NCBI RefSeq assembly: GCF_000340215.1
Contig: NW_006921544.1
Location: 1,057,714-1,121,713 of the forward strand
DNA from: Pseudocercospora fijiensis CIRAD86
Lineage: Eukaryota > Ascomycota > Dothideomycetes > Mycosphaerellales > Mycosphaerellaceae
Direction of reading: 5' to 3'
DNA: 64,000 bases
This document shows positions 1 through 64,000 of the stretch, in pieces. Below the pieces are notes generated by a model, which was given only the letters and a program-made list of their open reading frames with translations, had not been told where the DNA came from and did no database searches. The position numbers were made by a program, and so were the translations under genes. Numbering within the stretch: the stretch's first letter is position 1; each line of letters opens with the position of its first letter.

Positions 1-3000
1 GCAGTAGTAGAAAAGCCCGCCTATAAGAGATACCTAATTACCTATAAGAGAGCAATATCTATATATAGTAATTCTTCTACCCTAAAGCTAGGTACGAAAC
101 CGGATAGAATCGCGTATTCTAAGTCTATCGTCGCGCTCGTATAGTACCTATTTACTCCTTATCGTATAATAACTAGTTTGCGTCTATTTTAATTAAAGCC
201 TAGGCCGATATTTAAAAGAAACTAGACGAGGATCGAAATGTCGTTTACGATAGCTTAGCCTACGTATCTACCCTCCCCTCCTAGATTTAGTAACTCTTTA
301 TCGACTTTTACGTCGTCTTACTCTATAAAGACGAAATATAGGCCGCTATCCGCCTCTCTAAAGAAAATAATAAGCCTTATACTATAGAAGTTATCGCTAT
401 CGCTCGCCGAGCGTTCTCTTATATAATAAGGTATTATAGCGAAAGTAGCCCCTATTTTAACCTTACTAATTCCCGTAAGTAAGCCTTCGCTAACTTTTAT
501 AATATAATATAGAAGTCCGACTATTATAAATATTTTCGCTTTCGGCGCTATAAGACCCGCTTAAGCGAACTTAAATACGCCGACGCTATACTATATACGC
601 TAGTATATTTTATTCGTTATATCTCCCTTAAAGTTCTATTTTTCTCTTCTATAATATCGCCTACCGATAAAATTAACGATAACGTCGACGGCGAAGTCGC
701 TAGTTAAGTAAGCGATAAAGTCGACGAAAAAGTCGACTATAGCTCTATCTAAGTAATACCGACCGACGAATAGCGCAAACTCTAAAATAAACTAAGCGAC
801 CGCGTCCGAAGCGGTATTACCGAGATAGAAGAACTAGAACTATATCCTCTTATTTTATAGTTATTACTCTCCCTATTCTAGTATCTAATTAGTAGTCGTC
901 GGTTCTACTCTCTACTTCTTAGCTACCTCGCCCTTTATATAGTATAACTATATTCGGGCGTATAGTAGGAGCTAAACGACTTTAATTACTATCTCTCTAC
1001 TATTATTTAGATAAAGCAACTCCTCGTATTTAACTACTCCCGGCGTTATAACTAGGGCTTCGACCGCGATAACGAAGTTTTAGAGGCTATTTAGTACGAG
1101 ATAGAGTTACTCTTTATACGAGAGACCGCTATCTAAGAAATTTTCTACTAGCGTAGTGCCCTCTTTACCTTTACTAGCAACTATATATCGACTAATTAGG
1201 CTATCTAGGCCGCCGATAGTAAATCCGTTTAATTTAGAGACGTTGTACTACGAGTTATAAACCTAACTACCTTACTCGAGTATTACTATTAATAAGCGTA
1301 TAAGATCCTACGGCGCGACCTCCTTTTCGGACTCCTATATAACTCTATTCCCCTTACCGACCTTTATAACTGCCCTAAAGAAACTACTATCTACTTTAGC
1401 TTTCTCTAAGATAAGCGTAATACTACTATCGTTAACCTAGCTCGGACGTTCGTTATTAACGCTATCGCTAGCAATCTAGCTCTATTGTATTTATACTTAG
1501 AGGCTAGTTTAGATATACTCTGCCTTAGCTTAGTAGTCGGCGTATATAAGTATTACGTCTAAGAGTTCCCTTAGCTACTTAGCGTCCTTATATTTATTAG
1601 TAGTAGTTAGCCCGCCTGCGAACCTAAATTCTTCTCGGCGATATAGCGTAATACTTAGTCGGTCCGCTCTATTACTATCCGAGATAGGTACGTTATAATT
1701 TACCTAACCTATACTAAGCTCCGCTAGAAGCTAAATAATAAATAAAACGTCCGCTTCCTATTTAAGCTCGGCTACCTACTTGTCGATTACCTTATATATA
1801 TTTAACTATTTCGCGAGCTCTACTAGTATTAATCTAACCCTAGGTAGGTACTTAGTCCTTTTCTCTAGTCTAAGAATAACCTCGTCTAGTCGGATAATAC
1901 TATAATCCGATATCTTCGTCGATAGACTATAGCCGCTAGCCTACCTGCCTTTAGTATTAGCGAGTAGTATTACTTCTCCGTTACTATCGTTAAGAAATTC
2001 TTTAGTAAGTTCGTAGGCTTCGATTAATTAGATATAGACGACAAAGACGACGAGGTCGACGATATAGAGATAGCTATAGCTAGGTAGCGTAACTATAGTC
2101 TCTATACTACTAAGATTTTATATACTAACGCTAATCTATTCGCCGCGTCGTCTAACTTATAAGATAGCTTAACTTAAGGCAGGTACCGCGCGTCTTGTAT
2201 CTAGTCGAACTTCCTTTAGCTTCCTACTACTATTACTCGCTACTAGGGGACCTAGCCGTCGCTAGGTAGCTCTATTAGCAACCTCTTAGTACTCGAGAAT
2301 AGTAGTCTCGCCCTCGTCTTTACTCTCGATAAAGCCCTATAGTACGCGCGCGAAATTATATAAAACCCGTAGCTATAGTAGAAGAGCAAGAGTTAAGCGA
2401 CCGCTATATAATAGATACTCTCCCTCGAGGCCTAACTACTTATCGTCCTCGGTACTAGCGCCGGTAAGAGTCTCCTCTTTATAGTTCCTTACTATATAAA
2501 AGGTACGCGGACTACTATACTTATCCTTCCTCTAGTTGCTCTACGAGTTAATATACTCGCCCGACTTAAAGCCGCTAAAGTGTCCTACGTAGTATAGTAA
2601 CTAAGAATAGAGCGCCTCGCTTCCCTTATCCTAGTTAGCGCTAAGGCCGCCTACTCTATCTAATTTATTATATATATACGGCGTCTCGGCGTCTAGAACT
2701 AGCTCGATCGTATCTTCGTTAATAAGTACTATTTAACTATAACTGCGTTACCGTACCGCTCTATCTTTCGCTAATTTAGCTATCTTAGGTCGATTAGTAC
2801 CTAGATCGTCTACCTAACCGCTACTCTACCTCTATCGATAGAACCTAAATTCCTATAGCGTAACGTTATCGCCTAGCCTATAATAGTACGGCGGAGTACT
2901 AATCGCGCTAATATTATATATCGTATTTCCTTATACTAGTAGGTATAGTTACTACTTATAGCTATACGACTTATTAGAAAGCAACCTAGGGCGAGTATAT

Positions 3001-3542
3001 TCGTACCTAGCGATCGCGTCCTAGTATTCGTATATAGTCTCGACTACGCCGAGTAGCTAGCGAGAGAAATTAATTGCCTATACTTTACCGCCGCTAGTAG
3101 AACTACTAGCGAGAAAGAATAGCTACTCGACGCCTAGCTTAATAGTACTAATAATCTATTTCTCGTCGCTACTCCTACGCTTAACGAAGGATTCGACGTA
3201 CTATATATCTAGGTTATTATCTACGTCGGCCTCCTACCCTTACTAATATTATTCGTATAATAGTCTAGTCGCGCTAGGCGAGATAGAAAGCTAGTACTAT
3301 CTTACCTCCTACTACTAACCGAACTAACTATACTAGTAACGGTTAACTAGAGTAAGCTTAGCTTCGATTAATACCCTTACGTAGATAACGTTAGTTATAT
3401 ATAGTAGCGCGAGAGGCAAGCTATATAGCAATATACTCGCGTAGGTAAATATTTACGTCTAATTATATCTAATTACCTCGATAGTCCCTAATTCTACCTA
3501 ACGTATATATCTAACCTAGACGATAGTAACGAGCTCTACTAA
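1..3542 (+). pseudogene. RecQ-like (telomere-linked type) helicase, copy A, 5' part
   Basis: Decayed superfamily-2 helicase whose 5' end lies outside the window. Reading TAG/TAA as mutated Gln/Trp gives a continuous frame. Motif I (Walker A) is at about 2444-2473, read GTSAGKS, from GTGAGKS by one G-to-A change. Motif II is at 2718-2732 and reads VNKYY; all changes from VDECH are RIP-type. A motif V-like ATPTLNEGFDV lies near 3168-3200. Motif VI at 3261-3290 reads SSRARRDRK, from the RecQ signature SGRAGRDGK. The long N-terminal region before 2400 has no domain I can name. Family knowledge: such RecQ-like helicases are multicopy and often subtelomeric in fungi. The gene is interrupted at 3542 by the gypsy element and resumes at 15532. 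Copy B (from 23911) matches this stretch base for base apart from transitions. Confidence 0.85.
3538..3542. repeat. Target-site duplication of gypsy element, left
   Basis: The five bases ACTAA before the LTR recur at 15527-15531 after the other LTR. The uninterrupted copy B (near 27448) has the motif once, which fixes the insertion point. Confidence 0.9.
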
Positions 3543-3738
3543 TATAAGAAGGGTATATTAGTAGGTAGATCGGGTAGTAGTAGGTACGAGTAGTATTCGA
3601 TAAGGAGCTAGGAGGAGAGGGAGGAAGGCAGGCAAGTTAGCCTATTACTAAGCGCTAAGCCCTACCTAAGGCACTAAGACCCTAGCTTTACTTAGCCTAG
3701 TTATATACTAATTACGTATAGCCTCTTTAGCCCTAATA
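3543..3738 (-). repeat. 3' LTR of gypsy element
   Basis: It matches 15331-15526 over 196 bp with only a few transitions, such as ATATACTA here against ACATGCCA there near the end. Those differences are of RIP type. Confidence 0.93.
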
Positions 3739-4950
3739 TACGCTTCCCTTCTAAAGGCCGCGCCCTCGTAGCCTATCTATATTCCTATCTAATCTCTATT
3801 GCCGCTAACTTAGCAGGTCTAATAAGCTGTTTAGCCCGTACTAAATTAAACACTTAACTACCTAATTATATAACCCTATTAAACCTCACTTTTAATACAA
3901 TATCTAACTCTAACTACGCTATCCTTATATATAATAAAGTAAAGGGATATAAAGCTATAAGAATTAAGGGCTATCGACTAATTACAATATAGGCGCGTCT
4001 TCCCTACTATAATAGGTAGACGTATAAGGTATTATAGCCCTGCCTCCGCTCTAAGTAATGTCGTTCCGAGTTCTTTGCGTCTACTCTAAAAGACCTAGAA
4101 ATGTCCGCTTCCGAGGGTTTGTCCGTTCCGAGGGTTGCTCTTATTATTACGAGGGCTATTATTTACTATCGTAGTTTTACTAGCCCTAATTAGTTAGGTT
4201 TAGTAGCCTTTAAGTATTAACTAATTATATCTTTTTAAAAAACTTAGTTCTTCTAGTTTCTATAGGTAAAGGCTATTATAAGTATAGTAGTAGAGGTTCG
4301 CCTCGCTTAAAGGATTAGATAGATCGAGGAGTAACCTATTATCCGCAAGATCGACCCCGGCTAGCTTAGCTCTATAGTTTTTGCCCTTAGTTAGTCTATT
4401 AGTCGCTTAATCTTTTAGGCGGCTTAAAGTTTTAATTAAAGTTTTGATTAAAGGTGCCTTAGGCTCGTAGTATAGGTAAGGTTGTATCCGTAGGCGTAGT
4501 AATAATAGTAAGTAATATTAACAATAGCGGCGCTAGTCGTCTTAGCGCTAACTTTACCTTGCTTTCGATTTCCTTCTTCGACTAATAATACACTCTATAA
4601 TACCGTTACTAATATAGCTACGCCGGCCGCCGGCGTACTACTAGCTCGTAGCGCAATACTATTACCTTTATTACTGTTATTCGTACGCGCGCGTATATCG
4701 CCCTTATCGAACGCTTAGGTCTCGAGGCCTCGATAGAATAAAGAATAAGAGAGGGACCTATAGGGCGTATTAGTAAAGAGGTAGAGTCCTCGGAAGAGTA
4801 GTCGATTAGTTAACAGTTATAGTGCGCTCGTTAGCACTCGTTACGCGTTCGTTATCGTAGTATAGTCTTATTGTCCTTTGCCGACAATTGCTTGCCTCTA
4901 ATTAGTTAGCTTAATAGTACCCCGGGGGTAGTATTATTCCTAGGCGACAT
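3739..4950 (-). other. Gypsy 3' non-coding region between pol and 3' LTR
   Basis: About 1.2 kb after the chromodomain. I found no recognisable domain. It contains a short repeated phrase (TCCGAG...GG, three times at about 4053-4138) and a purine-rich tract next to the LTR. Confidence 0.5.
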
Positions 4951-4959
4951 TATAGGCCC

Positions 4960-7662
4960 TTAGCCTTCTTCTTGTTCTTTATACTAGTCTAATACTTATC
5001 TAACAACTCGGTTATGTCCTCGAAGGAACCTTTAGCTTCCTATAAGTCCTATTCTAGCGAATAGCCTTGCTATCTTAATAGGTACTCCTTTTTACCTTTC
5101 CTAGTCCGGTGCTATAGGATACGTTCTATAGACTATAGCTCTTTACTATCTGCTAGTATGTCTTCGTATTTAGTAGGGGCTTCATCCCCTTCGCGTAGGT
5201 AATACGGCTTAAGGAGGGATATATAGAAGGTATTATAGATAGTATAATAAGGGGGAAGCTACAACTAATAGGCTTATATGCCCTTAGCCTCTCGGATACG
5301 GAATAGACTAATATATCTTAGTGCGAGCTTAGGCCTTGTTTTCCTATTAGGCGATAGGTATTTGCGGATACGGAGGTTCTTTATACTAAGTATAACTATA
5401 TCGCCTTACGTAAAGGTTATCGGTATATAACGCTTATCGTAGTAGGTCTTTTAGTACTCTTAAGCCTTTGTTAGCTTCTTAGCTATCTTAGTATAGATTT
5501 CTCGTATTTTCTAGACACGCTCTATTACTACTAGTGTTTCTAGTACTTAACGCGCTTCCCTTTCCTTACGCTCGGCCTCGAGCGGTAGGGGGTCTTATAG
5601 TATAGCAGCGTTCTAGCCTATTATAGCTATATAGGGTAAGATCTTAGTTAATGAATGTACACTATTGTTGTATACGAATTCTATAGGCTATAGGAGGTTA
5701 ACCTAATCCTCGGGGTTCTTATTAATATAGCTGCGTAGGTACTACTATAGGGTAGTATTCTGCCTCTCTGTTTAACCGTTAGTCTATAGATAGAAGGCTA
5801 TTAATAGCCGATGCTTTAGTCTTAGCTATAAGTAAATCTCGCTCTAATAGTAAGATATTAGTATCGATCTACGATTAGACACTATCCCTTTAGGGGTTCC
5901 CTAATAGGTATAGAAGATGTTAGTCTATAGCGCTTCTGCTATATTAATAGTAGTCTAATCTTTCCGCGCCGGGATATATCGAGCGCCTTTAGTAAATCGA
6001 TCTACTACAATAAGGATAGCATTATATACATCCTTGCTACCCCTACGCTTAGTAGGAGGAAGGCCTATAATAAAGTCTATTATTAGCTTAGCAAATAGCT
6101 TCTTTAGAACCGGGAGCGAAGACAACTCGCCGAACGGTAAGTACTTCGGTACTTTAACTCGCTAGTATACTATATAGGTCTGTATATACTCCTTTATATA
6201 CCGCTTACTATTTAGCTAGTAGTATATACGCGATAGTAGCTCGTGCGACCTCTCTATACTATAGTAACTAGCGAGCTTACTATTATAGTGCCTCTTTAAA
6301 AGCTCTTATCTAATCGATTGTTTAGCGGGGATATAGTATCTGCCCTTAAACTTTAAGTAACCCTTATCGTCGATCGACTAATTACTCTTACTAGATCGAG
6401 TCGTTCGCCTACTTATAAGCCTATTAATACGGTTAATAGCAAAGGCGTCCCTCCGCTAAGCCCGTAATAGCTTATCTATAAACGATTAACTATCCCTATT
6501 TGCAAGGTTATTTAATAGCACCCTCGCTATTAAACGAGGTACGTATTATATATATCTAATAGTACTAGTAGCCGGAACTACTATAACCTCTTCTATAGTG
6601 CTGTCGCTATAGATAGCAATATCTTTAATCGAGTTATTATAGCTCGAGCGATCTACGTCCTTTCTAACGCATACTAGAAGAACGACAACTCCGCTATAGT
6701 ATTTGTTGCCGCCGCGGGGTCCGGAAGTCCGCTTATCCTACGCTTACTTATTAATAATACGGGCTATAGCAATCTTATACTACAGGGTTAGAAACAATAA
6801 ATTGATATACTAAGTCTCGCTATCGTAGTTAGGTCGCCTCTATAGGCTATTAGTAGGGTTGCTTACGCCTAGCTAATATAATATATTAAAATCGAACCTA
6901 GCGAGGTAGACGGCCTATCTAGCCTATCGACCTATAACCCTAGTAACCTTCGTAATTCTACGGAGGTTGTTATAGTCCGTATAGACCTAAATTGTATACT
7001 AAGCACTATCGAGATAGTAGCGCTAATACTTAAAGGCTTCTACGATTACTAAGAGCTCTTGTTCGTAGGTCTCGTAGCGACGCTTAGTATCGATTATCTT
7101 CCTTAAGAAGAAGGCAATTAGGTGCTAGTAATAGTTATTATCTAATTGTTATAATATAATAGCCGATATAGCGAACTGTAAAGCGTTAGTCTCAATTCGG
7201 ATCTGCTTGCTTAGTACGAAATAGTATAATAAGGGGACTTCAGTAAATCGCTTCTTTAGACCGTTAAAAGCGGCTTGTGTTTTGTTAGTCTACCTAAACT
7301 CTCTAGAAGGGTTTCCCTTAGTTTTAGTAAGCTTAGTTAGGGGCATTACATGCCGTAAATAGCCCTTAATAAACCGACGGTAGAAGTTAGCAAAACCTAG
7401 GAATAATTAAAGCTCCTTAATACTAGTAGGCGTTAGCTACTTAGTAATAGTCTTAATCCGATTAGGATTAGCCTTAACACCCTCGGTTAATACGAGGAAG
7501 CCGAGGAATAACACCTCTTTAGTAGCAAAGGTGCATTTAGAAGGTTTGTAATATAGACTATATATTCTTAGGCGATCGAGTACCTTACGGACTATAGCCT
7601 AGTACTCCGTAATATTAGGCGATTATATATAAACTAGGATGTTATCTAGGTAAACTATATAG
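4960..7662 (-). pseudogene. pol: Gypsy pol, 3' part: end of reverse transcriptase, RNase H, integrase, chromodomain
   Basis: Minus strand. At about 7635-7662 the frame reads YIVYLDNILVY, the reverse transcriptase catalytic YLDD box with the second Asp changed to Asn. RNase H should follow (about 6700-7500) but I did not map its residues. The integrase zinc-binding region and core are clear at about 5960-6300. They hold an RHYNSK...SHELLSRIYY stretch, the core entry IIDFIIGLPPTKRRG, and VDRFTKGARYIP. At about 5000-5160 a chromodomain reads ERIL.HRTRKGKKEYL then the QGYSLE.D type motif. The 5' part of pol is on the other side of the LINE, at 12541 and beyond. Decay is by C-to-T/G-to-A changes only, with no large deletions seen. 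Confidence 0.9.
7649..7662. repeat. LINE target-site duplication, left
   Basis: GGTAAACTATATAG here against GGTAAACTGTATAG at 12541-12554: 13 of 14 identical, the difference being a RIP-type G-to-A. Confidence 0.9.
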
Positions 7663-8100
7663 ATAGATAGATATTTCATTTGCCTGTTGTAGTGCCTTTC
7701 GGCCTATGTAGGTCTGTTTCTATATATTGTTTTAGGTAGGAAACCAACTTAGTTAGTAAAAACCTCCCTCCTGTCCTATTTATAAGTGTTGATCTTCCTC
7801 GTTTCCTTATTTTCCTTCCTCTAGGGTATACTAGTGTTATAGTTGTTACCCTCTGACTACCTTGCCTACTACCCTACCCTTCTTTCCCCCTCTTCTTCCC
7901 TCCTTCTTATCTACTCCTTAGTTTCCCTTACTAGTGCGAATTGTTATACAAATCCCTATTTAATAATCTACTTTACTATCCTCTTTAGGTCTTCTTTGCT
8001 CTGGATTAGCTTGTCGTATTCCCTTTCTATTGCTTTTAGTCTCTAATTACTTCTGCCTTCTAACTATTAAGGGTAGACTAGCAGTATATGCTTAGGGTTC
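7663..8100 (-). other. LINE 3' untranslated region
   Basis: It starts on the minus-strand 3' side with a TAGA-type simple repeat (7661-7672), followed by sequence shared with the truncated copy at 19756-19892. No coding signal was recognised. An open stretch on the plus strand at 7843-8046 is low complexity and I do not regard it as a gene. Confidence 0.6.
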
Positions 8101-11100
8101 TAAGATTAGTAGCCGTATTAGCAAGCCCTACTTTTAATTCCTAGGACGTTTCTTCTAAATAGGTAAGATCTGAATCTAATATGTTTAGATCTGATTTAGA
8201 TAGCTAGGCTTGCCTCGGCCCTGTTTAGGTCCTTATAGAGCTAGTAGTTGTATTGACTAAATTTGATTAGTGCCTTTAGGGTTCCTAGTCTAACTTGTGT
8301 TTTGTTCTATTCCTACTCCTATAGGTATCTAGCTATTGATTCTATTAGGCTTTGTTTCTCTCTCTTTAGTTTGTCTTCCTTTAGCCTTGTATTTAGTCCC
8401 TAAAGCTCTTTCTCTAGCATTTCTCTTATTAAGACTCTATAGTGCTCTAGGTCTTTAACTTTCTAGGGAGTTATTTGTAGTCTGTCTCGCCTCCTAGTCC
8501 TAATGCACTAGGCTTTTATCTTGTCTAGTGCCTTTTAGATAGTCTGTTAGGCTAGGTATTCTATTATCTTTGCTATATATTAGTGTCTTAGTCCCTTAAA
8601 GTATTGTTTAACTAGTGGGATCCCTAATTCCATTTCCACTACCTTTATAGGTATAGTTTTGTATACTCCTAGGATTTTCTTTAGGCCTTAGGTTTAGGAC
8701 CTGCTAACTAGTTGCTCGATCCTCTTTAGTGTTTTCTCCTAGGCTGTCTATATCTGTACTCTATATAGTATTGCTAGCTTGATAATTGCTTTATATATAA
8801 CTTTGGCTTTCTCGAATATAGCCCCCTATATAGAGGCTATAAGCCTATTAATAGATTGTATATTAGTATCTGCCCTCTGCTTTGCCTTCTTTACTTGTAG
8901 TCCCTAATTTAGTTTTAGGTCTAGCTAGATCCCTAGTACCCTAAGCTCTGCTAATAGTTAGGTTTCAAAGCCTTAGATAGTGATTGATTGCTTTATATTA
9001 TAGGTTGATTTAGCCTTACTAAAGTAGATGAGCTAGTATTTTTCTAGGGCGAATTTTGCTCTATATCTCTTTACCTATTTTTTATACTCCTAGTGCTTCT
9101 CTTCTAGGATCTTGCAGTTGGTTTCTATTGTCTTAGACTAGGCTAGGATGTTTGTGTTATCTATAAACCCTAATGCTAATATATTTCTTAATTCTAGGAG
9201 TAGGAGTAGGTCTACTATAAAGATAAGGAAGAGGATTAGGGAGAGTATTAATCCTTAGGGGATTCCCTTTTTAGTTAGCATTAGGTCTAATTTGAATTTG
9301 CCTAGAATAAGCTATATTAACCTTTCCTATAGGAAGGACTAGATAAATTGGACTATCTAGTTTAGTATAGCCTTCTATTTAAGTATATATAGGAGCCTTT
9401 TATAGGAGACATTATTAAAGGCTTCTAAGATATTAAGGGAGAGGAGGGTTGCTACCTAGTTTTAACTATAGTGCTAGATATACTTAATCTGTTCTGTAAT
9501 TAGTTCTATAGCTATTAGTATTAACCTCTTCTTTCTTCCTCCTATCTAGCCTTTAGGAAGGATGTTCCTTTCCTTAGTAAAGGTTGTTAGCCTTTTAGCG
9601 ATAATTTTTTCTAGCACCTTGCCTATTATATTAAGTAGGGCTATTAGTCTGTAGGCCTTAAGCTGCGTATAGTCTTCCTTCTAGGGCTTCCTTAGCACTA
9701 CTATTAGGGACTTCCTAAATAGTCTTAGGTAGTGTCTTAGTGCTAGGCTTTGTAAAAAGATATTAGCTAGTACTAGGGCTAGCCCCTTCCTATATGCTTT
9801 TAGAAGTTTGTTATAGATCTTGTCTTCTCCTAGTGCCTTATTGCCTAGAATTTTCTTTAGGATCCTTTTAATAGTTTCGGGTTTAACCTAGGTATCTCTT
9901 AGTATACCTAGTAGTAGAGTCTCTTGTTCTTTCTCCTTTATGTCTAATAGGTCTACTTGTACTTTTCTATAGAAGAAGTATTGGCCTAGGGCTCTTGCTT
10001 TCCCTTCTATTATAGTCTGTATTTGTCCTTGTTAGTCTATAATATCCGGGAATTATAGTAGTATGTCTTTGTCCTATTTAGGTCTCCTTGCCTATTTAGC
10101 TATCCTCTATATCTCCTCTAGTTTCTTTGTAATTATTCCTATTATAGATCTCTATTCTTATATCTTGTCCTTCTTAATCTAGATCTTCTTTTCCTAGTAG
10201 GCTTTATTATAGTTGTCCTATGCTTCCTAGGTATAGGTTTGTGTCTACTATCTCCTAGCCTTCCTTGCTACTTTAACCTTCCTTATATACTTACTAGTCT
10301 AGTATAGTTGCTAGTATAGTAAATGTTTCTTTGCTAGGGTATGCTTTCTAGCTACCTATTTTAGGATTCCTATTAGTTCTTCTACTGCCTTGTTAATGTC
10401 CTCTAGCCTTAGGAGGTGCTTTATTAAGAGTTCCTCTAGTTTTAGGTCCCTTTCTAGTTCCTCCCTAATCCTATCCTATTAGGCATCTTTCTAGTTAAGC
10501 TTCTCCTCTAGTTCCCTTTCCTAATTGGCTTAGACATTTAGCTTAATCTATACCGGGAAGTGGTCTAATAATTCTTCTAGCTCCTAGTTAACCCTATATC
10601 TTATAATCCTGTTCCTAATCTAATATAATACAAAGTATAGGTCTAGTATACTACTGCTTCCTCTTGCCTCCTAAGTAATTAGTCCCTTTAGGGTAATAAT
10701 TTCTATTCCTTCCCTCTCTAATATATCAATTAGTCTTCCTACTAGGAAGTAGTAAGCTAGGGTAAAGTCTGAGCCCTAGAGGGGGTAGTAGAGGTTGAAA
10801 TCCCTAAGTAGGATTTAGTAGGTGTTCCCCTAGATAACTCTAGGTAGTCTTTCTAGGGTTTTCAGTTAGGTACTACTTCTTAAGTCTAGTAGTAGGTTGT
10901 ATATATAGTAGACTTAGAGTGTACCTTAGGATGTCTCTACTTAAACTAATATTAGGTCCCTATCCTCCTATAGTATAGCCTACTAGGTTTCTGTATCTAT
11001 CTCCTTACTAATATAGATGTATGTCCTTAGGGCTCCCTAGTTGTAGATAATTAGGTAGTATCTTAGGTCTTTAACTGTTGCTAGTCTCTTTGTATATAGG

Positions 11101-11230
11101 TTGAGCTAGGGCTCTTAGATTGCAATAATGTAATGTTCTTTTAGGTTTAGTACTTAAAGGAAGCTCCTCTATACCTTATCTTTGCTCTTATTAATATTGT
11201 ACTGTATAATGTTTAGTAATATTGCAATGT
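8100..11230 (-). pseudogene. LINE ORF2: endonuclease and reverse transcriptase
   Basis: The frame begins near 11230 and reads from the minus strand. The endonuclease motif IIAI(Q)EP(W)LN is at about 11101-11140, with TAG in place of the Gln and Trp codons. Reverse transcriptase motifs are at about 9236-9290 (KGIP(Q)GLILSLIL, the QGSPLSPIL type) and at 9141-9180 (GFIDNTNILA, from the FADD/FVDD catalytic box with one Asp changed to Asn). A stretch near 8630-8690 reads YTYKGSGNGI, which could be a damaged RNase H start (YTDGS type), but the catalytic Asp is not visible, so I leave this open. Many in-frame TAG codons rule out activity. Confidence 0.88.
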
Positions 11231-11289
11231 TTATTAGGTTTTATCTATATTATTTCCCTATAAGTTTTCCTTTAGTCTTCCCTTACTTT

Positions 11290-12500
11290 AGACTAACATT
11301 TGACTAAGCTTTGTCTGCCCTGCTTCCTTTCCTACAATGTTAAGGTATCTTAGTCTCCCTAGTTGCTAGTAACTCTCTTGTGCTAGTAAGGCCCTAAATG
11401 TGAACCTATTATCTTATCTAGACCTCTTTTATAGCACTTAGCTAGGTTGCTTCTGCACCTAGCTACCCTAGCTTATTATATATCTTTTTAGTATATTGAT
11501 TCTAGCTTCCTTTGCCTTCCTAGCTGCCTATATTCTTACTAGGCATTCCTTCGCCTAAGAGGGGTGTCTTTTAGTATAGTATATATATCTTGCCTCTCCC
11601 TTGTATGCTTTGTATTCTTTAACCTAGTAATCCCCTATATAATAGGAGTAGGTGTTAGTTGTCTTTATGCACTTAGCTACTAAGTGTCTATAGTATTAAC
11701 ATTTAAAGCACTACATTATCCTATAGTTGCTTCTGTGTATCTCTGTTTCTAATCTTTTAAAGTCTTAGAACAACCCCTAGTCTAGTACTATATTAGCTTG
11801 CTCTGTACTCCCTACCTAGATAATTAGGGAAGACTGCTTCTTAGTCTCTTCAATTTTCCTTTTAATCTATGCTACTTTTGTAATCTTTAGGCCTAGGTAT
11901 ATAGCTTAGTTTTGTCTCTATAGGCTCTTAATATCCTGTTCTTCCTTAAAGCTTCTTATTATACTATAGGCTATAATTATGAATTGCTATTAGGAGACCT
12001 TTGCTGTTTTCCCTATCTTAGTTATCTATTCTTTTTATGTTTCTAGCTTCTTTTTATCCTGCTCTTGTGCTATAAATAGCTTAATTACCCCTTTACCTTC
12101 GTTCCTAGCCCTAATTACTTCTTTAACTGTAATTCTTTCTACAATCTCTTTCCCTATAAGTCCTTAGATTTCCTTTTGCTCCTATAGGTCCGTAATATAG
12201 ACTCTAACTACTATCCTCGGGGGTTTTAGCGCCTCCTAACTAGCTACTACTACCTAGGTGCGGTAGTTTAGGCTTGTCTCCTATTGTTTCTTCGTAATCT
12301 TTACTGCGACTATATTAGCTACCTTTGTAATTACGTAGCTTACCTAGCTGTAGATTGCTTTCAGTCCTCTAAGGAGTTCTAAGATTATTATCCTATATGC
12401 CCTCTTAGGGGTTCTTCTATCTTCCGCCTTTAGTACCTCCTCTGCCCTAGTATATAGTGCTTTCTATTCGTCCTCCCTTCCTTCTTAACTGTCCTCCCTT
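11290..12500 (-). pseudogene. LINE ORF1: gag-like nucleic-acid-binding protein
   Basis: Minus-strand frame lying 5' of ORF2. At 11669-11710 it shows a CCHC zinc knuckle, C-F-K-C-x4-H-x4-C, with the key residues intact. A further Cys/His-containing stretch lies at about 11400-11580. Position and knuckle fit the ORF1 of Tad/Jockey-type LINEs, which binds element RNA. The N-terminal part up to 12500 is low in complexity and I cannot assign it. Confidence 0.75.
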
Positions 12501-12540
12501 CGTCTCTAATTGTTCGCTGCTATTTTTATTCTTCCGCTAG

Positions 12541-12554
12541 GGTAAACTGTATAG
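12541..12554. repeat. LINE target-site duplication, right
   Basis: GGTAAACTGTATAG, the pair of 7649-7662. This copy retains the G lost in the left one. Confidence 0.9.
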
Positions 12555-13760
12555 AGGTAGTCTAGTAGGCCTAATAGGGCCCGATTAGTATAGGACTAGA
12601 ATATAGTAGGGGTATTAGCTAGCCTAAATAGTATAACTAAGTACTCGAAATAGCTATAGCGAGTGTAGAAGGCTGTTTTCTATTCGTCGCCCTTACGAAT
12701 GCAGATACGATAGTACGCATCCTTAATGTCTAGTATAGTATAGAAGTAGGCCCTAGAAAGGCGATCGAGGGTCTTATTAATAAGCGGAAGTAGACAGCGG
12801 TCTTTAATAGTAACAGTATTGAGTCTACGGTAATTAACGCACAACCGTAGGCTACTATCCTTCTTTAGAACAAACAGGATTAGTGTACTAGTAGGGCTGT
12901 TACTATACCGAATACGGCTATTAGCTAGGTTTTCCTCTAGGTACTTACGCAATATAGCAAGCTCTCGCTTACTAAGGTTGTAGAGGGGGCTAAAAGGAAC
13001 CTCTTTGCCCTCTATAATGTTAATCTTATAGTCCGTCTCTTTAAATATAGGCAATGTCGATACTAAGTAGTATTTGAATATATTAATATAGGTTTCTCGA
13101 ATAGGTACTAGTATACGAGAGAGCTAATTAGGGTCTATGCTATTAGGGGGTATAGGTTTATCGTTATCTCTACTAAGAAGATTAGCTATCGGATTAGCTA
13201 AGGCAGGTATTAGGTTGCTAATAAACAGGACCCTAATATCGTTAGGACACTCGCTAATATCGATGTATTTAATGTCCTCTCTCTTAGCGATTCTAAATCG
13301 CTATTGTTAACTGCCTAAGTCTATAACTATAGTATAGTATTTAAGAATAGGGTTGCTAATAACAATGTCCGATAGGAGGCTATCTATGTCTACTACGTAG
13401 GTAGTAAAGTCTAGTAAGCGTTTATTACCGAGGTCGTCTTTTAGAACTATAGGAACATAGTAGGCTCTATAGGTTAAGTGCCGAGCGTTATTAAACTAAG
13501 TAAGGGTTAGCAGGTTAGTCCTAGGCAGTTGTCGAAGGTCTAATTGCTTAGCTAGGCGATAGCTAATAAGGGTACTAACTAAATTTCCTAGATCTAGTAT
13601 AACCTTAGTTTAATAGTTAGTGCCCTTCGTGTCCTATATAAGGTAGGAGCGTATTATAGCTAGCACAATGTCGATAGTCTTACGCCGTACAAGGCTAACA
13701 GTTAGTACGGCGCTTATTCTTTTTTCGAAGGTTAGCCTATAGGGGTAGCACTAGCGGCTA
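12541..13760 (-). pseudogene. pol: Gypsy pol, 5' part: protease region and reverse transcriptase
   Basis: Minus strand. An open stretch at 12680-13054 carries the reverse transcriptase fingers and palm: LYNLSKREL, then CVNYRRLNTVTIKD, and YTILDIKDAYYRI, with the first catalytic Asp in LDIKDAY intact. It runs on as FEYLVILFRLANTPTIFQSY-like sequence to 12541, where the LINE interrupts it at the codons for YTVY, directly before the YLDD box at 7635-7662. Upstream, at about 13380-13700, a region of the right position and length for the aspartic protease is coherent (for example LLDFTTYVVDIDSLLSDIV), but I do not see an intact DSG/DTG triad. Confidence 0.9.
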
Positions 13761-13789
13761 AAAGGTGTTTCTTATACTTAGCGGAGGCA

Positions 13790-15072
13790 CGGTTAATCCG
13801 GGCCTAATCCCTAGGTTTGTCGCATTAGCCTAGGAGATAGCTAGTACTATTACAGTTAAAGCACTTTAATCCGGTTAGTAGGTTACCGTAGCTATTATTG
13901 CTGTTATTAGCCGAGCGGTCAGCATTATAGGGATACGAGCCCCTTCTATAGCCCCTATCGCGGCCTCCTCTATATAGCCGCCGGCTACGGCCTCTTCTAC
14001 GGTCGTTGTTACTGTTATTATTAGTATTATTGTCCTAGTAGGAACCTTAGTTTCCTCCGCGGCTACTACGATTGCCGCGGTCAGTACTAGCTAGCCGGAT
14101 CCTTAATTCTAGTCGTTATTAAAGCTAGATAGCTCGTTTAGCTATTTCTACTTCGACTATAAATTAAATATATATTAGATTAGTCTGTTCGAATACACGA
14201 CGGCGGTCTAATTTAAGGACTAATTCCTATTGTAATCTAGGACGTATTTCGGAAATCTAGATAGAGTCGGTCTTAGCTAGCAAATCGTCCTCGAGGGTCT
14301 TTAAATAGGCCTCGAATAAGCGAGCCGATTGATTAGTCTTTTGTTTAGCTCGGAGGTATTAGTCCTAAGCGTATTATTGTCTTAGTATAGGGTTTCTAAG
14401 GGTGTCTAATATAATGGTTTTGTAGGTCTGCTACTAGATAGCGGTCTAATTATCGAGGGAGTTAAAATAGTTATCCTAGGTACGTTTTAGGTCGCTATTT
14501 ATATACTATATAGCGTAGACAACTAGTAAATAGTCGTCTAGAAGAGCCCTTAGTACGTTTCGCTAGTTAAGCTTACAGTTACGAATATAGTCGTTATACT
14601 GCTTTCGACTAGAGCTATTAAATATAGTATAGTCCTTAAGCTTAGTATCCCTCTTTTGTATAGAAGGTCCTACTACTAGTTCTAGTCTAGTAGTAGTTGT
14701 TAGGGCTTCCTATAGGCGGCGAATCTCGAGGAGATTATCCTTTAGCTATTGTTCTTAACGTAGGGCAGTAAGCCTATTTTAAGTAGCTTCTTAAAGTCTC
14801 CCTACTAGTTAGGGGCTAAAGGCTAGCTAGCTATATCGTCGATTGACAATGTTATTAAGAATGTTATTAATAGGCAATTCTAGATTATTACCTAGAATTA
14901 CAGGTTCTTCTTTAGTAGACTTAGTAGTAGGCTCTTCGGTAGGAGGCACTTTAGTAGGTGCTTTAGTAGGCACTTTAGGCACTATGCTACTAGCGTTGTT
15001 ATTGCTAGCGCTGCTAGCGGTAGTACGGTTATTGTTTCGTAACGAGCTAGCTATTATAGTAAGGGGTAGCAC
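13790..15072 (-). pseudogene. gag: Gypsy gag with CCHC knuckle
   Basis: Minus strand. The N-terminal 81 codons (14827-15072) are still open from an ATG and are rich in Thr, Pro, Ser and Asn. The capsid region (about 13950-14800) is broken by many TAG/TAA codons. Near 13825-13870 a nucleocapsid zinc knuckle reads C-F-N-C-x4-Y-x4-C, the third ligand His having become Tyr, a C-to-T change. Arg/Gly-rich codons (13900-14100) precede the knuckle, as in fungal gypsy gag proteins. Confidence 0.82.
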
Positions 15073-15330
15073 TAATAATGTATTATTAGCCCCTAAGATA
15101 CGGATGTAGCGGAATTAGTAGATATCGGTCTAGTATACTTAACTTAGTATAATAGGCCGTAAAGAAGGCCTTACTTAATAATTAGTACGGTTGTTCTTAG
15201 TAGAATAGTACGAGTAGGTCCTATTCTTCGGGCGTAATATAGTTAAATCGATAGTTTTCGTAGCTATACCGCTAAAAGCTTAAAACAAGGACTATCTAGC
15301 TGCTGCCCTTAAAGGGTAGATCGAATACTA

Positions 15331-15526
15331 TATAAGAAGGGTATATTAGTAGGTAGATCGGGTAGTAGTAGGTACGAGTAGTATTCGATAAGGAGCTAGG
15401 AGGAGAGGGAGGAAGGTAGGCAAGTTAGCCTATTACTAAGCGCTAAGCCCTACCTAAGGCACTAAGACCCTAGCTTTACTTAGCCTAGTTACATGCCAAT
15501 TACGTATAGCCTCTTTAGCCCTAATA
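15331..15526 (-). repeat. 5' LTR of gypsy element
   Basis: 196 bp, pair of 3543-3738. The stretch on its internal side (15311-15330 read on the minus strand) begins TAGTATTCGA, where a primer-binding site starting TGG would be expected. A RIP-changed TGG would give TAG, so this may be the site; no tRNA was assigned. The duplicated ACTAA follows at 15527-15531. Confidence 0.93.
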
Positions 15527-16195
15527 ACTAACGACATATATACCGACTAGTACCGGCTCTAACCTAGCCTAAAACGCCGTAGGCTTAGGCGCTCTATCGG
15601 CAGACCGCCTATTTCTAGCGTATCTAGTAAAACGAAGCTAGTAGTATAATATAGTTCGACCGTAACCTCGCCGTTATCTAATAACTATATACTATCTACT
15701 GCTTCGTTAATCCCCGCCTCCCTATTTACTAATTCTCTTAATACCTACGCGCTAACTTCGTAGTTACAAAGAAGAGGCAAGCGCTCTAGGCTAAGCCGAT
15801 TAAGAGATACTATACCTACTTCTACTACTATTTCCCTTTTACTATATACTAGGAATATAGCAACTAAATATAGAGTTATTAATAGCTAGACGTTATATAG
15901 CTAGTCGCTATCGGCGTGTTCTAGTCGCTATAGATAGGTCCTACTTAGATCTAGGATAAATTCTAGTACTAATTTAAAACGCTAGAGGAATACCTTAGGT
16001 AGATAACTTAGAGTACTATATAGGATAGAGAAAAGGCTATCTAAGGTGTTCGTCTCTACGCTATCGCTATTAAGCACGTTCTAGCTAGGAACGTTAAACT
16101 AGATCTAGGACCCGCTAATAACTATATAGAGTAGGAATTCTAGACGCTAACTATTTCGCTAGCTAGAAAAAAAACAATAATATACTAGTCGTACT
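15527..16195 (+). pseudogene. RecQ-like helicase, copy A, 3' part
   Basis: Continues the frame broken at 3542 once the gypsy element and one ACTAA are removed; the join matches copy B at 27440-27470 with only C-to-T/G-to-A differences. The C-terminal approximately 220 codons have a coherent frame (for example RLVPALT(Q)PKTP, and ARNVKLDLGPANNYIE near 16090-16130) but no named domain. The frame fades at a hairpin (16146-16228) that separates it from the convergent minus-strand gene. Confidence 0.75.
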
Positions 16196-16228
16196 ATTTA
16201 CTTTTCCGTCTAGCTAAATAGTCGGTAC
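16146..16228. repeat. Short inverted-repeat hairpin at helicase 3' end, copy A
   Basis: An arm with CTAACTATTTCGCTAG is followed after about 40 bp by its imperfect reverse complement. The equivalent in copy B (28065-28146) has a nearly perfect arm, TACTAACTATTTCGCTAG. Related hairpins are at 18299-18369, 19151-19221 and perhaps 23065-23123. Confidence 0.7.
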
Positions 16229-18298
16229 GTAGCTATATTATCGCTATATTAACTCGGTAGTTAGGCGGGAGTTATAGTCTCTAATCTACTAACGATATTA
16301 TTATACTAGTATCCTTATTAAATTAATAACGCTATAGCGTCGCTACGCTCGTACGCTATAGTATAAGATATCTACCGACGTTAGAAGTAGAGTATATAAC
16401 TAAATAGTTATAGCTAGCATTTACCTATATTAGTAGACCGTTTAAGTTAAATACGGATAGAGCGTAGTTAGTCGAGATCTAAAATATAAACTATCTATAT
16501 ACCGAACTACTATTACTCGATATATTCTACTCTCTCTATTCTTATACTAACTGCCTCCTTGTCGCCTTTCGCCTACGTCGTATCTTAACCTACTAATAAT
16601 AATATACTAATAGTATTATCGCCTTTTATCGGAGTATTTCTACTTATAGACTTATTATCTCTACTACTATCTCTACGATCTGTTCCTCTAGTATCTCTAT
16701 ACTTAGCTACTCTTTATTTATTATTCGCCCTTATACTACCTAGCTGGCCGATAAATCTTCCTCTACGCTCCTTCTTCTACTTACCCCCTATTCGTCGTAG
16801 CCTTCGCCTAGTCTGCCTATTCCTCCCCTATTAACCTCTATTATACCCTTACTTAATCTACCTATTACTCTCTCGTTAACTTCTATTATACCCTTACCTA
16901 CTATTATATTACTACCTACTAGTATACTATCTACCTAATCGCTAGGCCTATTAACCCGCGCCTACGTCGCTAACTTATCTAGTCGCTATTCTCCTATTTC
17001 TATCCTATAATAGTATATTTCCTATATAAATAAAAACGCTATATATTCTACGTAATATAACTATTTCTCCTCTACTAAGAAGCTCGCCTAGTTATACTAT
17101 AGAAGTAGTAGCGGTCGCTCGTATAACTATCGTCGTATTAATATTCTATTATAATACTCGGCTATATTACCGGTCGCTAGCGCCGGCTTAGTATAACTCG
17201 CTAATATTTAGTAGTCGGCTATCTTAGTAGTTTTACTCGTATCTACGCGACGGCTAGCTATAGAGAGAAGTTTCGGAATAGCGATATACTTAAGTAGTTT
17301 AGTAGACGAAATCGGATAAAGGTAGGATATAGACAACCTCTAGAACCGACGTCCTCTTATATCTTTCCTCGCTATATATATTAGACTACCTACCGTATCG
17401 CTACTTTGTCTATTATTATAGCCGATCCTACCTTACGTCCTCCTAGAACTATACGTAAACTCGATTAAATTTTACCGTACCGCTCGTACCTACGCGTCTA
17501 CCTCTGCTTATTATATACTATTTCTTTTATAATATACTACTCGCCTACGTACTCTCTCTAGTATAATCGAATAGTGCGGTTATACTATACTATATTTCGA
17601 TCTAGGCGTCGTATTTGAAATCCGCGTATATAAGTTAGGTTTAATTTAATCTCTCCTCGTATATCGTCGTATATTATCTATTATAATCTCTTATATTCCC
17701 TCTAGCCCCTACTATTACTTAGGGGTCGAGCGCTAATACTATAGCTCTCTCGCCTCGTATTTATACGTACTATCGATAGTAGCTAATAAAGTGCTACTTA
17801 CCCGGGTTATGTCTTACTACCGGTATCTGCTTTATACCTATTATCCTAGCGAGTACGCTAATACCCCGACCGATCGACGTACTAGCTTAGTTTCTATACT
17901 ATCGCACTAACTATAGGCCTCCTCTAGTAGTTAGGTTAGATCTCGCTAGTAGAGGATATACTCGGTTAAGTCGGATTATACCCTATATAACTTAAAGTAG
18001 GTATACTTACTAGACAATCTACCGGTTTTTCCCTATTTCGCGATACTTGTATTAAAATACTAGAACCTATTAGTAAAGGAGTCGGCTAGATCGAGTATTA
18101 TTAGATATAAGCTATTTATAGAGATCTTATACGTTAACCTACTTATATATATAGTATAGTCGATACTGCGCCGTAGTACCGCTAAATATCGCTAGCTACG
18201 TATAGGAGGTAATACCGGAATTTCTATATCTAGTACTTCTATCGTACGAGACTCTAGCGTTATATAACCTAGGGCTAATCTACTAAACGACGATTAGA

Positions 18299-18369
18299 TA
18301 CTAACCGGTTTACTAGGCGGCAAACTATATTATCTATATTACTTTTGCTAGCTAGTAAAATAGTTAGCA
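18299..18369. repeat. Short hairpin element
   Basis: An arm beginning CTAACCGGTTTACTAG is matched by an inverted, diverged arm ending AATAGTTAG. About 71 bp. Same family as 19151-19221. Confidence 0.6.
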
Positions 18370-19150
18370 CTCTCGTATTATAATTGCAGTTATAGTAGAT
18401 ACGTCTACTAGCTATAGGTCGTAGTATAGTAACGCTACTAAGGCTCGAAACCTAATTGCGCTATCTATTCCTAGATATAGCTCGACTATTATACCTCGCC
18501 GACTAGATTTTATCGTATATCGTCTATTAGGACGTCCGGTATACTATCTATACCGTTATCGTAGCCTTAGCTATCTTAGTCTAGTATATTCTTGCTTACT
18601 TAGTAGTCTACTATAATCTAATCCGGCTATTATCGAGGTAATCCGACCTATTCTTACGTTATAATACTAACGGACTCGTATACGGACTTATTAGGCTATA
18701 TACTAGTTTATATATAGTTATTATATATATAATTAAATACTACGATTAACTCGGTTAGTACTCGGTTCTTAAAACTATTAACTCGTAATATCGTAGAATA
18801 GATAGTAGTTAGTTCGTCTACTCGGGATATACGTCCGAAATTATAGTATATTTTCGAACGACTATAATTCTCGAAAATTGATTTCTCCCCCGATCGATTA
18901 GATAATAACGCCCTAATCTAACTATATCTTTTATTATTTATCTATCCGAATATAAACCTACTATAACCGAGACAGTCCGAGTAAATTAGTAACCTTAACG
19001 CCGCTAAGATTTACCCTAATCGTTACTAACCCTTAGGTCTAGCTTACTTATATATTACTCTCCGTATACTAATAGCGTTTTCTAAGGTAGGTTTTATAGA
19101 TTACCTCCTTCTACTACCGTATATTATATAGTAAATTATTAATAGTATAA

Positions 19151-19221
19151 TACTAACTGTTTTGCCGCCTAGTAAACTACTAGGCTATTGTCTATTTTCC
19201 TAGCCGGTAAAACGGTTAGTA
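19151..19221. repeat. Short hairpin element
   Basis: 71 bp. The left arm TACTAACTGTTTTGCCGCC pairs with the right arm GCCGGTAAAACGGTTAGTA with few mismatches. It lies within the unrecognised minus-strand gene. Confidence 0.7.
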
Positions 19222-19755
19222 CTCTTATATAGTCGCATTTATTATACTATAGTTTAACGGGTTAGGGAAATACGAGGCGGTCTATATTACTTAACTACTA
19301 TATCTACTTAGAGTATAGTAGTATATATATATCGAATATATTACGTATAATATACTTAGTATAGGCTTATATATACTCGAGCCTATCGATATATTATAGT
19401 TGCCGCGCCTAGAATAGATCTATCGTCTCTAATATTTCCGAGATACTACCCCGCGTAGCCTCGAGCTATATAGCTACTCCGATATATATACTGTCTCGTA
19501 CTCTCTAGTCTTCCTTTTATACTATACTTACTATTCGATTAGCGTTAGATATCCCGTCTAATAATAAAGGTATATACTCGTCGCGAATATAGTCGATTAA
19601 ATCTTTATCCCTAAACTTAAGTTCTAGGACCTCCTTTACTTCCCCTAATATTTTATCGAGGTTAGCTATACTTTATACGTCTAGTAGCTTATAGTATACC
19701 GCCTCTAGAACCGGAATTACCTTAACGGTAAGATCTACTAAATCCTATTATATAG

Positions 19756-19892
19756 ATAGATAGATAGATATTTCATTTGCCTGTTGTAGTGCCTTTCGGC
19801 CTATGCAGGTCTGTTTCTATGTATTGTTTTAGGTAGGAAACCAACTTAGTTGGTAAAAACCTCCCTCCTGTCCTATTTACAAGCGTTGATCT
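19756..19892 (-). mobile_element. 5'-truncated LINE copy (137 bp)
   Basis: Almost identical to 7663-7798, the 3' end of the full-length LINE, including the TAGA-type tail. It is flanked by a perfect 15-bp duplication, AATCCTATTATATAG, at 19741-19755 and 19893-19907. 5' truncation plus a long target duplication is the mark of target-primed reverse transcription. This copy retains several C/G bases that the long one has lost (for example ATGCAGG against ATGTAGG), so the two mutated independently. Confidence 0.95.
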
Positions 19893-21232
19893 AATCCTAT
19901 TATATAGCTAGCCCTACTACTCGGCGTAGTAATCGGATGCTATTTACTATTAATAAGTAGTCTAGGTACTATTTCGCCTAGTATAGGATCGCGTCGGGAA
20001 AGTACTCCTACTATACGCTTTTAATTAATGTTATCGTCGTTATATAGAGTATTAATAGCGGATTGTCTAGATACGTATCTAATAGTATTAACTTTATATA
20101 TTACGCGGCTAGATAATACCTATTTACGGTCGGGTAGTATATTCGTATTACCGCTATTATAACCGCTATCCTATTAATAATAAAGCCTACTAGATATATA
20201 CGGTACCTACTACTATCCGGTTTTATAAATATATTATCTACGATTAACGTCCTATCGCTCTTAGTATATAGCTCTAAAAGCTTAGGATAGGCGACGACTA
20301 GGTACTTAAACCTATCCTTTACCGTATCCGGCTATATATAAAAGCCCGCGTATCTTAGTATATTTAGTTCTATACCTACGGTCGAATAGTCCGGCCGTTT
20401 GATTTTCTTTATCTCTAGTAGCTACGAGATATCTTCGATAACCTTATCCGCTTATTTTTTATTTAACCTCGCGTACTAATATACTAACCTAGCTACTGCT
20501 TTATATACTTCTATCGAACGACCCTAGGTATATATTATTATAAACTATATCCTAATTCGCTAGTACGCCTTCCGCGTACTATACTACTCTAGGTCTACTC
20601 GGTCGCTCTCGCCGTAGTTATAATACGTATTAGATTAGTCTATTATCTACTTGCCTATAATCTATTTATATCTCCCCTCGGCCCCTATTATCTCTATAAT
20701 CCCTCGCTATAGATACGTATCTTCTCTATCTCTACTATCGCTATACTAGTACGTTATACGTGTTTATTAACCTAATATATTAATATCGCATTTGCTTTTT
20801 ATAATACTAAATCCCCTCCGCTTCGCCTATTTATATATAAACTATTTAGCCGCCTAGAATAACGGGAATTAATACCCGTAGATCCGATCTAGTAGCCTAT
20901 ATACCTCTATTAGACGCTCGTATCGCGCCCTAGTATTATCTATCCTACTATCCTTACCGCGAACTCGTACTAGAGCGCTAGGCAATCTTATAATTATTAG
21001 ATATCGCTAGATAGCGGCGCTCCTCTCGCGATATATCTCCCCTAATAACTTCTCTCGCCCTCTTACGCCTCCGTCTAAGCGCTAACGATCCTATTCGCGA
21101 ATAGCGTATTCGATATCGAGTAGCGTAAAGTAGTCGTCGGTTATACTCTATAATAGGAACTACGATAGACTTATTGTCGCTTCTAGCGTAACTACCCGAT
21201 TGTCGTATATAACTACTATACGGTATAGACAA

Positions 21233-21990
21233 TCTATACTACTATATCTAATACTTACTCGGCTAAGGGGAAACTCTATTCTCTCCTATAAACGGATTCG
21301 GCCTCGCTATTAAACTTAAAGACTAGTTATATCCCCTTCCCCTTCTATAGTACGTAACTTATATCGTATCTATATATCTACGCTACTATCTGCCCTAATA
21401 GATATATCCTTACCTAAACTACCTATTATAGGAGATTACTATATCCTAGATCCTAGAGCTAAACATTCTAGTATTATAATGTTCGAGTATATAGCGTAGG
21501 CGCGGCCGTACGTCCTCTAAATACTAAATAGGGACATTAGAATGTTTGTACTAAAACGTTTGCTTTCTATTAGTAGACCTCGCCTACGGCCGTAGAATTC
21601 GCCTATAGCTGTTTCTTCTCGTTGCCCCTAAGAGTCGGTTATATACCTATATATTGTTTATATACGACTCCCTTTACGTCGCTTCTACGCAAAGTTTAGA
21701 CAATCTACCTTCGCGTCCTAAGTCTTACTAATCTATCCTAGCGTAAACATAGCTACTAGACAATCTACTCTTTTTATTAGTAGCTTGTTACTTTATACTA
21801 TTACCTTACTATTATAGCAGATTACTAGCCCCTTTATTATATATAAGTATAGGTTTCTTCTTTATAAGTATAACGCGCGTCTAATAGAGATATCTCGACC
21901 TAACTTAATCTTATTACTTCTACGTAGTATAAAGATTTCCTCGTAGTATAGAAACTAACCGACGAGAACGCAATAGCTCTTAAAATCCTA
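21233..21990. other. Divergent intergenic region of the tandem unit
   Basis: Between the start of the minus-strand gene and the first coherent codons of helicase copy B. The phrase TAGACAATCTAC occurs at about 21707 and 21760 and also near 18001, inside the minus gene; its role is unknown. No other element was recognised. Confidence 0.4.
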
Positions 21991-24900
21991 CGTAGACCTA
22001 ACGAACCTAGAACTACGAAGGCAGATATACTTAGGCGTATATTCGAATAGATCGGTAATCCTATCGAGAGTAACTCGGTTAGGGCGACTATACTCTAGCG
22101 GTACGCTCTATAGTACAAGCTCTAAGAGACTAGTACTAATCCTTTACTCTATATATCCTAAGCCTTCGTTCGAAGCCTCGACTAGTATAGCCTAATCTAT
22201 TGCGCCGTCGTTCTCGGAATATCTATAGACGCCTCCCGCCGAGTAAGTAACTATATTATCGAAGCCGCCTAGGGCGAAGATTAGTTTACTTAAGCCTCGG
22301 AGCTTGTCCGGCTTCCGTTTAGCGCTCTACTTTTAATACCTAAACGTATTCTCGCCGATATTGTAGCTACTACTCGGATTAGACTTAGTCTCGAAGAAGC
22401 CTATTACTTCTAGATATAAGGCAAACGGAAGAGGCTCGCGGAAGCCTAGAATAGTCGCGTTAATAAAAGGAAGAGCACTCTTTACAATTTTATTACTAGT
22501 AGTAACATTACCGCTATAAGAGACGCTTACAAACCGAAACCTAGTAAGGAACGTACGATATAGGCCTATCTACCTAACATTCCTAAAGACTATATCGTTC
22601 TCTAAGGCTTTAAGATAGGGCGCAATTTACTAGTACCGAAAAAACACCTATTACGCGCGTTACGTAAAAAACGTCTAAAGAAACCTAGGGCTAAAGCGGG
22701 TAGTAATATACTAGTACTAGATTTATAGATAGAAGACGATAGCGTAGAACCTAATCTGCCGGTATTAGACGACGAAGGAGGGAAAGGTACCTAGGACAAT
22801 CCTCTTAACGTAGATAGAGATTCGGCTCCTAATTTTCTTAATATATACGATAGATTAGAGCTCCGTTTACAATGTCGCCGGCTTAGCCGTAGAGAAGGGA
22901 TAGAAGCCTACTATACCTACTGCCGCAAATAGTAGATAGACTTTACCTATACTCTACTACCGAATATTAGAGAGCGTCTCGCTATATTAGGCCGGCTACC
23001 GTATATATAAAATTTAATTATTCCGTCCCTACTACGTACCGTCCCTATACCTAATATATATAAATACTAACTATTTTGCTATATAGCGAAAGATTAACCC
23101 GTTTTCTAGCTAGTAAAGTTGTCTATATCTTATACCTTTTACTTAATCTTACGACCGCCTTACTTAGAAGCCTGTAATATATACGTATATAGCTCCCTAA
23201 TATCCCGAGGCCGATTAGCTCGTAGCTATATACTATCTATACTAACCGCCTGCCCGGATTTCTAACTAGTTTATACCTACGCTATACTAAGTTATATTCT
23301 ACGCGACCTTCGCCTTATTATCTTCCTATATACTATTTATAGTAGATACGGCCTTTATAGAGATACTATTAAGGTTTAGGTTAGACAATCCGCGCCTTAA
23401 CTACTTCGGTCTATAAAGGAGGCGATAGATATACGTCCGTTAACGCGCTCTTACGATTAATATATTATTACGATCGAGATTATTAGGGTTATAAGAACTA
23501 CTTCTAATACCTAGGAACCTATATACCGGAAAGATACCGTTTCGAGGATTACTTCTATTATCTTCCTTAATATCGTATTATTAAGTACGTAACTTACTAA
23601 TATGCCGTACCCCCTTACTATTTTTATACTTACCTTAGCCGCTAATACCGATATACTATTCCTAATACTATCCGTCGCCTTCTTATCGAAGAATTTAAGT
23701 CGCTCCCTAATATTACTATAATATCTAACTAGGTAATTTAGCTCTAGCTAACCGACGATTAAGCCCCGGAGTTCCCGCTCTACTTCGATTGTTTTTAATA
23801 TACTACTGTCGACGAATAGGGCGAATAATATATAGCTATTTTTTATAAGCGTATCTCGATATAAGAGTATTATAAAACGCGATATAAGTAGACTAATACC
23901 TAGACTCGAGGCGGTAGTAGAAAAGCCCGCCTATAAGAGATATCTAATTGCCTATAAGAGAGTAATATCTACGTATAGCAATTCTTCTACCCTAAAGCTA
24001 GGTACGAACTTAGATAGAATCGCGTATTCTAGGTCTATCGTCGCGCTCGTATAGTGCCTATTCCCTCCTTATCGTATAACGACTAATTTGCGTCTACCCT
24101 AATTAAAGCCTAGGCTAATATTTAGGAGAAACTAGATAAGGATCGAAATATTATTTATAATAGCTTAGCCTACGTATCTGCCCTCCCCCCCTAGATTTAG
24201 TAACTCTTTATCGACCTTTACGTTGTTTTACTCTATAAAAACGAAATATAGGCCGCTATTTGCCTTCCTAAAGAAGATAATAAGCCCTATACTATAGAAG
24301 TTATTGCTATCGCTCGCCGAGCGTTCTCTTATACGATAAGGTATTATAGCGAAAGTAGCCCCTATTTTAACCTTACTAATTCCTATAAGTAAGCCCTTAC
24401 TAACTTTTATAATATAATATAGAAGTCTAACTATTATAAATATTTTCGCTTTCGGCGCTATAAGACCCGCTCGAGCGAACTTAAATACGCCGACGCTATA
24501 CTATATATACTAGTATATTTTATTCGTTATATCTCCTTTAAAGTTCTATTTTTCCCTTCTAAATATCGCCTATCGATAAAATTAACGACGACGTCGACGG
24601 CGAAGTCGCTAGTTAAGTAAGCGATAAAGTCGACGAAAAAGTCGACTATAGCCCTATCTAAGTAACGCCGACCGACGAATAGCGCGAACTCTAGAATAAA
24701 CTTAGCGACTGCGTCCGAAGTAGTATTATCGAGATAGAAGAACTAGAATTATATCCTCTTATTTCCTAGTTATTACTCTCCCTATTCTAGTACCTAATTA
24801 GTAGTCGTTAGTTCTACTCTTCGCTCTTTAGCTACCTTACCCTTTATACGATATAACCGTATTCGGGCGTATAGCGGGAGCCGAACGACTTTAATTACTA

Positions 24901-27900
24901 TCTCTCCGCTATTGTTTAGATAAAGCAACTTCTTATATTTAACTCCTCCTAGCGTTATAACTAGGGCTTCGACTACGACGACGAAGTTTTAGAGGCTATT
25001 TAGTACGAGATAGAGTTACTCTTTACGTAAGAGACCGCTATCCGAGAAATTGTCCGCTAGCGTAGTGCCCTCTTTGCCTTTACTAGTAACTATATATCGA
25101 CTAATTAGGCTGTCTAGGCCGCCGACGGTAAATCCGTTTAATTTAGGGATATCGTACTACGAGTTATAGACCTAACTATCCTACTCGAGTATTGCTATCG
25201 ATAGGCGTATAAGATCCTACGGCGCGACCTCCTTTTCGGACTCCCGTATAACTCTATTCCCCTTACCGACCTTTATAACTGCCTTAAAGAAACTACCGTC
25301 TACTTTAGCTTTCTCTAAGATAAGCGTAATACTACTATCGTTAACCTAGCTCGGACGTTCGTTATTAACGCTATCGCTAGTAATCCGGCTCTATTATATT
25401 TATACTTAGAGGCTAGTTTAGATATACTCTACCTTAGCTCGGTAGTCGGCGCGTATAAGTATTACGTCTAAGAGTTCCTTTAGCTACTTAGCGTCCTTAT
25501 ATTTATTAGTAGTAGTTAGCCTACCTACGAACCCGAATTCTTCTCGGCGATATAGTATAATACTTAGTCGGTCCGCTCTATTACTATCCGAGATAGGTAC
25601 GTTATAATTTACCTAACCTATACTAAGCTCCGCTAGAAGCTAAATAATAAATAAAACGTCTACTTTCTATTTAAGCTCGGCCGCCTACTTGTCGATTACC
25701 TTATATATATTTAACTATTTTGCGAGCTCTACTAGTATTAATCTAACCCTAGGTAGGTACTTAGTCCTTTTCTCTAGTCTAAGGATAACCTCGTCTAGTC
25801 GGATAATACTATAACCTAATACCTTCGTCGATAGACTATAGCCGCTAGCCTACCTACCTTCGGTATTAGCGAGTAGCGTTACTTCTCTATCGCTATCGTT
25901 AAGAAATTCTTTAGTAAGTTCGTAGGCTTCGATTAATCGGACGTAGATAATAAAGATAACGAGGTCGACGATATAGAGATAGCTATAGCTAGGTAGCGTA
26001 ACTATAGTCTCTATACTACTAATATTTTATATACTAACGCTAATCTATTTACCGCGTCGTCTAACTTATAGGATAGCTTAATTTAAGGTAGGTACCGCGC
26101 GTCTCGTATCTAGTCGAACTTCCTCTAGCTTTCTACTACTATTATTCGCTACTAAGAGACCTAGCCGTCGCTAGGTAGCTCTATTAGCAACCTCTTAGCA
26201 CTCGAGAATAGTAGTCTCGCCCCTGTTTTTACCCTCGATAAAGCCCTATAGTACGCGTACGAAATTATATAAAACCCGTAGCTATAGTAGAAGAGCGAGA
26301 GTTAAGCGACCGCTATACGATAGATCCTCTTCCTCGAGGCCTAACTACTCGTCGTCCTTAGTACTAGCGCTAGGAAGAGTCTCCTCTTTATAGTTCCTTA
26401 CTATATAAAAGGTATATAGACTACTATACTTATTCTTCCTCTAGTTACTCTACGAGTTAATATACTCGCCCGACTTAAAGCCGCTAAAGTATCCTATATA
26501 GTATAGTAACTAGGAATAGAGCGCCCCGCTTTCCTTATCCTAGTTAGCGCTAAGGCCGCCTACTCTACCTAATTTATTATATATATACGGCGTCTCGGCA
26601 TCTAGAACTAGCTCGATTATATCTTCGTCGACGAGTACTATTTAACCGTAACTACGTTACTATACTACTCTATCTTTCGCTAATTTAGCTATTTTAGGTC
26701 GATTAGTACCTAGGTCGTCTACCTAACTACTACTCTACTACTATCGATAGAACCTAAATTCCTATAGCGTAACGTTATCGCCTAGCCTATAATAGTATAG
26801 CGGAGTACTAATCGCGCTAATATTATATATCGTATTTCCTTATACTAGTAGGTATAGTTACTACTTATAGCTATACGACTTATTAGAAAGCAACCTAGGG
26901 CGAGTATATTTATACCTAGCGATCGCGTCCTAGTATTTGTATATAGTCTCGACTATATCGAGTAGCTAGTAAGGGAAATTAATAGCCTATACTTTACCGC
27001 TACTAGTAGAACTACTAGCGAGAAAGAATAGCTACTCGACGCCTAGCTTAATAGTACTAATAATCTATTTCTCGTCGCTACTCCTATACTCGGCGAAGAA
27101 TTCGACGTACTATATATCTAGGTTATTATCTACGTCGGCCTTCTACTCTTACTAATATTATTTATATAATAGTCTAGTCGCGCTAGGCGAGATAGAAAGC
27201 TAGTACTATCTTACCTCCTACTACTAACCGAACTAACTATACTAGTAATAGTCGACTAGAGTAAGCTTAGCTTCGATTAATACCTTTATATAAATAACGT
27301 TAGTTATATATAGTAGCGCGAGAGGCAAGCTATATAGTAATATACTCGCGTAGGTAAATGTTTGCGTCTAATTATATCTAATTACCTCGATAGTCCCTAA
27401 TTCTACCTAACGTATATATCTAATCTAGACGATAGTAACTAGCTCTACTAATAATATATATATCGACTAGTACTGCCTCTAACCTAGCCTAAAACGCCGT
27501 AGGCTTAGGCGATCCGTCGGTAGACCGCCTATTTCTAGCGTATCTAGTAAAACGAAGCTAGTAGTATAATATAGTTCGACCGCAACCTCGCTATTATCTA
27601 ATAACTATATACTATCTACTGCTTCGTTAATTCCCGCCTCCCTATATACTAATTCTCTTAATACCTACGCGCTAACTTCGTAGTTACGAAGAAGAGGCAA
27701 GCACTCTAGGCTAAGCCGATCGAGAGGTACTATACCTACTTCTACTACTATTTCCCTTTTACTATATACTAGGAATATAGTAAGCAAATATAGAGTTGTT
27801 AACAGCTAGACGTTATATAGCTAGTCGCTATCGGCGTATTCTAGTCGCTATAGATAGGTCCTACTTAGATCTAGGATAAATTCTAATACTAATTTAAAAC

Positions 27901-28125
27901 ACTAGAGGAATACCTTATATAGATAACTTAGAGTACTATATAGGATAGAGAAAAGGCTATCTAAGGTATTTGTCTCTACGCTATCGCTATCGAGTACGTT
28001 CTAGCTAGGAACGTTAAACTAGATCCGGTACCCGCTAACAACTATATAGAGTAGGAATTCTAGATACTAACTATTTCGCTAGCTAGAAAAAAAACAATAA
28101 TATACCGGTCGTACTATTTACTTTC
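21990..28125 (+). pseudogene. RecQ-like (telomere-linked type) helicase, copy B
   Basis: Most complete copy of the helicase, about 6.1 kb; the exact start is unclear. From about 22020 the frame is coherent (for example LSLEEAYYF, KKRLKKPRAKAGSN, then IEDDSVEPNLPVLDDEGG at 22680-22780). From 23911 it aligns with copy A position 1. Walker A (26352-26380) reads VLSTSARKS, losing Gly residues that copy A partly keeps. Motif II (26626-26646) reads FVDEYYL, keeping the Asp and Glu of VDECH that copy A lost. Motif VI is at about 27175-27204. The C-terminal region runs to the hairpin at 28065. Uninterrupted by gypsy, it supplies the empty-site sequence. Confidence 0.85.
23065..23123. repeat. Possible diverged hairpin element
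   Basis: TACTAACTATTTTGCTA is followed by CTAGCTAGTAAAGTTGTCTA, an imperfect inverted partner of the family at 19151-19221. Low similarity; listed for completeness. Confidence 0.35.
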
Positions 28126-28146
28126 CGTCTAGCGAAATAGTTAGTA
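28065..28146. repeat. Short inverted-repeat hairpin at helicase 3' end, copy B
   Basis: Arms TACTAACTATTTCGCTAG and CTAGCGAAATAGTTAGTA are perfect inverted copies of 18 bp, separated by about 46 bp. It lies between two convergent genes. Confidence 0.85.
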
Positions 28147-28149
28147 CGT

Positions 28150-30178
28150 AGCTATATTATCGCTATATTAACTCGGTAGTTAGGCGGGAGTAATAGTCTC
28201 TAATCTACTAACGATATTATTATACTAGTATCCTTATCAAATTAATAACGCTATAGCGTCGCTACGCTCGTATACTATAGTATAAGATGTCTACCGACGT
28301 TAGAAGTAGAGTATATAACTAAATAGCTATAGCTAGCATTTACCTATATTAGTAGACCGCTTAAGTTAAATATAGATAGAGCGTAGTTAGTCGAGATCTA
28401 AAATATAAACTATCTATATACCGAACTACTATTACTCGATATATTCTACTCTCTCTATTCTTATACTAACTGCCTCCTTATTGCCTTTCGCCTACGTCGT
28501 ATCTTAACCTACTAATAATAATATACTAATAGTATTATCGCCCTTTATCGGAGTATTTCTACCTATAGACTTATTATCTCTACTACTATCTCTACGATCT
28601 GTTCCTCTAGTACCTTTATACTTAGCTACTTCTTATTTATTATTCGCCCTTATACTACCTAGCCGGCCGATAAATCTTCCTTTACGCTTCTCCTCCCGCT
28701 TACTTCCTATTTATCGTAGCCTTCGCCTAGTCCGCCTATTCCTCCTTTATTAACCTCTATTATACCCTTACTTAATCTATCTATCACTCTCTTATTAACT
28801 TCTATTATACCCTTACCTACTATTATATTACTACCTACCGGTATACTATCTACCTAATCGCTAGGCCTATTAACCCGCGCCTACGTCGCTAACTTATCTA
28901 GTCGCTATTCCCCTATTTCTATCCTATAATAGTATATTTCCTATATAAATAAAAACACTATATGTTCTACGTAATATAACTATTTCTTTTCCGCCGAGAA
29001 GCTCGCCTAGTTATACTATAGAAGTAGTAGCGGTCGCTCGTATAACTATCGTCGTATTAATATTCTATCGCAATACTCGGCTATATTACCGGTCGCTAGC
29101 GCCGGCTCGGTATAACTCGCTAATATTTAGTAGTCGGCTATCTCGGTAGTCTTACTCGTATCTACGCGACGGCTAGCCGTAGAGAGAAGTTTCGGAATAG
29201 CGACGTACTCGAGTAGTTTAGTAGGCGAAATCGGATAAAGGTAGGATATAGATAACCTCTAGAACCGACGTCCTCTTATATCTTTCCTCGCTATATATAT
29301 TAGACTACCTACTATATCGCTACTTTGTCTATTATTATAGCCGATCCTACCTTACGTCCTCTTAGAACCGTATATAAACTCGATTAAATTTTACCGTACC
29401 GCTCGTACCTACGCGTCCGCTTCTACTTACTATATACTATTTCTTTTACAATATACTACTCGCCTACGTACTCTCTCTAGTATACTCGAATAGCGCGGTT
29501 ATACCGTACTATATTTCGATCTAGGCGTCGTATTTAAAATCCGCGTATATAAGTTAGGTTTAATCTAATCTCTCCTCGTATATCGTTATATATTATCTAT
29601 TATAATCTCTTATATTCCCTCTAGCCCCTACTATTACTTAGAGGTCGAGCGCTAATACTATAGCTCTCTCGCCTTATATTTATATATACTATCGATAGTA
29701 GCTAATAAAGTGCTACTTACCCGGGTTATTTCTTACTACCGGTATCTACTTTATACCTATTATCCTAGCGAGTATACTAATACTCCGACCGATCGACGTA
29801 CTAGCTTAGTTTCTATACTATCGTACTAACTATAGGCCTCCTCTAGTAGTTAGGTTAGATCTCGCTAGTAGAGGATATACTTAGTTAAGTCGGATTATAT
29901 CCCGTATAACTCGACGTAGGTATACTTACTAGATAATCTACCGGTTTTTCCCTATTTCGCGATATCCGTATTAAAATACTAGAACCTATTAGTAAAGGAG
30001 TCGGCTAGATCGAGTATTATTAGATATAAGCTATTTATAGAGATCTTATACGTTAACCTACTTATATATATAGTATAGTCGATACTACGCTATAGTACCG
30101 CTAAACATCGCTAGCTATATATAGGAGGTAAATATATATAGTTATAGTACTACCGGAATTTCTATATCTAGTACTTCT
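28150..30178 (-). pseudogene. Unrecognised convergent gene, copy B, truncated
   Basis: Aligns with 16240-18233 of copy A. It carries an extra insertion of about 20 bp near 30132-30151 (TATATATAGTTATAGTAC type) and is then cut at 30178, where sequence unrelated to copy A and containing TTAGGG-like repeats begins. Function unknown, as for copy A. Confidence 0.6.
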
Positions 30179-30240
30179 ACTATAGGGCACTTTAGAGTTA
30201 GGGTTAGGCATATAGCGGGCGTATAGTAGAGCGCTAGCGT
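30179..30240 (+). repeat. Telomere-like start of repeat segment C, copy 1
   Basis: ACTATAGGGCACTTTAG is followed by AGTTAGGGTTAGG, two TTAGGG-type units. The same junction recurs at 60577 after different left-hand sequence, so the motif belongs to segment C itself. Confidence 0.8.
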
Positions 30241-30920
30241 CGGGCTAATTAGCTATAACTAGCGATACGGTAAGGGCCGCGGGCTAATTAGCTATAACTA
30301 GCGATAGGAACGCTCGCCCTCGCGCGCGACGTCGACGAGCCCTATTTACTATTTATCGCCTCCCTTATAGAACTATTCTCTATTTATTCGATATTATAAT
30401 ATCGAAGGTATAAAAGAATATATTCTCGCGCCTACTTATAGGCCGCCTATATATATTACGAGCTAAATAAGAAGGCGGTCGCATTCTAAGTCGTATCTCG
30501 ACTACGCCTACGTCGGGCTAATTAGCTATAACTAGCGATATAGTAAGGGCCGCGGGCTAATTAGTTATAACTAGCAATAGGAACGCTCGCCCTCGCGTGC
30601 AACGTCGACGAGCCCTATTTACTATTTATCGCCTCCCTTATAGAACTATTCTCTATTTATTCGATATTATAATATCGAAGGTATAAAAGAATATATTCTC
30701 GCGCCTACTCGTAGGCTACCTACGTATATCTAAATAAGAAGGCAGTCGTATTCTAAGTCGTATCTCGACTACGCCCGCGTCGGGCTAATTAGCTATAACT
30801 AGCGATATAGTAAGGGCCGTAGGCTAATTAGCTATAACTAGCGATAGGAACGCTCGCCCTCGCGCGCGACGTCGACGAGCTTTATTTACTATTTATCGCC
30901 TCCCTTATAGAACTATTCTC
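30241..30920 (+). repeat. 273-bp tandem array, copy 1
   Basis: Units start at about 30241, 30514 and 30781, each with two copies of GCTAATTAGCTATAACTAGC followed by GCGCGCGACGTCGACGAGC-type GC-rich sequence and an AT-rich part holding the palindrome CGATATTATAATATCG. The third unit is partial. No coding function seen. Confidence 0.9.
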
Positions 30921-30939
30921 TTAGAGTACTCTCTATAAG

Positions 30940-32270
30940 CTATACCGCGAAGATGCCTTTTACGGCCTTTACGAAGCAGTTTTAATAACTCGCTATACTC
31001 TATATACCGCTAAGGACGCATTTAATAGCAAAGTCGGTATCTATACTAAGGTTAGTCTCGCCTTTACCCCTTTAACGTACCGCCCGTTATATACTAACCT
31101 AAGTAGGTTTATATCTGCGGCGCGACTTTGTCTATACGTAGCTTCGCCGTCCGCGTTACTTTTAGTCTCCTCTATACTAGTAAGAAAGTTCTATAGGAAC
31201 CGCGAAGATACCCTCTATAGCCTTCGCGAAGTAGTCTTAATAACTCGCTATACTCTATATACCGCTAAGGACGTATTTAATAGTAAAGTCGGTATCTATA
31301 CTAAGATTAGTCTCGCCCTTACCCCTTTAACGCGCCGCCCGTTATATACTAACCTAAGTAGGTTTATATCTACGGCGCGACTTTGTCTATACGTAGCTTC
31401 GCCGTCCGCGTTACTTTTAGTCTCCTCCGTACTAGTAAGAAAGTTCTATAGAAATAGTTAAAGCGCCTTATCGCCGGTAGCTTAGTCGTTCTTATACTAA
31501 TAAATAATAAGTTCGTATTTCGCGCTATTATCGCTACTATTACCGCTCGACTACTAGAGGGACTTTAGTAGAATCTACCTAAGCTTAATCTCGCCTTTGC
31601 CTATCCCGAGGAGTTAGAGCTAGATCCTACTATAGAATATCTTATAGTAGAGGACCGTAGCGGACTTTTCGAAGCTAATCGGTATACCTTACTTAGCCTT
31701 TAGCGTATAATACGCGAGGGTTTCCCCTTATTAGAGTCCCTCGTTAGTATATAGCCTTATATTTCGGCGCCTAAGTATATTAAAGTATAGCCGAAGCGAG
31801 ATCTAAGCTCTGTCCTAGTTAATAACTCTAACGAGAGCTTCGAGAATATTAATATAGTTAAGCACTAGCCTTCTAAGCCTAATAGTACTCTAGACGCCTT
31901 CTAACTAGAAGCGCTCCGTCGTATTCTAACGGCGCGTCTTACTATTATTTAAGGCCTACCCGGTACTAGTAAGACCTATATCTCTATATAAGCTATTAAA
32001 GTAATACTCGAGAACTAAAACAAGGGAGATCTACTAATAATTATCGCTTATTAGACTAACTACGCTATCGACTAGTTTTTACGTTATATCGCTATATTCG
32101 AGGAAGAATTTATATATTTCGGTAGTCGTAGTAAGGATAAGGATATCGTTAAGCCGCTTTGTTAGGATGCGACGAAGCGCTTCTAGTTAGCAAGCCGCTT
32201 CGTTAGGATACGACGAAGCGCTTCTAGTTAGTAAGCCGCTTCGCTAGGATACGACGAAGCGCTTAAGAAA
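30940..32270 (+). pseudogene. NFX1/ZNFX1-type SF1 helicase fragment, copy 1
   Basis: Decayed N-terminal part of a superfamily-1 RNA helicase of the NFX1/ZNFX1 type. A 255-bp block (about 30945-31199) is repeated in frame at 31200-31454. Next comes an IEYLIVED...GLFEANRYTLLSL stretch (31630-31700), matching the family's pre-helicase region. Motif I at 31944-31976 reads II(Q)GLPGTSKT, from GPPGTGKT. Motif Ia reads IIIAY(Q)TNYAID(Q). After SRSKDKDIVK the frame runs into a 41-bp tandem repeat at 32151, so motifs II-VI are missing. Family knowledge: ZNFX1/Hrr1 relatives act in RNAi-linked silencing. Whether this one did is inference. Confidence 0.8.
32151..32265 (+). repeat. 41-bp tandem repeat, three units
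   Basis: AAGCCGCTTYGYTAGGATRC repeats at 32151, 32192 and 32233 with GACGAAGCGCTTCTAGTTAG between. Each unit contains AAGCGCTT-type dyads. The second copy of the segment (62555-62625) has only two units. Confidence 0.88.
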
Positions 32271-32732
32271 CATTAAAGTAAGAAGGCGTTCGCATTCTAA
32301 GTCGTATCTCGACCGCGCCCGCGTTTAGCTAATTAGCTATAACTAGCGATACGGCCCTCGCTTCGTTAGAACGCGACGGAGCGCTTCTAGTTAAGAAATA
32401 TACGGGGTACGTATTCCCCTATCCCTTACCCTCCGGTTCCGTAAGTAGGGATTTACCTATCTTCTTAGCTATACTTTTAGTCTTATATTAAGTATACGAG
32501 GTACCCTTTCCCGAAATCTAGCTAACCTATCTACCCGATATTAATTAAATATTATTAGAACCTAGCTAACTATCTAATTAAATAGCCTTCCTTCGCTATT
32601 ACGGAAGGCTACTACGAACCTTACCCCGTATCTCGTATTACTCTGCCTATCGCCTAGCAAGGACTTTTACCTTTAATAATAGACCTACTAGTAATACTCT
32701 TTAGGTTTACTTATCCTACGGTCCGATAGAGG

Positions 32733-32803
32733 AACAACTTAAAACTTTTAGTACGTACCTAAAACGCCTAGTTTTAGGTGCGTACCTAAAGTTTTAAGTT
32801 GTT
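32733..32803. repeat. 71-bp palindrome of the TTTAGGT family
   Basis: AACAACTTAAAACTTTTAGT pairs with its reverse complement at the right end. The core GTACGTACCTAAAAC...GTTTTAGGTGCGTAC is also inverted. It lies upstream of the next gene. A diverged copy is at 63096-63166. Confidence 0.9.
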
Positions 32804-33810
32804 TACGGTGTCCTTTAATTGCTAGACTTTAGGTTTTGTAACGTCTACGGGAAGGCCGTAGGTAGTATACGAACCTACTTATACGTACTGCTTTATACGT
32901 AAAATATACTGCGCTACTATTCCTTACTCTCTTATATACAAAATATATCGCTAGAAAGGGGTAGCCCTTTCTAGTATTAGTAGTTTCCGCGAGATAGAAC
33001 TACTACCTCCTCGAATTCTATACTTATTAGCGCGGCTTATATATAAGCTTTGCCCTCCGCTATTAACGGAATTAATACGATGCCGCCTAAAGGATAGCGT
33101 AAGCTACTCGGTACTAAAGAGGAAGAGTAGAAGAAGAAGGCTAAACGTACTATAAGGAAGTTAGCGAGTACGGCTCTACGACGAGCCTAGAAGAAAGTAT
33201 AGTAAGCCGAGTAAGACCTAGGCGTAGCATCTTCTTCGTCTACGCTACTACTATATCTAGCCGCTATATCGTCTACCTCCTCGGCTACCTAAACTATCCC
33301 CTATATTAACCCTCTACTTTGTAGCTAAATAGGCGTAGTAGGTAGTTAAACACTCTAGAGTTAGCACTATTCGGCTAGTTAGGGACGGCTACTTCTTCTA
33401 GTACTACGACTACTGCCGCTCTCTTTATAGATAGCGCCGCGTACAAATACTAGAGATAGGCTATAGCTCCTCGCTATCTATATTAACTAGCTCGAGATCG
33501 ACGATGTTATCGTAGTAGTCGATTAATTCGCTAGAGCTAACGCCGCTAGCTCTACTCTAAGGGATAGCACTTCTATATCTATCGTTTAACTATCGATCGT
33601 ATAGGCTATCCCTACCTACGACTAGCCTCGGTTAGCTATTCGGCGGGCTCCTCTACGTCCCCTTCTCCCTAAAATAGATAGTACTTAACTAGTATATCTA
33701 TTTAATACTCTCCCTTCGTATATAGGTCCTTTTACCCTACGTAGAATAGTTTACTACCTCGCTCCGATAGCTACTAGACCCCCTTTATCCGCTATAGTAC
33801 AATCCCTACT

Positions 33811-34140
33811 AGCGCTAGCTTCTATACTAGCGATACCTCCCTAGCTAGCTTCTATACTAGCGATACCTCCCGTACTAGCTTCTATACTAGCGATACCTCC
33901 CGCGCTAGCTTCTATACTAGCGATACCTCCCGCGCTAGCTTCTATACTAGCGATACCTCCCTAGCTAGCTTCTATACTAGCGATACCTCCCGCGCTAGCT
34001 TCTATACTAGCGATACCTCCCTAGCTAGCTTCTATACTAGCGATATCTCCCTAGCTAGCTTCTATACTAGCGATACCTTCCGCGCTAGCTTCTATACTAG
34101 CGACGCCTTCCTCGCTAGCTTCTATACTAGCGACGCCGCC
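33811..34140 (+). repeat. 30-bp satellite, 11 units, in frame
   Basis: The unit holds GCTAGCTTCTATACTAGCGA and TACCTCCC. Units differ mostly at CTAG/CGCG/CGTA positions. Being a multiple of three it preserves the frame of the surrounding gene. Confidence 0.95.
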
Positions 34141-34144
34141 TAAG

Positions 34145-34430
34145 CCTAACTCCTAAGGAAGCGTAGCTTATTCTTCCCTATTACTAGCTTCGAAGTCCGC
34201 TACTTAACCTACTTCGCTAACTCCTCGAAGAAGTCTCTCCTTCCCTCCTATTCTAGAGAGCCCCTCGTTGCCTACGACGCTACCTAAGCTAGACTCCTAA
34301 GTAAGCGTAGCTTATTCTCCCTCGTTACTAGCTTCGAAGTCCGCTACTTAACCTACTTCGCCGACTTCTCGAAGAAGTCTCTCCTTCCCTCCTATTCTAG
34401 AGAGCCCCTTATTGCCTACTTTAAGAGATA
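34145..34430 (+). repeat. 145-bp tandem duplication inside the unrecognised gene
   Basis: AAGCGTAGCTTATTCT and the following 120 bp occur twice, at about 34155 and 34302, with small differences. Confidence 0.85.
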
Positions 34431-37400
34431 GGACGAATTAACTACTAGCCTTAGTACGGCGTAGTCGACCGATCGTAAGCGCGAGTATATCTAAGTCTAA
34501 TTCTAGAGATAGCATTCCTAGCCCTAGCTTAAGGCGAAGCCCGTCTAGATTAAAAGATAGTATTACTAGGTCTAATTTAAGAGAGAGCTTATAAAGGCCT
34601 CGTCCTAGAGCTTAGCTATCGTAGCTATAATACGGGCTCCTACTATATATCCGGCTAAATCCTAGAGGGCGTAACCCGCGCCCTACCTTACTAGAACCCC
34701 TACTACCGCTACGACCTACGCTACCGCGAGGTCGGTAGGGTCGAGACGATAATAGCGACGTTACGCTCGAAAGCTCTCGAGTACCTTCGGTAACTAGTAG
34801 GTCTATCTAATCGGATTTAAGTAGTCCTTCGAGTAGCGACGCTAGGGTTAATTCCGACGAGGAACTAGATAACCTACCTATTTTGTCGACCCCTTATAGT
34901 TAGATAGTACTTTACTAAGCGCTCGCTATAGATAGTTGCTCTTATAAGTATTTCTAAGACTAGGATATAGAGGCGGAAGGAGAGGAGCCGACGCTACCTA
35001 AAGTTATACTCGTAGAATTTATTACTAAGAGCACTACTACTACCTTCGCCTAAAGTTAACTTTACTAGCTCCTAGATATACTTATATACGTCGTAGAGTA
35101 TAGTAAGCTCCCGACGTATATATACAAGTAGCTTCGAGGCGTCGACTAGTATCGACTTCTCGCCGGATAGGTTAATAGGGTACCTTCTATAGTCCTATTA
35201 CTTAAGAAGTCGTGCCTTATATCTACTAATTAACTATTCTATATTACTCGATACTAGGATATTAACGTACTTCTCCTCTCTATAACCTTACTTACGATAT
35301 ATAGAGCCGGTATTCGGTTATTCTATATACTTCGGTTTACGAAGACTATTACTTACGAGTAGTATATACTAGTCGGCCGCTCTTCGATACGACCCGAACG
35401 CTATAAGTATATACGGATCGTAACTAGATTCGATGCTTCTAGATTCGATATATACCTCTTCTTCCCTAACCTTCCTCTCTCTAAAGTAAATCGAGATTAG
35501 AAGATCGACCGGTAACGTCGCTATTATATAAATAAGCGTAAATAGGCTTACTTTGTTAATACTATCCTTATTCCTACGCTTCGCGATACTTATCTATCTA
35601 GAGTGCTCGTATATTATCCCCTATCCTTCTAGTAAGTATATAATCGGGTATACGCTCGATAGAAACAAGGTAGAGAAGGTAATAATCGCAACGTTAGTAA
35701 AATCGGTTACGATATTATAGATCTACTACCGGCGAATTACGACCCTATAGTCGACGTAGCTATACTACGACTATATCGCTTATAGTAGAGTATCGAACGT
35801 TAGTTACGTCGAGACTTAGATTAATATTAGCGGCGTATAGAACTAGTTATTATATAGTATAGGACTAAAATCCGTCTAGAGGTATAGACTCCCCTCGAGC
35901 TTAAAGAACTCCTCGATTAGTCCCTCGAGCGCTAGTTTAACTCTATATATCGTAATATAGACCGCGCTTAGTTCGACCTCGCGTAAGAAGACCTCCTTAT
36001 AAGACTAGTAGTCGAAGACGAAGTAGTATCTCCGCTTATCGCCCTTTACCGGATAGCCTATAGTATTACGAAGACTAGCGGCCTTAATATCGAGTATCCT
36101 TAAGTATACTAGTAGTTCGGTATATAAGAGGCTTATAGTATCCGAGGCAAACTACTCCGTAAGTCCGTAGAGCGGCTTAGTAGTATCGGCTTCTTCTAAG
36201 GATATAATATATCGAAGGATCTCTTCGCGTCTATTAACCGAACGGTAGAAGCTATTTTTAGTTAGTTAATACTACCGCTTCTTGCATTCTCCTAGTCTAC
36301 TATCGACTAGGTAGCTACTATTACTTCCCTTATTGCCCGAGATACTATATTCCGCCGAGCTCGTATCTTAGACGCCTTTAAAGCGGAAATTATATAGGCG
36401 TATAATACGCTAGATAGCTACGCTTCGAGCACCGTTCTCTTTAGCGTACGAGGAGAGGTTCGCACTTGCTAGAACCTACTCTATTAGCCTAATCTGCCTA
36501 TAACTTACCTAGGCCTAACCGAGGGAGTAGACGGGCGTCGTACTTACTAGCCTTTCTTCGTACTCGAGAGTAAGTACGTCGTCGACTTTATATATTTATA
36601 GTTAAACCGCTAGCTCTTTATAATATATATAGTGCTTTCGTAAAGGTCCGTTAATATAGGCGTAAATACCGCCTAACTCGATCGTATAATCCGCGCTATT
36701 AAGGAAGCCTCTATATCGGTAATGCTTAATATACTATTCGACTTACTAACTACGACCTGTAATAGTAGTTCCTTTAGTATAAAGTATAGACTCTCCTGTA
36801 ATCGTTACGACTAGTTAGGCGCGGGCGATAGAGAGTAGGAAGAAAGTCGTTAGAGTTTAAATATTATAGTAAGCCTCTATACTACGTACGCCGCCTAGCT
36901 CCTAGCCGATCTCTTTAACTAGGTTTAACTACGCTTCTATACTACCGCGCTCTAGTAGACCGCCTATACTACCGACTTCCTCTGTAGCTAGCTCTAAGCT
37001 ACCGGTTTAGAAAGGCTAGAGTAAGCTTTCTATAGCTACGTAAAGGAGACGATCGACTAACTCGTTACTGCTTACTAAACGTATCGAGTAGTATATAGGG
37101 AGCGTAAGGATAACGATTCGGAAGAGGATAATAACTCGGATTAGTACGTAGGTATCGTTAAATAGGCGCTTTAGCGATTAAGCTAGGTATATAGATACTA
37201 CTATACTAGCTATATACTCTATATACTCTTAAAGCCTAACAAGCGTCTAGGGGATTAGGTACGGTTACGCTACTTCTTCTTAGAGGAAGTTACCGATAAA
37301 GAGAGAGCCGGTCTCTATAGCTTTTCGTACGACCTTATATATTAGATAATAGGCGAGAGACCTAATATTATCGTCGCCCGGGGCGGTAGTAGTAACGCTA

Positions 37401-38120
37401 TAGAAGGCGGCTTTACCTTATTTACCGCTATCTAGTAAACCCGCCTTTAGCTACTTTTTAACTAGGACGACGGTTTTCGCCGTAATAGCTAGGAACGCCG
37501 ACTATAGCGTAGGTAGGCGAGGTACTATTTCGACGTACTCGCCTTACTTAGTTAGGATTACCTAAACATTATATAACAGTTTAAGCGTAGTATAGGGCGT
37601 TATATAATAAATTAGATACGCATCCTCCTAGTATACGATAAAAGCAAAATCTATTAAGCCGTTCGATAGAAGAAAATATCTAGTACTACTAGTTAATACT
37701 AGGTAAAGTAGGTAGCCGCCGTCCTAGTTAGCGCGAGTAACCTTATCTAGAATAGCACTATCTTATAGTATTAGTCGCTCGTTAGTACCGTAAACAAGAA
37801 GAACTAACTTTATATAATATACCGCTATACTCCTAATCTACTCTATAATTAAGGATAGTAGAGGATTAGCGAAGATCTTATTAACTGCTTTATAGCGATA
37901 CGATAGATTTAGCGACTAAGAGGGCTAGATAATAGTAACTCTGCGTCTACCGACGACGACGATAACGACGAGTAGATTCTATCGCGAAATAGTAAAGTAA
38001 GGCTAGCCGAACACTAGGTATAGCTACCGCTTAATATAGCTACTAGATAGCGCCGACAATAGCAAAAACTTCGGGCGTACGCCTAAAACCGTAGTTATAT
38101 AATAAGTATATATAAATAAA

Positions 38121-38175
38121 GAAACTTTAGGTGCGTACCTATTTAATACGTAGAATAGATATATACCTAAAGTTC
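38121..38175. repeat. TTTAGGT-family palindrome
   Basis: GAAACTTTAGGTGCGTACCT and, inverted, GATATATACCTAAAGTTCC, separated by about 16 bp. It lies at the 3' edge of the long unrecognised gene. Confidence 0.85.
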
Positions 38176-38199
38176 CTTTATTTGCGTATAGTCTCTATA

Positions 38200-38890
38200 A
38201 CATTTAATCGTATAGTTAAATAAGTAGATATAGGCCGGTTAACTAAGTAGATAGCGCTTAAATAAGATTAAATAGCGAGCGACTAGCGCACTACTAAATA
38301 AACAGATAGCCTATTATATATAATAGCGTATAATCTAGGTTTATTACTTTATCGACTTTGCTAGACTAGCGTCGAGAATAATAGGATTCTATTACACTAT
38401 TATTGTTCTATATGCTTAGAATAACAAAATTGCTATATAGTACTAACCTCTCTTTATCCGGAAGCTATACTATGCTATTAGAGATAGAGCCTCGTAGTAT
38501 AGGTAGAAATCTCGACCTATAAAGTCGGAAATTAGTATCTTAGAAGAGGCGTTCTCTACTACTATATATAGCGATCTATATTCACTCGGAGCTATAGAAC
38601 ACCGCTAGATATTCTATTATACTATCTACTTAATATATAGATTACTATAGCTCTTAACCCTTATATATACTATAGGGTTATTAAGGACGACAACGAGGTA
38701 GACTAACTTTACTTAATAGGCCCTAAATTCTTTATATAGTTAACTACTTAAGTAACGAAATTATTACGTAGTTATATAAGCTAGAAGGACTATAATTAAT
38801 TAAATAAAGACGTTGTTACTTATTTATATGCTTATATAATTATTTATATAATTTAATATTATAGAGACTGTTTCTATAATCGTAGTATTA
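38200..38890. other. AT-rich stretch without recognised gene
   Basis: Between the long plus-strand gene and the minus-strand gene. Rich in TATATA-type runs; no domain, terminal repeat or RNA gene was seen. Confidence 0.4.
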
Positions 38891-40500
38891 TACACCTAAT
38901 CTAAGAATATTACCTTTAAGTAGCGTCGGGTTCTTTTCCTCTATCGATACTTTACGTAGAGTAGCCGTACCCTCTTCTATTACTAGTAGCTCGCGTTCCT
39001 TCGCTATACTTAGTCGCTATAGTACGACGAGCGTAATATCGTTATCGTACGCCTCCTTCCCCTCTAGAAGTTCGATTAGAGTTATATCTACTATATCGTT
39101 CGCTAGGTAGGCGATACTATAGCGCTACTAATATATAATTGTTCCTAAGACTTTAACGTTACCTTCGAGGTTAAATGCCCCGATTCCGATCTCGTACTCT
39201 ATCTCGCTATATAGCAGTTTAAGGTTATAGCGAAGCGCCTTAATATCCGCTATCGTAACGTTAAAGTCCGGTAGATAGTAATAAACTAAGAAGCGATACT
39301 ATATCGATAGCTAAGTTTTCTTATCGAGTCTATACCGAGTATAATACTTAAGGCTAAATATATCTTTATTCTTATTACCTAGATCGGTAATAATCTAATA
39401 TAAATACTAGTACTTCCTATAATCCGGCGACTATAGCTACGCCGCGCGAGAAACTAGAACATTATATATAAAACCGCTATATACGAGTGCGACCGATATT
39501 AAGCAAAATCTAGTATATACCGCTAATCTATCCGCACTTTGCTATACGTCTTTTAACTACCGCCGATCCTTATCTCGTATATCCTAGAGTCTAGAACGTA
39601 AGGTCTATACAAACCGGAAATATACGAGGGCGACGTCGTAGAGTCGTAGAGATACTAACGCCGAGCTACGATACCCGAAGAATGCATTATAATAACTTAA
39701 GTAGAGGTTGTCTACTAGGTGCTTAACGAACAGCAATTAGTCGTATATAGATCGCGACTACTACCTTAGTATACTCTCCGAGCTTAAGTTAATATATTCG
39801 TCGAGCCTCCTTTAACTACGTTCTCTATCGTATAGGTAAAGGTTATTCCCGAGACTATATAGCGGTCTAAATGCGGCTAACAATTGTACTATCGTACTAG
39901 GCCTACTATTATTATAGCTACTCGTATTAATTAATACCTTATAAGACGTCTCCTATAGTATATTCTCGGGCGTTAGCGCTAGCCGCTAAGGACAATAAAG
40001 TAGTAAGTAACTATCCTATATAATCGAGAGTATACGGATATATATCGTTAAACTCCGTACTAGTAATAACGAGAAGTAGCGTTTGCGCTTCTTAATAGGC
40101 AAAGGAGGATCCGACTTCGTCTTAATTACGACCTCGCTAAACCGGAGACTAGGCCGTATACTCGCTATTGCTATCCGAACCGCTTCGTCGCCGTAGTTAG
40201 TAAGTATAGGCATATATAATAAGGGTCGCAATTCGGGACTACCGTTAATATAGAGAGCGACTAGGACCGCTATATATATCTAATCCTACGCGATAGTTCG
40301 AGTCTAACTATCGATACCGAACCCCGCCGGCTAGCGCTTATATTATATCTACTACTCCCTATCTATACTATAGTTATAAGCAACCTAGACTTTATAGTCT
40401 CTATGCCTACGTTTACTAGATAGCGTAGGATTTAATCCTTTAGCTCGATCGATAGTTCGGAGAATAATATCCTCGCCTTAATTAGATAGTAGTATAAGGT
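38890..40500 (-). pseudogene. Unrecognised gene divergent from the SNF2 gene
   Basis: Coherent minus-strand frame of about 530 codons with in-frame TAG/TAA where Gln or Trp would stand. A 71-codon stretch at 40016-40231 is open and shows IRPSLRFSEVVIKTKSDPP. Further on are LALTPENIL, VLINTSSYNNSRPSTIV(Q)L and RPLYSLGNN (39840-40000), then YLPDFNVTIADIKALRYNL and EYEIGIGAFNLEGNVKVLG (39130-39290), ending near KNPTLLKGNIL at about 38900. Leu- and charge-rich, with no membrane segment obvious. I do not recognise the family. It shares an intergenic region of about 380 bp with the SNF2 gene. Confidence 0.6.
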
Positions 40501-40881
40501 TGTTATAGTAAGTAGCAATAATAAGCGTTTAATAGAACTTTAGGTACGTACCTAAAATTTCCTTACGTTATACCTTATATAACCTTATATAACCTTATAG
40601 GCTATTACCTAATACTAGTGCGGATAAGCGTTTAAAGCAAATATCGCTATTAGACGCGGGATATGCCGCTAGCGGCAAACACGTAGTCCGTACGTAATAC
40701 AACTTTTCTTCTTTTACAAACCTGCTCCCTCTTCTTAACTTAAATATTAATATTAACCTTCCGTAGTACTTACTATTACTAGCACTAGAATAGGTATATA
40801 CCTAAAGTTTCTTTAAAAACACTAATAGTTAAACTATTTTCGAAAGAAACACATTACTATAATCGCGAAAAAACTATAGCT
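40500..40881. promoter_or_regulatory. Divergent intergenic region with two TTTAGGT palindromes
   Basis: Between the divergent genes. It contains ACTTTAGGTACGTACCTAAA at 40538-40557 and TAGGTATATACCTAAAGTTT at 40791-40810. Promoter role is inferred only from position. Confidence 0.45.
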
Positions 40882-41365
40882 ATAAGTTCCCTACTTATCC
40901 CTAGCGCGCGTAAGCGCAAATTAGGTACTAGTCCGCTAAGCGACCCGCCCTAAACCCCGACGTCTACTACTAAGAAGTAGTATACCCTACTACTTAGCCT
41001 CGGCGATCCTTCCCCGAAAGAATCGCTAGCAAAGAAGGCTAAGACCGCTAATACGCCTAAGAAGTTAACTAAAGCTAAGTAGGACAAGACTATCGGTATA
41101 GAGATAGACTAAGATAAGCTTAACCTAGCCGAGTAGAGGTTTAAGGAAAGTCGCGTTAATAGCTTTAAGGCTATTATAGATAAGACCCGCGGCGTAGTAA
41201 CGGCCCTATCCTATAGTTAAGGTGTCTATATAGCCGCCTACTCCTCTAGATCTATTAAGAACGAGACTACCGTAGGAGCTATAGAGATCCTAGTCGGCGA
41301 CTAGTTCGTACGTATAATAACGAAGCTCGAGCTAGCGTTTAAGTATTTCTACTTATATCGCGTCG

Positions 41366-41688
41366 TAAGTATAATAGGCCTAAGTATACCCCCTTTTTTT
41401 TATTCTTTTTTTCCTTTACCGTTATATCGATTCTACTTAAAAGATAAAACTTTAGGTATATACCTATTCTATACGTTAAATAGGTACGCACCTAAAGTTT
41501 CCTTAAAATACTACGATTTAGGTATACGCCTTAAGTTAACTCTAAAGATAAAACTTTAGGTATATATCTATTCTACGTATTAAATAGGTACGTACCTAAA
41601 GTTTCTTCGAAGGTTTATAATTTAGGTATACGCCTAAAGTTTCTATATTCTTAATTCTCCTCTTTAGAATAGTACTAAGTTATTATAG
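41366..41688 (+). other. Intron 1 of SNF2 gene with TTTAGGT palindromes
   Basis: GTAAGTATAA donor, AGTACTAAG branch-like site, TATTATAG acceptor. It contains inverted pairs at 41447-41504 and 41547-41604 plus single motifs near 41515 and 41620, so it is longer than the other introns. Confidence 0.8.
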
Positions 41689-43192
41689 CGAACATTTAGT
41701 AAATACGAGAGCGCGTCGGCTAAGTACGCTAGACCCTTAGCGGGCATTCGCCGTAAGGCTAGACTAACTAAGCGTAAGGGCAAACAGCCTGTTTTATTAG
41801 AATACGTTAGCGATAGCGAAGATGCCTAAGGTTTAGACAATATAGTAGAGTAAGACCCTAATAACGACGTCGATAAGATAGATATCGACGAGAAAGATAA
41901 CGGTAACTAGTAGAGCTACCGACTCTAGCTTACGCCGAATAAGATCCTTAAGACTATCTCTAGCTTTACTAAAGGCTAGATTAAGGTTAAGAGTATAATC
42001 GCGGAGGACGACGACGTCGTAGATCGCGCCCTTTCCGGCCCGCGCTATTCCGATACCGTTAAGGGCAACCTAAAGCGTATAGCCTTTGTCTATATCTACG
42101 CCGTATAGAAGATAAAGGTTATTCTAGACTCCCTCGATCCTATAATCGATCGGCTAGATCTAGCGTATATTCCTACGTTCTTCGTAGGTACTCCTACTAT
42201 ACTTTATAGACCTGCTCTCTAGCTAGTCTACCTAGTCCTAGAGCTAGATATATATAGAGAAGACCTCTATCGAGGACTACTACTCTTATACCTATATAAT
42301 AAGATAAAGAACAAGAATAATAATAATAACGCGGTTAACCTATTACTCGAGCCGATAAAGATCTCCCGCGTCGCTACTACTACTACCCCGGTCTATATTA
42401 ACCCGAAAGCTAGCCGAGTAAATACTAAGGAGTAGGACGAGCGTATAGGCAATATTATAGAGCAGTTACTAGACCTCGCTAAGAAGGGTCTCTACGATAG
42501 ATCTACTACTACGGAGATATAGCGTATATAAGCTAATACCGACCTAGATACTATACTTAAAACCTTCGATATTTTGTCTAAGCGCGGTAATATAAATCTA
42601 GGGACTAGCCTACGCCTAGATAACTTTACTAACGACGAGGCGCGCATTACCTATATTAATAACATTATTAACACTACCGGTAGCGTACGTCTATATCTAT
42701 AGCTATTTAGCGATTCTACTAAGATCGAGCGCCTAGGGTTCGATACTATAATACCTAAGGTTAACGTAAGCGACGTATAAGCCTTTTAATAGCGGTACGC
42801 CGAAGATACTAATAATAAGCGTACTAGCGCCTATAATACCGATAGTACCCTAGTTATCGATAGTAAGATATTCGCGCTTATTAACTCCGCTATAAACTAG
42901 AAGAGCGCTAAGGTACCTACGTTCGAGGACGCCTATACTACGCTCGGCGTTATACCCGAAACATTAAGCGTACTAGACGGCTTTACTAAGTTAGGATTTA
43001 AGGCTATATACTACGGGCTAAGCTTATAGCCTTAGTAGGTATCTAGTATAGCGTACCTTAAGCGTATAATACTCTCTTCCGCTCGGTTCGCTATTATAGG
43101 CGACGACGTTAGCCTCGGTAAGACTATTTAGGTCCTCGTTACTATATACGAAATAGCGAAAGAGACTACCTACTAGATTAATGTCTACGATA

Positions 43193-43356
43193 GTAAGTTT
43201 TCCCTACGATTTATTATAAAACTTTAGGTACGTACCTATTCTTACGAGATTTAGGTACGTACCTAAAGTTTTATTATTTCCGATCGTTATAATCTTTAGA
43301 TATATACCTAAAGTTCCTTCCTACTAACGAAACTTTTACTAACTTCTTATATATAG
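43193..43356 (+). other. Intron 2 of SNF2 gene with palindromes
   Basis: GTAAGTTTTC donor, TTACTAAC branch site, ATATATAG acceptor. ACTTTAGGTACGTACCT at 43220 is answered by TTAGGTACGTACCTAAAGT near 43262, and a further half-site follows at 43292. Confidence 0.85.
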
Positions 43357-44776
43357 ATAAGGTCCGTATCCGTATAAGCGTCGTAATAAATATAGCTACT
43401 ACGAAGTACCTAGAAGCCTATCGCGACTAGTTTCCCCCTAACTAAGCGCCTAAGAAGCGAGATATTATCGAGAAGATATAAGCGAGCGACGAGGCATTTA
43501 ATCGTAAAGCATCTATACGCTTAGCTATATCGACTCTTAGTCTACGCCCTAAGTACTATTTACCGATTATCGTCTACCTACCGAATAGTTTTACGGCTTA
43601 GCTTACTAATACCGGTATATACTTCTATAATCTAGATAGTAACCGTTCTAAGTATATCTATATATATACGTTCTATTTACTCGGTATTAAGAAGAATTAG
43701 CGAGATAATTAGTTTGCCGAGTCTATACCTATCCCTACGAACCTCGAGGCTCTAAAGAGTTAGTTAGCCTCCTAGAGCGGCGATAATAAACAAACATCGC
43801 GAAATCTAGTGCTTACTATCTACTAAGTACTACCTAGATAGATCCTCGAGGTCGGATAGACCGTTAGGGTCTCTAAGAAGCGTACTATAGCTTATAACGA
43901 AGATAATAAGGACGCTAACGGCTAAGCGGGCGATATCTTAGATAATAAAGATAGAGGCACTACGCTTACCGACCTCTAATAGGTAGAGCTTATAATATTA
44001 AACGTTCTACTTATTCTAGAGGACTCGTTCTCTCTTATCGCGGCCGACGAGGGTTATACGGTAGGCAACCCTAAGGTAAACTAGACCGACGTACTATATA
44101 AGTTGCATCCGTAGAATAGTATAGCTATCGTTACGGCTACGGTTATTCGTAACTATATATATAATATAGTATCGATCGTCCGCTTTAGTTAGCGCTAAGT
44201 TAAGAACCTCCTAGATTTAGGTTCTAGTATTAAGAAGAATAGCCTAGATATCGAGGAATATAGACGTCTATCTTATAAGTTCGAGATACTCTACGACCGT
44301 AACTAGAGCAAGATTCTAGATACCCTATATAGGCTTACGGGCTGCCCGAATCTCCTACTTAACCGATACTACTTAGCCGCGCTCTATTCTAAGGCGATCT
44401 ATAAGGCGATAGATAGTATAGCTAATATCGGCTTCGTAATACTACTACTTCTAGGTCTAGTCTAAATCCGCTATATTAAGGGCTAAATACTTATAGCGAA
44501 TAGCGTCGACTATCGTATCGGCGCCGATATCCTACTTATATACTTCTATAATATCGAGATTCGTATAGACGATACTAGCTATACAATCTATAATATAGCC
44601 TATAGGTAGTTTACTAATACGGTAGAGACTAAGCGTCTCTATACTATAAATAAAGACGATAAGACCGGTTACGCTACTAGCCTACGCCGTTAGCTTATAC
44701 TAACCTCTAACAACCCTATTAGCTCGGTTATACTAAGACGCCGCTTAGATACGAGTACTAAGCTTATTAACTTACT

Positions 44777-44876
44777 ATAAGTTTTCTAAAACTTTAGGTA
44801 TATATCTTTTTTAGCTATAGTTTAGGTATATACCTAAAGTTTCTATATTTTAGACATTGCTAACCTTTTATTATAG
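44777..44876 (+). other. Intron 3 of SNF2 gene with palindromes
   Basis: The donor reads ATAAGT, from GTAAGT by a TG-to-TA change; the branch site is TGCTAAC and the acceptor TTATAG. It contains ACTTTAGGTATATATCT and TTTAGGTATATACCTAAAGT. Confidence 0.8.
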
Positions 44877-45988
44877 GACTAATAGCTCTATCGACTCTTT
44901 TATATATATTTATATATCGCTTAAGGGTAACCTCTAGACGCTACCGCCCTCCGATCGATTTAGCTACCTTAACTTCCTCTACCGCCTATCGCCGAAGTAT
45001 TATACCTTTCTAGAGATCTTCTATAACGTCGTACTTATCTAGTTACTAAAACTCGTAGTCTAGGCCTACGAACCTATCTCTCTTTTAATTATCGAGGCTA
45101 TATACGGCCTACTCTAGATCGAATATATTGTAATCCGCGCTAGTATTAGTAATCGTAGCCGCGTCTTAGCCGAGCGCGCTTTCTTAAACGACCCTAACGT
45201 TCGCGTTATAATTATATCGTCGCGTATAGGCGCCGAGTCTACTAACTACTAGAAGGTAGCTCGCTTTATAGTTATACTCGACGCCGTCTTGTTCCGTATT
45301 AAGCTTTAAGCTAGCGGTCGACTTTACCGTATAGGCTAAGAATACCTAGTAACGGTCTATACCTTAAATATTAACGAAACTATCGATTAGGCCTTATAGT
45401 ACAAATACGAAGTACAGTTCCTTAAGTAGATTCGCTCTACCTATACTCTTAGCCTAGAAGATATAGAGGTTATTATACGAGACTATCTATTCTAAAATAA
45501 TAATACTAAATAGCGCGAGAACGACGCCGCGGAGGCGCTAACTAGTCTCGTTTAAGAGTCTATCGAGACGCGTATCTATACGGTTATAGCCGACGCCCTA
45601 CTACGTACTATATATAGCGTACGCTCCTCTCGTACCTATAACTCTTAGTCCGATATTAAGGATCCTATAGCGAAGAACCTATTATCTAACGAGACGCTAT
45701 ACTATTTAGTATATAGTAGCGCGGTTGCCCGTAAGGTTATCGGATAGGTCTAGGAGAAGAGCAATCTAGATAACGACCCTAATCTCGTTAACGAGGACCT
45801 AGACCCTACCTAAGTAGATAAGCTTAACGTTAAGCTAGTCGCTAAGTACGTCGAGGACCGCTAGTACCTCTAGCGTAAGACTAGGCCCTTAGTTATCGAC
45901 TAAGATAAGGTTAATAGACTCGTATAGTATTACGCCGACTAGCTTATACGTATAGATGCCGCAAAGCTAGCGTACTTAAGTAGAACCG

Positions 45989-46097
45989 GTATATTCTACT
46001 ATTAAAACTTTAGGCGTATATCTATTATTACACTCTTTAGGTATATACCTAAAGTTTCTTCTAAATGTTTCTAAGTTAATACTAATAATAATTATAG
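45989..46097 (+). other. Intron 4 of SNF2 gene with palindromes
   Basis: GTATATTC donor, ATACTAATAATAATTATAG as branch site and acceptor. It contains AACTTTAGGCGTATATCT and TTTAGGTATATACCTAAAGT. Confidence 0.8.
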
Positions 46098-47138
46098 ACA
46101 TCGTATCCTAGTTCTACTACTAGGTCGACTCGCTATCCGACTATATACTTAACGGCCTTACCTATATAGTAGAGTAGGAGGGTATAGTAGTCCCTCTATA
46201 GCTTCGATAAGAGAGACCTTCGTTCTCCCTAATATAGACTACCCCTCCTATAGAAGATAACGAAGAGTAGCCGCCCTAGAAGCCTAACCTATTATCCCTC
46301 GGCGAAGAGGTTAAGGATAGTATTATTAATAGCAAGTAGAACGAATTAGTTACCGCGGTAAACTAGAAACTAAACGCTATAAAGGCGACTAACCTAGCTT
46401 ACGCTAAGGTTCGAAAGTCTCTACGCGAGCTTTAGAGCCTTATTAGAGAGTAGGAGGACTACGAGGATTAACTAATAGTATTTAAGGAGCGCTAGGCGGA
46501 GAAGGTAGCTATAGCGTAGAAGAAAGCTCCTATATTACTATCGCCGCTAGATAGTCCTCTACTATCTCTATTACGTCCTCTACCTCCTCTACCCTTAGAT
46601 ATAGCAAACGGCGATCTACTATATCCGTTACCTCCGGTCCTACTACTAGTTACGGACAACGATAATCTACTACGCGATCCTTCGCTATCTCTAAGTACTA
46701 GCGAACTTACTAATCGCTTAGATATACTACCTACTCCCTCTCCCGGACCTCTAGAGGGACCTCTAGAGCCGACCGCTTAAGAGATCGCTACTACTATCTC
46801 GAACACTAGGGGTCTACGTAACAAGTTTATTATTATAAACCTACCTAGTTCGCTACCTATACCTAATAGTATCCGAGCGGCTAGCGAGATAGCGTTTGTA
46901 GCTAGATTCGATCGGTTAAGTACGTAGGAGCGAGTTCGGGCGTACGATTACCTACGGGATCTATCGGGTAGTAGTTACTAGAAGTAAGGCAAGAACCTAT
47001 TTAATAAGTAGTAGAGCATTCGGTAATATAGTTGTCGGTAATGTAGTTAAAGCTAGTTCGTAGTAGTAGATGTCTCTCCTCTCCTATATTATATATATAT
47101 ATATCTACTAGTTAGTAGCTTAGGGCGGAAATGCGTCT

Positions 47139-47217
47139 ATAGTAATAAAAGTTTAGATATATATCTAAAGTCTCTTCCTATACTAACGTAGTATTAAAGT
47201 ATCTATCTTAAAAAACA
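47139..47217. repeat. Left flank repeat of the hAT insertion
   Basis: A TTTAGGT-family half-palindrome followed by CTAACGTAGTATTAAAGTATCT. A closely similar 75-bp stretch lies just right of the hAT at 56765-56835, so the transposon sits between two related copies. Confidence 0.75.
47210..47217. repeat. 8-bp target-site duplication of hAT, left
   Basis: AAAAAACA, repeated exactly at 56745-56752. Confidence 0.9.
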
Positions 47218-47237
47218 TAGACCCCGTAGTAGTTCGG
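47218..47237 (+). repeat. hAT left terminal inverted repeat
   Basis: 20 bp, perfect inverted match of 56725-56744. Inside it, CCGAACTACT (47241-47250) forms a further inverted copy of AGTAGTTCGG, so the tip can fold back. Confidence 0.95.
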
Positions 47238-47363
47238 TTTCCGAACTACTAAACGTATATAGTTTGGTTTCTTAGCGGCGAACTAGCTCCCTAGTTCCGG
47301 TTTAGTTTTTTCGAACTATATAGATTCCTAGTTTAAACTAGAGACTATATTAGTTTTACTATA

Positions 47364-47665
47364 AGGATACTCTTATTCGACTGCCGGCTACGATTGCCGG
47401 CTATAATAGTAACTCTATTACATTTACTACGCTCTTTTACCGTTGCTAGGGCGTAGTTGCCGTTGCTAGGGCGTAGTTGCCGTTGCTAGGGCGTAGTTTT
47501 GCTATAAAGACACTCTTATTCGACTACCGGCTACGATTGCTAGCTATAATAGTTACTAGGTTGTATTTACTACGCTTTATTACCGTTGCTAGGGCGTAGT
47601 TGCCGTTGCTAGAGCGTAGTTGCCGTTGCTAGGGCGTAGTTGCTATTACCGGGGCATAGTTACCG
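47364..47665 (+). repeat. Subterminal direct repeat of about 136 bp with 20-bp sub-repeats
   Basis: The block starting with ACTCTTATTCGACT occurs at about 47368 and 47504. Each block holds a CCGGCTACGATTGC motif and ends in three tandem copies of TTGCCGTTGCTAGGGCGTAG-type units. Repeated subterminal motifs are typical transposase-binding regions of hAT elements; that role is inferred here. Confidence 0.8.
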
Positions 47666-47812
47666 TAGTTGCGAAAGCTTACCTATATAACGTTATATAG
47701 GCGGTAACAATTAGGGCTTCGCGATATTCTTACACTTTCAACTTCTTCCTCTATATCTATACCGACAATAACTACTATACGCTACGCCCCCGCCCCTTTC
47801 CCTTATAATAGC

Positions 47813-49310
47813 AAGAGAGAAGCGCGCCGCGCGCTAAATAGAAGATAGAACTAAAGACCGCGAGTTTGTTTTGCCTAAGCGTCTAACTAAAAAGCGCAAG
47901 ACTAAAGAGGAGTACTCTACGAAGAAGAATTCCGTACGAGACCGCGAGAGAAAGGACAAGATAGATAAGGATAAAAGAGCTAAGGATAAGAGAAGAAAGG
48001 CGCGGAATAAGGCATTCTATCGATAGCTAGCGCCTATAGAAAAAAGTAAAGGTTAGAATAAGAAGACAACCTAAGAGAAGGCTAAGAGGAGGAAAGAATT
48101 GCGGCTAGTTTTCGAGCGTAAAGTTCTAGTAGCGTAAGTTAATCTAGCTAGCGGCTATAGCTAGCGGCTATAGCCGGTAGCTATAGCCGGTAGCTATAGC
48201 CGGTATATTTTTCTTTAATACGTTAACTAATAGCATTTAGACCTATAGCCGCTACCTCTATCGATACGACCGATAGTAACGGAGATATTTAGATAGCCGA
48301 GAACAACAATACTAGAGTTTAGGATGCCGCGATAGAGCTTAATACTACGAATAAAGGAACTGAAAAAAGCGAGGAGATACTATATATCGATCTAGTAATA
48401 GGTATAGTCTTAGGGCCTAACGCTATAGACGATAAGCGCTAGGAGTAGATCGAGTATAGTTAAAGAGACGAGATACTAGTAAAGGGCTAAGGTATAAGTC
48501 CTATCAATCTAGAAAATTATAGTTAAAGCTACTACGAAAAGCTAGTAAGGATTAGAATCGAGACTAGTTATCTTTATATCCTCGATATAGAGTAGAAGTT
48601 TCTTTATTAGTATTAGAGCGAAGCCTTTACGTCTATAAAGGCAAAGTAGCTTACGATTAATGCGATCGGGGCTAGGTATCTAGGGACGGTAGAAGTATTA
48701 CTATAGGAGGAAGGGGTATAGGTAATTATTCTATACTCGGTATATATAGCCGGCGTTCGTAGCCGGTAGATACTAATAGTTAAATAGAAAGCGTTTCTCG
48801 AAGGCAGAGTGCTACTACTATATAAAATCTTTACTAAGGTAGAGAGGGCTTATATCCGGAATCTAAGCTACTAGTAGGATAGGTTAGCGTTAGAATTCTC
48901 TAAATCTCTATATAAGCCTCCGAAGGATTACCTATTTTAGCGATACGGCTTTATCTCGACTACTCCGTAGGTACCCGAAGAAGCTCGAGCGCTCTTTAAG
49001 GTCTTTACTAAGAAGCGGAAGGAGTTCGAGGATTAGGATTAGTTAATAGAGCTGTTAGTTAGTCTTAGGTTTCGTAGTTAGACTCGGCCTAAGTATTTGC
49101 TTATCGAGTGTCTTATACCGAAAGAGGATAGATTAAGACTAAAAACGAGCTTAGATTCGTTAGGTATAGTAGCTCGGTTCCGTTAGTAGGAGAGAGCCGC
49201 CGTATAGAAGGCAAAATTTAGGTAGTTAGGGTAGCTAGGAAAGAAATTCTAGTAGTTAGGCTAGCTAGGATAGCTAGGAAAAAAAATCTAGTAGTTAGAT
49301 AGCTAGGAAA
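47813..49310 (+). pseudogene. Unrecognised Lys-rich gene in hAT (gene 1)
   Basis: A probable start (ATG to ATA at about 47808-47813) is followed by a highly basic stretch: REKRAAR, FVLPKRLTKKRKTKEEY, then DKIDKDKRAKDKRRKARNK. A clean intron lies at 48134-48240. The second exon is acidic at first. After about 48510 a coherent frame shows RIRIETSYLYILDIE, INAIGARYLGTVEVLL and LYKPPKDYLF, ending in Gln/Leu/Gly-rich degenerate repeats near 49200-49310. No family recognised. Its position before the transposase suggests an accessory hAT protein or captured gene. Confidence 0.55.
48134..48240 (+). other. Intron with CCGGCTA/TAGCCGG repeats
   Basis: Donor GTAAGTTAAT, branch TTAACTAAT, acceptor CATTTAG. 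The interior is five near-tandem copies of AGCGGCTATAGC / AGCCGGTAGCTAT type. Confidence 0.85.
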
Positions 49311-49355
49311 CAAAAAAAAAGGTAGCTAGCTATTTACTACCTAGCTATTCCTAAC
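49228..49355 (+). repeat. Degenerate GTAGTTAGGGTAGCTAGGA minisatellite
   Basis: Short TAGTTAGG and TAGCTAGGAAA units mixed with A-runs, at the 3' end of gene 1. Read in frame they give (Q)LG(Q)LGKK-type repeats. Confidence 0.7.
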
Positions 49356-49389
49356 GATACGATACTATAAAAGAAAGGGTGTTTCTCTA

Positions 49390-50116
49390 TAGCTACTAGT
49401 ATATATCTACTACTCCTAAGTCCTTACTTTACCGTACGAAACCTTAAAATATACCGACCGATATTATATATATACTAGGCGCTATACTAGGAAGGGTAAT
49501 AACGAGACAATAGTCGAAATAGTCTAGTATACGAGCGAGATTACGATAACGTCGAGAGGAGGTCGTATACTTACCTTCGAGCCTATCGAGTCCTAGACTA
49601 CGATTAGGGCTAGATTTATCCTCTCCGAATCCTAGTAGTAGGAATTTATTATAGGGTACTACTACCTAGTCCTTACCTTTACGGAGTCTAAGTAGAAGAT
49701 TATTCGGAGATATAAGAATATCGAGTATTAACCCGGAAATCTTCGAAAAGGCTAGCTAGGCGTATCTTTAGAAACCCGAGTATATAGAGTAGTTCAATTA
49801 ATAGGTCTATAAGATATAGTTCCCTTTATACTTACGTTCGAAGGAGTGTAAACTCCGGAAGTACTCGATACGATAGGGGAGTAAGGAGCGAACGGATACA
49901 TTCTAGAAGTTCTTTATAGAGGGGGTATTATACCGTTATACGACTTCTCGACTTAAAGGTTAACTAGTAATTGTCTATAACTTCTACGGTTCAATCTTAA
50001 AATACCCGAAACTAGGGGATAGGAACTTATCGCCTACGAACTATCTCTATTCTAAATAGTATCGGGAATCTTAAGGAGAGAGGAGAGTTAATATAGATAT
50101 AGCGTTCTAGAAAGAG
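49390..50116 (+). pseudogene. Unrecognised gene in hAT (gene 2)
   Basis: Coherent plus-strand frame of about 240 codons: YTRRYTRKGNNETIVEIV, ITITSRGGRILTFEPIES, TRVYRVV(Q)LIGL, DIVPFILTFEGV, GGIIPLYDFST. It ends at an intron donor (50117) whose acceptor (50216) leads into the transposase frame, so it may be the 5' exon of the transposase gene rather than a separate gene. I see no clear BED zinc finger, which many hAT transposases have at this position. Confidence 0.5.
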
Positions 50117-50216
50117 GTATGTCTTCTAAAATGCCGGCTATAGCTACCGGCTATAGCTACCGGCTATAGATTCCGGCTACCTAAATTAACCGTAGAGATC
50201 TAGCTAATTATTATAG
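50117..50216 (+). other. Intron with CCGGCTA repeats
   Basis: Donor GTATGTCTTC, branch-like AGCTAATT, acceptor TTATAG. It contains four copies of the CCGGCTAtag type in tandem (50133-50181). Confidence 0.85.
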
Positions 50217-52566
50217 GCTACGCTTAAGGAAGCTCTAAGATTAAAGGCTACCGATTTCTCTCCCGAAGACTTTAAGTAACTAGCAAACGAAATGCTAGCT
50301 ACAAACGGTCTTCCGGAAGACTTCTACGAAAGGGAGTCTATATAGAAGATATACCTATATCTTATAAACTACCCTCCCCTATTTCTCGGCGCGATAACCT
50401 AGCGTATTATATTCGAAAAGAACAAAGAGGCTACGTTAGACGACATTTGGGAGATCCTCCGTAATACTCGCCGAGTAGCTATTACTATCGATAGCTAGTT
50501 AAGCCGGACTATAAGAGCCTCCTTCCTTTCGATTATACTATACTTTATTAATTCGGATTAGAAACTCTAGGAACTTATAATCGGATTCCCTAAAATTCTA
50601 GGTTCCTATACTAGTAAGGATATAGCGAAGCTTGTCTATACGGTAATAGATAGGGTTAGCGTAATAACGAAACTAATCTCGATTACTACGGATAACGCTA
50701 GTAATAATCGAACATTATATAAGGCGTTATATATACAATTTACTCGTATATATCTTTAAAATTACTAATTATATCGATAGGGTTAAGTACGTAGAGGAGA
50801 TTATAAGGTCTATAATCTAGCTTAATCTTCCGAATATTAAGCTCGCTACGATTCCGGATACGTACGATAATACGTACGATAATAACGATAAAGAGGAGCC
50901 TATTAATAGCCCTAGCCCTATTAAATCGGAGCCGACGTCGTTACTAGTTATATCCCTATAGAAGTTTCCCTACCTCGCTTATATCGTTTAAATCGCGATC
51001 CGAGCCCTCTTTAAGACGCTTAAAATTACACTATTAAACGACGACTAATAGAAGATCCTAGATAAGGATAAAGCAAAGTCGAAAGTCGAGAAACTTATTA
51101 TAGTAATAAGACGGGATAAGGTAGAGAGCCTCGCTCTCGTTTTATATAAGGTATAACTTTTGTCCGTAGCTGGCACCTATAGCCGGCAACCTAGTATAGT
51201 TCTAACTCTTTTTCTCTAGCTTCGTCGTCTAGTAATATATACGAACTCGAGCTTATAGAGATATAACCGATTCGAGGCTATTTAAAAGAACCTAATCGAG
51301 CGCCCTAAAACCGATACTTAGAATATCGTATAGAATAAGCGATAGTAAAAGCGGCCTCCTTAGCGCCTACTCCGTTTTACCTAAGACGTTAAGACCCGCT
51401 TCGATTCGACTTTCTATATAGTTACGAGGGGATGTACTTTACGTACCGCTCTCGAGATCTATTAGAGTTCCGAGGGTATTAAGTAGCTCGGCCTTACCGC
51501 CGCCGAATAGCGCTAAGTAGAGTATCTCGTCGATATTAGTAAGCATTACGCGAAGGTTACTACTACGATTAGAAGAACCCGAGGACCGACGATCTACCTT
51601 ATCTTTATATACTATAACTAGCTCTTTAACGAGCTCGAGGAAACTATAGCTAAGCTAGCTAAGAAGAGCGTTCCCTAGAAAGTAGCTATAACGAAAGCTA
51701 TAGACATCTCCTATACTAAGTTGTATAAATATTATAGTACTACCTTTAACTCGTTCGGGGATATCTATAGCGTTATATACTTACTTAACCCGGTAGAAAA
51801 GGATATATACTAGTAGAGGCCGGAATAGAAGGCGGACGAGGTATAGCCGAAGTATTACTAGACTATTCTAGAAAAGATATTCTACGAGCGTCGGAAAGAA
51901 ACTAGTCTAAATATAGCTCCTATAAAGAAAAAGAAGGTTTAGAAGGCTCCGATATTATACCTATTTCGTAGGTAGGAAGTAGAGGCAGAAGAGGAAGCAA
52001 CTACTAAAGTAAATAAAGAAGAGTTCGATCTCTATCGGCGCGCGAGTAAATACAAACCCGTAGGCTCGGAAAGAGGGCTAATAATCTCTAGATCTTACCG
52101 GTCTTCTAGACGAATTCGGAGACGATATTCTCGCTATATAGTAGCGGTTAGAGCCTAAGTTTCTAACGATAGCGTCGGTCGCTCGGAACGTCCTCGCTAT
52201 TCCGAGCGTAGGTATAGGCTATAAGAGGTCTTTTAGTATCGCTCGTTACTAAGGCCGCTTTAATCGAATATACTCGCCTACTACCTTCGAATCTATTATA
52301 GTATTCCGATACTATCTCCTCTACTAGAATCGCTAAGGTAGGTTACTAAAGATTATACTAAAGGAGTTAATCGAGGAATTAGAAAACCTTAAGATCGAAG
52401 AAATCTAAGAGCGCGAAGAGAATACGAAATTTAGTCTAAGCGAAACCCTAATTAGCGATAACGAAGAGGAGGAGGGCGGAGGTAGAAGGCGATACCGGGT
52501 CGAGAAGCGGAAACGTATATAGGCTTAGAGTAGCTTTAAGGAGACGAAGCGTTTACGTATAAGGTA
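50217..52566 (+). pseudogene. hAT-family transposase
   Basis: Cut-and-paste transposase of the hAT superfamily. The catalytic-core region is clear: RRVAITIDS..LSRTIRASFL (50470-50525), FINSD(W)KL(Q)ELIIGFP (50545-50590) and LISITTDNASNNRTLYKAL (50670-50725), the last being the family's hallmark TTDNASNN block. The C-terminal dimerisation (hATC) region at about 52150-52260 reads IASVARNVLAIPSVGIGY.RSFSIAR. An intron is at 51151-51219. Length including gene 2 would be about 900-1,000 residues, within the family range. Numerous in-frame TAG/TAA codons inactivate it. Confidence 0.92.
51151..51219 (+). other. Transposase intron with AGCCGGC pair
   Basis: Donor GTATAACTTT, branch TTCTAACTC, acceptor TTCTCTAG. 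It holds TAGCTGGCACCTATAGCCGGCA, an imperfect palindrome of the element's CCGGCTA family (the first G-A change is RIP-like). Confidence 0.8.
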
Positions 52567-52735
52567 ATATAGCCGGCGTATATAGCCGGTATATATCCGA
52601 AATGTGTTTCGAATTCCTAGGACCTAAATAGACTAGTTGCTATAGCAACCGACCCCGCTTACCTACGGACTATTTCTAATTCTCTATTCGCTCTTCCTCT
52701 CCTTCTTCCCTTTCCCTATATTTTTAAAGATAAAT

Positions 52736-53519
52736 ATACCTTAAGGATTCGGCTCTTCGGGCCTTCCTAAGCCGGCTACCTTCCCTTCCTTAAGCTACTA
52801 TCCTTTATTCGAATCTAACGATAACCTAATAAGGCGGTTTAATAGAAGACTATTTGTTCTAGAAGGTAAGAAGTATTAATATCTCCTTACGATTATATAC
52901 TTATTAATTTCTAGGTCCTACCGATATACCCTCGTCGCCTAAACGCGTAGATAAATATCTTTAGAGGCTAAAGGGTAAGGGTAAAGTAAGCTAAGTATAG
53001 GGAGACTATAGCGAGAACGAGATATCGGAAGAGTAAGGCTCTCCGTAGTATATACGAAGGAAGGGGATTCCTCGGAAAACAGTACCGAAAAATAAGAAGG
53101 CTATAGGTAGATAGGAGAAGGCTAAAAAGAGTAGGCGGACGAAGACTATCGCGAAGAAAAGTTATCTTTCTATTAAAAGAAAGGGAACAAGGTAGGACTC
53201 GACGATAAAGAAGCGGCGCTTTAAACTAGGTACTATTACCCTTCGCTAGATCCGGCTTTTCTAAAACAAAAGAGGGACCGAGCTTTTAATCCCTAAGACT
53301 CCCTTCTAGCGACTCGTCCGAGAAATTATATTAGATTTTCGGTCTAGTATGCGATTTACGGCTAAGGCGATTAGTGCTCTTTAGGAAGCTACGGAGGCAT
53401 TTCTCGTAACCGAGCTTAAGCTTTTAAACCTCCTTGCTATCTATACGAAGCGGGTTACTCTTTAAAATAAAGATATATAGCTTCTAGCTAAAATTCGGCG
53501 TCGGTTTATAGCGGATTAG
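52736..53519 (+). pseudogene. CENP-A-like histone H3 variant carried by the hAT
   Basis: Removing one 49-bp intron (52866-52914) leaves 735 nt, 245 codons in one frame, with TAG/TAA at former Gln/Trp codons. The start is ATG changed to ATA at 52736. Residues 1-141 form a long basic tail (PRKTVPKNKKA, KKSRRTKTIAKKS). From 53208 the histone fold follows in order: RRFKLGTITLR(Q)IRLF(Q), LLIPKTPF(Q)RLVREI, DFRSSMRFTAKAISAL(Q)EA, TEAFLV, LLAIYTKRVTL, KDI(Q)LLAKIRR. Fold length is normal. CENP-A-like traits: long divergent tail, MRF where CENP-A often has MRW, and AFLV rather than AYLV. H3 landmarks RLVREI, AL(Q)EA and AIxxKRVT are unmistakable. Histones package DNA; CENP-A marks centromeres. That role here is inference. 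Confidence 0.88.
52866..52914 (+). other. 49-bp intron in the CENP-A-like gene
   Basis: GTAAGAAGTA donor, TTATTAAT branch-like site, TTTCTAG acceptor. It splits a Gly codon and joins LFVLEG to PTDIPSSP in frame. No palindrome inside. Confidence 0.75.
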
Positions 53520-53599
53520 TTAGAAGTTGTATTTAGTCGTTAGATTAACCTAGGAGGAGGCCTATTTTCGTATCCTTTTACCGGCTATAGGTGCCGGCT

Positions 53600-54240
53600 A
53601 CATTTCTAATTTTATCTCCGCGCCGTCCCTAAATCTAAGGTACGAAGTAGAAACCTAGCGCTCTATATTTACCCGGCTATTATAGAGACGAGCTACATTT
53701 AGATTAGTTTCTTCGTATATCGCGACCTAGCGGGTAGTAAGCGAAAGGGCGATAGAACGTTTATAATACGTCTCTATTTAGACCTAAAATATAAAGGTCC
53801 TAAGGAGCCCTAGTATCCTAACTATAAGGAGATTCTTTAGTATTAGTACTTTAATCCTCTATACTACGAGGCAGATAGCAAGCCTGCGAGAGAGAAACTT
53901 TAACGAGAAATTCTCTATAATACGTAGCGCTATTGTATAGCTATAGATACGTACTAAGTCCGGCAACTCGAAGAAGAATTAAGATAGCGTATTAGCGACC
54001 GAGGAAGAGATCGATAGTATACTAGTAGAGTCGAGGTCTTATAAGCGAAGTATACGATAATATAGGCTCTTAGTCGTATAGAGTAACGTACTATATAAAT
54101 AACTAGGCGTACTACTCTTATTTACTTACGACCTATATCCTAGGATACTCCTCTCGTACTTTTTATACTCTTTTCTAATACCTTACCTATAAGCGCTCCG
54201 CGACAACCGAGTAAATATAAGCTATAGGGTTTCCGCTCGG
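53600..54240 (+). pseudogene. Unrecognised reading frame between the two histone genes
   Basis: Coherent plus-strand frame: AVPKSKVRSRNLALYIYPA, FVYRDLAGSKRKGDRTFII, RLYLDLKYKGPKEP, NYKEIL, FNPLYYEADSKPARE, then a charged, probably coiled stretch with (Q)LEEELR. About 200 codons, with TAG/TAA at Gln/Trp positions. It follows an AGCCGG-type repeat pair at 53580-53603, which may lie in an intron or leader. I do not recognise the family. Confidence 0.5.
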
Positions 54241-54279
54241 TACCTTAGCCTCCGAGATAGGGCGGAGTTAAATTTAGAG

Positions 54280-54811
54280 CGATAGCCGGCACTCGTAGCC
54301 GGTATATAGAGACGGTAGTAGGCCTTTTCCTACTAAATAACTAGCTTGTTTAGTATAGCCTACCTAATATTTCTTATATTTACTAGCAATAGGCCTAGGT
54401 TACTTATAAGATTACTATAGCTAGTAAAGGCATTACTAAAGAATATCTATACTATAGTAAGATACTATTATTACGCCGGCTATTTATTAAAAGAAGGCTT
54501 TCGCCTATTACTATACCGGCTATATATGCCGGCTATATTTTAAAGTCTCCCGTACCTGCCTTTTTTAGCCGTACCTACCTTTTTTAGCCGTACCTACCTT
54601 CTTTCCTTACTCTAACGTTACTATAATATAGGCTTGCGCGAAGCTTACTCTATTGCCTAGCGATACCGCGATACTACCGCTATATTCAACCTTCGTATCG
54701 ATACCTATACCTCTACGCTCTATATCTACTACCTCTATAATACCCTCGCTTCGCGCGCGCTTTCGTATACCTTCGTAACGTACTTTTTTCCTCAATTCGA
54801 CGACTTTTATA
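54280..54811. other. Spacer between hAT cargo genes
   Basis: Holds AGCCGG/CCGGCT pairs at 54284-54303 and 54513-54534 and a threefold CGTACCTRCCTTYTTT repeat at 54550-54605, presumably leader and promoter of the H3-like gene. A 62-codon open stretch on the minus strand (54607-54795) has no family resemblance and I do not count it as a gene. Confidence 0.5.
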
Positions 54812-55076
54812 ATAGCGAGTCTACTTAACTAAGTTACGACGCCTCGTAAGAAGGGACCTAGTACTTCTACGGGTCGTAATAAGACCGGAAATAGTAGAAC
54901 GAGTATAGTACATTAACGTAAGAGGGCTGCTACTACTACCGCTAGCTCCGGTACTAGAAAGGGCGTCGCGAGCAAGGCTCCGCGTAAGATAACGGCGGGT
55001 AAGGCTCTACGTAAGACGACAACTAGCGCTTCTACTACTAGTAGCAATCGTACGAAGCGTCGATAGCGCCTAGGAA

Positions 55077-55155
55077 GTAAGTCCTATTTATAGCCGGCAG
55101 CGTAGCCGGCAGCGTAGCCGGCATTCTTACTATCTTTTTACTAATCCTTCTTTAG
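55077..55155 (+). other. Intron 1 of H3-like gene with AGCCGGC repeats
   Basis: GTAAGTCCTA donor, TTTACTAATCC branch site, TTCTTTAG acceptor. It contains three tandem TAGCCGGCAGCG-type units. Splicing restores RLGTVALR exactly. Confidence 0.9.
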
Positions 55156-55338
55156 CCGTAGCCCTCCGTTAGATTCGGCAGTATTAGAAGAGTTCTAAGC
55201 TCCTAATCCGTAAAGCTCCTTTCTAACGACTTATTCGCGAAATTGCCTAGGATTATAGAACGGACCTTCGCTTCTAAGCCTCCGCGATAGGCGCCCTTTA
55301 AGAGGCTATAGAAGCCTACCTAGTTCGTATCTTCGAAT

Positions 55339-55386
55339 GTATGTTTCTCTTCTACCTCTTTTCGGACTATACTAATACTATTTTAG
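55339..55386 (+). other. Intron 2 of H3-like gene (48 bp)
   Basis: GTATGTTTCT donor, ATACTAATAC branch site, TATTTTAG acceptor. Splicing restores the step from YLVRIFE to NLIAIYAKR, as in all H3 proteins. No palindrome. Confidence 0.88.
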
Positions 55387-55862
55387 CGGTCAACCTTATA
55401 GCTATCTACGCGAAGCGTATAACGATTATAGACAAGGATTTTAAAGCACTCGATTAGATTCTAAAAGGCTAGAATATCTACATTCGAGACGGTGCTAGGT
55501 AGGATAGATATTCTAGTAGAAAGGATATTCGTAGTGTTATCTATAAGCTTTTCTATATACGAAATAAGCCGCTATTATACGGCGCTATATACCGCGCTCT
55601 AAATACTCTCTAAGTATATATATATAGTATAGTATACTTTATTAGCCGTACGGAATAGAAGTCTCCTAAAATCCCGTTAGTACTAAGGAGTAAAAAGGCC
55701 GGCTACGCTGCCGGCTACGCTACTAGGTTTTTTAAAGAACTAAAAGAAGATAGATATTCCGGTTGATTTGTATTAGTTTAGATTTTTATAAAAAGAAAAC
55801 AGGGAAAAATAAGGAAGGTTAAAGAGCCTAATAGTTATAGTTATAGGTACTATCCCTGTTTT

Positions 55863-56312
55863 CTAGAGTATATTATATACCTGCCTTCGCAACTCTACCT
55901 AATACTCCCTCTAAATATCCTTATACTCTACCTACTAGAAATTCAACTAGGTACCTAGACCTATAGCTGCCTCTATATCTTTTACTATCTTCTATAGGTT
56001 GAAGGCCTCTTCTATAGTAGCCTCTACCTCCTTATATAATACGAAGTTACTACCTACCCTACCCTTTATATATCCTAAATAACTAAGAGTTCTAAGGAAC
56101 GAACTAGCATTCGGCCTTAGTATAGCGAGTAACTAGTAGAACGTTCTATAGAGCTGCCTTATAGCTCTTTTATATACTATACCGATACCGAGGGAGGAGC
56201 TATCCTAGTACTTAATGTTATCGAATAGTTCGGTAGGAAAGTATATAAACTTCTTAAGGAGGAGGACTTCTAGGGAAATCGATAAGTTCTACCTAGATCT
56301 AGATAAAGACAT
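55863..56312 (-). pseudogene. Small unrecognised minus-strand gene in hAT
   Basis: An intact ATG at 56312 (minus strand) starts 149 codons: MSLSRSR, ISLEVLLLKKFIYFPTELF, SSLGIGIVYKRAIR(Q)LYRTFY, NASSFLRTLSYLGYIKGRVG, then a probably coiled YKEVEATIEEAFNL and IVKDIEAAIGLGT. The TAG at 55863 may be its stop. Internal TAG codons stand at likely Gln/Trp positions; they are fewer than in the neighbours. Family unknown. It runs opposite to all other cargo genes and lies next to the right terminus. Confidence 0.55.
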
Positions 56313-56369
56313 TCTGCTAAGCAGTTAGGGAATTAAACCGTAAACGAAAGGATGAAATTTATACCTAAG

Positions 56370-56744
56370 GAGTGCAGTTTCCGAACTAAACTATAATGCC
56401 TTATATATATATATATATGCTTTTAATTAGTTAGTGCCCTTAGCTAATTGTCTATAGATTTGAGGTTATATAAGTACCTTTATACAACTACGTAGCCTAA
56501 GTAGGATTCGAAAATTCTATAAGTACTAAGGACTAAAAATGCCGGCTACGCTACCGGCTATACTACTAAGTCTTATAAAGGGCTTACTTAAAGCTACGTA
56601 TACATTCGTACACTTCTTAAAAACCGATAAATTATATAGTTCGAACTAGCTACTTATATAGTTGCTTAGTAAACCAACCTAAACTAAACTAGAGTTTCGG
56701 CTTAGCAAACTAAACTAAACTAACCCGAACTACTACGGGGTCTA
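56370..56744. other. hAT right subterminal region
   Basis: A TATATATA run (56404-56420), one CCGGCTACGCTACCGGCTAT palindrome (56541-56560), repeats of AACTAAACTAAACTA (56677-56723), then the terminal repeat. Confidence 0.7.
56725..56744 (-). repeat. hAT right terminal inverted repeat
   Basis: CCGAACTACTACGGGGTCTA, the exact reverse complement of the left terminus. The duplicated AAAAAACA follows at 56745-56752. Confidence 0.95.
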
Positions 56745-56764
56745 AAAAAACATATATATTATCT

Positions 56765-56835
56765 ATATCGGCGAAAGTTTAGGTATATACTAAAAGTTTC
56801 TCTCTCTACTAATATAGTATTAAAGTATCTAATAT
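56765..56835. repeat. Right flank repeat of the hAT insertion
   Basis: GTTTAGGTATATACTAAAAGT followed by CTAATATAGTATTAAAGTATCTA; pair of 47139-47205. Confidence 0.75.
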
Positions 56836-56884
56836 ATATATATAATAGCTAGTTAGTTAAAAATTGTCTATAGCTATACGCGAA

Positions 56885-57385
56885 TACGTTTAGTATATAG
56901 CTCGCGTTCGAGATATAGCTCGCTATCGCCTACGAGACGTCGCGTTCGAGATATAGCGAGATGTCGCGTTCGAGATATAGCTCGCTATCGCCTTCGAGAT
57001 ATCGCGTTCGAGATATCCGCTATCGCCTATAAGACGTCGCGTTCGAGATTTCCGCTCTCGCTTACGAGACGTCGCGTTCGAGATATCGTATCCGAGATAT
57101 CGTATTCGAGATATCGCTCGCTATCGCGTTCGAGATATCGTATCTAAGATATTATATTCGAGATATCGCTCGCTATCGCGTTCGAGATATCGCGTTCGAG
57201 ATATCGCTCGCTATCGCGTTTAAGATATCGTATTTTAGATATCGCGTTCGAGATATCGCGTTCGAGATACGGCTCGCTATCGCGATTCGAGATATCGTAT
57301 TTTAGATATCGTATTTTAGATATCGCATTTAAGATAGGGCTACGCCTTCGAGATATTACGTTCGAGATATAGCTCGCTATTGCCC
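56885..57385 (+). repeat. GATATCGCGTTCGA-type minisatellite
   Basis: About 500 bp built from TTCGAGATATCGCG and TCGCTATCGCG-type units. Many units contain the palindrome GATATC or TTCGAA-like halves. Unit length varies between about 14 and 25 bp. CG is kept at high density, unlike the TA-rich surroundings. Confidence 0.9.
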
Positions 57386-57983
57386 TCTTCTATTATAGTA
57401 GCTATCTAGAAAGTACCGATAAGTCCTATAAGCTAGCCGCTATACTATAAAGTAATATCGGATTTAAGTTGCCTTAGTACTATACTAAACTACGCGTACG
57501 TATATATAGACGATAGCAAGCGAGATATATAGAGTCGTAGGACAGATCCGAGTAGTAGGAAGGAACCGGAAGGTAGGGAAGAGCTAGGAGAAACATGTTT
57601 ACTTAAGAGCGGTTAAACGAGTTCGTATATACGCGCTGCGTAAGTCGGCTAGGAGATAAAGGCGCTACGAGATAGCGGATAAGCGGGATACGCGCGCGCG
57701 CGCTTAGCGCGTAAGGAAGGACCTAAAGGTAGAGGTTTACTAAGAAGCTAGCAAGTAGGATATACGTACTTACGCTTACGCGTCGGACGCGCTAGACGGC
57801 CGTAGGGCGGAATACTAAGGAAGGGGCTCTCTCTCTAAGGTACCCTTCTTCCTTTCTTCGTAGTTCGTCTTATATAGATAGTAGCTATATTAATTTAGTA
57901 CTCCCTTTAGTTTAGTTTAAAGTTTCGTATATATTCTTACTACTTAGCTACTAACCCTTATACCTTCGTTAATAAGATATTAT
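57386..57983 (+). other. Low-copy stretch, possible decayed small gene
   Basis: An ATG at 57596 (ATGTTTACTTAAGAG) opens a basic frame with LNEFVYTRCVSRLGDKGATR and, after a CG dinucleotide run (57690-57706), further Arg-rich codons to about 57830. In-frame TAG/TAA occur at Gln-type positions. It may be a relic; no family is recognised. The rest holds no recognisable feature. Confidence 0.3.
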
Positions 57984-60080
57984 ATTCTACTAGTAAAAAT
58001 CGGGCTTAGGGCTAGTATAAAATATTACTAAATTTAAGTAATTAGTATAGTTCTAGAAGGGTTATAGGTCCTAAACGACGGCTAGAATAGTCTAGTATTT
58101 AATAGGGCCTTGCTACGTCGTCGTCGCTATTATTTGTTTTCGGGTTTCTCGGGCTAGGGCTACTAAGCGTTACACTAGGGCTGCTAAGCGTTACACTTGC
58201 CTAGAAGTATTTTTAATAAATTAATAAAAATACTAGGGCGGTTTCTACGTATTATACTCGATATAATAGGCCTAGAACTAGGACTTAGAAGTAGTATACT
58301 AGTAGTAATAAGGGATATAAGTAACCTAGTACTATATAGGGTAGCTTAGGGTTACACTCGGGCTGCTAAGCGTTACACTTGCCTAGAAGTATTTTCAATA
58401 ATTTAATAAAAATACTAGGGCGGTTTCTACGTATTATACTCGATATAATAGGCCTAGAACTACGACTTAGAAGTATTATACTAGTAATAATAAGGGTTCT
58501 AAGTGTAGGGTCTTATAAAAGGTAGATAGAAATTCAAAGGAATTTAAATCAAATCCCTAAGTAAGTAAATAAATTATATTAAATACTATCGATTTATTCT
58601 AACGTTCTAGCTATCGAATAAGTAGTATAAAATAGCTATACTAATATTTTTAGTCCTAAGTACTAATAAAAATTAGCTAAAAATTCAAGGCAACTAGAAT
58701 AAAATATCTAAGTAAGTAAATAAATCGTAGTAAATTTCTACTAACTATCTACGATATTTTAGCGGCTAAATAGCTAGGGTAGGGTTAGGGTTCGATTTAA
58801 TTAGGGTAATATAGTATAGTATTAGGGCTATTATACCCTTATCCTTTATAGAAACCTACTATCTAAGCTATATAAAACGATTCTATTCTACTAGTAAAAA
58901 TCGGGCTTAGGGCTAGTATAAAATATTACTAAATTTAAGTAATTAGTATAGTTCTAGAAGGGTTATAGGTCCTAAACGACGGCTAGAATAGTCTAGTATT
59001 TAATAGGGCCTTGCTACGTCGTCGTCGCTATTATTTGTTTTCGGGTTTCTCGGGCTAGGGCTACTAAGCGTTATACTAGGGTTGCTAAGCGTTACACTAG
59101 GGCTGCCAAGCGTTACACTAGGGCTGCCAAGCGTTACACTTGCCTAGAAGTATTTTTAATAAATTAATAAAAATACTAGGACGGTTTCTACGTATTATAC
59201 TCGATATAATAGGCCTAGAACTAGGACTTAGAAGTAGTATACTAGTAGTAATTCTACTAGTAAAAATCGGGCTTAGGGCTAGTATAAAAAGTGACTAAAT
59301 TTAAGTAATTAGTATAGTTCTAGAAGGGTTATAGGTCCTAAACGACGGCTAGAATAGTCTAGTATTTAATAGGGCCTCGCTACGTCGCTATCGCTATTAT
59401 TTGTTTTAGGCTTTCTCGGGTTAGGGCTGCTAAGCGTTACACTAGGGTTGCCAAGCGTTACACTAGGGCTGCCAAGCGTTACACTAGGGCTGCTAAGCGT
59501 TACACTTGCCTAGAAGTATTTTTAATAAATTAATAAAAATACTAGGGCGGTTTCTACGTATTATACTCGATATAATAGGCCTAGAACTACGACTTAGAAG
59601 TAGTATACTAGTAGTAATAAGGGGTATAAGGGTCCTACTAATATATAGGGTAGCTAAGCGTTACACTAGGGCTACTAAGCGTTACACTTGCCTAGAAGTA
59701 TTTTTAATAAATTAATAAAAATACTAGGACGGTTTCTACGTATTATACTCGATATATTAGGCCTAGAACTACGACTTAGAAGTATTATACTAGTAGTGAT
59801 AAGGGGTATAAGTGTCCTACTACTATTCTACTAGTAAAAATCGGGCTTAGGGCTAGTATAAAAAGTTACTAAATTTAAGTAATTAGTATAGTTCTAGAAG
59901 GGTTATAGGTCCTAAACGACGGCTAGAATAGTCTAGTATTTAATAGGGCCTTGCTACGTCGCCGTCGCTATTATTTGTTTTAGGGTTTCTCGGGCTAGAG
60001 CTACTAAGCGTTATACTAGGGCTGCTAAGCGTTACACTAGGGCTGCTAAGCGTTACACTAGGGCTGCTAAGCGTTATACC
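57984..60080 (+). repeat. Subterminal tandem repeat (about 340 bp unit) with 21-bp sub-repeats
   Basis: Units beginning ATTCTACTAGTAAAAATCGG at 57984, 58885, 59251 and 59824, with partial units between (58340-58500, 59640-59820). Each holds one to four copies of GGGCTGCTAAGCGTTACACTA and a hairpin AGTATTTTTAAT...ATTAAAAATACT-type. Between units, 58501-58884 contains GGGTAGGGTTAGGGTTCG, a telomere-like motif. An open stretch at 59506-59715 falls in the repeat and is not a gene. Confidence 0.9.
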
Positions 60081-60185
60081 CTACGTAGCTATAGGGTTAG
60101 GGATAGGCGTCCGGTAGGGGGGCAGGGGTCTAGCTAATTAGCTATAACCGGCGATACGATAAGAGCCGCGAGCTAATTAGCTATA
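60081..60185 (+). repeat. TTAGGG-like and GCTAATTAGC motifs, junction
   Basis: TATAGGGTTAGGGATAGG at about 60089, then two diverged copies of the GCTAATTAGCTATAACCGGC unit of segment C. Confidence 0.65.
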
Positions 60186-60576
60186 ACCGGCGATAGAAAC
60201 GCTTACTTCTACGTATAACTATGTATTATACTATAACCTAGGAGTATTATACTAGTAATACTAAGTTTCTAAGTAGCCTATTACTACATTTAGTACTTAG
60301 TTTATATATAAATTAGCTAGGGTGTCTAAGGAATTTAAATAAAATCTCTAAGTAATAAAGTAAAGGGTTTCGAAGGCGAGATTTTTATTTCTACGTATTA
60401 TACTATAAGCTAGGAGTATTCTACTAGTAATACTAAGTTTCTAAGTAGCCTATTACTATATTTAGTACTTAGTTTATATATAAATTAGCTAGGGTATCTA
60501 AGGAATTTAAATAAAATCTCTAAGTAATAAAGTAAAGGGTTTCGAAGGCGAGATTTTTATTTCTACGTATTATACT
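60186..60576 (+). repeat. Tandem repeat, two units of about 185 bp
   Basis: Block starting at TTCTACGTATAACTATG, with AGGAGTATTATACTAGTAAT and GGTTTCGAAGGCGAGATTTT, occurs at about 60207-60390 and 60391-60574. Confidence 0.88.
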
Positions 60577-60638
60577 ACTATAGGGCACTTTAGGGTTAGG
60601 GTTAGGCGTATAGCGGGCGTGTAGTAGGGCGCCGGCGT

Positions 60639-61324
60639 CGGGCTAATTAGCTATAACTAGCGATACGGCAAGGGCCGCGGGCCAATTAGCTATAACTAGC
60701 GATAGGAACGCTCGCCCTCGCGCGCGACGTCGACGAGCCCTATTTACTATTTATCGCCTCCCTTATAGAACTATTCTCTATTTATTCGATATTATAATAT
60801 CGAAGGTATAAAAGAATATATTCTCGCGCCTGCTCGTAGGCCGCCTACGTATATTGCGAGCTAAATAAGAAGGCGGTCGTATTCTTAGTCGTATCTCGAC
60901 TACGCCCGCGTTAGGCTAATTAGCTATAACTAGCGATACGGCAAGGGCCGCGGGCTAATTAGCTATAACTAGCGATAGGAACGCTCGCCCTCGCGCGCGA
61001 CGTCGACGAGCCCTATTTACTATTTATCGCCTCCCTTATAGAACTATTCTCTATTTATTCGATATTATAATATCGAAGGTATAAAAGAATATATTCTCGG
61101 GCCTACTCGTAGGCCGCCTACGTATATTACGAGCTAAATAAGAAGGCGGTCGCATTCTTAGTCGTATCTCGACTACGCCCGTATCGGGCTAATTAGCTAT
61201 AACTAGCGATATAGTAAGGGCCGCGGGCTAATTAGCTATAACTAGCGATAGGAACGCTCGCCCTCGCGCGCGACGTCGACTAGCCCTATTTACTATTTAT
61301 CGCCTCCCTTATAGAACTATTCTC
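60639..61324 (+). repeat. 273-bp tandem array, copy 2
   Basis: Units begin at about 60639, 60912 and 61185 with the same internal organisation as at 30241. Confidence 0.9.
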
Positions 61325-61344
61325 TTAAAGTACTCTCTACGAGC

Positions 61345-62640
61345 TATACCGCGAAGATACCCTTCGCGGCCTTCGCGAAGCAGTCTTAATAACTCGCTAT
61401 ACTCTATATACCGCTAAGGACGTATTTAATAGCAAAGTCGGTATCTATACTAAGGTAAGTCTCGCCTTTACCCCTTTAACGCGCCGCCCGTTATATACTA
61501 ACCTAAGTAGGTTTATATCTACGGCGCGACTTTGTCTACTTATAGCTTCGCCGTCCGCGTTACTTTTAGTCTTCTCCGTACTAGTAAGAAAGTTCTATAG
61601 GAACCGCGAAGATACCCTCCGCGGCCTTCGCGAAGTAGTCTTAATAACTCGCTATACTCTATATACCGCTAAGGACGTATTTAATAGCAAAGTCGGTATC
61701 TATACGAAGGTTAGTCTCGCCTTTACCCCTTTAACGCGCCGCCCGTTATATACTAACCTAAGTAGGTTTATATCTACGGCGTAACTTTGTCTATACGTAG
61801 CTTCGCTATCTACGTTACTTTTAGTCTCCTCCGTACTAGTAAGAAAGTTCTATAGGAATAGTTAAAGCGCCTTATCGCCGGTAGCTTAGTCGTTCTTATA
61901 CTAATAAATAATAAGTTCGTGTCTCGCGCTATTATCGCTACTATTGCCGCTCGACTACTAGAGGGACTTTAGTAGAATCTACCTAAGCTTAATCTCGCCT
62001 TTACCCGTCCCGAGGAGTTAGAGCTAGATCCTACTATAGAATATCTTATAGTAGAGGACCGTAGCGGACTTTTCGAAGCTAATCGGTATACCTTGCTTAG
62101 CCTTTAGCGTATAATACGCGAGGGTTTCCCCTTATTAGAGTACCTCGTTAGTATATAGCCTTATATTTCGGCGCCTAAGTATTTTAAAGTATAGCCGAAG
62201 CGAGATCTAAGCTCTGTCCTAGTTAATAACTCTAACGAGAGCTTCGAGAATATTAATATAGTTAAGTACTAGCCTTCTAAGCCTAATAGTACTCTAGACG
62301 CCTCCTAACTAGAAGCGCTCCGTCGTATTCTAACGGCGCGTCTTGCTATTATTTAAGGCCTACCCGGTACTAGCAAGACCTATATCTCTATATAAGCTAT
62401 TAAAGTAATGCTCGAGAACTAGAATAAGGGAGATCTACTAATAATTATCGCTTATTAGACTAACTACGCTATCGACTAGTTTTTACGTTATATCGCTATA
62501 TTCGAGGAAGAATTTGTACGTCTCGGTAGTCGTAGTAAGGATAAGGATATCGTTAAGCCGCTTCGTTAGGATACGACGAAGCGCTTCTAGTTAGTAAGCC
62601 GCTTCGCTAGGATACGACGAAGCGCTTAAGAAATATTAAA
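61345..62640 (+). pseudogene. NFX1/ZNFX1-type SF1 helicase fragment, copy 2
   Basis: Same structure as copy 1, with the in-frame 255-bp duplication (about 61352 and 61607). Motif I at about 62348-62380 reads II(Q)GLPGTSKT. The motif Ia region and the truncation by 41-bp repeats (62555-62625) match. Both copies break at the same point, so the truncation precedes their duplication. Confidence 0.8.
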
Positions 62641-63095
62641 GTAAGAAGGCGTTTATATTCTAAGTCGTATCTCGACCGCGCCTACGTCTAGCTAATTAGC
62701 TATAACTAGCGATACGGCCCTCGCTCCGTTAGAACGCGATAGAGCGCTTCCGGTTAAGAAATATACGGGGTACGTATTCCCCTATCCCTTACCCTCTAGT
62801 TCCGTAAGTAGGGATTTACCTATCTTCTTAGCTATACTTTTAGTCTTATATTAAGTATACGAGGTACCCTTTCCCGAAATCTAGCTAACCTATCTACCCG
62901 ATATTAATTAAACATTATTAGAACCTAGCTAACTATCTAATTAAATAGCCTTCCTTCGCTATTACGGAAGGCTACTACGAACCTTACCCCGTATCTCGTA
63001 TTACTCCGCCTATCGCCTAGTAAGGACTTTTACCTTTAATAACAGATCTACTAGTAATACTCTTTAGGTTTACTTATCCTACGGTCCGATAGAGG

Positions 63096-63166
63096 AACAA
63101 CTTAAAACTTTTAGTATATACCTAAAACTAGGCGTTTAAGGTACGTACCTAAAGTTTTAAGTTGTT
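63096..63166. repeat. TTTAGGT-family palindrome, segment C copy 2
   Basis: Same outer arms as 32733-32803 (AACAACTTAAAACTTTTAGT). The centre is rearranged: AAAACTAGGCGTTTAAGG here against AAAACGCCTAGTTTTAGG in copy 1, which suggests inversion of the loop. Confidence 0.85.
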
Positions 63167-63442
63167 TATAGTGTCCTTTAATTGCTAGACTTTAGGTTTT
63201 GTAACGTCTACGGGAAGGCCGTAGGTAGTATACGAACCTGCTTATACGTACTACTTTATACGTAAAATATACTGCGCTACTATTCCTTGCTCTCTTATAT
63301 ATAAAATGCATCGCTAGAAAGGGGTAGCCCTTTCTAGTATTAGTAGTTTCCGCGAGATAGAACTACTACCTCCTCGAATTCTATACTTATTAGCGCGGCT
63401 TATATATAAGCTTTGCCCTCCGCTATTAACGGAATTAATACG

Positions 63443-64000
63443 ATGCCGCCTAAAGGATAGCGTAAGCTACTCGGTACTAAAGAGGAAGAGCGGAAGAAGA
63501 AGGCCGAACGTACCGCGAGGAAGTTAGCGAGTACGGCTCTACGACGAGCCTAGAAGAAAGTATAGTAAGCCGAGTAAGACCTAGGCGTAGTATCTTCTTC
63601 GTCTACGCTACTACTATATCTAGCCGCTATATCGTCTACCTCCTTAGCTACCTAACCTATCCCTTATATTAACCCTCTACTTCGTAGCTAAATAGGCGTA
63701 GTAGGTAGTTAAACACTCTAGAGTTAGTACTATTCGGCTAGTTAGGGACGGCTACTTCTCCTAGTACTACGACTACTACCGCTCTCTTTATAGATAGCGC
63801 CGCGTATAAATACTAGAGATAGGCTATAGCTCCTCGCTACTTATATTAACTAGCTTAAGATCGACGATGTTATCGTAGTAGTCGATTAATTTACTAGAGC
63901 TAACGCCGCTAGCTCTACTCTAAGGGATAGTACTTCTACGTCTATCGTTTAATAATCGATTATATAGACTATCCCTACCTACGACTAGCCTCGTTAGCTG
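63443..64000 (+). pseudogene. Long unrecognised gene of segment C, copy 2, 5' part
   Basis: ATG at 63443 and the MPPKG start as in copy 1, with AERTARKLA where copy 1 has AKRTIRKLA; the sequence is cut by the window end. The two copies can be compared to infer ancestral codons. Confidence 0.55.

What the first reader, a model, noticed from the sequence alone, without database searches (positions are those of the whole stretch)
47218..56744. A hAT DNA transposon carrying two different histone H3-fold genes
Seen: a 9.5-kb element with perfect 20-bp terminal inverted repeats and a perfect 8-bp duplication encloses a hAT transposase and, downstream on the same strand, two separate genes with the full order of H3 landmarks (GT.ALR.IR, PF.RL.REI, AL.EA.EA.LV, AI..KR.T). 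Each has its own introns, tail and reading frame. Histone genes are not part of known hAT elements, as far as I know. Inference: the element captured, duplicated and diversified H3, perhaps to influence chromatin at its insertion site, to be deposited as a variant, or to reach centromeric or silent chromatin.
Basis: partly seen in the sequence, partly recalled or inferred. Interest (0 to 1): 0.95.

Follow-up and report, generated by a model that had tools for sequence, protein, structure and literature searches.

The report
Dead transposon carrying histone H3 genes
[quoted passage not shown] the family was published in 2019, but one of the two genes is likely a copy of a real gene with its introns rather than of a messenger RNA.

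Summary
Confirmed, and already published. The element at 47218-56744 has perfect 20-bp terminal inverted repeats, a perfect 8-bp target duplication, hAT transposase remains and two histone-H3 frames (PF00125, E 2.5e-25 and 3.8e-22). Of 20 further copies fetched, 12 show both ends; all 12 hold both H3 genes, 10 with a perfect target duplication. All 150 scored H3-1 copies (845 candidates) carry seven or more stops. Dhillon et al. 2019 (PMC6710886) describe this family in P. fijiensis; Manning et al. 2013 describe a hAT with an H3-like gene in Pyrenophora. So histones in hATs were known. What the calls add: the second H3 gene has one clear and one likely intron, the latter being the published '16-residue insertion', which speaks against transcript capture for that gene; a dimerisation region reported missing is weakly detectable; the two H3 types (54% identical) are older than the subfamilies compared; pooled histone cores show modest constraint between subfamilies (transversion dN/dS 0.46, p 0.022 uncorrected), the tails none, and H3-1 alone no significant constraint. 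Any role in chromatin is untested.

The parts
47210..47217 (.). target site duplication, left (AAAAAACA)
47218..47237 (+). 20-bp terminal inverted repeat, left
47838..49340 (+). gene of unknown function (borders approximate, frame from 48242 on), full of stops
   Evidence: no Pfam match
49500..52560 (+). hAT transposase remains (borders approximate); catalytic exon about 50223-50747
   Evidence: catalytic exon without Pfam match in the window copy
52088..52471 (+). C-terminal dimerisation region of the transposase
   Evidence: weak PF05699 match in 15 of 15 copies
52866..52914 (+). possible intron upstream in H3-1, unsure: donor GC in 10 of 18 subfamily-A copies
52944..53560 (+). H3-1 exon: basic tail and histone core (core about 53229-53501); start of the gene unsure
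54830..55076 (+). H3-2 exon 1 (basic tail; start unsure)
55077..55155 (+). H3-2 intron 1, 79 nt
   Evidence: GTAAGT and CTTCTTTAG in 19 of 19 measured copies, 79-116 nt
55156..55338 (+). H3-2 exon 2 (histone core)
55339..55386 (+). H3-2 intron 2 (likely), 48 nt; the published 16-residue insertion
55387..55500 (+). H3-2 exon 3 (end of histone core; end unsure)
56725..56744 (-). 20-bp terminal inverted repeat, right
56745..56752 (.). target site duplication, right (AAAAAACA)

Best explanation
This is a 9.5-kb hAT DNA transposon, broken by stop codons of the RIP type, that carries two diverged histone H3 genes which moved with it; the genes were likely captured from a cellular H3 gene, H3-2 probably with its introns, and would have made H3 variants before RIP killed the copies. 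Shown: both H3 genes lie between the ends in all 12 two-ended copies examined besides the window's, each with its own target duplication; H3-1 is in all three subfamilies compared and H3-2 in the two where that part was read; every one of the 150 scored H3-1 copies is broken. Inferred: H3-2 came from genomic DNA, because it has an intron one codon away from an intron of the host H3 gene and a likely second one at a residue where H3 genes of other organisms seem to have one. Inferred with modest support: the histone cores were kept by selection while the element was moving, so the proteins probably served the element, for example as H3 variants in nucleosomes that would weaken the silencing of its copies. 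The family itself is in print since 2019.
For: Ends and duplication. 12 of 20 fetched copies two-ended, 12 of 12 with both H3 genes; duplication perfect in 10, one mismatch in 1, two in 1. Histone profiles. 150 of 150 scored H3-1 copies (845 candidates) have seven or more stops in the matched stretch. Family in print. Leaving out 55077-55155 and 55339-55386 gives one gap-free H3 frame. Intron 1 begins GTAAGT and ends CTTCTTTAG in 19 of 19 measured copies, 79-116 nt, never a multiple of three; intron 2 is 48 nt and ends TTTTAG in 19 of 19. In 4 of 15 fetched H3 proteins (P0078, P0079, P0080, P0083) an insert opens at the same residue with the frame expected of a retained intron. H3-1 and H3-2 rows each form one clade, 100/99 and 97/96. 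Transversions, which RIP does not make: pooled cores A-C 13 synonymous and 25 nonsynonymous, dN/dS 0.46, p 0.022; tails 5 and 24, 1.15, p 0.68; transposase catalytic exon 0.26, p 0.011.
Against: H3-1 alone is never significant: per-copy tests 0.38-1.03, all p at least 0.27; fixed differences 0.38, p 0.13; stricter count A-C 0.50, p 0.27, B-C 1.01. H3-2 cores alone 0.48, p 0.058. The p values are uncorrected for 11 regions and 4 pools; 0.022 would not survive correction. H3-2 exons carry more transversions (59 in 521 sites) than its introns (1 in 126) or upstream DNA (7 in 189), including at silent sites, which simple selection does not explain. Intron 2 is a multiple of three in length and its donor is GT in 6 of 19 copies, AT in 12, GC in 1, so an inserted peptide cannot be excluded. 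The organisms behind P0078-P0083 are not known, and these hits rank high partly because the query held the insert. The published authors saw no introns. No transcript or protein evidence was at hand.
Confidence: 0.52

Rival explanations
1. Passive passenger, as published: the element picked up a copy of an H3 transcript, multiplied it blindly (transduplication) and RIP broke the copies; the H3s never served the element.
For: The authors' reading. H3-1 runs through its core without an intron, as a transcript copy would. H3-1 alone shows no significant constraint and both tails evolve freely (1.15).
Against: H3-2 has a clear intron at 55077-55155 and a likely one at 55339-55386. Pooled cores look constrained (0.46, p 0.022 uncorrected). 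H3-1 persisted in three subfamilies and H3-2 in at least two.
Confidence: 0.35
2. Foreign origin: the H3 genes came with the element from another fungus, so they would not descend from the host's own H3 gene.
For: Core identity to the host H3 is only 58% and 70%; the host H3 has no intron at the 55339 site while some other H3s seem to; the place of both clades among H3s is unresolved.
Against: RIP-changed residues and fast evolution would give the same picture; an intron one codon from a host intron fits local capture.
Confidence: 0.1
3. Unrelated nested insertions or chance resemblance: the H3 frames are not part of the hAT.
For: Nested insertions do occur in the family: several of the 20 copies are interrupted.
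Against: 12 of 12 two-ended copies hold both H3 genes with their own duplications; histone E-values 2.5e-25 and 3.8e-22.
Confidence: 0.02

Closest known systems
H3-bearing hAT family of Pseudocercospora fijiensis (Dhillon et al. 2019, Mob DNA 10:37, PMC6710886; outline, parts 1-4 of 7 and passages read)
   Same: Length class 9.5-9.9 kb, 20-bp inverted repeats, 8-bp duplication, one or two H3-like sequences, 16 extra residues in the second, RIP in the copies, original H3 on scaffold 6 (here contig C6). The window element is a member.
   Different: They report no introns, mostly truncated H3 sequences, a transcript origin and no dimerisation domain; here H3-2 shows one clear and one likely intron, H3-1 a longer tail, the two types are far apart, and a weak dimerisation match is seen.
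H3L hAT of Pyrenophora tritici-repentis (Manning et al. 2013, G3 3:41, PMC3538342; passages read)
   Same: hAT with inverted repeats, transposase, an open reading frame of unknown function and an H3-like gene.
   Different: 5.6 or 2.3 kb, one H3 gene, most copies intact and transcribed; Dhillon et al. found no similarity between the element sequences. Common descent could not be tested here.
Pack-MULE and other gene-capturing DNA transposons of plants (as mentioned in the two papers above)
   Same: Cellular gene sequence carried between inverted repeats and multiplied.
   Different: Here the captured sequence stands beside a transposase in a hAT and is a nearly whole histone gene in two forms.

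Membership tests
hAT superfamily | 8-bp target site duplication | tested here: met
   window perfect; 10 of 12 other two-ended copies perfect, one with 1 mismatch, one with 2
hAT superfamily | short terminal inverted repeats | tested here: met
   20 of 20 bp in the window
hAT superfamily | transposase with RNase H-like catalytic core and C-terminal dimerisation region | tested here: inconclusive
   PF05699 in 15 of 15 copies, best E 0.0018, below the curated cut-off; catalytic exon only TNP-like_RNaseH_N in 4 of 12, best E 0.099
P. fijiensis H3-hAT family of 2019 | 9.5-9.9 kb, 20-bp inverted repeats, 8-bp duplication, two H3-like sequences, RIP | tested here: met
   window 9,527 bp; 12 other copies 9,549-9,663 bp
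P. fijiensis H3-hAT family of 2019 | second H3 has 16 extra residues | tested here: met
   48 nt at 55339-55386, in 19 of 19 measured copies; read here as an intron
P. fijiensis H3-hAT family of 2019 | genome of about 74 Mb with the original H3 on scaffold 6 | tested here: met
   73.9 Mb; stop-free H3 on C6; contig numbers may not equal scaffold names
P. fijiensis H3-hAT family of 2019 | ribosomal DNA on scaffold 7 of the same genome | not tested
   four requests got no answer
Histone H3 | core histone profile above the curated cut-off | tested here: met
   89.5 and 79.3 bits against 26.4
Histone H3 | standard length and tail | tested here: not met
   two extra residues before helix 1 in H3-1 and long, divergent basic tails in both
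Histone H3 | made and deposited in nucleosomes | not testable with these tools
   all 150 scored H3-1 copies are broken
Pyrenophora H3L hAT | common descent of transposase and H3 gene | not testable with these tools
   no Pyrenophora H3L recognised among the listed hits; transposase search found nothing

The most novel reading that the evidence does not exclude
The two H3 genes are long-standing genes of a lineage of histone-encoding hAT transposons, of which the Pyrenophora H3L element would be another branch: the element built its own H3 variants, with altered tails around lysines 9 and 27, into nucleosomes to blunt heterochromatin and RIP, a transposon counter-defence that acts through the nucleosome itself.
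Probability: 0.2. Interest if true: 0.85.

Novelty: already known. Interest (0 to 1): 0.4.

Why it matters
The family is in print, so its existence is no news. What could matter is the reading: an intron-bearing H3-2 speaks against the published transcript-capture model for that gene, and two old H3 types kept through several subfamilies raise the question whether transposons can carry histone variants as working genes. The published intact relative in Pyrenophora makes that testable.

Tried and rejected
Nested insertions or chance: rejected. Close relatives: the H3-1 search scored 167 candidates, 67 significant, none above 59% identity; the H3-2 search gave 1263 significant proteins, 120 listed, those with names being H3 or histone-fold proteins; the transposase search scored 7,995 candidates, none significant. 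Unknown frames: no Pfam match; P0004, P0008 and P0009 were translated in wrong frames and replaced by P0199, P0200 and P0198. Weak Pfam names such as Branch for P0007 (E 0.054), or Guanylate_kin and SelB-wing_3 for the catalytic exon, were taken as chance. Selection on H3-1 alone: not significant. A presumed fourth subfamily (L050-L052): L050 and L052 are subfamily A (98% core identity), L051 is at 94%. Rows dropped before the tree: H3-2 rows of L046 and L049, where my script found no exon-2 start, and P0086, P0173, P0175; of the five subfamily-C H3-1 copies three (L039, L040, L042) entered it. P0086 also has an insert near the intron-2 site, opening with another residue, and was not counted among the four. 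A telomere at the contig end: none seen. Structure prediction was not run, since the sequence profiles settle the fold. PMC4981457 was seen in a listing only (one search failed).
Full report
What is there. The window is the last 64 kb of contig C13 of a 73.9-Mb genome held in 30 contigs. At 47218-56744 stands an element with perfect 20-bp terminal inverted repeats and a perfect 8-bp duplication AAAAAACA. It is poor in CA and TG (ratio 0.17, TA/AT 1.91), the mark of repeat-induced point mutation (RIP); the whole window looks alike. On the + strand follow a gene of unknown function, hAT transposase remains and two H3 frames.

The H3 genes are real and belong to the element. H3-1 scores PF00125 at 2.5e-25 and matches solved H3 chains (best E 2.1e-28); H3-2 scores 3.8e-22. 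One search listed 39 other copies of the left end (40 of 490 candidates scored); 20 of the 39 were fetched. Of the 20, 12 show both ends inside the stretch and all 12 have both H3 genes; the duplications differ from copy to copy and are perfect in 10, with one mismatch in 1 and two in 1. Of all 20, 17 hold H3-1 and 15 H3-2; the rest are broken, interrupted or run off the 9.9 kb fetched. So the H3 genes moved with the element. 150 H3-1 copies were scored of 845 candidates; each has seven or more stops in the matched stretch, which reaches a little past the exon. In the histone-profile search 2 of 150 scored matches (772 candidates) are free of stops: C6:1692026, the ordinary H3, and C5:606604, which resembles centromeric H3.

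It is published. Dhillon et al. 2019 (PMC6710886; outline, parts 1-4 of 7 and passages) describe the family in P. fijiensis: 784 H3-like sequences in 471 elements, 133 of full length 9.5-9.9 kb, 20-bp inverted repeats, 8-bp duplication, 16 extra residues in the second H3, RIP in the copies, original H3 on scaffold 6. Manning et al. 2013 (PMC3538342; passages) describe an H3-like gene with ESTs in a hAT of Pyrenophora tritici-repentis. A 2026 paper cites the 2019 case (PMC13041039; passages). Literature searches.

What the calls correct. (a) Introns in H3-2. The frame changes between exon 1 and exon 2; 55077-55155 begins GTAAGT and ends CTTCTTTAG in 19 of 19 measured copies (16 of subfamily A, 3 of C) and is 79-116 nt, never a multiple of three. 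The 48-nt stretch 55339-55386 has GTATGT, TACTAAT and TTTTAG in the window; length 48 and TTTTAG hold in 19 of 19, the donor is GT in 6, AT in 12 (a RIP-type change) and GC in 1. Without both stretches the H3 frame is gap-free. The host H3 has an intron one codon before the 55077 site and none at the second site. Four of 15 fetched H3 proteins of other or unknown organisms have an insert that opens at that very residue in the frame expected of a retained intron (inference). H3-2 is thus likely a captured genomic gene; since intron 2 is a multiple of three, the published reading as an insertion stays formally open. H3-1 has no intron in its core; a possible upstream intron (52866-52914) has donor GC in 10 of 18 subfamily-A copies, so the start of that gene is unsure. 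(b) The dimerisation region, reported as not identified, gives a weak PF05699 match in 15 of 15 copies (best E 0.0018, under the cut-off); since unrelated families reach similar E-values with the catalytic exon and a structure-library search found no transposase, this is support, not proof.

Age and constraint. Three subfamilies were compared: A (window), B (L043, L044; about 88%) and C (L039, L040, L041, L042, L045; about 80%); L047 and L048 are the neighbouring stretches of the copies L045 and L041. H3-1 is in all three; H3-2 was read in A and in three C copies (L039, L047, L048), not sought in B. H3-1 and H3-2 share 54% of core residues in the window and have 58% and 70% in common with the host H3 (RIP lowers these figures). 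In a tree of 20 rows H3-1 (6 rows) and H3-2 (4 rows) are one clade each, 100/99 and 97/96; their place among other H3s is unresolved. As RIP makes transitions only, transversions were counted: pooled histone cores A-C dN/dS 0.46 (13 synonymous, 25 nonsynonymous, p 0.022), H3-2 cores 0.48 (p 0.058), H3-1 core 0.38 (p 0.13), tails 1.15 (p 0.68), transposase catalytic exon 0.26 (p 0.011), middle 1.55 (p 0.87), dimerisation exon 0.60 (p 0.32), whole transposase 0.75 (p 0.20), unknown gene 0.91 (p 0.44). Against this, H3-1 alone is never significant, the p values are uncorrected, and H3-2 exons carry more transversions (59 in 521 sites) than its introns (1 in 126) or the upstream DNA (7 in 189), which stays unexplained.

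Verdict. A member of a published family. The published origin model is contradicted by the sequence for one of the two genes, and there is a hint, no more, that the histones were working genes of the element. The remarks on lysines 9 and 27 in the novel case use recalled numbering on the tails seen.

Noticed in passing
47383-56560, e.g. 50133-50180, 52571-52600, 55089-55125, 56541-56560: Short arrays built on TAGCCGGC sit mostly in introns and between genes of the element: GCCGGC occurs 17 times inside and 10 times in the other 54 kb. Their copy number varies and lies behind length changes of H3-2 intron 1.
   Followed up: partly
54830-55500 against L039, L047, L048: H3-2 exons differ more between subfamilies A and C (0.10-0.16 transversions per site) than the introns between them (1 in 126 sites with L039). 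No explanation found.
   Followed up: partly
47351-47636: A 143-bp direct repeat, two copies in tandem, 90% alike, at the left end of the element, holding 20-bp units.
   Followed up: no
56902-57370: Just outside the right end, a degenerate tandem array of TCGCGTTCGAGATA-like units.
   Followed up: no
58154-61858: Several tandem arrays with periods of 21, 172, 182, 255, 273 and 366 bp, 91-97% matches, close to the end of contig C13; no telomere repeat array was seen.
   Followed up: partly
P0062 (Zymoseptoria tritici, 170 aa): A divergent H3-like protein of a related fungus, on the longest branch of the tree (0.88); its nature is unknown.
   Followed up: no
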